This document shows, piece after piece, positions 1-53,949 of a stretch of 53,949 nucleotides of DNA. The notes under the pieces are model-generated. The model was not told the origin of the DNA. It ran no database searches and saw only the letters and a program-made list of their open reading frames with translations. Each line of letters opens with the position of its first letter. The stretch's first letter is position 1. The stretch is taken from the NCBI GenBank assembly GCA_003164895.1, contig PLUL01000056.1, positions 1 to 53,949 on the forward strand. The letters run 5' to 3'. The DNA comes from Bacteroidota bacterium (GTDB lineage: Bacteria > Bacteroidota > Bacteroidia > Palsa-948). The translations under genes were made by a program, and so were the position numbers.

Positions 1-4
1 GTTG

Positions 5-79
5 TCGGGGTGGCAGGATTCGAACCTACGACCCTCTGCTCCCAAAGCAGATGCGCTAGCCGGACTGCGCTACACCCCG
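5..79 (-). tRNA. tRNA-Pro (anticodon TGG)
   Basis: Read on the minus strand, a complete cloverleaf folds: acceptor arm CGGGGTG/CACCCCG with discriminator A, a D arm, anticodon stem TCTGC/GCAGA around a loop carrying TGG, a short variable loop and a T arm CCTGC/GCAGG-type with TTCGAAT. The length is 75 nt and the CCA tail is not encoded (the next bases are CAAC). TGG reads proline CCN codons. A Bacteroidota -7 box lies about 30 nt upstream. Confidence 0.96.
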
Positions 80-110
80 ATTAATATTATATGATTTTCA
101 AAGAAGGTTG

Positions 111-118
111 CAAATATA
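111..118 (-). promoter_or_regulatory. -7 promoter box for tRNA-Pro
   Basis: The minus strand reads TATATTTG, a perfect match to the Bacteroidota -7 consensus TAnnTTTG, 31 nt before the 5' end of the tRNA. No clear -33 TTTG was found at the usual distance, so the call rests on one box and its position. Confidence 0.5.
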
Positions 119-245
119 ATCTTTTCTTGAAGTGTGATTCCTTATTCTTACATGTAAATTACATGCAAATAGTTTTATTGATGAGGGTAACAGAAGGATA
201 TTTACAAACTATTTATGCTTGAAAGTCAATATTCCTTCAACTAAC

Positions 246-386
246 TCAGGATGATTTTTTCCAATCCCGAAACATTTTATCTAACATAGATTTCATTTGC
301 TTCGCGGAGGGTAAAGACTTTTTTTTCTTTTGGGGACTTGCCTTTTTCTTATGAATTTGTTTTTTTCTTTTTGGGGGTGATGCCAT
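246..386 (-). CDS. Lysine-rich 46-residue mini-protein (hypothetical)
   Basis: A short open frame beginning with ATG 24 nt after the stop of the upstream XRE-type regulator, so it could be co-transcribed with it. The 46 residues contain 15 lysines and 2 arginines. Two SP(P/Q)-basic motifs (SPPKRKK and SPQKKKK) resemble the S/TPKK minor-groove binding motifs of basic DNA-binding tails. The C-terminal third (from about residue 28) looks like a short amphipathic helix ending in DWKKSS. No known family is recognised and there is no ribosome binding site, which is normal in this phylum. The A-rich composition alone could produce such a frame by chance, so the coding status is uncertain. Confidence 0.3.
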   Translation of the reverse strand: MASPPKRKKQIHKKKASPQKKKKSLPSAKQMKSMLDKMFRDWKKSS

Positions 387-410
387 GATGTTGATTTAAG
401 GTTGGAAATA

Positions 411-650
411 TCAATCAAAACCCTCACTGAAAAAATCTTTGAGGGAGATGCCAAGGGCTTTTGTAACTTTCAGAAGATTTTTATAAGTAATATTTCCCTT
501 TCCGCTTTCGTAATTGCTGTATAACACACGCGATAGTTCGTTGTCAAACGCAAATTTTTCCACAGAGGTATAACCCTTTTTAATTCTGATTTTTTTGAGC
601 CGATCACCAAATTTCTGCAGATCAGGATTATAATTTTTCATCTTATTCAT
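411..650 (-). CDS. XRE/Cro-CI family HTH regulator
   Basis: A 79-residue protein made almost entirely of one Cro/C1-type helix-turn-helix domain. FGDRLKKIRIKKGYTSVEKFA forms the first helices, followed by LSRVLYSNYESGKGNITYKNLLKVTKALGI, where YSNYESG is the typical recognition-helix segment, and then LKDFF. Such single-domain proteins bind operators as dimers and often autoregulate or act as antitoxins. No toxin-like partner is beside it. A perfect 17-bp dyad lies about 190 bp upstream (842-858). The family call is firm; targets are unknown. Confidence 0.85.
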   Translation of the reverse strand: MNKMKNYNPDLQKFGDRLKKIRIKKGYTSVEKFAFDNELSRVLYSNYESGKGNITYKNLLKVTKALGISLKDFFSEGFD

Positions 651-841
651 GAAATCTTATTAAACAAATTTGCTTTTTTGATTTCATCCAAATTTAAGAA
701 ACTATTTTCAGATTTTTGCATCATTTATAATACAATTTTTTTTCTTGCATCCCCAATAAGTTACAGCCATTTGAATAATTGCTGCGAACTATTTTCGAGA
801 TTAAAAATAACTTTTATGTTTATTTTATGAAATGATTTTTG

Positions 842-858
842 TCATATCATTGATATGA
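842..858. promoter_or_regulatory. 17-bp perfect dyad, possible operator
   Basis: TCATATCA, one base T, then TGATATGA: an exact inverted repeat with 8-bp arms. It sits in the 295-bp gap between the HTH gene and the atpA terminator, which otherwise holds only AT-rich sequence with no gene. The spacing and symmetry suit a dimeric HTH regulator, possibly the neighbouring XRE protein. That link is inference. Confidence 0.35.
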
Positions 859-892
859 TTGTTTTCATGTCTTTCCTTCCTGAACAATACAA

Positions 893-923
893 AACAAAAA
901 CGCCCATCTTTCGATGAGCGTTT
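893..923 (-). terminator. Rho-independent terminator of the atp operon
   Basis: On the minus strand AAACGCTCATC, a GAAA tetraloop, then GATGGGCGTTT forms an 11-bp stem (one T-G wobble) followed by a T-rich tail. The wobble pair becomes a C-A mismatch on the plus strand, so the hairpin is directional. It lies 22 nt after the atpA stop and closes the operon. Confidence 0.9.
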
Positions 924-945
924 CTAGTTGAAGATTGTTTGTAAT

Positions 946-2526
946 TTACTTCTTGTATTTCGCTGCAACTTCCTTCGCTACTGTTTCAAGAGTATTGGTA
1001 ATATCATCGGTGAGCTTGCCGGCACGTAGTTCGTCCAAAACTTTTTTGTACTTGGCTTCCATGATGGTGAGAAAGTCAACTTCAAACTCTTTTACTTTGT
1101 TCATCGGCACATCGCGCAAAAGTCCTTTTGTTCCGCAATAAATGATGGCAGTTTGTTTTTCAACCGTCATAGGCGAGTACTGAGCTTGTTTCAGGATTTC
1201 CACATTGCGCGCTCCTTTTTCTAAAATTGCTTTTGTAGAAGCATCGAGGTCAGAACCAAATTTAGAAAATGCTTCCAACTCGCGGTATTGTGCCTGGTCG
1301 AGTTTTAAAGTTCCCGCAACTTTTTTCATAGATTTAATCTGAGCATTACCTCCTACACGTGATACGGAAATACCTACGTTAATAGCAGGACGAATACCTG
1401 CGTTGAAAAGGTTTGCTTCCAGAAATATTTGTCCGTCAGTAATTGAAATTACGTTGGTCGGAATGTATGCCGATACGTCACCAGCCTGTGTTTCAATGAT
1501 TGGCAGAGCAGTTAAGGAACCACCGCCTTTCACAACACTTTTCAGCGAAGCTGGAAGATCGTTCATGTTCTTTGCAATTTCATCTGAGTTAATAACCTTT
1601 GCTGCACGTTCCAACAAACGTGAGTGTAGATAAAACACATCGCCAGGATATGCTTCACGTCCGGGAGGTCTTCTTAAAAGAAGAGAAACCTCACGGTAAG
1701 CAACTGCTTGTTTTGAAAGATCATCATAAACGATCAATGCAGGTCTTCCTGTGTCGCGAAAATATTCTCCAATCGCAGCACCTGCCATCGGTGCAAAGAA
1801 TTGCATCGGAGCAGGATCGGAAGCGGTTGCTACGACAATTACTGTGTAAGCCATTGCTCCGTTTTCTTCCAAGATACGCTGAATGTTTGCAACTGTAGAA
1901 CCCTTCTGACTTATCGCAACGTAAATACAAAATACCGGCTGACCTTTTTCGTAAAATTCTTTTTGATTGATGATGGTGTCAATGGCAACCGCAGTTTTTC
2001 CTGTTTGCCTGTCACCGATGATCAGTTCGCGCTGTCCGCGACCGATAGGAATCATCGCATCAATCGGCTTGATACCTGTTTGCAGCGGCTCATTCACCGG
2101 CTGACGGAAAATTACTCCAGGAGCTTTTCTTTCAAGAGGCATTTCGAAAAATGGTCCTTCAAGTGGTCCTTTTCCATCTACAGGAACTCCAAGTGTATCC
2201 ACCACGCGTCCGAGCATTTTTTCAGTTACGTTGATAGATGCGATCTTGCGTGTGCGTTTTACAATATCTCCTTCTTTGATTTCTCCTGAAGAGCCAAAAA
2301 TTACGGCTCCAACATTGTCTTCTTCAAGATTCAGTACAACGGCTTTCAATCCGTTCTCGAATTCAACAAGTTCGCCTGATTGAACTTTTGTAAGTCCGTA
2401 GATGCGTGCAATCCCGTCACCCACTTGAAGCACGGTTCCTACTTCTTCCAATTCGTTCTCGGATTTGAAACCTGCTAACTGCTGTCTCAGGATGTTTGAT
2501 ACTTCTGCTGGTTTAACTTCTGCCAT
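946..2526 (-). CDS. atpA: ATP synthase F1 subunit alpha
   Basis: This 526-residue protein is the regulatory nucleotide-binding subunit of F1 ATP synthase and alternates with beta in the catalytic hexamer at the inner face of the membrane. An N-terminal beta-barrel domain (to about residue 95) is followed by a nucleotide-binding domain with Walker A GDRQTGKT and [37 protein letters not shown] and SRVGG (with the conserved arginine) are typical of alpha. It is the last gene of the operon: a terminator follows at once, and the gamma gene atpG, usually next, is absent here. Confidence 0.98.
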
Positions 2527-2561
2527 AATAAATACTTATTAATCGTTATTCGTAAATTATT

Positions 2562-3119
2562 TTAAAATTCTTTTATGTACGGATTCTCAGAAAAACTCAT
2601 CGCAAGTTTGCGTAATTGTTTTGCAATGCTTGCATCAATACGTTTGTCGCCAACCTGCAAAGTAAAACCGCCAATAAGTTTATCATTTATTTTTTCGATC
2701 AATTCAACTTCAGATTGTCCGCCATCTTTAATTACTTCCATCACCTTCTTTTTCAAACTTTCATCTAAGCCGGATGCAGTTGTAACAACAGCCGTGAGAA
2801 TTTTTTTATGTTCCTTAAATTGTTTTACAAATTCTATCGCAATCGCTTCAATATAGGATTCTCTTCTTTTTGTGGCAAGAATGTTCATGAATAATTCAGT
2901 CAGTTTGCAAATTTTTCCTGCGAAAATTTCTTTTAAGATCGCTTGCTTCTTATCAGTCTTGATTATCGGACTATCCAGAACAACAGCAAAGTCATGATTG
3001 TTTTGGCATACTGAAGAAATCAGCTTCATGTCATCGCGCACTTTTTCCAAGACACCTTGTTCAAGCGCAAGTTCTTTCAGTGCTTTTGCATAACGTACGG
3101 CTGCGCGTGTTCCTTTCAT
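2562..3119 (-). CDS. atpH: ATP synthase F1 subunit delta
   Basis: A 185-residue OSCP/delta protein of normal length that links the top of F1 to the b-subunit stalk. An N-terminal helical domain begins RAAVRYAKALKELALEQG, the family's signature start, and the C-terminal GGFTLQVGDKRIDASIAKQLRKL is the typical delta ending. It starts 2 nt after atpF ends and is 35 nt from atpA, which suggests translational coupling with atpF. Confidence 0.96.
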   Translation of the reverse strand: MKGTRAAVRYAKALKELALEQGVLEKVRDDMKLISSVCQNNHDFAVVLDSPIIKTDKKQAILKEIFAGKICKLTELFMNILATKRRESYIEAIAIEFVKQFKEHKKILTAVVTTASGLDESLKKKVMEVIKDGGQSEVELIEKINDKLIGGFTLQVGDKRIDASIAKQLRKLAMSFSENPYIKEF

Positions 3120-3121
3120 AA

Positions 3122-3640
3122 TCAGTTCATCTTTACCTCTTGAAGTAAATTACCTATTACCGTTTTCTGTTTATCTTTTTCAGAAAGTTCTTGTTTAAGA
3201 ATTTTTTCAGCAATCTCGATAGAAAGTGTAGCCACCTGATTTTTTAATTCAGTAATGGCAGCCATTTTTTCATTCTGAATGCTTTCGCGTGCACTTGAAA
3301 TTATTCTTTCACCTTCTTTCGAAGCAAGACCTTTTGCTTCCGCAATCATCTTGTCTTTGATCTCACGCGCTTCTTTCAGAATAGTGTCGCGATCGGTTTT
3401 AGCCTGTGCTACAATTTTTTCATGATCCGATTTAAGCGAAGCCATTTCTTCTCTTGCTTTTTTTGCAGTGTCAATGGCGCTCTGAATGGAATCTTCCCTT
3501 TCCTGAAGTGATTTCAGAATTGGTTTCCATGCAAATTTCTTCAGAAGAAAAAGCACAATGAGAAAAGCAAACAAAGTCCATACGATCAATCCATAAGATG
3601 GACTGAGAAGCGGATTCAGGAGTAATATTCCTAACTTCAT
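3122..3640 (-). CDS. atpF: ATP synthase Fo subunit b
   Basis: A 172-residue peripheral-stalk subunit. One N-terminal membrane helix (about residues 16-36, YGLIVWTLFAFLIVLFLL) is followed by a long charged, helical region that dimerises and reaches delta. The family motif LKSLQEREDSIQSAIDTAKKAREE is clear. The first ~12 residues precede the membrane helix, as in other Bacteroidota AtpF. It is separated from atpE by 66 nt that contain a strong hairpin. Confidence 0.96.
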   Translation of the reverse strand: MKLGILLLNPLLSPSYGLIVWTLFAFLIVLFLLKKFAWKPILKSLQEREDSIQSAIDTAKKAREEMASLKSDHEKIVAQAKTDRDTILKEAREIKDKMIAEAKGLASKEGERIISSARESIQNEKMAAITELKNQVATLSIEIAEKILKQELSEKDKQKTVIGNLLQEVKMN

Positions 3641-3656
3641 ATTTAATAGGTTATAA

Positions 3657-3692
3657 ATTATAGGTCATATGAAAAAACATATAACCTATAAT
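3657..3692 (-). other. Intercistronic hairpin between atpE and atpF
   Basis: Two 15-nt arms (3657-3671 and 3678-3692) enclose six A/T bases. On the minus strand, which is transcribed, all 15 positions pair, one as a G-U wobble. No T-run follows it in that direction, so it is not a standard terminator. Hairpins at this place could protect the 3' end of atpE mRNA and help raise production of the c subunit. Confidence 0.6.
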
Positions 3693-3706
3693 ATTTTTCT
3701 TTTTTA

Positions 3707-3946
3707 TTATTTCAGTCCGATAATCAAACCGATAACGATCGCAAAAAGCGCTGGTCCTTCAATGAAGGCAATTGCAAGGATCATATTTGTGCGAATGTCT
3801 CCGATTGATTCGGGTTGACGGGCAATTGATTGAAGAGCATTGCCTCCGATCAAACCGATTCCGATTGCTGCTCCGGCTGCTGCAAGTCCTGACCCGATTG
3901 CTGCCATTCCATTTCCCATTTCTGCAAGTAAAATTGAAAGTACCAT
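3707..3946 (-). CDS. atpE: ATP synthase Fo subunit c
   Basis: A 79-residue proteolipid with two membrane helices joined by the polar loop ARQPES. Multiple copies form the rotor ring. The ion-binding glutamate lies in the second helix within AFIEGPALF, and the first helix has the glycine/alanine pattern GLAAAGAAIGIGLIGG. The sodium-type glutamine/serine signature is not seen, so proton coupling is likely. It lies between atpB (46 nt) and atpF (66 nt). Confidence 0.96.
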   Translation of the reverse strand: MVLSILLAEMGNGMAAIGSGLAAAGAAIGIGLIGGNALQSIARQPESIGDIRTNMILAIAFIEGPALFAIVIGLIIGLK

Positions 3947-3992
3947 AGATTGATTGTGTTTAAGGTTTAGAGTTTATTGTTTTAGTTTTTTT

Positions 3993-5054
3993 TTAATGAT
4001 GATTTTCTTCTGCATGATGCGGTTCTTCCAGGCAAGAGCCGATGTACATTGCAGTTAAAAGTGTAAATACAAATGCCTGTAAAAATGCTACTAATAATTC
4101 CATTGCGTTCATAAATAATTCAAACGCCATAGATACAGGAGAGAATCCCCATCCGCCTGCTTCGCTCTTGTCGCCAAAAATAAATATCAAACATACGAAA
4201 GCAAGAATTACAATATGCCCAGCAGCAATGTTTGCAAATAGCCGTATCATCAAAACGAACGGTCGTTGTATGATTCCAATGATTTCAATTGGAGTAAGAA
4301 GTGATATTTTTACCCATGCCGGAACACCTGGCATCCATAGAATATGTTGCCAATAATGTTTATTTCCTATGAAAAGCGTAATGACAAGAACTATAGTTGC
4401 GAGCGTAAATGTTACAGAAATATTTCCCATGATGCCTGGAAAAGAAGGAATGAGCCCGATAAAATTACTGATCCAGATGAAAAAGAAAAGCGTGAGAAGC
4501 AGTGGTAAAAATCTTTGGTAATGTTTTACACCAATGGATTGTTTTGCAATATCATCGCGAACAAAAATTATCAGCGGTTCAATGAGCGATTGAAATCCTT
4601 TTGGAGCTTGTCCTTGTCTGCGCGTGTATGTTTTTGCAACCAAAGTGAAAATCAGAAGTATCAGAATTGATGTGATAAATACTGCGGTTACAGCTTTTGT
4701 AATAGAAAAGTCATAAAAAGAAGTTCCTGATTCTGCTTCAATATGCCCTTCGTGATTGAGTTTGTATCCGTGATAACCTTCCTCGTTCTTTAATTTGCTG
4801 GAAAGAAAAACATCCAATCCTTGTTCGTTGGAATAAAGAATTACGGGTAATGGAATTGAAATCCCGCCTTCATGAGGACCGATAATGTGCCATTCGTATT
4901 TATCGGTAACGTGATCAATGATGAATTCCCCCGGGTTAAATTTTTCACTTTGATCTGTCTTGGCAGATTCATCGGCAGCAAAAATTGTATTGGAGAAAAA
5001 TATAAATCCTAAAAAGAAAAATATCAAAGTAAAAATACTTATTCTGCCTTTCAT
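3993..5054 (-). CDS. atpB: ATP synthase Fo subunit a
   Basis: At 353 residues this is the long form found in Bacteroidota: an N-terminal signal-like helix (about residues 7-25) and a periplasmic extension of roughly 100 residues precede the conserved membrane domain. The proton-channel arginine is in MIRLFANIAAGHIV, and the C-terminal LLVAFLQAFVFTLLTAMYIGSCLEEPHH is typical. The protein forms the half-channels beside the c ring. A complete promoter (5083-5112) lies directly upstream, so the operon can start here rather than at the preceding small gene. Confidence 0.97.
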   Translation of the reverse strand: MKGRISIFTLIFFFLGFIFFSNTIFAADESAKTDQSEKFNPGEFIIDHVTDKYEWHIIGPHEGGISIPLPVILYSNEQGLDVFLSSKLKNEEGYHGYKLNHEGHIEAESGTSFYDFSITKAVTAVFITSILILLIFTLVAKTYTRRQGQAPKGFQSLIEPLIIFVRDDIAKQSIGVKHYQRFLPLLLTLFFFIWISNFIGLIPSFPGIMGNISVTFTLATIVLVITLFIGNKHYWQHILWMPGVPAWVKISLLTPIEIIGIIQRPFVLMIRLFANIAAGHIVILAFVCLIFIFGDKSEAGGWGFSPVSMAFELFMNAMELLVAFLQAFVFTLLTAMYIGSCLEEPHHAEENHH

Positions 5055-5082
5055 AAATTTTCGGTTGCGTTTTAAAAGTGCG

Positions 5083-5112
5083 CAAAACTAGACATTTCAA
5101 TCAACTGACAAA
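5083..5112 (-). promoter_or_regulatory. Promoter of the atpBEFHA operon
   Basis: On the minus strand TTTG (plus 5109-5112), an 18-nt spacer, then TAGTTTTG (plus 5083-5090). Both elements match the Bacteroidota -33/-7 consensus (TTTG, TAnnTTTG). The -7 box ends 28 nt before the atpB start. This is the best complete promoter in the window. Confidence 0.75.
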
Positions 5113-5172
5113 ATGATTTTTTTCATACAATTAATAACAAAATATTGAGGCGTAATTCGTTATCGGAAGGTT

Positions 5173-5544
5173 TTAACCCTTATTCAGATCTTTCAACAAT
5201 ATCGGCACTTCAAACAAGGTGAAAATAAAATAATGCGCCATGAAGCCGATAGCAAAAGGAACCAACGTGCTTTTGTCATAAAAACGATAAGCAACAATTA
5301 TCATTAAATATAAAAAGAACCGGATTGCGGTTGACCCCATGTAATAACGAATGAATCCTTGCGGCTTGCCTTTGGATGCGTTGATGGAAAGGAAATGGGA
5401 GAGTGCAGTCATTGCAGTGAAAAATCCGACCATCAGCCAGATGTGAGGAATGTGTTTTTCAATCGGCATGAAACGAATCCAGCAGAGATCAATCAGTGAG
5501 ATGAATAGATAGAAAAATAGAAGTTGGATAATAAATTTCTTCAT
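5173..5544 (-). CDS. Small integral membrane protein upstream of atpB (AtpI-like position)
   Basis: A 123-residue, very hydrophobic protein with about four predicted membrane helices (near residues 4-22, 35-55, 68-87 and 95-113) and basic loops such as NASKGKPQGFIRYYMGSTAIRFF. It precedes the Fo genes in the same direction, where AtpI/AtpZ assembly factors usually lie. The sequence does not let me claim AtpI identity. A 118-nt gap with a second promoter separates it from atpB. Role in c-ring assembly or cation handling is inference from position. Confidence 0.65.
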   Translation of the reverse strand: MKKFIIQLLFFYLFISLIDLCWIRFMPIEKHIPHIWLMVGFFTAMTALSHFLSINASKGKPQGFIRYYMGSTAIRFFLYLMIIVAYRFYDKSTLVPFAIGFMAHYFIFTLFEVPILLKDLNKG

Positions 5545-5581
5545 AATGAAAGTGCGAAAATAGATATTCTTTCTTTATTCC

Positions 5582-5589
5582 TATTTTTG
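5582..5589 (+). promoter_or_regulatory. -7 promoter box of the giant histidine kinase
   Basis: TATTTTTG matches TAnnTTTG exactly and ends five bases before the ATG at 5595. Transcription starting a few bases after the box would give a transcript with essentially no leader. The 50-bp gap also carries a near-match (TATTTTCG on the minus strand) for the divergent membrane protein gene. Confidence 0.55.
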
Positions 5590-5594
5590 TTGAA

Positions 5595-8500
5595 ATGCAA
5601 AAAACCACCAACATCGGAAAATTTTTTAGAAGCAGATTTTTTTTGCTTTTTTCTTCCATGCTGTTTTTTGCGTCAGCATTTTTTATTTCCGGGAAAAAGA
5701 ATGCTGATTTTGATTCAACCTTAAAAAAATTCGAAAACATTTTTGATAGAAAAGAAGTTCTTGCAAAAAAAGAATTGTCTAATCTTTCTGAAAAAGTCAA
5801 AACGTGGACATACAAAAAACTCTTTGGCGAAAAACCTGACTATTACGAAAATTTATTTGATAAGGAAGGACTAGTTTTTCTGATTTTTGAAAATGATACG
5901 CTTCGCTTTTGGACGGATAATACGGTGGCGGTTGATAATCGTCTTTCACAAAATAATTTTAACGAAAAAATCGTCAAGCTTCCTAATGGTTGGTTTGAAG
6001 CGGTGAAATTTCATGCCGGCAAAAAAGAATTAGTCGCGCTTGTTTTGTTGAAACGCGATTATGCTTATCAGAATAAATATCTTTCAAATGAATTTCAAGA
6101 TGAGTTTGACATAAGCGGAGAAGTAGATATTCAAATTGATGCTGACAAAGATGCAAATGAAAAGAAAGGTGATGCGAGTGTTTTTAGTGGATATGCTTAC
6201 GACAAAAATGGAGGATATTTATGTACGCTGATTTTCCCTTATGCAAGTTCGGGAAGCACATTTATATTTTACTTCGCAATACTTCTAAATATTCTAGGAT
6301 TATTTTTAGTATTGAGATTTTTGCAGAAGGAATCTGTCTTGCTATCACGTAAAATAGGAAATGGATGGGGTTTGGTTCTTTTTGTTTTTATGGTGGCAGC
6401 GTTTCGTTTCATTTCTGTCGAATTCGATTTCCCTAAGGTGTTTTATGAAACAAAACTTTTTAATCCGGAACTTTTTGGCGATGCAACTTCTGTTTGGCTT
6501 GGTTCGCTAGGAGATTTACTCATCAATGCGATTTTACTTTTTTATCTCGTTTTCTATTGCTGCAATAAAATTAAGGAAGAACATTACAATTCTTATTTGC
6601 AGGAAAGAGATAAAAAAAATATTTTACAATGGATTTTTGTTGTTGCGATTATTATCTTTTTATTTTTTTGTTCGCGCGTTATCAATTATCTTTTTTCGGG
6701 AATTATTAATAACTCAAATATTCCTTACACGCTGAATGATGTTTTTAGTCAGAATATTTACACGTATCTTTCTCTCGCCGTCATTGGATTGTTTTTTGTG
6801 TCGTATTTTCTTCTGCTTGACAAAGCAGCTTCGGTACTTCACCGGTTGAGCTTTGAAAGAAAACTTCTGATTGCGATTATTTCTTCGGCAATCACTTTAT
6901 TTATTTTTCTTTCCCGCTTGCTCGGAACAACTGATTTTAATCTGATTCTTTGGCCCGTATTTTTATTTCTTCTGATAGTGTGGGTTAAAAATCACCAGAA
7001 CGCATATCCGTTTTCTCTCATTGTTATTTTACTTTTTGTTATTTCATTTTTCTCCGCTCATGTTGTGATAAAATTTTCGGAAGCAAAAGAACACGACAGT
7101 CGGAAAGTGTTTGCACAGAAACTTGCTGCGGAGCAAGACCCGCTTGCAGAACATTTGTTTTCAAAAATGGAAATGTCTATCAGCACAGATACTTCGCTGA
7201 TAAATATTTTGTTTCATCCGCATAAAAGAAAATATCCTGCAAAACCTTATACAAAAACAAACGCATTCACAAAAACACTTGTCGAAAAATATTTTAGTGG
7301 TTATTGGGAGAAATACGACATTCGGATTTCGGTTTATGATACCATTTGTTTTCCGCTTGTGCAAGGTTCAGCGCCCGACCGTGATAATCTTTCCTACTTT
7401 GAGGATGTCATCGGAACACATGCAATTCCAACTGAATGCTCAGATTTTTTTTATCTCACTAAATCCACTGGACGTATTAGTTATCTTGCGCGTATTCCGC
7501 TCACCCAGACCGTCCTAACCAACAAGCATACAAAAGATTTTTCTTACCGTATCGGTGATTTGTATATTGAATTTGATTCTCATCTCATATCGGATGAAAT
7601 TGGATTTCCCGAACTTCTTCTCGACAGGAAACTTAATTTTTTATCCTCCGTTTTAGGAAATGAATATTCTTATGCAAAATACAAAAGCGGAAAACTGGTT
7701 TCTTATCATGGAAAATTTCCTTATGATTTAACCGCAGAAATTTTTTTCCCCGATAGTACTGCCGGAAAAGAATTTCCGAAAACTTATTATAAAGATTTGA
7801 CAAATTACGAGCATTTGCTTTATATGCCTTCTCCCGATTCTTTGGTAGTTATTAGCAAAAAAAGCGAAGGCGCAATTACGATGGCAACTACATTTTCATA
7901 CTTGTTTGCGTTTTTCAGTTTACTTCTTCTGCTTTTGATTTTGTTGCGTGTTCTGATTTTTGAAAAGAGTTTCCGTATCGCTTCTTTCCGAAGCAGGATT
8001 CAATATGTGCTTGTCGCGATTGTTCTTGTTTCACTTTTGTTGTTTGGAGGTGGAACTATTTATTATATCGTTCAGGATTACGAAACAAAAAATTTAGAAG
8101 CTATTCATGAAAAAACAAGTTCCGCATTAATCGAGATAGAAGGAAAACTTGGTTCGAACGATGAATTCTTACCGAGTCAAAAGGATTATGCTACTTATCT
8201 GCTGAAAAAATATTCATCTGTATTTTTTACGGATATAAATCTTTATAGCAAGGATGGAGATTTACTCGCGTCATCCGTTTCAAAGATTTTTGATGAAGGA
8301 ATTCTTTCCCGTAAAATGTGTCCCCAAGCGTATCACGAAATGGCGCTTCACCAAAAATTAGAATTTATAAATACGGAGCAAATTGGCAAGTTGAATTATC
8401 TTTCCGCCTATTTTCCTCTCAAGAATGAAAAAGGTGAAGTGCTTGCTTTTCTTAACCTGCCATATTTTGCGCGACAAAGTGAATTGGAAAAAGAAATTTC

Positions 8501-9434
8501 TTCCATTCTGGCTGCGATAATAAATATTTATGTTTTACTTTTTGCGATTTCTGTTATTGTTGCAATAATACTTTCGGAATATGTAACAAAACCGTTGCAG
8601 CTCATTCAGGAAAAACTCAGTAAAATAAAATTAGGAAAAGAAAGTGAACAGATAGAATGGAAATCTCAGGATGAAATTGGAAGTCTGGTGAATGAATACA
8701 ACCGGATGATTGGAGAATTACAAATGAGCGCAGAATTATTGGCAAAGTCAGAGCGTGAAACTGCTTGGAGAGAAATGGCAAAACAAGTGGCACACGAAAT
8801 AAAAAATCCACTTACGCCAATGAAACTGAGCATCCAACATCTTCAGCGCATTTGGAAAAATAAAGATGATGACATGGATAAAAAAATTGGACGAATCACT
8901 GAAACATTAATTGAACAAATAGAAACTCTTTCTGTTATAGCAAGTGAATTTTCAAACTTTGCAAAAATGCCTGCTAATGTAAATGAGAAGATTGACATGA
9001 AAAATGTTTTGGAAAATGCCATTTCACTTTTTAAAGATTCTACCGATACGGAAATAGAATTTTCAAGCGATGTGGAAGCGGCAATTATTTATGCAGACAA
9101 AGAACAGTTGCTGCGCGTGTTCAACAATCTTCTGAAAAATGCCATTCAGGCAATTCCTGAAAACGTACAGGGGAAAATCCAGATAACAATCGAAAAGAAA
9201 GAAAAAAATTTCCTTGTGAAAATTAAAGATAACGGAACAGGAATTAATGAAGAACAAGTAAATAAAATTTTCACTCCCAATTTTACAACTAAAACTGGAG
9301 GTATGGGACTCGGGCTTGCAATGGTGAAAAGTATTGTGGAATCATTCAACGGAAAAATATGGTTTGAAACCAAAAGCGGCATCGGCACAACTTTTTTTAT
9401 TTCCATTCCTGAACATCAGGCTGTTAATAGTTAA
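5595..9434 (+). CDS. Giant membrane-bound sensor histidine kinase (NtrY-like catalytic core)
   Basis: A 1279-residue kinase. The N-terminal half is a multi-pass membrane region (a helix near residues 12-32, then about eight between 210 and 495), followed by a long extracytoplasmic stretch, two close helices near residues 755-815, a second sensory segment and a last helix near 965-990. Then come a HAMP linker (TKPLQLIQEKLSKIKLG...), the phosphoacceptor H1067 in VAHEIKNPLTPMKLSIQHL, the N box NNLLKNAIQAI, and G boxes DNGTGI and GGMGLGLAM. The AWREMAKQVAHEIKNPLTPM motif resembles NtrY. No response regulator is adjacent, so it is an orphan kinase. The start is fixed by the promoter box directly upstream. 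The signal sensed is unknown. Confidence 0.88.
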   Translation: MQKTTNIGKFFRSRFFLLFSSMLFFASAFFISGKKNADFDSTLKKFENIFDRKEVLAKKELSNLSEKVKTWTYKKLFGEKPDYYENLFDKEGLVFLIFENDTLRFWTDNTVAVDNRLSQNNFNEKIVKLPNGWFEAVKFHAGKKELVALVLLKRDYAYQNKYLSNEFQDEFDISGEVDIQIDADKDANEKKGDASVFSGYAYDKNGGYLCTLIFPYASSGSTFIFYFAILLNILGLFLVLRFLQKESVLLSRKIGNGWGLVLFVFMVAAFRFISVEFDFPKVFYETKLFNPELFGDATSVWLGSLGDLLINAILLFYLVFYCCNKIKEEHYNSYLQERDKKNILQWIFVVAIIIFLFFCSRVINYLFSGIINNSNIPYTLNDVFSQNIYTYLSLAVIGLFFVSYFLLLDKAASVLHRLSFERKLLIAIISSAITLFIFLSRLLGTTDFNLILWPVFLFLLIVWVKNHQNAYPFSLIVILLFVISFFSAHVVIKFSEAKEHDSRKVFAQKLAAEQDPLAEHLFSKMEMSISTDTSLINILFHPHKRKYPAKPYTKTNAFTKTLVEKYFSGYWEKYDIRISVYDTICFPLVQGSAPDRDNLSYFEDVIGTHAIPTECSDFFYLTKSTGRISYLARIPLTQTVLTNKHTKDFSYRIGDLYIEFDSHLISDEIGFPELLLDRKLNFLSSVLGNEYSYAKYKSGKLVSYHGKFPYDLTAEIFFPDSTAGKEFPKTYYKDLTNYEHLLYMPSPDSLVVISKKSEGAITMATTFSYLFAFFSLLLLLLILLRVLIFEKSFRIASFRSRIQYVLVAIVLVSLLLFGGGTIYYIVQDYETKNLEAIHEKTSSALIEIEGKLGSNDEFLPSQKDYATYLLKKYSSVFFTDINLYSKDGDLLASSVSKIFDEGILSRKMCPQAYHEMALHQKLEFINTEQIGKLNYLSAYFPLKNEKGEVLAFLNLPYFARQSELEKEISSILAAIINIYVLLFAISVIVAIILSEYVTKPLQLIQEKLSKIKLGKESEQIEWKSQDEIGSLVNEYNRMIGELQMSAELLAKSERETAWREMAKQVAHEIKNPLTPMKLSIQHLQRIWKNKDDDMDKKIGRITETLIEQIETLSVIASEFSNFAKMPANVNEKIDMKNVLENAISLFKDSTDTEIEFSSDVEAAIIYADKEQLLRVFNNLLKNAIQAIPENVQGKIQITIEKKEKNFLVKIKDNGTGINEEQVNKIFTPNFTTKTGGMGLGLAMVKSIVESFNGKIWFETKSGIGTTFFISIPEHQAVNS

Positions 9435-9469
9435 CCATCTTCTGCGAATTATTAACTGATATTTAATTT

Positions 9470-9477
9470 TATTTTTG
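9470..9477 (+). promoter_or_regulatory. -7 promoter box of the acyl-CoA operon
   Basis: TATTTTTG, an exact TAnnTTTG match, lies 32 nt before the GTG start at 9510 and 36 nt after the kinase stop. This suggests the five-gene acyl-CoA operon has its own promoter rather than depending on kinase read-through. No clear -33 element. Confidence 0.45.
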
Positions 9478-9509
9478 TCGGAATGCATTATTCTTAATCC
9501 TATTTTTTT

Positions 9510-9917
9510 GTGAATCGTCCAATCAGAGTTTTAGTTGCAAAAGTTGGTCTTGATGGTCACGACAGAGGCGCGAAAGTCATTGCATCATTTCTGCGCGATG
9601 CAGGAATGGAAGTGATTTACACCGGACTTCGTCAAACTGCCGAGATGGTTGTGAATTCCGCTTTGCAGGAAGATGTGGATGTAATCGGCATCAGCATTTT
9701 ATCCGGAGCACATAACACCGTGTTTCCAAAAATTCTTTTGCAGATGAAAGAAAAAGGTTTGAACGATGTACTTCTCACAGGTGGAGGAATTATTCCAGAT
9801 AAGGATATGAAAAAGTTAAATGAAATGGGAGTGGGAAAACTTTTCCCTCCGGGAACCGATACAAAAGAAATTATTCAGTATATAACAAATTGGGTAAAGG
9901 AACATAGAAAATTCTAA
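9510..9917 (+). CDS. Methylmalonyl-CoA mutase, cobalamin-binding (small) subunit
   Basis: A 135-residue stand-alone B12-binding domain. It has the base-off motif: DGHDRG (DxHxxG, whose His coordinates cobalt), SILSG (SxL) and TGGGI (GG). It should pair with a separate catalytic barrel; the only one in the window is encoded 15.5 kb away at 25428-27008 on the other strand. Together they would interconvert methylmalonyl-CoA and succinyl-CoA. The start is GTG: the upstream ATG at 9483 runs into a stop after four codons. First gene of a tightly packed operon (1 nt to the next gene). Confidence 0.92.
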
Positions 9918-9918
9918 C

Positions 9919-10131
9919 ATGAATTTTTCAGAAATAGTTCAGTTAAGTGTTCAGCAACGGATTGTATTGGTAGATGCCATTTGGGAAAGCATTACAGCTG
10001 ACCGCAGAAAAACTCCGCTTAGCGAAGAAGAAATTGACGAAGCCCAGAAAAGAATTATTGCCGCTCAGAAAAAACCTTCGTACCTGAGCCAATGGGAGAA
10101 AATGAAAAATATTAGAGAAAAGAAAAAATAA
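9919..10131 (+). CDS. Addiction-module antitoxin-like protein (orphan)
   Basis: A 70-residue protein whose layout matches the putative addiction module component family (PF09720/TIGR02574): an N-terminal IVQLSVQQRIVLVDAIWESI helix pair, then PLSEEEIDEAQKRIIAAQKKP and a basic tail. In that family the gene is usually followed by a RelE/ParE toxin. Here the next gene, 5 nt on, is a crotonase, and no toxin is visible. It may be an antitoxin relic, or a protein with another job co-opted into the acyl-CoA operon. Confidence 0.7.
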   Translation: MNFSEIVQLSVQQRIVLVDAIWESITADRRKTPLSEEEIDEAQKRIIAAQKKPSYLSQWEKMKNIREKKK

Positions 10132-10136
10132 ATTCT

Positions 10137-10766
10137 ATGACTTTCCAAAACCTACTCACAAAAACCGAAGGTGGAATTTTTACTATCATCGTTAATCGTC
10201 CCGATAAGCTTAATGCGCTAAATAAACTTACAGTTCAGGAAATTGGGAAAGCGATTCAGCAGGCAAAGATTGATACTGAGGTTAAGGCAATAATTATTAC
10301 AGGTTCCGGCACAAAAGGTTTTGTTGCAGGCGCTGATATTGCTGAATTTATCGGACTCACTCCCGAGCAAGGGAAAGAAATATCGCAGGCAGGACAAGAT
10401 GTTTTTAAATCCATTGAAGATTGTCCAAAGCCGGTTGTTGCGGGAGTAAATGGTTTTGCGCTCGGTGGCGGATGCGAACTTGCCATGGCATGTCATGTGC
10501 GTGTGGCGAGTGATAATGCAAAGTTCGGACAGCCCGAAGTGAATCTTGGATTGATTGCTGGTTATGGAGGAACACAGCGCCTTATCCGATATGTTGGAAA
10601 AACAAAAGCAATGGAACTTCACCTTACGGGAGATATGATTTCGGCAGAACAGGCACTGCAATTCGGATTGGTGAATCAAGTTACCACGCAAGAGCAACTG
10701 ATTTCCAAGTGTGTTGAAATAATTACGAATAAGGAATTCAATAAAACAAATTTCTATGGAAATTAA
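10137..10766 (+). CDS. Crotonase-family protein lacking the C-terminal region (truncated paralog)
   Basis: A 209-residue enoyl-CoA hydratase/isomerase homologue. It aligns residue for residue with the full 260-residue copy at 11203, at roughly three-quarters identity, up to about residue 193. It then diverges and stops after an unrelated tail (TNKEFNKTNFYGN). The oxyanion-hole segments (AGADIAEF, GGGCELAMA) and both catalytic-type glutamates (GGCE and GQPE) remain. The lost C-terminal helices normally cover the active site and help form the hexamer. The last codons overlap the MaoC gene start. It may be a decaying duplicate or an altered subunit. Confidence 0.8.
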   Translation: MTFQNLLTKTEGGIFTIIVNRPDKLNALNKLTVQEIGKAIQQAKIDTEVKAIIITGSGTKGFVAGADIAEFIGLTPEQGKEISQAGQDVFKSIEDCPKPVVAGVNGFALGGGCELAMACHVRVASDNAKFGQPEVNLGLIAGYGGTQRLIRYVGKTKAMELHLTGDMISAEQALQFGLVNQVTTQEQLISKCVEIITNKEFNKTNFYGN

Positions 10767-11166
10767 AATAGTTAGCGGCTTTCAATATAAATATGAATTC
10801 AGTTTTTCCAACGATGATATTGTTGGATTTGCTAAAGTTTCGGGCGATGCAAATCCCATTCACTTGGATGAGGAGTACGCAAAAAAAACAATCTTCAAAA
10901 CCAGAATCGTTCATGGTTTTTTAGGAGGAAGTGTTTTCTCCAAAGTATTCGGAACAATTGTTCCGGGCGAAGGAACCATTTATTTATCTCAGACGTTGAA
11001 ATTTATGGGACCGATGTATATCGGTGTAAAATATATTGCGCTGTTTGATTTTGTAGAGGTGGATGCAATTAAACATCGCGCAAAAGTTATTACAAAAATT
11101 ACGGATATGAATAATAACGTAATCATTCAAGGCGAAGCATTGGTGCAGAATCCGAATAAGATTTGA
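10756..11166 (+). CDS. MaoC-like (R)-specific enoyl-CoA hydratase
   Basis: A 136-residue single hot-dog domain. The hydratase-2 motif is present: SGDANPIHLDEEYA supplies the catalytic Asp and His, followed by IVHGFLGGS. The size and motifs fit PhaJ-type (R)-enoyl-CoA hydratases that add water to trans-2-enoyl-CoA to give the (R)-3-hydroxyacyl product. The start overlaps the end of the truncated crotonase by 11 nt, so translation is probably coupled. Substrate chain length cannot be read from sequence. Confidence 0.87.
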   Translation: MEIKIVSGFQYKYEFSFSNDDIVGFAKVSGDANPIHLDEEYAKKTIFKTRIVHGFLGGSVFSKVFGTIVPGEGTIYLSQTLKFMGPMYIGVKYIALFDFVEVDAIKHRAKVITKITDMNNNVIIQGEALVQNPNKI

Positions 11167-11202
11167 TTTCAGGCAGAAACTTTATTTTAAACTAATTTCC
11201 GT

Positions 11203-11985
11203 ATGACGACTTTCCAGAATTTGCTCACCAAACTCGAAAATAGAATTCTCACCATCACCGTCAATCGTCCAGATAAATTAAACGCGCTGAACAAACAAAC
11301 CGTTCAGGAAATCGGAAAAGTAATTCAGCAGGCAAAGGATGATGCTGAGGTAAAGTCAATAATCATTACCGGTGCAGGAACAAAAAGTTTTGTGTCGGGT
11401 GCTGACATTAATGAACTGGTGAATCTTTCGATAGAACAAGGAAAAGAAATGGCACAAAGCGGACAAGATATTTTTAAAACCATTGAAGATTGCCCCAAGC
11501 CGGTGATTGCCGCTGTAAATGGTTATGCGTTGGGAGGAGGATGCGAACTTGCCATGGCATGTCATTTGCGTGTGGCAAGCAGCAACGCAGTGTTTGGGCA
11601 GCCAGAAGTTAAATTGGGTTTGATTTCGAGTTATGGCGGAACACAACGCCTTATTCAGTATGTAGGAAAAACAAAAGCAGTTGAACTTCATCTCACCGGA
11701 GATTTAATTTCGGCAGATGAGGCGCTTCGTTTGGGTTTGGTAAATTACGTTACCACTCAGGAACAACTTATACCAAAGTGCCTGGAGATTCTTGAAAAGA
11801 TAAAATCAAAATCCCCAAAAGCGGTGGGTGGTGTTATAACCGCCATGAATGCTTTTTTCATTAGCGGAGTGGATGGTTTTAAAACCGAAGTGAACGAGTT
11901 TGGCAAATGTTTTTCATCGGAAGATTTTAAAGAAGGCACTTCTGCCTTTTTAGAAAAGCGCAAACCAAATTTCAGCGGAAAGTAG
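11203..11985 (+). CDS. Enoyl-CoA hydratase/crotonase
   Basis: A 260-residue protein of full family length. It has the CoA-binding and oxyanion-hole segments SGADINEL and YALGGGCELAMACHLRVAS, with Glu in GGCE and GQPE at the two catalytic positions of crotonase, and the normal C-terminal helical region (about residues 195-260). It hydrates short-chain trans-2-enoyl-CoA esters to (S)-3-hydroxyacyl-CoA in beta-oxidation. Last gene of the operon starting at 9510, and the apparent source or sister of the truncated copy at 10137. Confidence 0.92.
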   Translation: MTTFQNLLTKLENRILTITVNRPDKLNALNKQTVQEIGKVIQQAKDDAEVKSIIITGAGTKSFVSGADINELVNLSIEQGKEMAQSGQDIFKTIEDCPKPVIAAVNGYALGGGCELAMACHLRVASSNAVFGQPEVKLGLISSYGGTQRLIQYVGKTKAVELHLTGDLISADEALRLGLVNYVTTQEQLIPKCLEILEKIKSKSPKAVGGVITAMNAFFISGVDGFKTEVNEFGKCFSSEDFKEGTSAFLEKRKPNFSGK

Positions 11986-12057
11986 TTTCTTTACAAATTC
12001 ATTTCTAGGTACGCGCAGCAAACAGCATATTTCGTGTTGGTACTTCAAAAATTTAAT

Positions 12058-12083
12058 GTGGCGGACTTTATGTCTGCCATTTT
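12058..12083 (+). repeat. 26-bp direct repeat, copy 1 (hairpin-forming)
   Basis: GTGG(C)GGACTTT(A)TGTCTGCCATTTT; the bracketed bases differ in copy 2 at 13171-13196. Within it GGCGGAC and GTCTGCC pair around TTTAT, followed by ATTTT, so it could also act as a weak terminator for the crotonase operon. The two copies bracket the acyltransferase gene. Confidence 0.65.
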
Positions 12084-12116
12084 AAATTTCACTCAAATCG
12101 TATCAGGGGAATTGCT

Positions 12117-13055
12117 TCAGTGAATTGAATTAAGAATAAACTTTCGGCTCCATCTTAAAAAATTATTTTCCACAATTTGATTGAATAGTATTGATGCAGT
12201 AATGGTGGTTATAATGACCAGTGATTTAGACAGACCGATATCAGGGGGAATAACCATGGTTATTACAGGACCGAACAGGTACATTGCATACGAAGCATCT
12301 CCCGTAATTTTAAATACGCCGGCTAATTTTTTATTTACCGGAACAGCTTTTTCATAGGCAGTGATAAAGCAGACAATGGAAAACGATACTATTCCATATA
12401 CCACATAAGAAAACGGATCTTCATAGGTTATATTCACAGCTAAAAGCAATAGTCCGCTTACTATGGCAACAAGAAGAATAATGGTTTTAGGTATCGTTTT
12501 ATAAAATCGCATGGATAAGAACGAGCTTAAGATACCCAGTAGGAATTCCCAAAGATGAGGACCCAACAAAAAATTAAGCAAAGAACCTTTTAAACTCAGC
12601 GAGGATAGATCTATAAAAGTTACAAAGGTGGAAGCTGCCAGCAGTAAAAAAAATACGGAATATTGAAATCGGGATGGAAGCAAGTAGGCAATTACACCAA
12701 TGAGAAAATAAAAATACAGTTCGTAAGAAAGGCTCCAGCTGACACCAAGCACAGCATAATGTCCGGGGATCAATAGAAAAGTTTTAATTGAGGAAATATC
12801 AACCTTGTAAGGAAGTATTACATACAACACCATCAATGCAACCCAATACAAAAAGAATATTTTGGTTGATCTGTTAACGATGAACTTAAATGCGTTGGGG
12901 CGGGCAGCAGAAAAAAGCGTGTAGTACATGACAAAGCCGCTTATTACAAAAAAAATGTCCACTCCTTTATAACCCGAATGGATGAGATCTAAATGAAAAA
13001 AAAGCACCAGTAAAGCAGCAATGAACCGGAGGAATTGTAACGTGTATAGAGTCAT
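12117..13055 (-). CDS. Acyltransferase family 3 membrane protein
   Basis: A 312-residue integral membrane O-acyltransferase (OafA/WecH type) with about ten membrane helices. The N-terminal signature is clear: LQFLRFIAALLVLFFHLD, where the His is catalytic in the family, and GYKGVDIFFVISGFVMYYT. Such enzymes move acetyl or succinyl groups onto envelope glycans. The protein ends around residue 312 without an SGNH domain. The gene lies alone between two 26-bp repeats, next to the 21-bp array, which suggests a locally inserted unit. A -7 box is at 13087. Confidence 0.9.
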   Translation of the reverse strand: MTLYTLQFLRFIAALLVLFFHLDLIHSGYKGVDIFFVISGFVMYYTLFSAARPNAFKFIVNRSTKIFFLYWVALMVLYVILPYKVDISSIKTFLLIPGHYAVLGVSWSLSYELYFYFLIGVIAYLLPSRFQYSVFFLLLAASTFVTFIDLSSLSLKGSLLNFLLGPHLWEFLLGILSSFLSMRFYKTIPKTIILLVAIVSGLLLLAVNITYEDPFSYVVYGIVSFSIVCFITAYEKAVPVNKKLAGVFKITGDASYAMYLFGPVITMVIPPDIGLSKSLVIITTITASILFNQIVENNFLRWSRKFILNSIH

Positions 13056-13086
13056 TGCAAAAGGTGTGCTTTATGGCTTTGTGAAA

Positions 13087-13094
13087 CAAATATA
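13087..13094 (-). promoter_or_regulatory. -7 promoter box of the acyltransferase gene
   Basis: The minus strand reads TATATTTG, an exact TAnnTTTG, ending 31 nt before the ATG at 13055. No matching -33 element was found. The box lies inside the segment bounded by the two 26-bp repeats, so the gene carries its promoter with it. Confidence 0.5.
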
Positions 13095-13170
13095 CATAAG
13101 GAACACACATCCTTCATCCGTTGCTGTGCTTGGAAATACCCGGATAACTGCGTTGAACGGTTATGTGAAG

Positions 13171-13196
13171 GTGGAGGACTTTTTGTCTGCCATTTT
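13171..13196 (+). repeat. 26-bp direct repeat, copy 2
   Basis: Same orientation as 12058-12083 and identical at 24 of 26 positions, with A and T at the two variable sites. The stem seen in copy 1 is weaker here. It lies 36 bp before the start of the 21-bp array. It may be a target duplication, a small palindromic repeat family, or the edge of a recombined segment. Confidence 0.6.
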
Positions 13197-13232
13197 CTTT
13201 TAGATAGGTTGTTTTGTCATATTCCTGAGTGC

Positions 13233-13673
13233 AATAGTTGTTATCGTAATTACAATAGTTACTATTGTAATTGGAATAGTTATTATCCTAATTGGGATAT
13301 GTACTATTGTAATTGGGATATGTATTATTGTAATTAGGATAAGTACTATTGTAATTGGGAAAACACTTATCCTGATTCAGATAATTGTTATTGTAATTGA
13401 GAAAACAAATATTGTAATTCAGATAAGTACTTTCATAATTGGGAAAACACTTATCCTAATTAGGATTCCAGTTATTGTAATTACGATTCCTGTTTTCCTA
13501 ATTGGGATTCCTGTAATTGTAATCATGATTCCTGTTTTCCTGATTAGGATACCTGGAATAGTAATTACTATTCATGTTTTCATAATTAGGATTCCTGTTA
13601 TTGTAATTACAATTCCTGTTTTCTCAATTACAATACCTGTAATTGCTATTAGGATTCATATTTTCATGATTAC
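13233..13673. repeat. Tandem array: 21 degenerate units of exactly 21 bp
   Basis: Cutting the sequence every 21 bases gives 21 consecutive units with no indel. The core at unit positions 15-19 is TAATT (16 of 21 units have AATT, others GATT, AATC or TATT). Many cores sit in dyads such as ATCCTAATTAGGAT and ATTGTAATTACAAT. Units 12-21 alternate strictly between an ATTGTAATT-like type and a TTTTCCTAATT-like type, a 42-bp higher order; units 7-11 alternate GAAAAC and GATAA starts. The array fills most of the 712-bp gap between the acyltransferase and the T9SS gene at 13768. There are no spacers, so it is not CRISPR. Confidence 0.95.
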
Positions 13674-13740
13674 GCTCATGGTTTGTAAAGTGAACGATGG
13701 CAAAAAACGCCTTACTATATATAAAGGAAGAATTAATGTG

Positions 13741-13748
13741 TATCTTTG
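13741..13748 (+). promoter_or_regulatory. -7 promoter box of the T9SS cargo gene
   Basis: TATCTTTG, an exact TAnnTTTG, ends 19 nt before the ATG at 13768 and lies 68 nt after the end of the 21-bp array. The array is therefore immediately upstream of this promoter, where it could influence it. No clear -33. Confidence 0.55.
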
Positions 13749-13767
13749 CTAAAGGAAAGATTTATAG

Positions 13768-15474
13768 ATGAAAAAATTATTTACACTCTCACTTATTACA
13801 TTTTTTTTCTCCGTTACTTATTCTTTTGCACAACATGCAGGAAGTTTAGATAATACGTTTAATGGAAATGGAATTGATACAACATCTGTATCACATGTCG
13901 ATCAGGATTATGCTTTTGCAGTTGTTGTGCAAAGTGATGGAAAAATTGTAGTGGGTGGAAGTGCAAATAATAGCGAATATGGTCTTGTTCGTTATAAAAG
14001 TGATGGCACTTTAGACAGTACATTTAATGGAAATGGCATTGTTAGAACCTCTGTTGGTAATTACGGTGATGGCATTCATGGATTAGCGATACAACCTGAC
14101 GGAAAAATTTTAGCAGCAGGTGGTAGTTATACTGTTACTGGTAGTGATTTTACACTTGCACGTTATAACCCCGATGGGAGTTTAGACGGTTCCTTTGGTA
14201 CAAATGGAACTGTAATCTCCTCTTTCGGTAGTAGTACCGAAAGGGCTTTTCAAATTGCTATACAAACTGATGGAAAAATTTTAGCAGGAGGACAAGGTGG
14301 TCCTGGAGGTGTTATTGCGCGCTATAAAACAAATGGGGTTTTGGACAGTAGTTTTGGTACAAACGGAAAGATTATTCCAGGGAGTCATCCTGTTTCTTTT
14401 GCTTTACAAAATGATGGAAAAATTTTAGCTGCAGGAGACTCCCTTGCTCGTTATAATACTAACGGTAGTATAGATACTACCTTTGGTATAAGAGGAAAAG
14501 TCATGACAAATGCAGGTGGAATTGTTATACAAAGTGATGGAAAACTATTACAGTTTGCTACTGGGGATACTATTAAGCGTTTCTATAGTAATGGAAATTT
14601 AGACACTACTTTTAAACTTGGAACTCCAATGGGAACGGGTATTGTGTCTACAGTGATTCAAAATGATGGAAAAATAGTAGCGGCAGCTAGTACAAGTGGT
14701 GGACCTGGAAGTGATTTTTTGCTTGAACGTTGCAAAAGCAATGGTAGTTTAGATAGTACTTTTGGTACAAACGGAAAAGTTACCACATCTATTGGAATTA
14801 TTAACTGGGTTCATGCACTTGCATTGCAAAGTGATGGAAAAATTATAGCAGCAGGTACTACATGGAATGGTACCCGATATGATTTTGCTGTTGTGCGTTA
14901 TCTTGCGGCACCCTGTGTAAGTGTAAGTTTAACCTTAACACAAGATATTGTAAATCCTTTATTATGGTGGAGTCATGATACTATAATAGGAGGCACGTCT
15001 CCATTTACTTATTACTGGACATTTGGTGATGGCAACACTTCTAATGTTCCAAATCCATCGCATACATACTCGGTATCTGGGCATTATGCAATTTCTTTAA
15101 CTGTTACTGATGCAAACGGCTGTACAAGTTCTACAATGGATTCAACTTACAGAATACAATCGCCAGGTATTATGCAATATTTTAATGTAGTTTTTACTGG
15201 AACAGAGAGTTTGCAAAACAATAATGAGTTTTCTATTAATCCCAATCCCACTACTGGAATGTTTAATGTGCTAATGAATAAACCTGCCCGTTCGGCAGGC
15301 GGGTATGAAAATGTGCAAATTAAAATATTTGATATTTTAGGAGAATGTATTTATCAGCACATCGTCACATCTGCAAATCAACAAATTGATTTAAGCGAAG
15401 CGTGTAGTGGTATTTATTTTCTTCAAGTAAAAACTCCTGATGGAGTAGTGGTGAAAAAAATTATGAAAGAGTGA
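13768..15474 (+). CDS. Secreted delta-60 repeat protein with PKD domain and T9SS type A sorting domain
   Basis: This 568-residue protein begins with a signal peptide (MKKLFTLSLITFFFSVTYSFAQ). Around residues 25-370 are repeated delta-60 units built on (Q)xDGKIxAxG...RYxxxGxLDxxFGxNG, likely a beta-propeller. A PKD-like domain follows (about 400-450, YYWTFGDGNTSNVPNPSHTYSVSGHYAISLTVTDANG), then a Por-secretion C-terminal domain (NPNPTTGMFNV ... DLSEACSGIYFLQVKTPDG). It should be exported by T9SS and anchored at the cell surface. Within the sorting domain a palindromic element adds about nine residues (near PARSAGGYE). Ligand unknown. Confidence 0.88.
   Translation: MKKLFTLSLITFFFSVTYSFAQHAGSLDNTFNGNGIDTTSVSHVDQDYAFAVVVQSDGKIVVGGSANNSEYGLVRYKSDGTLDSTFNGNGIVRTSVGNYGDGIHGLAIQPDGKILAAGGSYTVTGSDFTLARYNPDGSLDGSFGTNGTVISSFGSSTERAFQIAIQTDGKILAGGQGGPGGVIARYKTNGVLDSSFGTNGKIIPGSHPVSFALQNDGKILAAGDSLARYNTNGSIDTTFGIRGKVMTNAGGIVIQSDGKLLQFATGDTIKRFYSNGNLDTTFKLGTPMGTGIVSTVIQNDGKIVAAASTSGGPGSDFLLERCKSNGSLDSTFGTNGKVTTSIGIINWVHALALQSDGKIIAAGTTWNGTRYDFAVVRYLAAPCVSVSLTLTQDIVNPLLWWSHDTIIGGTSPFTYYWTFGDGNTSNVPNPSHTYSVSGHYAISLTVTDANGCTSSTMDSTYRIQSPGIMQYFNVVFTGTESLQNNNEFSINPNPTTGMFNVLMNKPARSAGGYENVQIKIFDILGECIYQHIVTSANQQIDLSEACSGIYFLQVKTPDGVVVKKIMKE
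15283..15303 (+). repeat. GC-rich palindromic element inside a coding sequence
   Basis: CCTGCC, CGTTC, GGCAGG, then CGGG: a 6-bp perfect stem with extra complementarity, strongly GC-rich inside an AT-rich gene. It is read in frame as PARSAGG within the T9SS sorting domain, where homologues of this domain normally run without such a loop. Confidence 0.6.
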
Positions 15475-15598
15475 AATGTAAATTCTGCTTGCAATAAAAG
15501 GAGCAATATCACCAAGCTAAAAGTCATCTGTAGGAGATTATAAATGGCTCGCTTCTGATTTCTTATTCCGCACATTTATCCACATTCATTAATAGATA

Positions 15599-15606
15599 TA
15601 CATTTG
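15599..15606 (+). promoter_or_regulatory. -7 promoter box of the dienoyl-CoA reductase gene
   Basis: TACATTTG is an exact TAnnTTTG ending 27 nt before the ATG at 15634. An in-frame TTG at 15604 lies within this box, so it cannot be the translation start if this promoter is used. Confidence 0.55.
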
Positions 15607-15633
15607 CATCCTCTACTAAAAACAAAACACACT

Positions 15634-16509
15634 ATGTATAACGAACCCATGCTCAAAGAAAATTCCCTGCAAGGAAAAACAATCATTGTTACCGGTGGCG
15701 GTACAGGTCTTGGCAAGTCCATGTCAAAATATTTTCTCCAGCTCGGAGCCAAAGTTGCCATCACCAGCCGCAAGGAAGAGGTGCTGAAAAAAACGGCAGA
15801 GGAACTGGCAAAAGAAACCGGAGGAGAAATACTTCCGGTGAAATGCGATGTGCGCAGTTACGAGGAAGTGGAAGCAATGATGAAAACGGTGATTGAAAAG
15901 TTTGGCAGCTTTAATGTGTTGCTGAACAATGCCGCAGGAAATTTTATCAGCCCCACCGAAAGATTATCGCACCGCGCATTCGATACCGTGGTGGATATTG
16001 TGCTGAAAGGTTCTTACAACTGCACCCTGGCTGCGGGCAAATACTGGATAAAAGAAAAAATTAAAGGAAACATTCTGAGCACCATTGCAGCGTATGCGTT
16101 CACAGGTTCGGGATACGTGGTGCCATCTGCCTGCGGAAAAGCGGGAGTGCTTGCGCTCACACAATCGCTCGCAGTGGAATGGGGAAAATACGGCATCCGC
16201 CTGAATGCAATTACTCCGGGTCCGTTTCCATCGGAAGGCGCATGGTCGCGTTTGCTTCCGGGTGAATACGTTAAAAAGTTTGACCCTGCAAAAACAACTG
16301 CGACTAATCGCTTAGGCGAACATCAGGAACTCGCCAACCTTGCTGCTTATCTTGTTTCTGATTTCTCATCCTACATGACCGGAGAAAATCTGGTGATTGA
16401 CGGCGGGCAGTGGCTCAAAGGCGCAGGACAATTTAATATGCTCGATATGGTTCCCAAAGAAATGTGGGACACAATCGAACAGCTTACGAGGAAAGGAAAG
16501 TCTTCCTGA
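15634..16509 (+). CDS. 2,4-dienoyl-CoA reductase, SDR type
   Basis: A 291-residue short-chain dehydrogenase. The NADPH-binding motif TGGGTGLG is near residue 20, NNAAG near 100. The stretch NNAAGNFISPTERLS and then YAFTGSGYVVPSACGKAG closely resemble mitochondrial 2,4-dienoyl-CoA reductase, supplying the Tyr and Lys of that subfamily. It reduces 2,4-dienoyl-CoA intermediates so that unsaturated fatty acids can enter beta-oxidation, which fits the crotonases upstream. ATG 15634 is chosen because the longer frame starts in the promoter box; ATG 15649 is also possible. It ends 6 nt before the next gene. Confidence 0.85.
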   Translation: MYNEPMLKENSLQGKTIIVTGGGTGLGKSMSKYFLQLGAKVAITSRKEEVLKKTAEELAKETGGEILPVKCDVRSYEEVEAMMKTVIEKFGSFNVLLNNAAGNFISPTERLSHRAFDTVVDIVLKGSYNCTLAAGKYWIKEKIKGNILSTIAAYAFTGSGYVVPSACGKAGVLALTQSLAVEWGKYGIRLNAITPGPFPSEGAWSRLLPGEYVKKFDPAKTTATNRLGEHQELANLAAYLVSDFSSYMTGENLVIDGGQWLKGAGQFNMLDMVPKEMWDTIEQLTRKGKSS

Positions 16510-16515
16510 TAAAGA

Positions 16516-17082
16516 ATGAAAATTCTTGTCTTTGATAATTATGATTCGTTCACTTACAATCTTGTTCAGTATCTAGAAAGAGTGAGCGATGCACAAGTGG
16601 ATGTGATTCGCAACGATAAAATTCCTCTCGAAGAAATTAATAAGTACGACAAAATTCTTCTTTCGCCAGGTCCCGGACTTCCACTTGATGCAGGAATTCT
16701 TTTAGATGTTATCCGCGAATATGCTCCAAAGAAAAGTATTCTCGGAGTATGTCTGGGTCAGCAGGCAATTGCCGAAGTGTTTGGCGGCAAGCTCATCAAT
16801 CTCGATAAAGTGTATCATGGCGTTGCAACCGAAATGGAGGTTGTGAAGGAAGATATTTTATTCAAAGACATTCCGAAGAAGTTTAAAGCGGGGCGTTATC
16901 ATTCATGGGTGGTTGATTCCAATAATTTTCCAAACGATTTGGAAATTACCGTAAAGGATGAAAACGGTTTTGTGATGGGATTGCGTCATAAAAAATTTGA
17001 TGTGTGCGGAGTTCAATTTCATCCCGAAAGTATTCTAACCGAACACGGGCAAACGCTTATCAGCAATTGGGTGGAATCGTAA
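16516..17082 (+). CDS. Anthranilate/aminodeoxychorismate synthase glutaminase subunit
   Basis: A 188-residue class I glutamine amidotransferase. It begins MKILVFDNYDSFTYNLVQYL, has PGPGLPLDAG, the nucleophile Cys79 in GVCLGQQAIAE, and the His/Glu pair in QFHPESI. It releases ammonia for the synthase partner (TrpE or PabB). No partner is adjacent, so whether it serves tryptophan or folate synthesis, or both, cannot be told. It follows the reductase by 6 nt and converges with pbpC, 11 bp away, with no terminator between. Confidence 0.93.
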   Translation: MKILVFDNYDSFTYNLVQYLERVSDAQVDVIRNDKIPLEEINKYDKILLSPGPGLPLDAGILLDVIREYAPKKSILGVCLGQQAIAEVFGGKLINLDKVYHGVATEMEVVKEDILFKDIPKKFKAGRYHSWVVDSNNFPNDLEITVKDENGFVMGLRHKKFDVCGVQFHPESILTEHGQTLISNWVES

Positions 17083-17093
17083 ATAGCACTTCC

Positions 17094-19523
17094 TTATTTC
17101 TTCCCGATAATTTCAAACTTTTGCGAAATAGTTTCCCCATTTTCATCCACAAGCGTGAGCGTATGTTTTCCGGGTTCGGGAGAAAACCCCATCTCGTGAA
17201 GTCCTTTTGTGCTGCCGATGTAATTGTCATCCAGATGCCAGTAGATAGTAGTTTCTGATTTGCGATGCGCCACGCGGAAGACAACTTTTCCGGTGCTTTC
17301 ATCCAATTCAACCGGAACAAAAATTTTACTTTCCTGTTTAGGGTACAATAATTCCATCGAAGAACCATTTGCCGAAGTTTTACAATCGCTTCTGAACGCA
17401 GGCAGTTCACTGTACATTGGGTTTTTGAATTTGTAATACCATTCCATTGCGGGTGGCAGAACAAACCACGATTTGTGAATCATACTGGAAACATTTTCGC
17501 AATCGCTGTTCACCCGCCATCTTCCGGTTGCATCTAAATGAATAAGGCGGTGATAAGGACAAGGAGCTGTTTTCAATCCTGCCGACTGCACCCATTGTTT
17601 TTCTATGTGCTCGCAAATCGGAAGAGCGCGGTAACCACTTTCTTTGCACACTTCAATTTGTTTCATTTCATCCTGTGGCATCTTGAACCATTCCTGATTT
17701 CCAAGCGTTCCGAAAATTTCAAAAAGTATTGGCGCAGCGGTACCGATGCCTGTGAGGTTGGGTCTCCCTTCTCCATTTGCATTGCCCACCCAAACTCCAA
17801 CCACATATTGTGGAGTAACTCCTATCGCCCAACCATCGCGGTAGCCAAAACTTGTTCCCGTCTTCCATGCAATTTTGAACGAAGAAGAAAATAATTGCCA
17901 ACTTGCGTCAATATCCGGGCGGTTAACTTCTGCCATCGCTTCGAAAGTGAGATAAATGGAGGCGGCATCTGCAAGTCCTCCCGATTCTTGTTTTTTATTT
18001 TTTATTTTTTGATTACTGAAATAATTTAGAGAATGAAAATCATTTTCACTTTGTACATTTCCAATTGAATGATTTAATTTTCTCGCCATGCTTGCATAAA
18101 TTCCTGTCAGATCCCAAAGTGTTGCTTCCGCTCCTCCGAGAATGAGTGTGAGTCCGTAATGTTCGGCAGAGTAATTTAAAGTGGTGATACCCAATTTTTT
18201 CAGATAAGAATGAAATCTGTCCACTCCATATTGCTGAAGCATTTTCACGCAGGGAACATTAAGCGAACGCGCAAGCGCACGTCTTGCCGGAACCGCGCCA
18301 TCGTAAGTGAGGTAAAAATTCTGCGGTGAAAAATCTCCAATCTGCATAGGAACATCCGGCACCAAAGTGTTCGGAAGAATTTCCCCTTCGCTGAGCATTG
18401 CAGAAAACAAAAAAGGTTTCATGATACTTCCGGTGCTGCGTGGCGAAGTAATAATATCTACCGCCTCCCCCTTACCCCCTCCTTCAGAGGGGGACACATT
18501 TGTTGAAGTCTTCCCTGAAGGGGGAGATTTAGAGGGGGCTTGAGGTTCTACATTTCCCACGTACGCCACCACATTCCCAGTTTCCACATCTGCAACAATG
18601 GCAGCAGCATTAAAAACCTGATTACCCTGAAGTTTAAGAGAATGTTTCTCTACAATATTTTTTATTCTCTCCTGCAAATTGGCATCCAGCGTTGATAAAA
18701 CGGTTTGCCCGTTCATTCCTTCTTTGGATGCGCGGTCGAGCAGATGAGGCGATAGTTGTGGAAGCGAAAATGGTTTTTCAGGGAGAAGCTCTGCTTGAGC
18801 GAGTACGCAGGTTATGGAATCCATTGCTCCTGATTTCCAGAGTGAAACTAACAAACGGTTTCTTTTCGCCAAAAGTTTTTCGTGATTTTTTCCGGGATAA
18901 ATCAAAGCCGGACTGTTCGGCAAAATTGCAAGCGTTGCTGCTTCGGACCAGGATAATTGATGAGGACTTCTGCCAAAATATCTCCACGAAGCAGCATCCA
19001 ATCCCACCACGTTTCCTCCAAAGGGAGCGTTGGATGCATAGAACGCAAGAATTTCTTTTTTGGAATATGAAAGCTCAAGACGTGTGGCAAGAATTACTTC
19101 AATGAATTTTTCGAAAAAAGTTCTGGGTTTATTTTTCCGTGCAATGCGAATTGCCTGCATGGTGAGGGTGCTGCCTCCGCTTTTTATTTTTCCTGCTTTA
19201 ATATTTTGTTTGAACGCGCGGAAAACAGAAACAGGATTTATTCCTGGATGTCTGTAAAAATATTTATCCTCAAAATTGATGATTGCTTTTGTAAATTTCT
19301 CCGGGATCTTTTCATCGTAGGGAAAACGCCACTGCCCGTCATCGGCAATCTTCGCTCCCAGAAGAATTCCATTTTTATCTTCAAGAACGGTGGAAGTTGG
19401 GTCTTTAAACAGTTTGGAAGGAAGGCAAAAACAATACCAAATGAACAAACCAAAAAACAACAAAAGAAATATTTTATTTTTTCTGCTCAGGTTGGAAAAT
19501 TTATTTTTTATAAATGAAAACAC
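17094..19523 (-). CDS. pbpC: Penicillin-binding protein 1C
   Basis: An 809-residue bifunctional peptidoglycan synthase. A membrane anchor (about residues 18-36) leads to a GT51 transglycosylase with Glu85 in NFEDKYFYRHPG and GGSTLTMQ. The transpeptidase has the STGSIMKP motif (Ser366, Lys369), RSLNVP and KTGTS, and a C-terminal PBP1C-type domain follows. A 78-nt palindromic insertion adds residues ~328-354, just before the active-site serine motif. The start is GTG; no ATG is available. It lies downstream of the macroglobulin gene, as in the E. coli yfhM-pbpC pair, but with a terminator hairpin in between. Confidence 0.94.
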   Translation of the reverse strand: MFSFIKNKFSNLSRKNKIFLLLFFGLFIWYCFCLPSKLFKDPTSTVLEDKNGILLGAKIADDGQWRFPYDEKIPEKFTKAIINFEDKYFYRHPGINPVSVFRAFKQNIKAGKIKSGGSTLTMQAIRIARKNKPRTFFEKFIEVILATRLELSYSKKEILAFYASNAPFGGNVVGLDAASWRYFGRSPHQLSWSEAATLAILPNSPALIYPGKNHEKLLAKRNRLLVSLWKSGAMDSITCVLAQAELLPEKPFSLPQLSPHLLDRASKEGMNGQTVLSTLDANLQERIKNIVEKHSLKLQGNQVFNAAAIVADVETGNVVAYVGNVEPQAPSKSPPSGKTSTNVSPSEGGGKGEAVDIITSPRSTGSIMKPFLFSAMLSEGEILPNTLVPDVPMQIGDFSPQNFYLTYDGAVPARRALARSLNVPCVKMLQQYGVDRFHSYLKKLGITTLNYSAEHYGLTLILGGAEATLWDLTGIYASMARKLNHSIGNVQSENDFHSLNYFSNQKIKNKKQESGGLADAASIYLTFEAMAEVNRPDIDASWQLFSSSFKIAWKTGTSFGYRDGWAIGVTPQYVVGVWVGNANGEGRPNLTGIGTAAPILFEIFGTLGNQEWFKMPQDEMKQIEVCKESGYRALPICEHIEKQWVQSAGLKTAPCPYHRLIHLDATGRWRVNSDCENVSSMIHKSWFVLPPAMEWYYKFKNPMYSELPAFRSDCKTSANGSSMELLYPKQESKIFVPVELDESTGKVVFRVAHRKSETTIYWHLDDNYIGSTKGLHEMGFSPEPGKHTLTLVDENGETISQKFEIIGKK
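18462..18540 (-). repeat. Palindromic element inserted in frame in pbpC
   Basis: A C/G-rich island about 78 nt long made of nested hairpins. On the minus strand CCCCCTC, TGAAG, GAGGGGG is a perfect stem-loop, and a second motif CCCCCTTCAGGGAAG precedes it. The outer ends (GCCCCCTCTAAATCTCC and the complement of GCCTCCCCCTTACCCCC) also pair imperfectly. It is translated as PQAPSKSPPSGKTSTNVSP..., a low-complexity stretch absent from typical PBP1C just before the SxxK motif. The reading frame is kept. Confidence 0.75.
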
Positions 19524-19534
19524 AATAATGAAAA

Positions 19535-19565
19535 TAAAAAATCCCCCTTCCTAAGAAGAGGGATT
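19535..19565 (-). terminator. Rho-independent terminator after the macroglobulin gene
   Basis: On the minus strand AATCCCTCTTC, loop TTAG, GAAGGGGGATT pairs over 11 bp (one wobble) and is followed by a run of T. It lies 43 nt after the macroglobulin stop and only 11 nt before the GTG of pbpC, leaving almost no room for a separate pbpC promoter. Confidence 0.85.
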
Positions 19566-19607
19566 ATGAAATGTTTTATTATTTTATTTTTCGCAAAGAC
19601 ACACTAA

Positions 19608-22600
19608 TTAAAGCGCTCCCGGTTTTACAATTTCAATCCATTGCCCGGGCTTGCGAGCGTTCACGGTGTTATCGTACATGGCATCGCAGGCAACGGTTGG
19701 TAAATAAAATTTCCCGATGTAAGCCGCATTCAGGATTACACGGAAGGTCATCGTCTTTTGCGCACCGATATTGAAAAAAGTATAAACCCTGTCATCGCGT
19801 ATATCCTGATAAGTCGGCACATCACTCTTCACAGCCGATTCGCTTTCATCCATCCGCGTGTTGTGAATTTCCCACCCCGAAGGAAAAATCTGCGAGAGCG
19901 ACATGTTATTATACCAACCTTTGTAACCAGGATTTGTAACGGTAACTTCGGCATAAAAATCCGTTCCCTGTTCAAGTTTAGAAACATCCATCGAGCCGCC
20001 ATTCATGGTGTGATAGGTAATATCCATCTTCAAATTATTTTCCGCAGAAGTTTTATCCCCTTCTTCCGGAATTCCCTGGAGCACAATGCGCGCATACAAA
20101 ATTCCTTTTCCATTATTTGTTACAGAAACTTTTCCGGCACTGGTTCCTTTTATATCAACCGGAATCTGCGACATAGGAAGTTTTGTATTCTTGGTTTGAG
20201 GAGCTGCACCGTTTATCGCCCAGGCATAACTCATGCTGCTTGATGCTCCGCCTGATTTTGCAAAACGTGAAACTGCAATGAGAGAATACGCAGTGGTTTG
20301 CGTACTCATCCAATAACGGTCGTTGCTCAACTCCACAGAAAGTTCCTTCACCAGCGGAGCTGCTTTCACATATTCACCCATCACACACAGCGCTTCAATG
20401 ATCATGGCTTCATCACGTTCGCTCGAACCATACGTGTAACTCATTTCGGAATATTTATTTACAGTTATGGATGTATTCAGGATCATTTGCTTGCCAACTT
20501 CCGGCTGACCGGCAAGCGCATACGCGGCAGCCAATCTCCATTTTGCAGAAGAAGAAAGTTCGGGCGCCTCGCGCAAACGATTCATCGCTCCGAGTTCAGG
20601 AGATTTTGCGAGCGCAAGTGTGTACAAACGATATGCTTGCTGCAGATCATCGTTGTAATACCAGTAGCGGTAATTTTTAGGATGATAGGTCCATTCGTTC
20701 GCTAATTTCTTCTGATATTTTTTCCAGCTGTCGATCACTCCGGAAGGAAGTGCATAACCTTTTGCTTCTGCTTCGAGGAGAAAATGTCCGGCATAAGTTG
20801 AACCCCAATCATCTGCCTCATAATATCCGGGCCAATAACTGAATCCTCCGCTTGCGGTTTGGAAATTTTGCAAACGCTTGATCGCGGCTTTAACGTTTTT
20901 ATCAATCTCCGATTTGAAATCGCTGTTCAAATCCAAAATATCGGTGAGATATAATTGCGGAAATGCAGACGAAGTTGTCTGCTCCACGCATCCGTAAGGA
21001 TAATGGATAAGATATTTTAAACGATAATCCAGATTCACAGGAGGAATATTGGAAATTTCCAGAACGCCACTGTTCGTTCCGGTCATTCCAACCGGTTTGT
21101 AATCCGAGTTCCAGGTTTTTCCGGGTTCGATTACGGTTTCAACCACATCGGTAATTTTTGGATTCGGATTGCGTACATCAATTTCAATATCATACGTTGC
21201 TTTTTCATTTCCGCAAGTGGCAACCACTTTCACTTTTCCGATTCCGAGTTTCGGATTTACTTTCATAGGGAAATTAATCACTTCGTCTCCTATTTCTTTG
21301 AAAAGAATATTTTTCTTCGTTCCTTCCAGCGGAGAAAAGAAATCATTTGCCAGAACTTCCACATTCACATTCTTCACATTTTTTTCCATTGCGAAAACAG
21401 TTACCGGAAGATTCACCGTTTCGTTCGGACCCACCACGCGCGGAAGAGTGGCAAGAATCATCAATGGTTTTTTCACTGTTACCGTTTTATCCGTTGAACC
21501 GTAAGCTGCGCTGCCATCTTTTTTATCTGATGGCTGACCGGCAATCACCATCACGCGAACTGAACCGACATATTGCGGCATCATGAATTCGTGCGTTGTT
21601 TTTTTTCCTTTGTCGAGTTGGAAGGGACCAAAAAATTTAACCATTGGTTTGAAACGATTTGCTTTCGCGCCTTCTTTGCCAGCACCTTCACCGTCACCTC
21701 CAATAGCTAAAAGTTTTTGCAGTGTTGCGCCCCAAGCGCCAATCACATTGTCGAAAAGATCCCAAGTTTTTACTCCCAACGCTTCACGCGCATAAAAATG
21801 CTTCCATGGATCAGGAGTTTCAAAATGCGTCAGATCGAGCAAACCATCGTCCACCACCGCAAGAGTGTAAGTCATCTTCTTTCCATTTTCTTCAGAAACA
21901 GTTACGCTTGCTTTTTCTTCCGGTCGCCATACATCGGCAGTTTTAATTACAGGACGAAGATGCGTGTTCGGATCTTCAATCTGAATCGGAATTACTCCGT
22001 ACATTCTTATCGGCAGGTCGTTCAGCGTTTGTGCGTGCGGCTGCACCAGCGTTACATGCGCATAAATGTTCGGAGCCATTTCTGCAGTGGCAGGAAAAGT
22101 AACTTCGGTTGTTCCTTTTTTTGTTTCCGCCCAATACGCCTGCAAAACTTTTGAGCCGGTTTCCAAGCTGATGAGCGCGCGTCCGCCTTCACCGGAAGGA
22201 ATACTTAGTTTTATCTGATCACCAACATTATATTTTTCTTTGTCGGCATTGAATGCAAGAACAGTTGCGCCCTGATTATCTTCCTTGTTTGATTTTCCTG
22301 CCCAGTAAGGCCAATCAATGTAAACGGTTTTTCCGCTGGAGTGTTTGCTTTCTTCATCTGTAACTCGAATTAAAAATCTTCCCCAGTCAGGACGATTCAC
22401 GCGTAAAATAAATTGTCCTTTTCCATTCACGGTAGAAATTTCTTTGGTCTCGTATGGCTGATGATATTCATCGCCAACAAATTCTCCCAGGTCATCGTTG
22501 TAATTATCCCACCACCAGCGCCATCCCACTTTATAAATTTTCACGGTAACTTTATTTCTCGAAACCGGATTTCCTTTTTCATCCACCGTTGCAATCTGCA

Positions 22601-25286
22601 CGATGTGATTGGTATCGGTTTGCAGCATTCCCGAAAATTTATCTCCTTCGGGAAGTTTCATGCCAACATACGATTTATAAGGAGAATACGGGAGCGAAAA
22701 TCTATCTATAGAAAAATTCCCGCCTTCCTCAAACACACGGGCGATGAAACTTGCTCGCAACATTCCGGGCGCCGCAGTTGCAATTTTGAGATCGGGAATC
22801 ACATTTACTTTTCCTTCCTGATCCAATTTGCCGTCAAGAATTGTTTGCTGTTCGGTAGAAAAATGCTGCGTAGGGTCGTCAAAAATAAATCCATCGTATC
22901 CTTTGAAAGCGGTAGATTGACCGGTAAGCGTAACATCCACTTTCGAGGCAAGTCCTTTTGCGATTGCTCCGCTAAGCCATTTCACTTCCAGAACTCCTTT
23001 CATATTCTTGCTGTCGGAATAAATTTTATCCGTGCCGAAATCCAAATGAAGTTTCAAGCGATTCGGCATAATGGTTTCAATTTTCAAATCCTTAGAGAAA
23101 GTGGCACCGCCTACATTTACTTTCGCTGACCAATTTCCGGTGGGTGCATCTTGTTCGGTTGCCGTAGAGAAATTATAAAAACCATTTAATCCTTTCGTAG
23201 AAACAATTTTTTTCACCACTTGCATTCGCGGATTCATCAGTTCAAAAGTTACAGGATGATTTGCCGGAAGTTTTTGCTCCTTGTCTTCCATTATGAAACT
23301 CAGGAAAAGCGAATCGCCCGGTCGCCACACTCCGCGCTCGCCATAAATAAATCCTTTCAAACCTTTTTCCACCGTTTGTCCGCCCACATCAAACATGCTG
23401 AGCGAAAGCGAGGAACCATCATCCAATTTCAAATAACCGCGCTGGTCGTCTTTTTTCGCGATGAGCAGGAACGGGACTTTTTTCATGTCATCAATCTGAG
23501 CCATTCCTTCTCCATTTGTTTTCAGAGTGGAAATTACTTGCTGCTGATAATTATAAAGTTCAATTGAAACTCCTGAAAGCGGTTTTGTAGATTTCAAATC
23601 GGTAACAAGAAAAGTCATTTGTCCGCCCGTTCCTTTTTTCGCTATGATTCCCAAATCGGAAGCCAAAATATTTCTCGTGATTTGTTTTCCGCGATAATAA
23701 CTTGGCGAACAAGGACTTTGTCGGTCGTTGTTAGGAATTTCATTTCCATTTTCATCATAAGAATAATCTTCATAGGAATAATAATCATCGTTGTAGTAAC
23801 CATAATAATTCTGAGGCTGGTCAAATTCATTATTGTTGAGATCGGCTTCCGTTTCGACTTCTTTCACATTCGTTTTTACTTTTTCGCCTTCGCAGTGATA
23901 TGCAGTTTGACTTTTTCTGAAACCGATCGTAACCTGATAAATTGCGCCAGGTTCTTTGTGAACCATTTCGGATAAATCAAGATAATAGGTATTCCATTTA
24001 TAATAATCCAAATCGCTTTTCGGATTTAACTGAATGGTTTTTTTCAAAATAATTCTGCCGACACGTTTCAATTCATAATTGCCGGCAAGATTATTTACCT
24101 GCAAAAACTGCGTTACATTATTTTCAAAAATCTTTATCACCTTCACATCTACCGCTTTCAAACTCACCGCTTGAAACGGAAAAACAAATCCTTGTTCGGT
24201 GTATGGAAGAATCACGCCTTTGCCGACTAATTTTACCTGTGGTTTTAATTCTTCAAACCGAACTTCCATCGTCATTTTTTCTTTCAGTGGATAACCGAGG
24301 ATATTTTTAATTCCTGCTTCAACATTTACATTTCTAATTCCTGAAAGTCGGTTGGAGGCATACCCTTTCACTTCGTTTCCATCTATAGAGAACTTTATGT
24401 TTTCATTCAACACGCCATTTGTATTTCCACCGGTTACTGCACCGTTTATTGTGATGAGTCCGCTTAGATTTTGATTTTCAAGAATCGGGTCAGAAAACAT
24501 TATAGAAACATATTGTTCGGGTTCGTTCACCACTTTTATGTCCATGATTTTAAAATCTCCCAGCGCAGGAATTGCAAACACCTGAGAATTATTCATGTCA
24601 ACGCCGATGGAATTTCCGTTCCATTTAATTAAAACTTCGGTGGATTTTTCTTTTCGCTCCACGCTGTCAATCACAAATTTGTGTTTGTTTTCTTCGGCAT
24701 GTTCCCATAAAACTTTCAGCTTTTTTCCTTCCTGAGTTGCCGTAAGTATTTTTTCCACCGCATCGTTCTCCGCGTTATCGGCAGTTACAATCATTCCTCC
24801 AACTCTCTGCCAAATCATATTTTTTTTGTCAGTGGTTTTCATTCCATCAATATAAACCGAGTAATCCTGCTTGAGCGTGCTGAAATAAAAAGTGAACTTT
24901 TCAAAACCAGACGGAACCTGCATCACCTTCGAAAGATGGAATGTCGCCTCAAAATTTTGTCCTGACGAAAGTTTTTTACTCGGACGAAATTCAACCGTGC
25001 GGTTATCAATCCAAACCGTTGTTCCTTCTATGGAAGGAGAAAATTCAAAAAGTTTTTCCTTTGAAACAGAATTCGTTTCGTGTTTCACTTCCGACTCACT
25101 TGCCAGCACAATGCGAATAGCGCTGTTTGTAGAAATATATCCCGAAGTAAACGCAGAAATATATTCGCTGAAAGCAGGATTTACTTTTTCAGCATGAGAA
25201 TTGTTTCCACTTTTTTTCAAAAAGGGAATAGAAACGATTCCTATCACCGCCAGCGCAGTGAGGAAGAAAAGCATTTTACGATTCAT
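19608..25286 (-). CDS. Bacterial alpha-2-macroglobulin family protein (giant, thioester type)
   Basis: An 1892-residue envelope protein. The N-terminus has one membrane helix or uncleaved signal (MLFFLTALAVIGIVSIPFL), with no lipobox cysteine. MG-type beta domains fill much of the length; GERGVWRPGDSLFLSF and TVKKPLMILATLPRVVGPNETV are characteristic. The thioester motif YGCVEQTTS is intact (Cys1433, Gln1436), followed by the helical thioester domain (SGGFSYWPG...). Such proteins are thought to trap attacking proteases in the periplasm and to work with PBP1C, which is the next gene. An acidic, Tyr/Asn-rich insertion (YYGYYNDDYYSYEDYSYDEN) lies near residue 500. Confidence 0.92.
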   Translation of the reverse strand: MNRKMLFFLTALAVIGIVSIPFLKKSGNNSHAEKVNPAFSEYISAFTSGYISTNSAIRIVLASESEVKHETNSVSKEKLFEFSPSIEGTTVWIDNRTVEFRPSKKLSSGQNFEATFHLSKVMQVPSGFEKFTFYFSTLKQDYSVYIDGMKTTDKKNMIWQRVGGMIVTADNAENDAVEKILTATQEGKKLKVLWEHAEENKHKFVIDSVERKEKSTEVLIKWNGNSIGVDMNNSQVFAIPALGDFKIMDIKVVNEPEQYVSIMFSDPILENQNLSGLITINGAVTGGNTNGVLNENIKFSIDGNEVKGYASNRLSGIRNVNVEAGIKNILGYPLKEKMTMEVRFEELKPQVKLVGKGVILPYTEQGFVFPFQAVSLKAVDVKVIKIFENNVTQFLQVNNLAGNYELKRVGRIILKKTIQLNPKSDLDYYKWNTYYLDLSEMVHKEPGAIYQVTIGFRKSQTAYHCEGEKVKTNVKEVETEADLNNNEFDQPQNYYGYYNDDYYSYEDYSYDENGNEIPNNDRQSPCSPSYYRGKQITRNILASDLGIIAKKGTGGQMTFLVTDLKSTKPLSGVSIELYNYQQQVISTLKTNGEGMAQIDDMKKVPFLLIAKKDDQRGYLKLDDGSSLSLSMFDVGGQTVEKGLKGFIYGERGVWRPGDSLFLSFIMEDKEQKLPANHPVTFELMNPRMQVVKKIVSTKGLNGFYNFSTATEQDAPTGNWSAKVNVGGATFSKDLKIETIMPNRLKLHLDFGTDKIYSDSKNMKGVLEVKWLSGAIAKGLASKVDVTLTGQSTAFKGYDGFIFDDPTQHFSTEQQTILDGKLDQEGKVNVIPDLKIATAAPGMLRASFIARVFEEGGNFSIDRFSLPYSPYKSYVGMKLPEGDKFSGMLQTDTNHIVQIATVDEKGNPVSRNKVTVKIYKVGWRWWWDNYNDDLGEFVGDEYHQPYETKEISTVNGKGQFILRVNRPDWGRFLIRVTDEESKHSSGKTVYIDWPYWAGKSNKEDNQGATVLAFNADKEKYNVGDQIKLSIPSGEGGRALISLETGSKVLQAYWAETKKGTTEVTFPATAEMAPNIYAHVTLVQPHAQTLNDLPIRMYGVIPIQIEDPNTHLRPVIKTADVWRPEEKASVTVSEENGKKMTYTLAVVDDGLLDLTHFETPDPWKHFYAREALGVKTWDLFDNVIGAWGATLQKLLAIGGDGEGAGKEGAKANRFKPMVKFFGPFQLDKGKKTTHEFMMPQYVGSVRVMVIAGQPSDKKDGSAAYGSTDKTVTVKKPLMILATLPRVVGPNETVNLPVTVFAMEKNVKNVNVEVLANDFFSPLEGTKKNILFKEIGDEVINFPMKVNPKLGIGKVKVVATCGNEKATYDIEIDVRNPNPKITDVVETVIEPGKTWNSDYKPVGMTGTNSGVLEISNIPPVNLDYRLKYLIHYPYGCVEQTTSSAFPQLYLTDILDLNSDFKSEIDKNVKAAIKRLQNFQTASGGFSYWPGYYEADDWGSTYAGHFLLEAEAKGYALPSGVIDSWKKYQKKLANEWTYHPKNYRYWYYNDDLQQAYRLYTLALAKSPELGAMNRLREAPELSSSAKWRLAAAYALAGQPEVGKQMILNTSITVNKYSEMSYTYGSSERDEAMIIEALCVMGEYVKAAPLVKELSVELSNDRYWMSTQTTAYSLIAVSRFAKSGGASSSMSYAWAINGAAPQTKNTKLPMSQIPVDIKGTSAGKVSVTNNGKGILYARIVLQGIPEEGDKTSAENNLKMDITYHTMNGGSMDVSKLEQGTDFYAEVTVTNPGYKGWYNNMSLSQIFPSGWEIHNTRMDESESAVKSDVPTYQDIRDDRVYTFFNIGAQKTMTFRVILNAAYIGKFYLPTVACDAMYDNTVNARKPGQWIEIVKPGAL

Positions 25287-25295
25287 GGATTGAAA

Positions 25296-25330
25296 ATTAA
25301 AAGTTTAAAGTTATAATTTACAAGTTAAGG
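25296..25330. repeat. AT-rich AAGTTAAAAGT-type repeat, locus 1
   Basis: A run built from TTAAAAGTTTAAAGTT and TTACAAGTTAAGG lies just upstream of the macroglobulin start. The same words recur at 32964-32994 (two perfect 14-bp copies of TTACAAGTTAAAAG) and 34281-34304. The rest of the 141-bp gap to the next gene holds nothing recognisable. Confidence 0.5.
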
Positions 25331-25427
25331 ATGGTATTTGGATGCGATAACGATTGAGGAGTAAAATATTTTGAGCGAATATAATTTATTTTGAACAGAC
25401 AAAGGATGAGCATTACTATAAAAGCAA

Positions 25428-27008
25428 TTATTTGAATTCTCCAAAAACCTTTCGCATAACATCCGCAATTTCGCCAAGCGTTGCATAATTTTCAACAGCA
25501 TCGAGAATAAACGGCATAAGATTAGAATTTCCTTTTGCTGATTCTTCTAATTTGACAAGAGAAGATTTGACTTTGGAATTGTCTCTTTCAGTTTTCAGCT
25601 TTTTAATTTTCTCTACTTGCAAACTTCGGATAGAATCGTCAATAGAAAAAAGATCGCCTTGCGGTTTTTCTTCCACCGTGAATTTATTCACGCCTACAAT
25701 TATCTTTTTTCCTTTCTCAATGTTATCCTGATATTCATAGGAAGAACGTGCGATTTCGTTCTGCATGAAACCCTGTTCAATGGCTGAAACCGAACCACCC
25801 ATCGCATCAATTCTACGGATATATTCCCATGCCTTCTCCTCTACTTCATCGGTGAGAGCTTCCACAAAAAAAGAACCGCCCAGCGGATCAACGGTTAAGG
25901 TTGCTCCGCTTTCGTAAGCAAGTATTTGCTGCGTGCGTAAAGCAATGCGCGCAGCTTCTTCGGTGGGTAAACTCAGTGCTTCGTCAAAACCATTCGTGTG
26001 CAGCGATTGTGTTCCGCCAAGCACCGCGCTCAACGCCTGAACAGTTACACGCACAATATTATTCTGCGGCTGCTGCGCGGTGAGTGTACTTCCGCCTGTT
26101 TGGGTGTGAAACCGAAGCATCATCGCTCGTTCATCGGTGGCACCAAGTTCTTTCGTAATCTTTGCCCACATTCTTCGCGCAGCGCGGAACTTTGCCACTT
26201 CCTCGAATAAATTATTATGCGCATTGAAGAAAAACGAAATTCGTTTCGCAAAAACATTGATGTCGAGCTTTCTTTCGAGAGCAGCTTGCAAATATGCTTT
26301 TCCGTTTGCAAGTGTGAATGCTAATTCCTGAACTGCGGTTGAACCTGCTTCGCGAATATGATAACCGGAAACAGAAATAGTATTCCACTTAGGAACTTCC
26401 TTTGCGCAATATTCAAAAATATCTGTAATGATGCGCATGGAAGCTTTGGGCGGATAAATATAGGTTCCGCGCGCGGCATATTCTTTCAGCAAATCATTCT
26501 GAATTGTTCCTGAGATTTTCTTTATGTCTGCTCCCTGCTTTTTCGCCAACGTAACATACATCGCTAACAAAATGGAAGCAGTGGAATTAATGGTCATGGA
26601 AGTGGTAATATCTTCCAGTTTGATTCCATCAAAAAGAATTTCTATATCTCGGAGCGAATCAATCGCCACTCCTGATTTTCCTACTTCACCCTCAGCAAGT
26701 TCGTGATCGGAATCATAACCGATTTGCGTAGGCAAATCAAAAGCAACAGACAAACCTGTGGTTCCGTTCGCCAATAAATATTTGTAACGTTTGTTGGATT
26801 CTTCAGCAGTAGAAAATCCTGCGTACTGTCGCATCGTCCACAATTTTCCGCGATACATGTCGGATTGTACTCCTCTTGTAAATGGAAATTGCCCGGCATC
26901 ATCATTATCCTTTTTCTTTGAAGAATCGGAAGTGTAAATTCTTTTTATTTCAATGCCGGAGTCGGTACAAAATTTTTTTTCTTGGATTTTTTCTTTTTTA
27001 TCGCTCAT
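25428..27008 (-). CDS. Methylmalonyl-CoA mutase catalytic subunit (split type)
   Basis: A 526-residue TIM-barrel mutase that lacks the B12-binding domain of the fused enzyme. The active-site residues known from the Propionibacterium enzyme are present with a constant offset: Tyr62 in TMRQYAGFS (Tyr89), Arg180 in [12 protein letters not shown] (Arg207) and His217 in SGYHIREAG (His244). Tyr and Arg at these places favour methylmalonyl-CoA over isobutyryl-CoA, whose mutase has Phe and Gln. The cobalamin subunit is encoded at 9510. Second gene after the membrane protein at 27586 (35 nt gap), probably one operon. Confidence 0.93.
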
Positions 27009-27043
27009 TTCGTATTGTTCGTATGATTTCGCTTTTCGAAGAT

Positions 27044-27586
27044 TTAAAAGTTTTCAGCAAATTCTTTTTTCAAATACTCAATCGCCACTTCAGTAGGGAG
27101 TTTTTTAATCTGAGAAGAAATACTGATAACACCTTGAGCCAAATCCAAACCGCTTGCCGATGCAGGTGTTTTTTCAGCAGTTATATTAATAATTTTTGCT
27201 GTTTCTTCTTTCGCTGTTCGGATCATTTCCCACGCACCAATTGATAAATACACTTGCTGTGAAAGATTATGATCGAACTCGGAACGGATTGTTTTGATAA
27301 GTTCCGCGTGAAGTTCGTGAGCCGTTAATCCACTATGATGAACCCGCATCACAAGATTGGAAGGAGAAATCCGTTCGAGAAAAAGAATCATGCGCTCGTA
27401 CGCCTGAATGCGAAGCGGAGAAATAACCGCATGATTGAGAGATTTCGCTTCCTCCTTTCTGCGCCTGTAATCTTCCATGAACATCTTTTGCATTGCCTCT
27501 TGAAATCCGCTCATCATTACATAAACGATTCCGAGAATAATGAGTGAAGGAACGACAATGATGAGTGATTGAATGATTGTATCCAT
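27044..27586 (-). CDS. Membrane-anchored Bacteroidota protein of unknown function (DUF7935-like)
   Basis: A 180-residue protein with one N-terminal membrane helix ([28 protein letters not shown]) and a cytoplasmic helical region. [54 protein letters not shown] is its most conserved-looking stretch and resembles the DUF7935 family as I recall it. A longer frame to 27643 exists, but the promoter box at 27605-27612 lies within it, so ATG 27586 is preferred. It is co-directional with the mutase subunit. Function unknown. Confidence 0.8.
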
Positions 27587-27604
27587 AGGAAGAATTTTAG
27601 TGGA

Positions 27605-27636
27605 TAAATGTAAAGAAAAAATCAGTTGTCGGTCAA
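27605..27636 (-). promoter_or_regulatory. Promoter for the DUF7935-mcm operon
   Basis: On the minus strand TTG (plus 27634-27636), a 21-nt spacer and TACATTTA (plus 27605-27612), which matches TAnnTTTG at all but the last base. The -7 box ends 18 nt before the ATG at 27586. Its -33 is only 6 bp from the -33 of the divergent aminotransferase promoter. Confidence 0.5.
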
Positions 27637-27642
27637 TCGTCA

Positions 27643-27675
27643 TTGCATGACGACTGTTTAAATTTATTAGTTTTG
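27643..27675 (+). promoter_or_regulatory. Promoter of the aminotransferase gene
   Basis: TTG at 27643-27645, 22-nt spacer, TAGTTTTG at 27668-27675 (exact TAnnTTTG). The box ends 15 nt before ATG 27691, which supports that start over an ATG at 27643 that would sit at the -33 position. Confidence 0.55.
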
Positions 27676-27690
27676 CTCAATCCATTTTAT

Positions 27691-28869
27691 ATGAAATTAT
27701 CCGAGCGCATTAATAATATCACCGAGCCGCAAACCATCGGCATGGCTCGCAAAGCACGCGAACTGAAAGAAAAAGGAATTGATGTGATAAGTTTAAGTTT
27801 GGGCGAACCCGACTTCAACACACCCGAGCCGATAAAGATTGCTGCGAAAAAAGCAATAGACGAAAATTTTTCTCATTACACAGCCGTGGCGGGTTATCTT
27901 GAATTACGGCAAGCAATCTCCCGAAAATTCAAACGGGATAATAATTTGGATTTTGCAGCAGATCAGATTGTAGTTTCCACCGGAGCAAAACAAAGCATTG
28001 CCAACGTAATGTTATGCATTGTGAATCCGGGCGAAGAAGTTTTGGTTCCTGCACCATATTGGGTAACTTATATTGAACTAGTGAAACTTGCAGGAGGAAT
28101 TCCTGTAGTGATTCCAACAACGGTAGAAAATAATTTCAAAGTGACCGCTGAGCAAATTAAAAATGCAATCACTTCAAAAACAAGAGCAATTATTTTTTCT
28201 TCGCCTTGCAATCCAACCGGAAGCGTTTACACAAAAGGTGAATTGAAATCGCTTGCCGATGTAATTGCTCCGCACAAAGAAATGTATGTTCTCTCGGATG
28301 AAATTTACGAGCACATCAACTTCGTGGGAAAACACGAATCCATCGCGCAGTTTCCTGAAATGAAAGAAAGAACCATCGTGATAAATGGCGCATCAAAAGG
28401 ATTTGCAATGACCGGATGGCGAGTGGGTTACATTGGCGCAACAAAAGAACTTGCTCAGGCATGCGATAAAATTCAAGGGCAATTTACTTCTGCAACTTGT
28501 TCCATCGGGCAAAAAGCCATGCACGCTGCTGCGGATATGGAAATTTCTTCCATACAACCCATGTGCGATGCTTTCAGAAAACGCAGAGATATTGTTTACA
28601 AACTACTGAAAGAAATTCCAGGATTGAAAGTTAATTATCCCGATGGAGCATTCTATTTTTTTCCTGACATTTCATATTATATTGGGAAAGGCGGAATTAA
28701 AAATTCAACAGACCTGTGCATGTATCTTTTGGATAAAGGACATGTTGGATTAGTTCCCGGAGATGCTTTTGGCGATGATAATCACATTCGTATTTCTTAT
28801 GCCGCTTCGGAAGAAAAATTAATTGAAGCAATGAAGAGAATTAAAAATGCGCTGGCTGAATTGAAATAA
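27691..28869 (+). CDS. Class I/II aminotransferase (aspartate aminotransferase type)
   Basis: A 392-residue fold type I PLP enzyme. Present are SLGEPDFNTPEPIK, SSPCNPTGSVYTKGEL, the Tyr of DEIYEHI, and the PLP lysine in NGASKGFAMTGWRVGYIGA, with the distal arginine region NHIRISYAAS. This matches the AspB/AspC-type Ib aspartate aminotransferases that link oxaloacetate and glutamate pools. ATG 27691 is chosen from the promoter and from alignment with the family start MKLSERIN. It ends 1 nt before the next gene. Confidence 0.93.
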   Translation: MKLSERINNITEPQTIGMARKARELKEKGIDVISLSLGEPDFNTPEPIKIAAKKAIDENFSHYTAVAGYLELRQAISRKFKRDNNLDFAADQIVVSTGAKQSIANVMLCIVNPGEEVLVPAPYWVTYIELVKLAGGIPVVIPTTVENNFKVTAEQIKNAITSKTRAIIFSSPCNPTGSVYTKGELKSLADVIAPHKEMYVLSDEIYEHINFVGKHESIAQFPEMKERTIVINGASKGFAMTGWRVGYIGATKELAQACDKIQGQFTSATCSIGQKAMHAAADMEISSIQPMCDAFRKRRDIVYKLLKEIPGLKVNYPDGAFYFFPDISYYIGKGGIKNSTDLCMYLLDKGHVGLVPGDAFGDDNHIRISYAASEEKLIEAMKRIKNALAELK

Positions 28870-28870
28870 A

Positions 28871-29434
28871 ATGAAAAAAATATTTTTTGTTTTCTTTTTA
28901 TTATTGGCATCTATAGTTTGTTTCTCACAAAAGATCAAAAAGCCAATTGCAATAGATGCAAAAGGCGATACATTTTTCGATTATGTAGATGTAAAAACAA
29001 AAGCACAAAATGATTCGTGCTACGCAATAACAAAAAAAGATACAATTTGGAAAACATCTTGCCCATCAATCCAGCAACAACCTTCATTTCCTAATGGCGA
29101 AAAGGCATTATTTACTTACCTTGGAAAAAATACAACTTATCCAAATCAAGCAAGAGATATAAAACTTCAAGGGAAAGTCTTTATTACTTTTGTTATTGAT
29201 AAAAAAGGTGATGTAACAGACGTGGAGATATATAAAGGATTAATTGCCCCTACTTCGGTAAATGGAAAAAATTTAAGAAAAAAACTTAAAAAAAAATATT
29301 TAGTAGCAGCTAAACAAATCAATGACGAATCCTTACGTGTTGTTCGTGCAATGCCAAGGTGGTCTCCTGGTATGCAGGACGGAAAACCCGTGAAAGTTCG
29401 CTACATTCTCCCATTATTTTTCAAACTACAATGA
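28871..29434 (+). CDS. Secreted protein with TonB C-terminal-like domain
   Basis: A 187-residue protein with a signal peptide (MKKIFFVFFLLLASIVCFSQ). The second half is a TonB C-terminal fold: YPNQARDIKLQGKVFITFVIDKKGDVTDVEIYKG, then RAMPRWSPGMQDGKPVKVRYILPLFFK. There is no N-terminal cytoplasmic helix and proline-rich spacer as in a true energy transducer, so it is probably a periplasmic relative rather than TonB itself. Its stop overlaps the start of the next gene (ATGA). Confidence 0.85.
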   Translation: MKKIFFVFFLLLASIVCFSQKIKKPIAIDAKGDTFFDYVDVKTKAQNDSCYAITKKDTIWKTSCPSIQQQPSFPNGEKALFTYLGKNTTYPNQARDIKLQGKVFITFVIDKKGDVTDVEIYKGLIAPTSVNGKNLRKKLKKKYLVAAKQINDESLRVVRAMPRWSPGMQDGKPVKVRYILPLFFKLQ

Positions 29435-30429
29435 CAAAAAAAGATTTACAAAAAATATTCGACTCGTTCTCCAAAGTGCGCGTGCTTATCATTGGCGATG
29501 CGATGGTGGATGCGTACATCTGGGGAAAAGTAAATCGCCTTTCTCCCGAAGCGCCTGTGCCGATTGTAACCGTGCAAAAAAAAGAAACTCGGCTTGGCGG
29601 TGCGGCCAATGTGGCGTTGAATGTTCAGGCGATGGGAGCCACACCGATTCTCTGTTCCCTGATCGGAGATGACATGTACGGCAGAGAATTCACCGACCTG
29701 ATGGACAAACAAAAACTTTCCGCACAGGCAATTTTCAAAACCCAAAAACGAGTTACCACTGTAAAAACAAGGATCATCGGAAATAATCATCACCTTTTGC
29801 GTGTGGATGAAGAGGTGGAATCTGAAATTTCAAAAACCGAAACGCAGCAATTGATAGAAAAAATTTCTTTTCTCATCAAAACTAACGCGGTGGATGTAAT
29901 TGTTTTTGAAGATTACGACAAAGGCGTCATAACTCCCGATCTCATCCTGAAAGTGGTGGTGGAAGCAAGCAAAAAGAAAATTCCTATAGCGGTTGACCCG
30001 AAGAAAAAGAATTTTTCGTTCTATAAAAATGTTACGCTCTTCAAACCGAATCTGAAAGAACTTCAGGATGGAATCAAAGCAGAGTTTGATATGGCAAATC
30101 TGGAAATCCTTTCTCATGTTGCCGATGAACTGAAGACCAAGCAAGGAATTGAAAATATTCTCATCACGCTTTCGGATAAAGGAATGTTTATCGCCACTAA
30201 AAAAATAAAAAAAATTATTCCGGCTCACATCCGAAATATTTCGGATGTTTCCGGTGCCGGTGATACGGTGGTGAGCATTGCGGCTCTTTGTCTTGCGCTT
30301 AAACTTGATCCGATTCTTTCCACCGAACTTGCAAATATTGCAGGCGGATTGGTTTGTGAAAAAGTGGGTGTTGTTCCGATCGACAAAGAATTGCTTTTTC
30401 AGGAAAGCGTTATGCTGCTGACAAAATAA
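29431..30429 (+). CDS. D-glycero-beta-D-manno-heptose-7-phosphate kinase (RfaE1-type)
   Basis: A 332-residue PfkB-family kinase. The N-terminal motif VLIIGDAMVDAYIWGKVNRLSPEAPVPIV and GGAANVALNVQAMGA are characteristic of the kinase domain of HldE. The catalytic region is DVSGAGDTVVSIAAL. The nucleotidyltransferase domain of bifunctional HldE is missing, as in split RfaE1/RfaE2 systems. It makes the 1,7-bisphosphate in ADP-heptose synthesis for LPS core. The start overlaps the preceding stop by ATGA. Confidence 0.9.
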   Translation: MTKKDLQKIFDSFSKVRVLIIGDAMVDAYIWGKVNRLSPEAPVPIVTVQKKETRLGGAANVALNVQAMGATPILCSLIGDDMYGREFTDLMDKQKLSAQAIFKTQKRVTTVKTRIIGNNHHLLRVDEEVESEISKTETQQLIEKISFLIKTNAVDVIVFEDYDKGVITPDLILKVVVEASKKKIPIAVDPKKKNFSFYKNVTLFKPNLKELQDGIKAEFDMANLEILSHVADELKTKQGIENILITLSDKGMFIATKKIKKIIPAHIRNISDVSGAGDTVVSIAALCLALKLDPILSTELANIAGGLVCEKVGVVPIDKELLFQESVMLLTK

Positions 30430-30453
30430 ATACTATTTGAATTTTATTTCCTG

Positions 30454-31038
30454 ATGAAAAAATATTTGTTCACATTTTTTTCAATTACCCTATTCACTTA
30501 TTCGTATGGACAGAATGATAGTTTACATCATCAAAAATTTCCATTCATGTGGATTAATTTTGGACTTGGAAGTGCATCTGTTATAAATGACGCATCTCAT
30601 CCAGCATTGTCAAATGCGTCTATTGATTTAGTATCAAAGAAAAATATTTTTTCTATTGGCACACCTGACTATTCAAATCTCGTGTTTTGGGGTGGTGGCG
30701 GAGAAAGGCGCACAGAATACTCCATTCTATATGGTCGTTATATTGCTTTAGACAAACACACATTTATATCAATATCATCGGGTTTGTCCTTAGTAAATAT
30801 TGTTTACTCCGATTCCATCGGAATATCAACTACAGGCAGCAATGGAAGTTGGTTTACTTGGCCAATTACAATATATAAAAATCGCTCAGTGTATTATGTA
30901 GGACTATCATTAAAAGCTCAAGCGATTATTCATTGTAAGTTTGCAGGTATTGGTTTAGCTGCGTTTGCAAATATAAATAGGCAGAGAAGTTATGTAGGAG
31001 GAGCAATAAATATTTCAGTTGGAAAAATAAAAAGATGA
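30454..31038 (+). CDS. Secreted hypothetical protein, probable small outer-membrane barrel
   Basis: A 194-residue protein with a signal peptide (MKKYLFTFFSITLFTYSYGQ) and then alternating hydrophobic/polar strands rich in Gly, Ser and aromatic residues, ending SYVGGAINISVGKIKR. The pattern suits an eight-stranded beta-barrel, but no family is recognised. It lies 24 nt after the heptose kinase and 13 nt before menG in the same direction, so it may be in the same transcript. Confidence 0.6.
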   Translation: MKKYLFTFFSITLFTYSYGQNDSLHHQKFPFMWINFGLGSASVINDASHPALSNASIDLVSKKNIFSIGTPDYSNLVFWGGGGERRTEYSILYGRYIALDKHTFISISSGLSLVNIVYSDSIGISTTGSNGSWFTWPITIYKNRSVYYVGLSLKAQAIIHCKFAGIGLAAFANINRQRSYVGGAINISVGKIKR

Positions 31039-31051
31039 AAACTTTCTTATT

Positions 31052-31774
31052 ATGATCGTCACGCCCTATTCAAATGTTTCGGAAGGAAAAAAAGAACAGG
31101 TGGAGAAAATGTTCAACGAGATCGCATTTCGCTATGATCTGCTGAACCAGCTCCTTTCATTTGGAATTCATAAACGCTGGAGAAAAAAATCGATTGCATT
31201 TCTTAAAGAAAATAATCCCAAACTTATTCTTGATGTGGCAACCGGAACTGCGGATTTTGCAATTGATGCGATCAATCTGAATCCCGAAAAAATAATCGGC
31301 ATTGATATTTCGGAAGAAATGCTGGCTATTGGTAGAAAAAAAATTGAAGAAAAAAAATTATCTGATAAAATTCAACTTCAGCAAGCCGATTCAGAAAATC
31401 TTCCATTTCCCGAAAATTATTTTGATGCAGCAACAGTTGGTTTTGGTGTGCGAAATTTCGAAAATCTCGAAAAAGGACTTTCGGAAGTTTGCAGAACACT
31501 CAAAAAAGGTGGGACATTTGTTATTCTTGAATTCTCCATTCCTGAAAAATTTCCAATGAAACAGCTTTACCATTTCTATCTCTCAACCATTTGTCCGCTT
31601 GCAGGAAAAATGGTTTCTAAAAACCCTGTCGCTTACGAATATCTTTTCAAATCCGTAAAAAATTTCCCTTATGGAGAAAAATTCAAAAATATTTTATTGA
31701 ATTGTGGCTTTTCAGAAGTATCCATTTTTCCGCAAACTTTCGGCATTACAACAATTTACGTTGCTAAGAAATAA
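31052..31774 (+). CDS. menG: Demethylmenaquinone methyltransferase
   Basis: A 240-residue UbiE/MenG SAM-dependent methyltransferase. The family start KKEQVEKMFNEIAFRYDLLNQLLSFGIHKRWR, SAM motif ILDVATGTADFAIDA, and VGFGVRNFENLEKGLSEVCRTLKKGG are all present. It methylates demethylmenaquinone in the last step of menaquinone synthesis. Bacteroidota use menaquinone, so MenG is preferred over UbiE. It is followed by porT, an arrangement often seen in this phylum. Confidence 0.94.
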   Translation: MIVTPYSNVSEGKKEQVEKMFNEIAFRYDLLNQLLSFGIHKRWRKKSIAFLKENNPKLILDVATGTADFAIDAINLNPEKIIGIDISEEMLAIGRKKIEEKKLSDKIQLQQADSENLPFPENYFDAATVGFGVRNFENLEKGLSEVCRTLKKGGTFVILEFSIPEKFPMKQLYHFYLSTICPLAGKMVSKNPVAYEYLFKSVKNFPYGEKFKNILLNCGFSEVSIFPQTFGITTIYVAKK

Positions 31775-31803
31775 TTGTACTATTATTGCGTTCCAATATC
31801 CCC

Positions 31804-32535
31804 ATGAAAAAAACTCTCCTAAATAAAAGCATATTTATTGTTTGTTGCGTTTTTTACATCTCGCTGAATTTTTCTTTTGCACAAATGCAACGACAACTTA
31901 ACCTACCGAGTTACGACCACGAGAAATTGCATTTTGGTTTTTCGCTCGCATTCAACAAAGCAGATTTTATTGTTTTCCCTGCCGACAACGCACACAAACC
32001 GGATTCTGTTTGGAGAATTAATAATAAATCTCAGCTCGGATTCAATCTCGGCATAATTGCCGATTTGAGAATTTATGAGTATGCCACAATTCGATTTCTT
32101 CCTGCACTTTCTTTTCAGGAAAGAGTTCTTAATTATACCATTCATCCAACAGGTGCTGTGAAAGCGGACTCAATTTATACTTCTACAAAACGCATTGAAT
32201 CCACGCTTCTTGATTTCCCAATTGATTTAAAAATCCGTTCAGAGCGAATGAATAATGTGTCGGCATATTTGCTTGCAGGCGGAAAATTTAGTATTGATCT
32301 TGCATCGCAGGCAAAAACAAAAAATCCTGATATTGTGAAATTGAACAATAAGGATTGGGCATTTGAAGTAGGATTTGGGCTTGATTTTTATTTGGAATAT
32401 TTCAAACTCTCTACTGAATTAAAATTTGATGCGGGATTAAAAGACAGATTATATCACGAAAACACCGCTTACTCCAATTCCATCAGCAAACTTTTCACAA
32501 AACTTTGGCTTTTCTCTTTAAATTTTGAAGGATAA
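31804..32535 (+). CDS. porT: PorT family outer-membrane T9SS component
   Basis: A 243-residue protein with a signal peptide (MKKTLLNKSIFIVCCVFYISLNFSFAQ), then NLPSYDHEKLHFGFSLAFNKADF and a beta-barrel pattern (LGFNLGIIADLRIYEYATIRFLPALSFQERVL; DFPIDLKIRS; AYLLAGGKFSIDL). These match PorT, an outer-membrane barrel needed for type IX secretion. The longer frame begins six codons upstream; ATG 31804 gives a standard signal peptide. Its place right after menG supports the call. Confidence 0.88.
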   Translation: MKKTLLNKSIFIVCCVFYISLNFSFAQMQRQLNLPSYDHEKLHFGFSLAFNKADFIVFPADNAHKPDSVWRINNKSQLGFNLGIIADLRIYEYATIRFLPALSFQERVLNYTIHPTGAVKADSIYTSTKRIESTLLDFPIDLKIRSERMNNVSAYLLAGGKFSIDLASQAKTKNPDIVKLNNKDWAFEVGFGLDFYLEYFKLSTELKFDAGLKDRLYHENTAYSNSISKLFTKLWLFSLNFEG

Positions 32536-32591
32536 CTTATCGTTCATTTTTTTTCTTTTCATTTTTAACAAATTTTCTACGATTAGAATTC

Positions 32592-32599
32592 TATATTTG
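32592..32599 (+). promoter_or_regulatory. -7 promoter box of the YvlD-like gene
   Basis: TATATTTG, exact TAnnTTTG, ends six bases before ATG 32606. A start of transcription at the normal distance would coincide with the ATG, giving a leaderless message. Confidence 0.55.
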
Positions 32600-32605
32600 T
32601 TCCCC

Positions 32606-32959
32606 ATGAATTTCATCATTCGATTAATAATTTCCACGATTGCTGTTCTTATTACTGCCTACATTCTTCCGGGTATTCATATTGATAATTTTATGACCGC
32701 AGTTCTTGTGGCGGTTATTCTCGGCTGCCTGAACAATCTTGTTAAACCACTTTTAATATTATTTTCTTTGCCATTGGTTATTTTCAGCTTCGGTTTATTT
32801 CTTATTGTGATAAATACGTTTATCATTCTCCTTACAGATAAATTAGTAGATGGTTTCAGGGTGGATGGTTTCTGGCATGCGTTTTTTTTCAGTATTGTTT
32901 TATCAATGGTTACTGGTATTCTTAACGCAATAAAAAGAAGAGATGAACAGGAAGTATAA
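32606..32959 (+). CDS. Phage holin family/YvlD-like membrane protein
   Basis: A 117-residue protein with four membrane helices and the family features LPGIHIDNFMTAVLVAVILGCLNNLVKPLLILFSLPL and GFWHAFFFSIVLSMV (PF04020 type). Function is not established; Bacillus YvlD lies in envelope-stress operons. The start at 32606 is set by the family's N-terminus and the promoter box; the longer frame upstream overlaps porT. Its end overlaps the next open frame by 17 nt. Confidence 0.85.
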   Translation: MNFIIRLIISTIAVLITAYILPGIHIDNFMTAVLVAVILGCLNNLVKPLLILFSLPLVIFSFGLFLIVINTFIILLTDKLVDGFRVDGFWHAFFFSIVLSMVTGILNAIKRRDEQEV

Positions 32960-34268
32960 AAAATTACAAGTTAAAAGTTACAAGTTAAAAGTTAATAGCA
33001 ACAACTTGAGAATTTTTCTTTTAATATATTTTTTGGTTTCTGATTTTTTTTTCTCATTTGCGCAAACAAAACAAAACAATATATTGTGTGGCATTACAGT
33101 AGTCGCTTCATCAAATGTAACCATCTGTAGTGGTCATTCAACAACAATTTCTGCCAATGCTACAACAGGAACAGCACCTTATTCATATGCATGGTCGCCA
33201 AGCGGTGGCTTGAACAATGCAAACATTTCAAATCCGATTGCCAATCCGGCAACAAATACAACTTATACTTGTATTGTTACTGATGCAGCTTCATGCACTG
33301 GAAAAGCATCTGTTACCTTAACGGTAAAAGCATCTCCAACCATTTCCGTGAGCGGCATAAACAATATTTGTCCCGGACACAGCACAACCCTCACGGCTTC
33401 CGGTGGCACAACTTATAGCTGGTCTCCGGGTGGATTAACACCAACGAGTATCGTGGTGAGTCCGGCAACAAACACAACTTATACCGTTACCGGAACAAAT
33501 GCAAATGGTTGCTCAAATACTTCCACATATAACGTAACAGTTTCTCCTCTTTCTGCAAATGCAGGCACGAATGGTTCTTTATGTGAAGGATCAACTACAA
33601 GCTTAAATGGAACAGGTATCGGAACTTATTCTTGGTCACCGTCGGGAAGTTTGAGTTGTTCAAATTGTGCGATCCCAACTGCCAATCCTACAGTTACAAC
33701 TACTTATACATTTTCTGTTACCAATAGCTGCGGCACAGCAAATAGCACTGTAACAATTATTGTTGATCCTTTACCACCTGTCAGTGCCGGACCAAACCAA
33801 ACAATTCTGGAAGGAACAAGTACTATTTTGCAAGGCAGTGGTGCAGTTAAATATTACTGGTCACCAACTCAAAATCTGACTTATCAAAACACGGCAACTC
33901 CTGTTGCAAATCCAGTAAACACAACTATATATTGTGTTGCAGCAGCTGACAATCACGGTTGTAAAAATTCAAAATGCATGACATTGGATGTGATACCCAG
34001 CGATACAATTGTTTTATACAATGCTTTTTCTCCGAATGGTGATGGTGTTAACGACATGTTTTATATAAGCAATATTGAAAAATATCCGAACAATCAATTA
34101 GAAGTTTATAATCGAAACGGAAAATTGGTTTATCAGGCATCACCTTACAACAATGATTGGAAAGGAACGATTGACGGTAACGATCTTCCGTGTGCAACAT
34201 ATTATTTCATTTTAGATCTGGGAAACGGAAATCCCAAAAGACACGGATCTGTAACTATTATAAGATAA
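32943..34268 (+). CDS. Secreted Ig/PKD-like repeat protein with gliding-motility (CHU_C, type B) C-terminal domain
   Basis: A 441-residue surface protein. After a hydrophobic signal (about residues 23-41, FLLIYFLVSDFFFSFAQ) come about four Ig-like repeats with the pattern CxGxSTTLxA..YSWSPSGGL...NPxANPxxNTTYTxxVT. The C-terminal domain (from FSPNGDGVNDMFYI to RHGSVTIIR) is the CHU_C/type B T9SS signal. Its export partner is the PorP/SprF gene just downstream. The first ~20 residues (QVKSYKLKVNS) are encoded by a 14-bp repeat and may not be original; a TTG at 33006 is another possible start. Confidence 0.87.
   Translation: MNRKYKKLQVKSYKLKVNSNNLRIFLLIYFLVSDFFFSFAQTKQNNILCGITVVASSNVTICSGHSTTISANATTGTAPYSYAWSPSGGLNNANISNPIANPATNTTYTCIVTDAASCTGKASVTLTVKASPTISVSGINNICPGHSTTLTASGGTTYSWSPGGLTPTSIVVSPATNTTYTVTGTNANGCSNTSTYNVTVSPLSANAGTNGSLCEGSTTSLNGTGIGTYSWSPSGSLSCSNCAIPTANPTVTTTYTFSVTNSCGTANSTVTIIVDPLPPVSAGPNQTILEGTSTILQGSGAVKYYWSPTQNLTYQNTATPVANPVNTTIYCVAAADNHGCKNSKCMTLDVIPSDTIVLYNAFSPNGDGVNDMFYISNIEKYPNNQLEVYNRNGKLVYQASPYNNDWKGTIDGNDLPCATYYFILDLGNGNPKRHGSVTIIR
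32964..32994 (+). repeat. 14-bp direct repeat TTACAAGTTAAAAG x2
   Basis: Two perfect adjacent copies (32964-32977, 32978-32991) followed by TTA. They encode the odd lysine-rich start of the CHU_C protein. Related words lie at 25296-25330 and 34281-34304. Fourteen is not a multiple of three, so copy changes would alter the frame. Confidence 0.75.
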
Positions 34269-34274
34269 TTAAAA

Positions 34275-35273
34275 ATGCAGAAGTTAAAAGTTAAAAGTCA
34301 AAAGAAGAATAGGTTGATATTTTTTTTCATTTTTCATTTTTCATTTTTCATTTTCAATTCTTCATTCTCCCAACAGCTTCCTTATTACACACAATTCGTG
34401 TCAAACGATTTCATGCTTAATCCGGCTGTTGCAGGAACAAAACGTTTTCTTGACACACGCATGGATGTAAGAACACAATGGGTAGGATTTGAATCTAATC
34501 CTGTTACCGAAGGAGTATCATTAAACAGCCGCTTTATGAATGGTACCATGGGAGCTGGCGGTGGGTTTTACAGAGATCAAACCGGACCTACAAGGAGAAA
34601 TGACCTTTCACTTGCGTATTCATACCACCTTAAATTTGATGATGTGGAACTTTCGTTAGGTGTTGCGGGTCAAATGCTTTCTTATCTTGTAGATGGTTCA
34701 CAATTATTTATGCAAATTCCTATTGACAATGCAATTAATTTAACAACCACACAAAAAAAAACAGTGTACGATGCAAACAGTGGTGTATTGTTATACAATG
34801 ACCGCTTCCATATAGGACTCAGCGCCCTCAATCTCACACAACCAACTGTAAATTTTTTTCCTAAAACAGATACAGTTCACAAATCTAAAATCGGAATAGT
34901 AACACATGTTTACGGAAGTATAGGTTACAATTGGTCGGGCAACCCCGATTGGATTTTTGAAAATTCTTTGCAAGTTGTGTACGCTGCAGCAAATCCCATC
35001 ACAATTGATTATAACCTGCGAGTTCATTATTTAAGAAAGGCATTTGCAGGAATTGCAATTCGCCTTCACGATGCAGTGGCACTTCAGGCAGGTTTTACTT
35101 TTCATGATGAATTTCAAGTGATTTACTCCTACGATATTGTTACTTCTACGCTGGGACAATTTCAAAGTGGTTCCCATGAAATCATGCTCATCTGGAGCTC
35201 CAACCTTGGAACGGATAAAAAAGGCAGATACAACAACAGATTCAAACATGAAAAATATGGATACATGTTTTAA
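34275..35273 (+). CDS. PorP/SprF family T9SS membrane protein
   Basis: A 332-residue outer-membrane protein of the PorP/SprF family: LPYYTQFVSNDFMLNPAVAGTKRFLDTRMDVRTQWVGF at the mature N-terminus, then GGGFYRDQTGPTRRNDLSLAYSYHL and a barrel-like remainder. SprF-type proteins assist secretion of a neighbouring type B cargo, and the cargo is the gene 6 nt upstream. The signal peptide is encoded by a 7-bp microsatellite (34324-34351) that could switch the frame by slippage. An AAGTTAAAAG repeat lies at codons 3-10. Confidence 0.92.
   Translation: MQKLKVKSQKKNRLIFFFIFHFSFFIFNSSFSQQLPYYTQFVSNDFMLNPAVAGTKRFLDTRMDVRTQWVGFESNPVTEGVSLNSRFMNGTMGAGGGFYRDQTGPTRRNDLSLAYSYHLKFDDVELSLGVAGQMLSYLVDGSQLFMQIPIDNAINLTTTQKKTVYDANSGVLLYNDRFHIGLSALNLTQPTVNFFPKTDTVHKSKIGIVTHVYGSIGYNWSGNPDWIFENSLQVVYAAANPITIDYNLRVHYLRKAFAGIAIRLHDAVALQAGFTFHDEFQVIYSYDIVTSTLGQFQSGSHEIMLIWSSNLGTDKKGRYNNRFKHEKYGYMF
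34324..34365 (+). repeat. 7-bp microsatellite in the SprF-like signal peptide
   Basis: Four perfect tandem TTTTCAT units (34324-34351) followed by two degenerate units (TTTCAAT, TCTTCAT). They encode the Phe-rich hydrophobic core FHFSFFIFNSS. A unit of 7 bp means gain or loss of one copy shifts the frame. Confidence 0.85.
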
Positions 35274-35288
35274 TTTAATTAAAAAATT

Positions 35289-35639
35289 ATGGCAAAAATT
35301 TTAGTTGAAGGAATAAAACTGTATGCCTATCACGGCTGCATGAAAGAAGAAGCCATAATTGGCGGAAATTATATTGTGGATGTTTGCATAGAAGCAGATA
35401 TGTCCAAACCTTCAAAATCAGATAACTTGAATGATGCAATAGATTATGTAATCGTATATGAAATCGTAAAAAAAGAAATGGCTGTCCGTTCAAAATTAAT
35501 TGAACATGTGGCGAAACGAATTCTTGGTAAATTGAAAAAATGTTTCCCAAAAACAAATACGATCGAAGTAAGGGTTACAAAACATAATCCTCCCATTGAT
35601 GGTGATGTAGAAAAAGTTTGCGCTGTTGTTTCAGAATAG
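35289..35639 (+). CDS. folB: Dihydroneopterin aldolase
   Basis: A 116-residue enzyme of normal length. Seen are VEGIKLYAYHGCMKEEAIIGGNYIVDV with the conserved Glu, DYVIVYEIVKKEM with Tyr, LIEHVAKRI, and the catalytic Lys in VRVTKHNPPIDG. It splits dihydroneopterin to 6-hydroxymethyl-dihydropterin and glycolaldehyde, the substrate route to FolP (encoded 10 kb away at 45620). It lies 15 nt after the SprF-like gene. Confidence 0.92.
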   Translation: MAKILVEGIKLYAYHGCMKEEAIIGGNYIVDVCIEADMSKPSKSDNLNDAIDYVIVYEIVKKEMAVRSKLIEHVAKRILGKLKKCFPKTNTIEVRVTKHNPPIDGDVEKVCAVVSE

Positions 35640-35666
35640 ATTGTAAATTCGCGTTGCCAAAAAAAT

Positions 35667-35737
35667 GGTCAGGTGGCCGAGCGGCTAGGCAGAGCTCTGC
35701 AAAAGCTCCTACAGCGGTTCAAATCCGCTCCTGACCT
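35667..35737 (+). tRNA. tRNA-Cys (anticodon GCA)
   Basis: A 71-nt cloverleaf: acceptor GGTCAGG/CCTGACC with discriminator T, anticodon stem GAGCT/AGCTC around CTGCAAA (anticodon GCA), and T arm AGCGG-TTCAAAT-CCGCT. The CCA end is not encoded. A terminator hairpin follows 8 nt later. Confidence 0.96.
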
Positions 35738-35745
35738 CGCCAGAG

Positions 35746-35775
35746 GGAGTGAAACGACACCGTTTCGCTCCTTTC
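35746..35775 (+). terminator. Terminator after tRNA-Cys
   Basis: GGAGTGAAACG, loop ACAC, CGTTTCGCTCC: an 11-bp stem with one wobble, then TTTCTTCGTTTTC. It would end the transcript carrying tRNA-Cys and possibly folB. Confidence 0.8.
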
Positions 35776-36231
35776 TTCGTTTTCGGCAGAAATTACTGTC
35801 GGTTGCGTTCGCTTCTGCGCCTGATGATTAACTATCTTTTTGAAAATCTTGTTTCCGAATTCGACGAGATAACGTTTGCGATGGTAAGTTCTAAGTTCCA
35901 TACCCAGTATAAACAGCTTTATGATGAGAGAATTGATAGACATTCAATGAACAAAATCATCAGAGGCTTTTTGTATTTATATATGGAAAATACGGAATCA
36001 AGAATGACAAGGTAATGCGGGGATTTGCAAATTCAGGTAAAGCTGTAAAATAAAATCCCGTTTTAACATCAAGAAAAAAAAGTTCAAATGTACCGGAGGT
36101 TGAGACAATCAGTTAAGATGTAATACAAGGTCTTTTGCTTCCACGGCAATAGTTATAGCATATAAGACAAAAAAACTGTAGGATTATTAAAAACTCGAGG
36201 ACAATTAGATGTTTAAAAATGCGTGAATAAA
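35776..36231. other. Gene-poor gap after tRNA-Cys
   Basis: About 450 bp without a recognisable gene. One frame from ATG 35824 to 36015 (64 residues, MINYLFENLVSEFDEITF...) has plausible composition but no family, promoter or partner; its longer form begins inside the terminator hairpin. The rest is AT-rich sequence. No copy of the tRNA 3' end is seen, so there is no evidence of an integrated element. Confidence 0.4.
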
Positions 36232-37095
36232 TTACTTATCAACCTTCGCCTTCATTTTATTCTTCAGTCCTTTCCAGTTCGTGAGTTTTGCTTTCACCAT
36301 GCCAACAAGTATGGGCGCCTCTATATAAATAGGTATCTGGTTTTCATCATCGGTTGCCCACACCGTCATTCCTTCACCGCCTTTAAACAAAGCGCCTTCC
36401 ACCAGCAGCGGCTTAAACTTAATACAATTAAAAATATTCTTGCCGTCAAATTTAATTATTTCTTTTCCTATATAACGAACGTAAAGGGCATACACTTTAT
36501 TATCTAAGTAAAGCGAAATAGGAATGGTGTCATTTGGTTTATATTTGGAATAATCTATGGTGCGCGAAAAATAAATCATCGAGAGCGGGTCGAAGGAGCA
36601 AGGCGCAATAGTAACCGTATCGAGGCGCAACTTTTTTTTCTCCTTCGTTACACAATATGCTTTTTGTTTATTGAAATTAAAAAAACATTCGTTGTAAAAA
36701 AACCGTCCACCTTCCTGTACATCGCGTATGTAATGAAATGGTTTTAACGTGGCGGTATCCACCCAGCAAGTATAATGGTCGCGCACTTTAAAAAGCCAAT
36801 CGTAGGATGGAAATGTTTGCCCGTTGCCGGATAGTTTGTAACAAGGCTTTCCATTAAAATCATTTCGCTCCGTTTTAAATATTACTTGTCCGGCATCGAG
36901 CCAGATGAAACCCCAGTTATACGATGTTTGATAAATAAGTTCCTCTCCTGAAGTAAAGGCGTCATTCTCATTTTCGCAAGTGGCTGCAAGATTGTTGCAA
37001 GAAATAGCAGACGCATTATTTAAATAAGATATATTTTTATAGGAAAGAAATAAGAGAGAAAGTATGACAAGCAAATATGAAAACCATTTTTTCAT
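36232..37095 (-). CDS. DUF3108 domain protein, secreted
   Basis: A 287-residue protein with an N-terminal signal helix (MKKWFSYLLVILSLLFLSYKN). The DUF3108 pattern is seen in FTSGEELIYQTSYNWGFIWLDAGQVIF, then YKLSGNGQTFPSYDWLFKVRDHYTCWVDTATLKPFHYIRDVQEGG, with a beta-rich remainder (VWATDDENQIPIYIEAPILVGMVKAKL). Function is not established; periplasmic location is likely. ATG 37095 is chosen over a frame start 26 codons upstream because it begins a signal peptide. A near -7 box (TACTTTTA) lies upstream. Confidence 0.85.
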   Translation of the reverse strand: MKKWFSYLLVILSLLFLSYKNISYLNNASAISCNNLAATCENENDAFTSGEELIYQTSYNWGFIWLDAGQVIFKTERNDFNGKPCYKLSGNGQTFPSYDWLFKVRDHYTCWVDTATLKPFHYIRDVQEGGRFFYNECFFNFNKQKAYCVTKEKKKLRLDTVTIAPCSFDPLSMIYFSRTIDYSKYKPNDTIPISLYLDNKVYALYVRYIGKEIIKFDGKNIFNCIKFKPLLVEGALFKGGEGMTVWATDDENQIPIYIEAPILVGMVKAKLTNWKGLKNKMKAKVDK

Positions 37096-37160
37096 TCTGT
37101 AAAAGTAAATGAAAAAGATGTTGAAATATTTTCTTCTTTTGCTGAACCAAATCTTATCCC

Positions 37161-37622
37161 ATGAACAAAACAAAAATCACCTTCGCATTTTTAATTGCAT
37201 TGGCAGGAATTGCTTTTGCTTGTAACAGTTTTTCATTCCAAACTGAAACTGACCCCTGGACAGCAAAACAACTTATGGAACCAGCTGACCTTGCAAAAAT
37301 AATAAACGACCCTGCCAGCGCAAAACCAATCATTTTCGGAATTGGTTTTGGCGGAGGAATAAAAGGAGCGATTGACCTTGGTCCGACAAAAGAAAACGCG
37401 ACTATTGAAAAACTAAAAACGGAATTAAGCAAGCTGCCGAAGGATGCAAACATTGTGATTTACTGCGGATGCTGTCCTTTTGTTCATTGCCCAAATATTC
37501 GTCCGGCTTTCAAACTGCTAAACGAAATGAAATTCACCAATCATAAACTTTTGAATCTGTCGCAAAATTTAAAAACAGATTGGATTGACAAAGGTTATCC
37601 CGTCAGTGTTCCTGCAAAATAA
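37161..37622 (+). CDS. Rhodanese-like domain protein, exported
   Basis: A 153-residue protein with a signal peptide (ITFAFLIALAGIAFACNS) and one rhodanese-like domain. The loop IVIYCGCCPFVHCPNIRPAFKLL carries several cysteines at the active-site position, more than a standard six-residue CxxxxR loop, so a redox or metal role is possible. The C-terminal LKTDWIDKGYPV is typical of the fold. The Cys near residue 21 is not in a good lipobox. Divergent from DUF3108 with a 65-bp gap. Confidence 0.75.
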   Translation: MNKTKITFAFLIALAGIAFACNSFSFQTETDPWTAKQLMEPADLAKIINDPASAKPIIFGIGFGGGIKGAIDLGPTKENATIEKLKTELSKLPKDANIVIYCGCCPFVHCPNIRPAFKLLNEMKFTNHKLLNLSQNLKTDWIDKGYPVSVPAK

Positions 37623-37642
37623 TTCTCTCTAAAATTCCTATA

Positions 37643-39556
37643 ATGAAAAAACTCACGCAATTAGTTTTTCTGATTCTATTTTGCATTTCGCTTCACGCGC
37701 AAATCATTAACAAAGATTCCGCTTGGATTGTAAATAATTATTTCAAAATGGAACGCAGCATTCCGATGCGCGATGGAGTAAAACTTTTTACTTCTATTTA
37801 CATTCCGAAGGATTCCTCGCAAAAGCATCCCATCATGCTCACAAGGACGCCCTACTCTTGCACGCCTTATGGAGAAAAGAATTTCAAAAATGTGTGGGTC
37901 AGAAATACTCGTGAATATTTTTTGCAGAAATATATTGTCGTAACACAGGATGTACGCGGATGTTACATGAGCGAAGGCGAGTATGAAGACATTCGTCCTT
38001 TCATAGAAAATAAAAAATCAAATAAAGAAATTGACGAAGCCAGCGACACCTACGATGCAATTGACTGGATGGTAAAAAATATTCCCACCAACAACGGAAA
38101 TGTTGGCGTAAGCGGAATTTCTTATCCAGGATTTTATTCCACGATGGCTGCACTGTGTGGACATCCTGCGCTGAAAGCCGTTGGTCCGCAAGCGCCAGTT
38201 ACAAATTGGTTTCTTGGCGATGACGTTCACCACAAAGGCGCATTTTTTCTGATGGATGATTTTAGTTTTGATTATTCGTTTGGTGTTCCTCATTCAAAGC
38301 CGACAACAAAAGATGCACCTGATTTTAATTTTCCGACAGATGATAACTACGATTTTTTTCTTCGCGAAGGAACTTTGAAAAATATCACCAAGCATTACAT
38401 GGGCGACACGATGAAATTCTGGCAGATGGAAATGAATCATCCCAACTATGATGATTTCTGGAAAGCTCATACAGTAACGTATCATTTGAAAAATATAAAA
38501 CCAGCCGTGCTCATCACCGGAGGATTGTTTGATGCTGAAGATTGCTGGGGAACGTGGAATACATATAAAACGATTGAAAAAAATAATCCAAATACAATAA
38601 ATAAAATCGCAATTGGTCCATGGTTTCATGGCGGATGGTCTCGCGGCGATGGAAGTCATTTAGGAAATGTGCAATTCGGAAGTGCAACTTATTATTATTA
38701 CTACAAGAATATCGAAATGCCTTTCTTCAATTACTATTTAAAGGGAGAAGGTGATATAAAAAATATCGCAGAAGCTACTGTTTTTATCACAGGAGAAAAC
38801 AAATGGCACCAATTCACCGAATGGCCTCCGAAGAATGTAGAAACAAAAAATCTTTACATGAATGAAAAAAGCGCGCTGAGATTTACTAAGCCAATTACAT
38901 CCAGCAGCTTTGAAGAATATGTGAGCGACCCATCCCGACCGGTTCCTTACACCGAAGATGTTCACATTAACCGCACTCGCGAATACATGACCGATGACCA
39001 GCGCTTTGCTTCGCGCAGACCAGATGTTTTGGTATTCAGAACAGAAATTTTAAAAGAAGATATTACGCTTACGGGTCCGGTGATTGCAGATTTGTTTGTC
39101 AGCATTTCCACCACCGATGCAGATTTTGTTGTGAAAATCATAGATGTTTTTCCTGATGATTTCAAATACAATGATTCCATTCCAACTCCAAAACCCACTC
39201 ACGAAACAAGAAGAAATCCGAAACCTGATTATCCGATGGGCGGTTATCAAATGCTTGTGCGCGGCGAAGTGATGAGAGGAAAATTCAGAAATAGTTTTGA
39301 AAATCCTGAACCATTTTCTCCAGGAAAAATCACCGAGGTGAAATATGAATTGCCGGATGTGGCTCACACATTTCAAAAAGGACATCGAATCATGATTCAA
39401 ATTCAAAGCAGTTGGTTTCCATTGGTGGATAGAAATCCTCAACAGTTTCTCGACATTTATCACTGCGATGAAACCGATTTTGTAAAATCAACAATTAAAG
39501 TTTATCACGATGCCAATCATGCTTCGAATGTTTTGTTGCCAATATTGAAAAAATAA
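37643..39556 (+). CDS. CocE/NonD (S15-type) serine hydrolase, secreted
   Basis: A 637-residue alpha/beta hydrolase with a signal peptide (MKKLTQLVFLILFCISLHAQ). RSIPMRDGVKLFTSIYIPKD starts the catalytic domain. The nucleophile is Ser160 in GVSGISYPGF, the acid lies near 297-300 (GGLFDAEDCWG) and His is near 329 (IGPWFHGGWSRGDGSH). The C-terminal jelly-roll (ITLTGPVIADLFVSISTTDADFVVKIIDVFPD) is typical of X-Pro dipeptidyl peptidase/cocaine esterase-like enzymes and glutaryl-7-ACA acylase relatives. Substrate, peptide or ester, is unknown. Starts 20 nt after the rhodanese gene. Confidence 0.9.
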   Translation: MKKLTQLVFLILFCISLHAQIINKDSAWIVNNYFKMERSIPMRDGVKLFTSIYIPKDSSQKHPIMLTRTPYSCTPYGEKNFKNVWVRNTREYFLQKYIVVTQDVRGCYMSEGEYEDIRPFIENKKSNKEIDEASDTYDAIDWMVKNIPTNNGNVGVSGISYPGFYSTMAALCGHPALKAVGPQAPVTNWFLGDDVHHKGAFFLMDDFSFDYSFGVPHSKPTTKDAPDFNFPTDDNYDFFLREGTLKNITKHYMGDTMKFWQMEMNHPNYDDFWKAHTVTYHLKNIKPAVLITGGLFDAEDCWGTWNTYKTIEKNNPNTINKIAIGPWFHGGWSRGDGSHLGNVQFGSATYYYYYKNIEMPFFNYYLKGEGDIKNIAEATVFITGENKWHQFTEWPPKNVETKNLYMNEKSALRFTKPITSSSFEEYVSDPSRPVPYTEDVHINRTREYMTDDQRFASRRPDVLVFRTEILKEDITLTGPVIADLFVSISTTDADFVVKIIDVFPDDFKYNDSIPTPKPTHETRRNPKPDYPMGGYQMLVRGEVMRGKFRNSFENPEPFSPGKITEVKYELPDVAHTFQKGHRIMIQIQSSWFPLVDRNPQQFLDIYHCDETDFVKSTIKVYHDANHASNVLLPILKK

Positions 39557-39618
39557 TTCCAAAACTATCTGCATTTTATAAATACAATTATAGAATTATA
39601 AAATTTGTACATTCACAC

Positions 39619-40005
39619 ATGATTTCGCAGATTACAAAAGGAGTAAAAATCACTGTGCTTACACGCTTTCAATCGGCTTATTCCCGCCCTGAAATGAACC
39701 ATTTTCTTTTCACGTATAGAATCCTGATTGAGAATAGAAGTGAATACTCCGTTCAGTTATTACGCAGACACTGGTATATTTTTGATTCTAACGGAGAACA
39801 CAGAGAAGTGGAAGGCGATGGTGTGGTTGGTCAGCAACCTGTTTTGATGCCAAACGAAATTTACGAATATGAATCTGCCTGCAACCTCACTACCGACATT
39901 GGAAAAATGAGTGGTGTTTATGAAATGATTCGAATTATTGATAAAGAAAAATTTATGGTAGAAATTCCTGAATTCAAATTAATTGCACCTCAAAGATTAA
40001 ACTGA
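39619..40005 (+). CDS. apaG: ApaG domain protein
   Basis: A 128-residue fibronectin III-like ApaG protein. The family start GVKITVLTRFQSAYSRPEMNHFLFTYRILIENRSEYSVQLLRRHWYIFDSNGE, then VEGDGVVGQQPVLMPNEIYEYESACNL, is unmistakable. ApaG has been linked to cobalt/magnesium efflux and to phosphate-binding, but its role is not settled. It lies 22 nt before pruA. Confidence 0.92.
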   Translation: MISQITKGVKITVLTRFQSAYSRPEMNHFLFTYRILIENRSEYSVQLLRRHWYIFDSNGEHREVEGDGVVGQQPVLMPNEIYEYESACNLTTDIGKMSGVYEMIRIIDKEKFMVEIPEFKLIAPQRLN

Positions 40006-40027
40006 TAAACTTTCTAAACTAAAAAAT

Positions 40028-41668
40028 ATGGCAAACGGTTTTTTCAAAATTCCAGTTACTGCAAACGAACCGATTAAACAATACGCTCCCGGTTCAATTG
40101 AACGCGAAGAATTAAAACGTACCATCAAAGAAATGCGTTCACAGGTGATTGATGTTCCAATGTATATCGGCGACAAAGAAGTACGCACAGGAAAAAAAGT
40201 TGCTCTCACCTCACCTCACGACCACAAACACATTCTTGGATATTATCACAAAGGAGATAAAACTCATGTAAAGCAAGCGATAACTGCTGCGATGAGTGCG
40301 AAAAAGAAATGGGTTACAATGTCATGGGAACACCGTGCAGCAATTTTTCTGAAAGTTGCTGAATTGCTTTCCGGTCCGTACCGCTATAAAATTGTTGCTG
40401 CAACAATGCTTGGGCAATCTAAAAATGTTTATCAGGCGGAAATTGACGCAGCTTGCGAGAGCATTGATTTTTTACGCTTCAACGTAAAATACATGACAGA
40501 AATTTATGCACAGCAAGTTGATTCATCAACCGGAATGTGGAACCGATTGGAATGGCGTCCGCTTGAAGGATTTATTTACGCGCTCACTCCATTTAATTTT
40601 ACTGCGATTGCATTGAACTTAACAACTTCATGCGCTATGATGGGCAACACGGTTGTGTGGAAACAATCTGGCGCTGCGATTTATTCTGCGTATTATCTCA
40701 TGGAAGTTTTCCGCAAAGCGGGATTGCCTGATGGAGTTATTAATTTGATTCATGCCGGTGGTGCTGAAACTGCAGATGTAGTTCTCACTCATCCTGATTT
40801 TGCCGGAATTCATTTTACGGGTTCAACAGAAGTTTTCCGCGACATTTGGAAAAAAATCGGCACTAATATTCCTGTCTATAAATCTTATCCAAGAATCGTA
40901 GGAGAAACAGGCGGAAAAGATTTCATCATCGGACATAAATCTGCCGATGCAAAAGTTCTTGCAACTGCAATTTTGAGAGGAGCATTTGAATATCAGGGAC
41001 AAAAATGTTCAGCATGTTCACGTGCATACATTCCTTCCAATCTCTGGAAAGAAGTTAAAAAGATTTTCACCGAAGAAATTGCTTCGATGAAAATGGGGCC
41101 AACCGAAGACATGGGCAATTTCATCAATGCTGTGATTGACGAAGCATCATTTGATAAAATAGCCGGATACATTGACCGCGCGAAGAAAGACCGAAAAGAT
41201 GCGCAGGTTATTATTGGTGGAAACTACGATAAGAGTAAAGGATATTTTATTGAGCCAACAGTTATCCTGGCGAAGAATCCTGCTTACAGAACCATGTGCG
41301 AAGAAATTTTTGGACCCGTTTTAACAATTCATGTGTATGATGAAAATAAATATGATAAGATGCTTGATATTGTGAACACAACTTCTCCTTATGCGCTCAC
41401 AGGCGCTTTAATTTGTCAGGACAGATATGTGATTGAACAAACGGAGAAAAAACTTGTTCATGCTGCCGGAAATTTTTACATCAACGATAAATGTACAGGA
41501 GCGGTTGTTGGTCAACAGCCATTTGGCGGTGCAAGAGCATCTGGTACTGATGACAAAGCCGGACACATGATTAATTTATTGCGATGGGTTGCACCAAGAA
41601 CAATTAAAGAACTTTTCGTTCCGCCAACCGATTACAGATATCCGTTTTTGTTGCCGGATAAGAAATAA
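40028..41668 (+). CDS. pruA: L-glutamate gamma-semialdehyde dehydrogenase
   Basis: A 546-residue aldehyde dehydrogenase of the 1-pyrroline-5-carboxylate dehydrogenase type. Catalytic Cys327 is in YQGQKCSACSRAYIP, and IVGETGGKDFIIG supplies the general-base Glu. The C-terminal NDKCTGAVVGQQPFGGARASGTDDKAG motif is specific to this subfamily. It oxidises glutamate semialdehyde to glutamate in proline catabolism. No proline dehydrogenase domain is fused or adjacent. Confidence 0.95.
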   Translation: MANGFFKIPVTANEPIKQYAPGSIEREELKRTIKEMRSQVIDVPMYIGDKEVRTGKKVALTSPHDHKHILGYYHKGDKTHVKQAITAAMSAKKKWVTMSWEHRAAIFLKVAELLSGPYRYKIVAATMLGQSKNVYQAEIDAACESIDFLRFNVKYMTEIYAQQVDSSTGMWNRLEWRPLEGFIYALTPFNFTAIALNLTTSCAMMGNTVVWKQSGAAIYSAYYLMEVFRKAGLPDGVINLIHAGGAETADVVLTHPDFAGIHFTGSTEVFRDIWKKIGTNIPVYKSYPRIVGETGGKDFIIGHKSADAKVLATAILRGAFEYQGQKCSACSRAYIPSNLWKEVKKIFTEEIASMKMGPTEDMGNFINAVIDEASFDKIAGYIDRAKKDRKDAQVIIGGNYDKSKGYFIEPTVILAKNPAYRTMCEEIFGPVLTIHVYDENKYDKMLDIVNTTSPYALTGALICQDRYVIEQTEKKLVHAAGNFYINDKCTGAVVGQQPFGGARASGTDDKAGHMINLLRWVAPRTIKELFVPPTDYRYPFLLPDKK

Positions 41669-41734
41669 AAAGAAGATTAATTTATCTAAGATAAAAGGCA
41701 GGAGATTTTCTTCTGACTTTTTATTTTTGACACT

Positions 41735-42517
41735 TCAAAGGATTGCTTTCACTACATCAATAAAATCTCTTGCGTTTAGCGATGCTCCACCGATTAGTCC
41801 GCCATCTACATCCGGTTGAGAAAAAATTGATTTTGCATTCTGAGGATTGCAGCTTCCGCCATAGAGAATGGAAATGTTTTCAGAAATTTCTTTACCGTAT
41901 TTTCCAGAAATAACCGATCGAATATATTTATGAATTTCCTGCGCTTGTTCTGGAGTTGCATTTTTACCGGTACCAATTGCCCAAACGGGTTCGTATGCAA
42001 TTACAATTTTACTTAACTGATCGTTATTCAAATGGAACAAACATTCTTGAATCTGACGAGTGATGATTTGAAACTGTTTGCCTGATTCGCGTTCCTGCAA
42101 AGTTTCGCCCACACAACATATCGCGATGAGATTACTTTCAAGGGCTCGATTAATTTTATTTGCTACTAATTGATTGGTTTCGCCAAAATAATTTCTCCTT
42201 TCTGAATGACCGATGATCACATAATCCACTTTGGCAGCTTTCAGCATTGAAGCAGAAATTTCTCCGGTAAAAGCTCCTTCTTTTTCTGAAGAACAATTCT
42301 GCGCGGCAATTTTTATATCCCATCCCTGTGCTAACACGGCTGAATCAGCAACAATAAGATAAGGTGGAGCTACAACAATTTCAGGGAATTCTTTTCCTGA
42401 ATCTTCATTGAGTGACAATTCCAAGTCGAGAAGTTTTAAAAAATGAACAAGCATTTCCATTCCTTCGCGATGGGTTTTATTCATCTTCCAGTTGCCGACA
42501 ATAATTTTTTTTCTCAT
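41735..42517 (-). CDS. tpiA: Triosephosphate isomerase
   Basis: A 260-residue TIM barrel, slightly longer than the usual ~250 owing to a stretch near residues 30-45 (LELSLNEDSGKEF). Catalytic Lys in VGNWKMNK, His in IIGHSERRNYFGE, Glu in IAYEPVWAIGTGK, and the phosphate loop LYGGSCNPQNA and DGGLIGGASL are all present. It interconverts the triose phosphates of glycolysis. Last gene of a minus-strand operon with the permease, the BT_3928-like protein and DUF1599. Confidence 0.96.
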   Translation of the reverse strand: MRKKIIVGNWKMNKTHREGMEMLVHFLKLLDLELSLNEDSGKEFPEIVVAPPYLIVADSAVLAQGWDIKIAAQNCSSEKEGAFTGEISASMLKAAKVDYVIIGHSERRNYFGETNQLVANKINRALESNLIAICCVGETLQERESGKQFQIITRQIQECLFHLNNDQLSKIVIAYEPVWAIGTGKNATPEQAQEIHKYIRSVISGKYGKEISENISILYGGSCNPQNAKSIFSQPDVDGGLIGGASLNARDFIDVVKAIL

Positions 42518-42546
42518 GTGTATTTGCTTTTCAAAAATAAAATTAT

Positions 42547-43860
42547 TTATTGAACTCTCACCCTAGGATCCAATATTCCATAAAGAATATCCACCACAAT
42601 ATTTATTATCACATAAATAAATCCAATCACAAGAACTCCTCCCATAATTATTGGCAAATCCTGTTTATCAAGTGCATTCACGATTTCAGAACCAATTCCT
42701 CTCCATCCAAAAATATATTCTACAAACACAGCTCCTGCCATTAGTCCGGCAAACCATCCTGAAATTGCCGTAACAACCGGATTGAGAGAATTTTTTAACG
42801 CGTGTTTGAAAATAATGGTTTTGAAACTTAATCCTTTGGCAGTTGCTGTTCGGATGTAATCCTGAGAAAGAACGTCGAGCAACGAACTTCGTGTGAGCTG
42901 CACAATAATCGCAAGCGGACGAATACCCAAAGTGAGCGCCGGCAGAATAATATTTTTCAGAGAAAGATGTTCGTTTCCATAATCATCAATAATAAATAAA
43001 CTTCCTTCGTTATTCAATCCTGTACCCGGAAAAACTACATATTTATTTATGAAAGGAATTACATCCCAAGCAAGATTGAATAAATATCCGGCAAACCAAA
43101 TTCCAAATCCAATTAAACCGCAGAAAAGGAATTTTTTTATAATATAATCACTAAGCTTTCCTTTCAAGGTTTTCTTTTTTCTTTTCATTAGTCCAGCAAT
43201 GGAAAAAATAATTCCTCCTCCTAAAAAAAACAATAAAATAACTACTGGAAAAGGAAATTGTTTCGACCAGAAATATCCAAATGTCATTGCGACAATCAAT
43301 CCGATGTAAAAAGAAGGACCCGACATTCCAAGTACTGCAAAAAACAATGACCCCGAATCAAGCCATGTACCTTTTCTTACAGCAGCCAGAATTCCAAGCA
43401 GGATTCCGATCACCGATGCAAAAAACATGGAAGCAACTGCAAGCACTGCCGTGGCAGGAAGTGTATCGGCAAGAATTTCGGAAACAGGTCTGCGAGTGAT
43501 ATACGAACGCCTTAAGTAAGGCATCTTTAAAACAAATTCCTTGGTGGATGAAACAGGAAAAAGTTTTAATACGGATTTATATTTTTTATCGCTTAAATAA
43601 AAAGCACTCTCCGTATTTTTTATTTCGTGAATAGAAAAAGGTGAGATGTCGTTGAGATAAAGAAGATATTGAACTAAAGCCGGCTTATCTCTGCCGATGT
43701 CTTTATTAATCGCGTCAATTTGTTCTTTGGAAGCATTCTGACCGAGCATCATGCGCGCCGGATCGCCGGGCAAAACATTAAAAAGAAAAAAAACAATCGT
43801 AACCACTCCCCACATTACGAGAATACCATAAACTAATCTTTTGTAAATAAATCTTCCCAC
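42547..43860 (-). CDS. ABC transporter permease, DppB/OppB type, with extra segment
   Basis: A 437-residue inner-membrane permease. The N-terminus MGRFIYKRLVYGILVMWGVVTIVFFLFNVLPGDPARMMLG and the EAA loop YIRTATAKGLSFKTIIFKHALKNSLNP define the dipeptide/oligopeptide permease family. It is about 100 residues longer than typical DppB, with a basic segment (MKRKKKTLKGKLSDYIIKKF) and two more helices mid-protein. No ATPase, second permease or binding protein is adjacent, so partners must be elsewhere. Gap to the upstream gene is 6 nt. Confidence 0.88.
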   Translation of the reverse strand: MGRFIYKRLVYGILVMWGVVTIVFFLFNVLPGDPARMMLGQNASKEQIDAINKDIGRDKPALVQYLLYLNDISPFSIHEIKNTESAFYLSDKKYKSVLKLFPVSSTKEFVLKMPYLRRSYITRRPVSEILADTLPATAVLAVASMFFASVIGILLGILAAVRKGTWLDSGSLFFAVLGMSGPSFYIGLIVAMTFGYFWSKQFPFPVVILLFFLGGGIIFSIAGLMKRKKKTLKGKLSDYIIKKFLFCGLIGFGIWFAGYLFNLAWDVIPFINKYVVFPGTGLNNEGSLFIIDDYGNEHLSLKNIILPALTLGIRPLAIIVQLTRSSLLDVLSQDYIRTATAKGLSFKTIIFKHALKNSLNPVVTAISGWFAGLMAGAVFVEYIFGWRGIGSEIVNALDKQDLPIIMGGVLVIGFIYVIINIVVDILYGILDPRVRVQ

Positions 43861-43866
43861 AAAAAT

Positions 43867-44985
43867 TTAATTCTTAAAATACTTTGCTTTCACATCGGAG
43901 TAGGATGGAAAAGAATGGTAATGCCACATGTCAACCACCGTTCCTTTTTTCAAAAGCATTAATCCCGGATTGGAACGTATCATGGTTTTAAGCTGCGTGC
44001 CGTCTGTAAGGTAAAAATCTAAGTCAGTTCCTATTTCTTTTTTGAAAGATTCGATTTGATCAGAAGAAGCTGTGAGTACGATGATCGGGATTTTTTCATT
44101 CTTACAAAGTTTAGCGAAATCATTTATTTTTCCAAATGCACTTTTATTGGTTTTATCTAACTCATAACAAACAAGAAAAAAGTAGTAACCTGAATAATTC
44201 AAAATCTGTTCCGTAACATCGTCTCCTTTGCATGCTGTAATATTAAAATCGTGAATAGCTGCTTTATCTGCTTCAACAATCACTTTATCTTTTCTGTCAA
44301 TGTATTTATAAGAAGCATCAATAGTTTTTATTTGTTCGGGTTTAAGTTCTACTTTTTTGCCATCTTTTTCATAGATAAAAGTTATCTCTCGCACTTCCTG
44401 TTTTGCATTTGGAGGCAATGTCATTCCTTCCTGAATATTTTTTCCAATCGCATACGGACGAAAATCTTTTATTGGCAAATAATTATAGGTGTATAATGGG
44501 AATCCAATTGATGCAACGATCAGAATAAAAACAACTGCATTGTCAATTTTTCTTCCTAACAACTGGCGGATATAACTGCTTTTGATAATCATGAAAATAG
44601 TCATCACCAGCATAATAATATTGTTCCGAAATTCCTGCCAGGGAGTCATTACAATAAAATCACCAAAGCAACCGCACTCGCGAACTTTATCATAATATCC
44701 GGAATAAAAATTAAGCGAAGCAAAGAATGCGCACATCAAAAACAATAACCAAAGAGTAAGTTTAATGCGCGAGCCAAGCAAAAGCATAAAGCCGAGAAGC
44801 GTTTCGAGCGCACACATGAAAATGGAAAAAGAAAGCGAAAAAACCTTCATCCAATCCATTCCAAAAACTTCAAAATACTCGTCCATCTTGTAAGAAAATC
44901 CAAGAGGATCATTTGCCTTAATGAGTCCGGAGAAAATAAAAAGTAAGCCGACAAGAATTCTGAAAAGTTGAATTATTATTTTCAT
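43867..44985 (-). CDS. DoxX/MauE-like membrane protein with C-terminal thioredoxin-like domain (BT_3928 type)
   Basis: A 372-residue protein. Four N-terminal helices form a DoxX-like unit (RILVGLLFIFSGLIKANDPLGFSYKMDEYFEVFGM), then a fifth helix (about residues 148-168). The outer part (from about 245) reads YYFFLVCYELDKTNKSAFGKINDFAKLCKNEKIPIIVLTASS... and looks like a thioredoxin fold without a CxxC motif. This architecture matches the BT_3928 family as I know it. It may handle electrons or quinones at the membrane, but function is not established. Confidence 0.83.
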   Translation of the reverse strand: MKIIIQLFRILVGLLFIFSGLIKANDPLGFSYKMDEYFEVFGMDWMKVFSLSFSIFMCALETLLGFMLLLGSRIKLTLWLLFLMCAFFASLNFYSGYYDKVRECGCFGDFIVMTPWQEFRNNIIMLVMTIFMIIKSSYIRQLLGRKIDNAVVFILIVASIGFPLYTYNYLPIKDFRPYAIGKNIQEGMTLPPNAKQEVREITFIYEKDGKKVELKPEQIKTIDASYKYIDRKDKVIVEADKAAIHDFNITACKGDDVTEQILNYSGYYFFLVCYELDKTNKSAFGKINDFAKLCKNEKIPIIVLTASSDQIESFKKEIGTDLDFYLTDGTQLKTMIRSNPGLMLLKKGTVVDMWHYHSFPSYSDVKAKYFKN

Positions 44986-44991
44986 AAACTG

Positions 44992-45546
44992 TTATACAGT
45001 TTGATTTTCTTTTTCTTCTATTTTGATCAAAGCAAAAATCGCATAATTGATCATGTCGTGATAGTTTGCATCAACTCCTTCTGAAATGAGGGTCTTTCCC
45101 TTGTGGTCTTCAATCTGACGAACACGCAAAAGTTTCATTAAAATTAAATCGGCAAACGAACCAATGCGCATATCGCGCCACGCTTCACCGTAATCATGAT
45201 TTTTATTTTCCATCAACAATTTTGCCTGAAGAGCAAATTTGTCGAATAGCTTCCCGACTTCTTCAACAGAAATATCCTGGCGATTATCATCCTTAAGTTC
45301 AAGCTGAATTAAACCAATGATGGAATAATTTACAATGCCGATGTAATCCGAACCAATATCCTCTTTTATTTTTTGAGTACCTTTATCATCAATGGTGCGG
45401 ATGCGTTGTGTTTTAATAAAAATCTGGTCAATGATGCTGTGATTGCGCATCACACGCCAGGCGCTGCCGTAATCAAGCATTTTTTTTATGAAAATATCTT
45501 TGCATTGCTTAACTACAAAATCGTATTGGTTAGAAGTTTTATTCAT
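44992..45546 (-). CDS. DUF1599 domain protein
   Basis: A 184-residue protein with two similar halves: DYGSAWRVMRNHSIIDQIFIKTQRIRTIDDKG and DYGEAWRDMRIGSFADLILMKLLRVRQIEDHKG, each followed by VNYSIIGLIQLE/INYAIFALIKIEE. This internal duplication is the mark of DUF1599. Function unknown; it lies beside folP here, as it often does in the phylum. The first gene of a four-gene minus operon (6 nt to the next). A -7 box ends 5 nt before its ATG. Confidence 0.88.
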   Translation of the reverse strand: MNKTSNQYDFVVKQCKDIFIKKMLDYGSAWRVMRNHSIIDQIFIKTQRIRTIDDKGTQKIKEDIGSDYIGIVNYSIIGLIQLELKDDNRQDISVEEVGKLFDKFALQAKLLMENKNHDYGEAWRDMRIGSFADLILMKLLRVRQIEDHKGKTLISEGVDANYHDMINYAIFALIKIEEKENQTV

Positions 45547-45551
45547 ACTTA

Positions 45552-45559
45552 CAAATTTA
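45552..45559 (-). promoter_or_regulatory. -7 promoter box of the DUF1599-tpiA operon
   Basis: Minus strand TAAATTTG, exact TAnnTTTG, five bases before ATG 45546. The message would be nearly leaderless. A TTG lies 15 nt upstream of the box, closer than a usual -33. Confidence 0.5.
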
Positions 45560-45577
45560 AACTTTTTTGTTAGTCAA

Positions 45578-45606
45578 TGTCATTCCGAGCAAAGCGAGAA
45601 ATGACA
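45578..45606 (+). repeat. Palindromic repeat upstream of folP
   Basis: Arms TGTCATTcC and GaAATGACA with GAGC/GCGA-type inner bases form a 29-nt hairpin. It shares TGTCATTCCGAGC with the element inside folP at 45997-46022, 400 bp away. Confidence 0.65.
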
Positions 45607-45619
45607 ACACAATATTAAG

Positions 45620-46480
45620 ATGCAATTAAAATTCAGAAATAAAAATTTAAATCTTTTCACTCCCGCGGTGATGGGAATTTTAAATATTACTCCCGATTCT
45701 TTTTATGACGGAGGAAAATATTCTGATGAGAGGACGATTCTTCTACATGCCGAGAAGATGATTAATGATGGAGCGGACATCATTGACATTGGCGCCTGCT
45801 CTACCCGACCGAATGCCACTGAAGTTTCGGAAGAAGAAGAATTAAAAAGATTGATTCCGGTTGTTAAACTTGTGAGAAGAAAATTTAAGGATGTAATTAT
45901 TTCGGTGGATACTTTTAGAAGCAAGGTGGCAGAATATTCTGTTCACGAAGGCGCAGATATGATTAATGATATTTCCGGTGGCGGTTTTACGGATGCTGTC
46001 ATTCCGAGCGCAAGCGAGGAATCTCATTCTATGTTTGAAACAATCGGCAAACTAAACGTTCCTTACGTGCTGATGCATATCAAAGGCACGCCTCAAACCA
46101 TGCAGAATAATCCGCATTATGAAAATGTTACTGACGAGGTGATGGAATTTTTCAAAGAGAAGATTCATCTTGCACTCAAGCACGGAATAAAACAAATCAT
46201 CCTTGACCCGGGTTTTGGTTTTGGAAAAACGGTGGAACATAATTACCAATTACTGAAAGAACTTTCATCTTTTAAGGAATTTGAATTCCCAATTCTTGCA
46301 GGAGTTTCTCGCAAAGGAATGATAAATAAAGTGCTTGGCACAAAACCCGAAGAAGCGCTGAACGGAACCACCGTTGTAAATACCATCGCACTGATGAACG
46401 GAGCAAACATCCTGCGCGTGCATGATGTGAAGGAAGCAAAGGAAGCGGTAAAAATATTTGGCTTAGTAAAAAATATTTAA
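45620..46480 (+). CDS. folP: Dihydropteroate synthase with a repeat-derived insertion
   Basis: A 286-residue DHPS. MGILNITPDSFYDGGKY and IIDIGACSTRPNA bind the pterin and phosphate, with DPGFGFGKT and GVSRKGMI later. It joins p-aminobenzoate to hydroxymethyl-dihydropterin in folate synthesis. After NDISGGGFTD, residues ~126-137 (AVIPSASEESHS) are encoded by a copy of a palindromic repeat also found just upstream. Without them the sequence would run directly into the expected MFETIGKLNVPYVLMH. Start ATG 45620. Confidence 0.95.
   Translation: MQLKFRNKNLNLFTPAVMGILNITPDSFYDGGKYSDERTILLHAEKMINDGADIIDIGACSTRPNATEVSEEEELKRLIPVVKLVRRKFKDVIISVDTFRSKVAEYSVHEGADMINDISGGGFTDAVIPSASEESHSMFETIGKLNVPYVLMHIKGTPQTMQNNPHYENVTDEVMEFFKEKIHLALKHGIKQIILDPGFGFGKTVEHNYQLLKELSSFKEFEFPILAGVSRKGMINKVLGTKPEEALNGTTVVNTIALMNGANILRVHDVKEAKEAVKIFGLVKNI
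45995..46030 (+). repeat. Repeat element inserted in frame in folP
   Basis: About 36 nt beginning GCTGTCATTCCGAGCGCAAG and continuing CGAGGAATCT. Its first part matches the intergenic element at 45578. It keeps the folP frame (12 codons) and falls in a loop after the NDISG motif. Confidence 0.7.
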
Positions 46481-46508
46481 CGCTTTTTTACGAATGAGTA
46501 AAATGTTT

Positions 46509-46516
46509 TATCTTTG
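46509..46516 (+). promoter_or_regulatory. -7 promoter box of the lipoprotein gene
   Basis: TATCTTTG, exact TAnnTTTG, ends 29 nt before ATG 46546 and 28 nt after the folP stop. So the lipoprotein, and perhaps cdaA, need not rely on folP transcription. Confidence 0.5.
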
Positions 46517-46545
46517 CTTTTTACACGAAAATAAAATAAAAGATT

Positions 46546-47097
46546 ATGAGGAACAAATTAATTCTTCTCCTGCTAATAAATATACTTTTTATTAACTCTT
46601 GCAAAAAGAAAGATAATGAAGATACAGGAACAGGACAAAATGGTTTACCGACAATCACTGGTTATACAGGTACAGATATAGTGGGCAACACCATTGGACC
46701 CATAGATCATACGGATTGGCGCACAACGGACATTTGGAGTCAAGCTGAAAAAAATCTATTTGGCGGAACAAATTATAATTCAAATTGCACATTTACTGAT
46801 AGTAATTTATTTGCAAATGGAAGACCAAATCCAACTACCAACATTGCAAATGTTGATCTTGGACCTCCTATTAATCTTTCTGGTCCTAGTGACACGACTA
46901 TAAAAACTGAAGCACTTCTTATTAATCAGCATTATCAAAAATTAAAATCGGTTCAAGTAAAAGGTCATTACACATTTACGTTTTCACTTGACTCTCTTGA
47001 CAACAATATGTCCGATACAATTTTCAGAGTTTATTATAAGTTTACAGACAAAAACAACTGCGTAAGATGTGGACATGGTGATATCTTAAGAAAATAA
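46546..47097 (+). CDS. Hypothetical lipoprotein
   Basis: A 183-residue protein with a lipoprotein signal: MRNKLILLLLINILFINSC, with Cys19 as the probable lipidation site, then an acidic/glycine linker (KKKDNEDTGTGQNG). The mature part has a beta-rich, Asn/Thr-rich composition and a Cys pair near the end (NNCVRCGHGD). No family is recognised. It separates folP from cdaA, which in many relatives are adjacent, so it may be a later insertion. Confidence 0.65.
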   Translation: MRNKLILLLLINILFINSCKKKDNEDTGTGQNGLPTITGYTGTDIVGNTIGPIDHTDWRTTDIWSQAEKNLFGGTNYNSNCTFTDSNLFANGRPNPTTNIANVDLGPPINLSGPSDTTIKTEALLINQHYQKLKSVQVKGHYTFTFSLDSLDNNMSDTIFRVYYKFTDKNNCVRCGHGDILRK

Positions 47098-47158
47098 TTT
47101 TCCATTTCTATTTTTCTCTCCATAGTCAAAACATCTTTCGTCAATTCGCTTCGTAATC

Positions 47159-47929
47159 ATGGATTTTTTAAGTTTTGATTTCATAGATGTTATCGACATT
47201 CTGCTTGTCGCTATACTGCTTTACCAGTTGTACCGTTTGGTGCAGGGCACAGTTGCGATGAATATTTTCATTGGCATCCTTGCCATTTATTTTATTTGGA
47301 AGATTGTAGAAGCGCTCAAGATGGATGTGTTGAGCGAGATACTCGGAAAATTTATTGATGTAGGCATGATTGCGCTGCTCATAGTCTTTCAACCCGAGCT
47401 AAGAAGATTTTTACTTCTCATCGGCACACCAGAAATTTTAGAAAGATTTTCTATCGGAAAACGATTCTTCAAAAACAAAAAGAAAATATTTTCTGACGAC
47501 CTGAATGCCATTTTAAAAGCATGCAAACAAATGAGCGAAACAAAAACAGGTGCTCTCATTATTCTCACCACCGAATCCGACTTAAACTTTTATGTAAAAA
47601 CAGGGGAGCAAATGGATGCAAAGGTTTCATCAAAAACTCTGGAAAGTATTTTTTACAAGAACAGTCCGCTGCACGATGGCGCTGTAATTATTTCCAATGG
47701 AAAAATACGCGCTGCACGTTGTGTTCTTCCAATAACAGAGCGCGAAGATTTCCCAGAACATCTCGGTATGCGCCACCGCGCTGCTACCGGAATCACCGAA
47801 GCATCGGATGCTTTGGCAATTATTGTTTCAGAACAAACAGGAGAAATTTCCTTTGCAAAAGGAGGTCATCTTGACAATGGGCTTTCTACTGATTTACTTA
47901 GGCAGAAAATTGAAAAGGAAGTTGGTTAA
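47159..47929 (+). CDS. cdaA: Diadenylate cyclase (membrane type)
   Basis: A 256-residue CdaA: three N-terminal membrane helices (about residues 10-80), a linker, then a DisA_N cyclase domain. The catalytic motifs are DGA at 173-175 (SPLHDGAVII) and RHR at 205-207 (LGMRHRAATGI), with EQTGEISFAKGG. It makes the second messenger c-di-AMP, which controls osmolyte and wall balance. It converges with the lipoprotein gene at 47948, only 18 bp away, without a clear terminator. Confidence 0.95.
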   Translation: MDFLSFDFIDVIDILLVAILLYQLYRLVQGTVAMNIFIGILAIYFIWKIVEALKMDVLSEILGKFIDVGMIALLIVFQPELRRFLLLIGTPEILERFSIGKRFFKNKKKIFSDDLNAILKACKQMSETKTGALIILTTESDLNFYVKTGEQMDAKVSSKTLESIFYKNSPLHDGAVIISNGKIRAARCVLPITEREDFPEHLGMRHRAATGITEASDALAIIVSEQTGEISFAKGGHLDNGLSTDLLRQKIEKEVG

Positions 47930-47947
47930 CGTCAATGACGGAATAAA

Positions 47948-48493
47948 TTATTTTTTCTTTCCTTCCTGCTCTTTCTTTTCAAAACCTTTAATAATATCTG
48001 CTTCTGATTTTCCGAACATTTTCATCAACTCCTTTGCATCGTTAGCAAAAGGATGAGAAGGATATTTTTCAATAATCTGATTGTAAAAAATCTTTGCGCT
48101 GGTGGTATCGGCAAAAAATTCCTGATAATAATATCCCTGAAGAAAAATACATTCAGGAATCTTTTTGAACGTGGGATACGTTTTTGTGATCTGACCGAGA
48201 TATAAAATCGCATTTCTGTTATCTCCCACCCCTCTTGAAAGATCCGACAATCGAAATAAATATTCCGCGCTGTGAATGGAATCATCGGGGAATTTTTTTA
48301 CAAAATCTTTATACGCATTAATTCCTTTGAAGGCAAGGTTCTTATCCAACTGCATAGTCTTGGCATTGAACATATTTTTCTGAATCGAATCTATTGAAGC
48401 AATTAGTTTGGCTTTATCATTTCCTCCATTAGGGGATGAACAGGAAATTAAAACAGAAACGCTCATAACGAAATAAACAAACTTCTTTTTCAT
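47948..48493 (-). CDS. Tetratricopeptide-like lipoprotein
   Basis: A 181-residue protein with a lipoprotein signal (MKKKFVYFVMSVSVLISC, Cys18) and TPR-like helices: SAEYLFRLSDLSRGVGDNRNAILYLGQITKTYPTFKKIPECIFLQGYYYQEFFADTTSAKIFYNQIIEKYPSHPFANDAKELMKMFG. It resembles BamD/YbgF-like repeat lipoproteins but is shorter. It follows def by 5 nt in the same operon. Function unknown. Confidence 0.75.
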   Translation of the reverse strand: MKKKFVYFVMSVSVLISCSSPNGGNDKAKLIASIDSIQKNMFNAKTMQLDKNLAFKGINAYKDFVKKFPDDSIHSAEYLFRLSDLSRGVGDNRNAILYLGQITKTYPTFKKIPECIFLQGYYYQEFFADTTSAKIFYNQIIEKYPSHPFANDAKELMKMFGKSEADIIKGFEKKEQEGKKK

Positions 48494-48498
48494 AGAAT

Positions 48499-49065
48499 TT
48501 ATTTTTTTATTGGGAATTTCATTTTATAATCTACATCCACATTTCCTTTAGCAATATCCATCAATCGGCTTTTCAGTAATGTTCTTCTGAGCGTATTTAT
48601 CCGGTCAGTGAATAATTTTCCTTCGATGTGGTCGTATTCATGCTGAATAATGCGCGCTGCCACACCGGAAAAAGATTCTTCCTTAACGGTAAAGTTTTCG
48701 TCCACATATTTCATCTTGATAGTTGGCAATCGTTTCACATCTTCGCGTATCTTAGGAATACTCAAACAACCTTCGTTGTAAACCCATTCTTCCCCTTTCT
48801 CCTCCAGGATTTTTGCATTAATAAAAACTTTTTTAAAACCTATTAATTCAGGATGCTCATCATCTTCTGTGAGTGGAGTGGCATCCACCACAAAAAGACG
48901 AATGGCTTTTCCAACCTGAGGAGCGGCAAGTCCAACTCCTTTGGCTCTTGCCATTGTCTCGAACATATCCGCAATTAATTTTTGCAGATCCGGGTGATTC
49001 TTGTCAATTTCAACTCCTGTTTTTCGCAGAACAGGATCGCCATAAGCTACAATTGGTAAAATCAT
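48499..49065 (-). CDS. def: Peptide deformylase
   Basis: A 188-residue metalloenzyme with all three motifs: GVGLAAPQVG, EGCLSIP (metal-binding Cys) and QHEYDHIEG (metal-binding His pair and catalytic Glu). It removes the formyl group from new proteins. Its ATG overlaps the stop of ruvX by 4 nt (ATGA), so translation is probably coupled. Confidence 0.96.
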   Translation of the reverse strand: MILPIVAYGDPVLRKTGVEIDKNHPDLQKLIADMFETMARAKGVGLAAPQVGKAIRLFVVDATPLTEDDEHPELIGFKKVFINAKILEEKGEEWVYNEGCLSIPKIREDVKRLPTIKMKYVDENFTVKEESFSGVAARIIQHEYDHIEGKLFTDRINTLRRTLLKSRLMDIAKGNVDVDYKMKFPIKK

Positions 49066-49469
49066 ATTTTATCGAGATAGTTTTGTAAAATTATCGTTGC
49101 GCTGATCTTATCTACTAATCCTTTTTCTCTTCTTGCTGTTTTATTTATTCCGCTGCTTATTATTGTACGTTGTGCTAATTTAGAAGTATAAAATTCATCT
49201 ATGCGATCAATTTTCATTGAAGGGAATTTTTCTTTCAGCCTCACACAAAAATCATTTGCCAGTTTCGTCATATCTCCTCCCCTGCCGTTTGAATTTGGAT
49301 TGCCGATCACCATACATTCTACGTCTTCTTTCTTAAAATAATCTTCCAGAAAATTCATAATCTGCTTTGAGTCAACCGTTGTAAGTCCGTTAGCAATTAA
49401 TTTCATCGGATCCGTAACTGCGATTCCCATTCTTTTTGTTCCGAAATCAATTGCCATTATTCTTCCCAT
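49062..49469 (-). CDS. ruvX: Holliday junction resolvase-like protein YqgF
   Basis: A 135-residue RNase H-fold protein. IMAIDFGTKRMGIAVTD carries the first catalytic Asp; ECMVIGNPNSNGRGGD, DRIDEFYTSKLAQ and GLVDKISATIILQNYL complete the fold. Family members process pre-16S rRNA ends or resolve junctions. The promoter box ends 4 nt before the ATG at 49469; the internal ATG four codons in (MAIDFG) is a possible alternative if the first bases are not transcribed. Confidence 0.93.
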   Translation of the reverse strand: MGRIMAIDFGTKRMGIAVTDPMKLIANGLTTVDSKQIMNFLEDYFKKEDVECMVIGNPNSNGRGGDMTKLANDFCVRLKEKFPSMKIDRIDEFYTSKLAQRTIISSGINKTARREKGLVDKISATIILQNYLDKI

Positions 49470-49473
49470 CGTA

Positions 49474-49481
49474 CAAAAGTA
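49474..49481 (-). promoter_or_regulatory. -7 promoter box of the ruvX-def operon
   Basis: Minus strand TACTTTTG, exact TAnnTTTG, four bases before ATG 49469. The divergent dapD box begins 7 bp away (49489), so both promoters occupy one 23-bp stretch. Confidence 0.55.
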
Positions 49482-49488
49482 ATCAGTT

Positions 49489-49496
49489 TATATTTG
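49489..49496 (+). promoter_or_regulatory. -7 promoter box of dapD
   Basis: TATATTTG, exact TAnnTTTG, ending 15 nt before ATG 49512. An in-frame TTG at 49494 is within the box and is therefore an unlikely translation start. Confidence 0.55.
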
Positions 49497-49511
49497 CAAA
49501 AATATATTAAA

Positions 49512-50318
49512 ATGAAAGAAGTAATAGAAGCTGCTTGGGCAAACAGAGAATTACTTAAAGAAAGTAAAACTCAGGATGCAATTCGTGAAGTCATCGAACA
49601 ATTGGACAAAGGGAAAATCCGTGTTGCGGAGCCAACTCAAAATGGCTGGCAAGTTAACGAGTGGATAAAGAAAGCTGTGATCCTTTATTTTCCTATTCAG
49701 AAAATGGAAACGATGCATGCCGGTCCGCTTGAATTTCATGACAAGATGAAACTAAAAACTAATTATGAAAAATTAGGCGTGCGCGTTGTTCCTCATGCTG
49801 TCGCGCGATACGGCGCTTATCTAGCATCAGGAGTGATCATGATGCCCTCGTATGTAAATATTGGTGCGTATGTTGATAGCGGAACGATGGTGGATACATG
49901 GGCGACTGTTGGTTCATGTGCACAGATCGGAAAAAATGTTCACCTCAGCGGTGGCGTTGGCATTGGCGGAGTATTAGAACCAATTCAAGCAGCTCCAGTG
50001 ATCATTGAGGATGGTGCTTTCATCGGTTCAAGATGCATTGTGGTGGAAGGAATACGAATAGAAAAGGAAGCCGTACTCGGAGCAAATGTGGTTCTCACAG
50101 CTTCCACAAAAATTATTGATGTTACAGAAAATAAACCGAAAGAATATAAGGGTTTTGTCCCTTCGCGTTCAGTTGTTATTCCTGGTTCCTATTCTAAAAA
50201 ATTTCCTGCGGGAGATTTCAGTGTTCAGTGTGCGCTGATCATAGGAAAAAGAAAAGAAAGTACAAATTTGAAAACTTCATTAAACAATGCACTGAGGGAA
50301 TATGACGTGGCGGTTTAA
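49512..50318 (+). CDS. dapD: Tetrahydrodipicolinate N-succinyltransferase
   Basis: A 268-residue left-handed beta-helix enzyme. A helical N-terminal domain (ending near residue 90) leads to hexapeptide repeats: SGVIMMPSYVNIGAYVDSGTMVDTWATVGSCAQIGKNVHLSGGVGIGGVLEPIQAAPVIIEDGAFIGSRCIVVEGI. It succinylates tetrahydrodipicolinate in the succinylase route to meso-diaminopimelate and lysine. ATG 49512 is preferred since the alternative TTG start is in the promoter. Its stop shares a TTAA palindrome with the stop of the convergent gene. Confidence 0.95.
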   Translation: MKEVIEAAWANRELLKESKTQDAIREVIEQLDKGKIRVAEPTQNGWQVNEWIKKAVILYFPIQKMETMHAGPLEFHDKMKLKTNYEKLGVRVVPHAVARYGAYLASGVIMMPSYVNIGAYVDSGTMVDTWATVGSCAQIGKNVHLSGGVGIGGVLEPIQAAPVIIEDGAFIGSRCIVVEGIRIEKEAVLGANVVLTASTKIIDVTENKPKEYKGFVPSRSVVIPGSYSKKFPAGDFSVQCALIIGKRKESTNLKTSLNNALREYDVAV

Positions 50319-51883
50319 TTTATTACGATCTTTTTTTCATAAATCGTATTATCGGAAGTTGCAATTACAACATAAACACCCGAAGCAAGTTTGCCGGAAA
50401 GATCTATTACAACTACTTCCTTATCGCTGGAAACAACAATTAGCTTTGCATAAATTTCTCTTCCCTCAATATCGCGAACAAGAACCAAAACTTCTTTTCC
50501 ATTTTGTCCTGAAATACTAACATTGAAAGGTCCGTTGGATGGATTAGGATAAATAGAGAGCGAATTATTATTTTGAAACTTCACCGCCACTAATTCGCTA
50601 TAAATAAAGTTCCCATTCAAATCAACTTGCTTCAAGCGATAATAAGAAACACCGTTGTATGGCTCATAATCAATAGCAGAGTATTTTTTTAGAACCGAAC
50701 TATTACCGGATGCTTTAACTTGAACCACATCCGTAAAACTATTTCCATCCTGTGATCGTTGTACTGAAAAATAATCACTATTCTGCTCTGAAGCTGTTGT
50801 CCAGTTAACATCTACCACTGTGCCGTTTGGTATAGCATTAAAAGTTAGTAGCTCAACAGGAAGCGGAGAAGTGCCTACGTTTCTTGTACCGATATAAAAT
50901 GTATTGGAAAGATTGGCGGTGGAAAGTGCAGTTCTGTTTACTTCGAGAGGAACTACAGCATTTGTAGCAGCAGAAAATGTACCCACTGTGCTTGCCGACA
51001 GTGATAAATTTACGTCCGATAAAAGAAATGCGGTTATGCCTCCTCCTCCTAAACGCATAGAAAGATTTGATCCGCTCGAAGCAAATCCATTTGCACTTGA
51101 CACTACCCAAGATGAATTAGAAATAGCCACCACGGTTGTTCCTCCAGCCCATGAAGCATCAGTATAACTTGTAGGATTAGTTCCGGCAGAATAAACAGGA
51201 TTATGTATCACACTCACAGTTCCGCCAGTTGATAGATTAGAAGAATATGCAATCCACAGAGGACGATAATCTGAAAGATAAGTTCCCATAGGAAAAAGTC
51301 CGCTTACATTTGCAATGGAGAAAGAAGTAGTATTAAACCATCGGGTAAAAGTTCCTGCATAAAGCATTCCCGTACTATAAGAAAGTGTCCCTGGTGAAGC
51401 TGACGATGTACCTAACGTAAGCGTATGGGAACTCAAATTAATATTACCGGAATTCATTGACAAAATATCTTTCACAGTGGTATTAATACTTAGTGTTATT
51501 TGCGGAGAAGTGCCAAACGTGTTATTTAATGTGAGGTCGTAAAAACCAGGAGTAAATGTTCCGCCAATTGTCTGCCCTGCCGTAGTTCCATTCAAATTTA
51601 CCAATCCTGCTCCGGTGTTTAAAAAAGCTTCGCTGGCAGTGTTGTTATTCACAAAATCACCTGAGACATTTATGATACCATCATTATCTATCCACCCATC
51701 CACACCCGAGTTACTCAGACTTGCGAAACCACCTTGTATAGTTACATTAACTCCTGACGAAACATAAACATTTGCCAGTCCAACATTATAAGCCAACATG
51801 GCTGTCTGGGAGAAAACAGAACTAACTATTCCTGTAAAAAACAGAATACTTAATATTATTTTTATTTTCTGATTCACATTCAT
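50315..51883 (-). CDS. Secreted protein with T9SS type A sorting domain
   Basis: A 522-residue protein with a signal peptide (MNVNQKIKIILSILFFTGIVSSVFSQ). A long Ser/Thr/Asn/Gly-rich region with beta-helix-like strands follows (INVSGDFVNNNTASEAFLNTGAGLVNLNGTTAG...), then LLTFNAIPNGTVVDVNWTTASEQNSDYFSVQRSQDG, a fibronectin-like domain seen in many T9SS cargos, and a Por sorting domain (SIYPNPSNGPFNVSISG ... LSGKLASGVYVVIATSDN). It should be exported and processed by T9SS. Located 42 nt after the S74 protein and probably co-transcribed. Confidence 0.87.
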   Translation of the reverse strand: MNVNQKIKIILSILFFTGIVSSVFSQTAMLAYNVGLANVYVSSGVNVTIQGGFASLSNSGVDGWIDNDGIINVSGDFVNNNTASEAFLNTGAGLVNLNGTTAGQTIGGTFTPGFYDLTLNNTFGTSPQITLSINTTVKDILSMNSGNINLSSHTLTLGTSSASPGTLSYSTGMLYAGTFTRWFNTTSFSIANVSGLFPMGTYLSDYRPLWIAYSSNLSTGGTVSVIHNPVYSAGTNPTSYTDASWAGGTTVVAISNSSWVVSSANGFASSGSNLSMRLGGGGITAFLLSDVNLSLSASTVGTFSAATNAVVPLEVNRTALSTANLSNTFYIGTRNVGTSPLPVELLTFNAIPNGTVVDVNWTTASEQNSDYFSVQRSQDGNSFTDVVQVKASGNSSVLKKYSAIDYEPYNGVSYYRLKQVDLNGNFIYSELVAVKFQNNNSLSIYPNPSNGPFNVSISGQNGKEVLVLVRDIEGREIYAKLIVVSSDKEVVVIDLSGKLASGVYVVIATSDNTIYEKKIVIN

Positions 51884-51925
51884 ACCAACTAACTCACTAT
51901 TTTTTTAAAACTTAATTCCCTATCG

Positions 51926-53936
51926 TTATTTTTTTGCTTCACCATAAAAATTATTAGAAAGCATATTCATTTTGCTTTCTACAACACCAAGACGTAATTC
52001 CAATGCATCATATTTCATGGCTTTTACAGTTGTTTCTGCAAGTTTTACCTTTAGCTCTTCAATAGTTCTTTGTTGTTCCTTAATAGCTTCCACCAACATA
52101 GGCGTTAGTTTTGAATAGTCAACAGATTTATAACCATCCACATCAGTAAATACAAGCTGAGGATAAATCTTTTCGATATCCTGAGCAATAAAACCCACCT
52201 GAGGAGCTTGCGAAAAATTTTTCGCAGGAAATTCTTTTACTTTCCAATTATAAGAAACTCCTTGAAGTTTTAAAACATTAGTAAGAGAATTTGAAAGTGG
52301 AATTATATTTGTCTTATAACGCACGTCTGAGCAAGCTGTAATTGCTCCTGTAACAACAGCATTAGTAGTGCGCACCGTAGCTGAAGAAGCAATATCTCCA
52401 ATAACATGAAGTGTATATTGAGGTGTGCTGCATCCAATACCCACCTTGCCTGATGCATCAATTGTTAAACGATCTGTCGTTCCTAATGCATTAGAAGCTG
52501 CTATTTTGAAAAAGCCATTACTCTCCTGAATACCCATATCAAACGAAGAGAAACTTGCTGAAGGAATGTACGTAACTGTAATAGCTATTTGGTCAATTTC
52601 AGCAGTAGAATTTGTTCCTGTGGCAGAAATACCCACACCAAAACCAGCATTTTTGAAATCCGCATCTGTCCAACTTTGTCCCCATAAATCAGTAGCAGTG
52701 CCATAAGTAACAGCAGCAGCGGCTGTAGGCCATAATGTTGCAGTTGCAGCCTTATCATTTCCAACTAGACTGCCCGCTTTGTATAACCGAACACTGTTAT
52801 CATAAACCGTATTAATATTATTTGCTTGAATATCAATCGCAGCAACCACATCAGGATTATTTTGTGTGGCAAATGTAAAAGTTGGTGTTGTGCTTCCCGC
52901 TCCTGCAAAAGCTTCATCGGCTACAGAAAAAGCAGCACTCAGAGGACTTCCATTTGTTAAAAAGAAATCGCTTCGCTCTGTATATCCGGCAGTCTCAGTA
53001 AATTCATTTGCTGTACCAATATTTCCAATGGCTGCTGCAACAATAACATAATCGCCTGCTGCATAATTTACTGCGGTAGAAGTACCTAAACTTGCAACAT
53101 TAGCACCAGATGAATTGGTCTTTGGACTTGCAGTCGGTGTAGTCTGATTCACACCCTGAAAACTTGCTGCCGACATGTATGAAAGTTGTGCACCACCGGA
53201 ATAAGTGCTGATTATATTCGTACCTGACGCAGCAGAAATCCCGGCATCATTCAAATAAAAAATCTGAGTTAAAAGATTATTTTTACTAATACTTACAGCT
53301 GATGTCATAGCTTGACCTCCATATGTTACGGAAGAAATTGTTTGAGTTCCACCATCAAATAATCCAATTACAACAACAAGTAAACGATTCGTTCCTGCGC
53401 TTACAGGATATGACCAAGTAAAACCACTCGAATTAGCATTATTAGTAGATTTATTCCAAGCATCTAAGATTGAAACTGTATTGGCTGCATCTACCCTTTT
53501 TCTATCCACAGTAACTTGTATTCCTTGGATAACAGCTCCAACAGGAATTGTGGCAAAATTAGTACCGATATTATTCGTGTATTTAATATAATTTGTAGTT
53601 CCTGTGGTAGCTGCGGCTGTAGCAAACGCACCTCCTGTAGTTATTTTCGGAACAGGTGTTGGTGTACCCGCAAGAGCATTCCAGGAAACAGTACCAACTG
53701 TTGCATCATTGGTAGGGGCTGTACCAGCATTTGCAAATGAAGCTGTAGATGTTCCTGCTGTAGTTTGGCAATCAAAACGTATGGCAGTATTGCTTGGATT
53801 AATTGTTGTTAAATGCAGAATTTCAGTAGGACTTGGTTGACCAATTCCAAAACCTTGTGCATTTGCTACTTGATGAGCACAAATAATAAATAAAGATGCT
53901 ACATAAAAATAAATTTGAGGATAGATTTTTTTTCAT
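51926..53936 (-). CDS. Secreted protein with S74 tail-fibre intramolecular chaperone domain; start out of frame by one base
   Basis: The open frame runs from the stop at 51926 back to 53932. The C-terminal ~150 residues hold an S74-type chaperone: VGIGCSTPQYTLHVIGD..., then SDVRYKTNIIPL (Ser of the self-cleavage site), GFIAQDIEKIYPQLVF, YSKLTPMLVEAIKEQQRTIEELKVKL coiled coil. The body is Ser/Thr/Ala-rich. The only start in the open frame is a GTG at 53509, inside a beta-rich region. Farther upstream the frame encodes a perfect signal peptide (KKIYPQIYFYVASLFIICAHQVANAQ), but its ATG (53936) is one base out because of an 8-base homopolymer (53926-53933). With 7 bases the protein would be 669 residues. 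Confidence 0.75.
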
Positions 53937-53949
53937 ACACCTATTTTAT

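Follow-up and report, generated by a model that had tools for sequence, protein, structure and literature searches.

The tandem array at positions 13233..13673 of the window (the whole stretch of 53,949 nucleotides that was analysed) is an orphan of a class of phased arrays of dyad-symmetric units. Arrays of this class have a fixed spacing of two helical turns and dyad symmetry, and they are linked to one family of proteins composed of a helix bundle and a fibronectin-III (Fn3) domain, called helix-Fn3 below. They apparently make up a recurring, undescribed family in Bacteroidota-type genomes. The first-pass annotation knew of no described system with this structure, and none was found in the open-access literature (coverage was partial and a prior description elsewhere is possible). 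The window array is tentatively read as an orphan within a two-part system made up of 20- to 21-bp phased dyad arrays and the helix-Fn3 family, a reading to which we give somewhat less than an even chance. A conserved sequence is what normally identifies a DNA element. In these arrays, spacing and symmetry are kept across unrelated sequences and across several taxonomic families, along with one uncharacterised protein family.

Unit structure and surroundings of the window array

The window array is exactly 441 bp long and consists of 21 units of 21 bp, with no strand assigned. Compared with its own consensus, it carries 113 substitutions and no indel, as had been claimed. The strong divergence that had been noted among its units was also confirmed: pairwise identity had a mean of 0.63 and a minimum of 0.38. 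Each unit is a 16-bp imperfect dyad, TWTNNTAATTANNAWA, followed by a 5-bp variable spacer, and the same skeleton of TWTNNTAATTANNAWA plus five variable bases was obtained from the 48 pooled units of the window array and its two sister arrays in the same genome. Four columns of the window array are invariant and the adjacent ones are near random. In the pooled units, some columns hold one base in 48 of 48 units and others approach randomness, which is unlike the plain decay of a duplicated sequence. Around one axis, the pooled unit profile agrees far better with its reverse complement than column-permuted profiles do (p = 1e-4), and this axis is identical in all three arrays. The dyad-symmetry test on the window array alone gave p = 0.001. 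The claim that many cores are symmetric stands for the consensus but not for the variant units, which in all arrays showed no compensatory changes or within-unit covariation beyond chance.

A 42-bp higher order had also been proposed and is borne out only in part. Identity between units of the window array was indeed highest at lag 42 (0.57), but lags of 84, 21 and 63 gave 0.56, 0.54 and 0.52, and the sister arrays on contigs C26 and C59 preferred lags of 63 and 21, respectively.

The array lies between two genes that both have their 5' end towards it: an Acyltransferase_3 family gene on the minus strand (12117..13055) and, on the plus strand, a gene encoding a secreted beta-propeller protein with delta-60 (DUF5122) repeats, a PKD domain and a type IX sorting tail (13768..15474). 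The octamer TATCTTTG (13741..13748, plus strand) is a candidate −7 element by its match to the Bacteroidota-type consensus TAnnTTTG. It sits 27 bp before the ATG of the beta-propeller gene, and the end of the array is 67 bp upstream of it. A putative effect of the array on this surface-protein gene is possible. No match to the helix-Fn3 family and no relic of it was found between positions 9000 and 19000 of the window, and for this reason the array was filed as an orphan. An orthologous-site search found the GATase gene in five congeners, with broken synteny, and there was no array just upstream of the SDR gene in genome G004.

The acyltransferase gene had zero matches in six congeners (E 0.001) and thus may have been acquired recently or lost elsewhere. 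It had been described as repeat-bounded. The two bounding repeats, GGCGGAC-TTTAT-GTCTGCC-ATTTT at 12060-12078 and GGAGGAC-TTTTT-GTCTGCC-ATTTTCTTTT at 13173-13191, look like intrinsic-terminator hairpins of one type and not like transposon ends. The description is better replaced by that of a gene between two terminator-like hairpins.

Spacing, symmetry and sequence across the array class

The first-pass annotation had suggested a search of the genome and its relatives for the same 21-bp profile. BLAST of the window array against its own 3.25-Mb genome (G000) revealed two sister arrays, with 14 units on C59 and 13 units on C26. Both strands gave matches, since the unit reads almost alike in either orientation. 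A sequence model of three units (63 bp) matched these three arrays only in the own genome (E < 0.01). Among 395 genomes of the class, the same model matched two others (G068 and G342), whose arrays have different words and a common plan: a 21-bp phase, AATT dyads and alternating unit types. The profile is thus found in the sister arrays, whereas the arrays of relatives keep its plan with other words. A looser pattern, RATTNNRATW repeated three times at 21-bp spacing, matched 11 of the 395 genomes. TRF confirmed arrays in nine of these, including the congener G002, and found none at the single matches in G104 and G256. The own genome and related ones yielded about 35 arrays built from other unit sequences.

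The period is 21 bp, sometimes 20 bp, and arrays reach 26 units. When an unselected 838 kb (G002, G000 and the window) was scanned for tandem arrays of at least 100 bp, 25 of the 32 TRF rows of period 5-60 had a period of 21 or 42. This clustering of periods at 21 and 20 bp is consistent with the earlier reading of 21 bp as two helical turns. The proposal that spacing matters is well supported: 36 arrays (10.3 kb) contained 1,444 substitutions against 6 indels, the latter count being somewhat lowered since a fit to a fixed period was a criterion for choosing arrays. Unit symmetry was enriched, with p < 0.05 in 17 of 41 arrays (Fisher p 4e-15, a value that treats the arrays singly although those of one unit family are not independent). 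The GC content of the 41 arrays spans 0.20 to 0.54. Young arrays (unit identity above 0.9) and old ones coexist. A wedge-table model predicted a bend of 60 degrees per 105 bp (z 3.2) for the window array, while several other arrays came out nearly straight (11-19 degrees per 105 bp), so that the curvature proposed earlier holds for the window array and not as a general function. Given this inconsistent curvature, the wide range of GC, the few indels and the enriched symmetry, spacing and symmetry are conserved across arrays, and sequence, composition and bend are not.

Exact pattern scans of GTDB and viral contigs returned mostly AT microsatellites and two useful matches. One, in a Chitinophagaceae MAG (JAEUVB010000019.1, locus L041, 5813-6411), has about 30 degenerate units of 20-21 bp with similar words (TTGATTAAGATTTGTCCTATG); a helix-Fn3 gene was not found within the 8 kb searched. 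The other, in a Bacteroidales MAG (JAQUTD010000056.1, locus L036, 5313-5476), consists of adjacent short arrays of CATCCTGCCACCTTACACACTA (about 22 bp) and TTTTTTCTTGATTTAAATAAG (21 bp), which have unrelated units and equal pitch. No similar DNA was found in plasmid and phage records.

Arrays and helix-Fn3 genes

The proteins encoded beside arrays at five loci are about 200 aa long, have no assignment in Pfam or NCBIfam and turned out to belong to a single family. The fold, predicted with high confidence (pLDDT 93), is a four-helix bundle plus an Fn3 domain, and both profile searches and fold searches recovered Fn3 for the C-terminal half. For the bundle on its own, fold searches returned nothing significant (best Z 7.5, talin VBS2). 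The score of the DGR protein Avd (Z 5.2) was below significance and is a lead only. The proteins are basic, with a median pI of 9.4 that is hardly above that of control ORFs (8.9). Searched with an alignment of the five proteins, most array-bearing genomes had 5-20 copies; G219 had a single one, and three of the congeners lacked the family. A search of plasmid and phage records with one query gave no match. In close paralogues (L130/L141, L132/L142/L151 and L149/L159), the Fn3 halves are 66-89% identical and the helical halves 43-75%, as if the helical half diversified faster.

Arrays of period 20-21 or a multiple were sought by TRF around 48 family copies. An array was present beside 36 of them, on the 5' side for 32 and on the 3' side only for four; about six of the 36 are short, weak TRF rows, and about 30 of 48 are solid. 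The 5'-side arrays mostly lie 34-300 bp from the family match. Units differ at nearly every family-gene locus. Even paralogues with 88-92% identical Fn3 domains had units no more alike than shuffled ones. In the 838-kb scan, six of 12 merged arrays were at most 600 bp from a family gene, and four of ten when the two seed arrays were removed (P 5e-5 under random placement). Three more arrays adjoin proteins that are similar by eye, to which the HMM gives no score.

The family was present in all nine array-bearing genomes searched, which were selected because they hold arrays, and in two of the 118 genomes of a phylum sample (G000 and G113), the E-value limits of the phylum-sample and nine-genome searches being unequal (1e-10 and 0.001). 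The single copy in G113 has no array beside it. Two congeners without the family (G001 and G006) had no array in 342 kb; about five would be expected from the density in G000, G002 and G004 (about one per 67 kb).

In 239 kb of G004, four arrays, one of them a poor 23-bp row, lie away from any family gene, which indicates that orphans are common. TRF detected no array beside six of the eight family copies of G000 or beside any of the three copies examined in G003. The C26 sister array has a helix-Fn3 gene (L010, 2624-3274) 127 bp away and stands on its 3' side, not on the usual 5' side. Unit words are common to this gene-adjacent array and to the two orphans of the genome, the window and C59 arrays. 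Likewise, in G280 an orphan array (L108, 1561-1985) and a helix-Fn3-adjacent one (L129, 1501-2046) have common words; both are near-perfect, with 21-bp units from a single unit family (GAGATTCACGAATTTCAAYCA). The only recurrent neighbours of arrays were helix-Fn3 genes and genes for type IX secreted proteins, and no transposase recurred. The Bacteroidota −7 promoter was not enriched on either side of the arrays of family genes.

Possible action of the arrays and other explanations

We consider it possible, though the chance falls a little short of even, that these are helically phased protein-binding arrays, in which binding, cooperativity and function are inferred. Each unit would be one site for a symmetric protein. 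The two-turn spacing would put every site on one face of the helix, and identical proteins placed side by side would form a phased nucleoprotein array. The sites would most likely be occupied by the helix-Fn3 protein itself or by a protein recruited by it. An array beside a family gene would then be the cis site of its product, and orphan arrays would be extra sites in trans, that of the window lying between the acyltransferase and surface-protein genes. The unit words common to orphan and gene-adjacent arrays in G000 and G280 would fit target sites in trans, or copies. The fuller proposal, held with a shade more doubt, is a new genetic system of Bacteroidota-type genomes: a rapidly diversifying helix-Fn3 family would build or occupy arrays of set spacing and dyad symmetry whose sequence is free and varies by locus, with orphans acting in trans close to other genes, among them the surface-protein gene of the window. 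Several results count against a two-part system. Half of the arrays, including that of the window, have no adjacent family gene, and six family copies in G000 and three in G003 lack an array. No significant structural match was obtained for the bundle, the pI is hardly above that of controls and the dyads show no compensatory changes. Because paralogues with Fn3 domains 88-92% identical have unrelated units, the system would need either very fast co-diversification or a protein that recognises DNA shape or just a few bases. If helix-Fn3 proteins do bind or make the arrays, the two would represent a novel type of protein-DNA pair in which the sites are specific to each locus. Its logic would resemble that of centromere systems, except that the pair is chromosomal and present in many copies. 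Arrays and proteins, both uncharacterised, each give a direct test of the other.

By analogy, the closest functional parallels of the arrays would be partition centromeres, iterons and twin operators, all of them repeated protein-binding arrays, from which they differ in that the defining neighbours are absent. Type II plasmid partition centromeres (ParR-parC) include the 20-bp tandem repeats of pSK41. As in that system, the sites are in tandem, symmetric and about two turns apart, the gene of a small protein is adjacent and the site sequence varies between systems. Unlike parC, the arrays have no ParM- or ParA-like neighbour, are on chromosome-type contigs and are present in many copies per genome. 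The neighbours of the window array (acyltransferase, surface protein, ECH and SDR) include no ParM/ParA NTPase and no DNA-binding ParR. ParR is a ribbon-helix-helix protein, whereas the helix-Fn3 protein is predicted to be a helix bundle plus Fn3. Plasmid iterons are AT-rich direct repeats of about 20-22 bp with two-turn spacing, features that the arrays share; however, array units are dyads, no Rep gene was found beside arrays and there are several loci per genome. ArgR-type paired operators have 18-bp boxes about 21 bp apart. They resemble the arrays in being AT-rich palindromes whose centres are two helical turns apart, but they have two boxes and a conserved operator sequence, against 10-26 units without a conserved sequence here. 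REP and other extragenic palindromes with RAYT are also short and present at several loci per genome. One account lists GTAG/CGTC-tagged repeats among REP/RAYT elements (PMC3733652). The arrays are set apart from REP-type elements because their spacing is fixed and their sequence, kept in REPs, varies by locus. No RAYT-type transposase gene is adjacent to them.

The arrays could also be a functionless by-product of mutation, in which slippage, a recombinase or helix-Fn3 activity amplifies stretches of 20-21 bp that then decay. Units are locus-specific and unrelated even between near paralogues, so arrays seem to arise anew on site, and young and old ones coexist. However, old arrays have many substitutions and hardly any indel, where neutral decay predicts otherwise; nor would such decay leave columns of 48 identical bases in 48 units beside random ones. 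The enriched symmetry is unexpected as well, unless hairpins drive the amplification. We judge this origin unlikely. A structural role, in which phasing curves the DNA or favours its wrapping by a general nucleoid protein and there is no specific binder, would suit a fixed two-turn period with free sequence and the bend predicted for the window array. It seems more unlikely still, since the predicted bend is inconsistent between arrays and since this role would leave both the dyad symmetry and the association with a single protein family unexplained.

We consider it improbable that the arrays are transcribed (beside family genes, as a 5' leader) and act as a series of hairpins. RNA folding was strong on the two strands of the window array (z −12.7 and −9.8) and, on the plus strand, for the sister arrays on C59 (z −5.6) and on C26, the latter taken with its 3' flank (z −6.2), and no canonical promoter was seen between array and family gene. 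Yet shuffled unit orders fold nearly as well and there is no covariation, which attributes the folding to unit symmetry. Hairpins do not need an indel-free 21-bp pitch, and the candidate −7 element stands downstream of the window array, before the beta-propeller gene. Rfam gave no match above the gathering score in the window except two tRNAs. The idea of a protein-coding heptad repeat or its relic draws on 21 bp being seven codons and on the open frame present in every 21-bp array. Such frames are expected from unit composition (column-shuffled window arrays are equally open), 34 arrays of 21 bp show no general third-position excess, three of the four 20-bp arrays have no open frame and the frame of the window array has no ATG at its start. 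This very improbable idea was rejected on the grounds of frames, third-position bias and start codon. Least credible are ends of IS21-type elements with multiple transposase-binding repeats. IS21 ends carry repeats about 20 bp apart, a spacing like that of the arrays, and 2.2 copies of a 20-bp repeat follow istB in one such element of the own genome. A comparable array was absent from both IS21 elements of that genome, no istAB or recurrent transposase gene lies beside arrays and arrays reach 26 units. This origin was rejected, the own-genome istB genes being on C5 and C19, away from the arrays.

Three minor observations were made in the own genome. The 20-bp repeats on C5 (TGCAGAGCCATGCAACGTCA, locus L060, 5149-5210), located directly behind istB, are probably IS21 end repeats. 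On C59 (L009, 2469-2581), short repeats with 7-bp and 21-bp periods occur within a coding region for a type IX sorting tail. On C26 (L010, 2517-2552), a terminator-like hairpin, ACAAACAGGAATCCCGATTGGAATTCCTGTTTTT, adjoins the array and has words in common with its units (GGAATTCCTGTTTT and CCCGATTGG).
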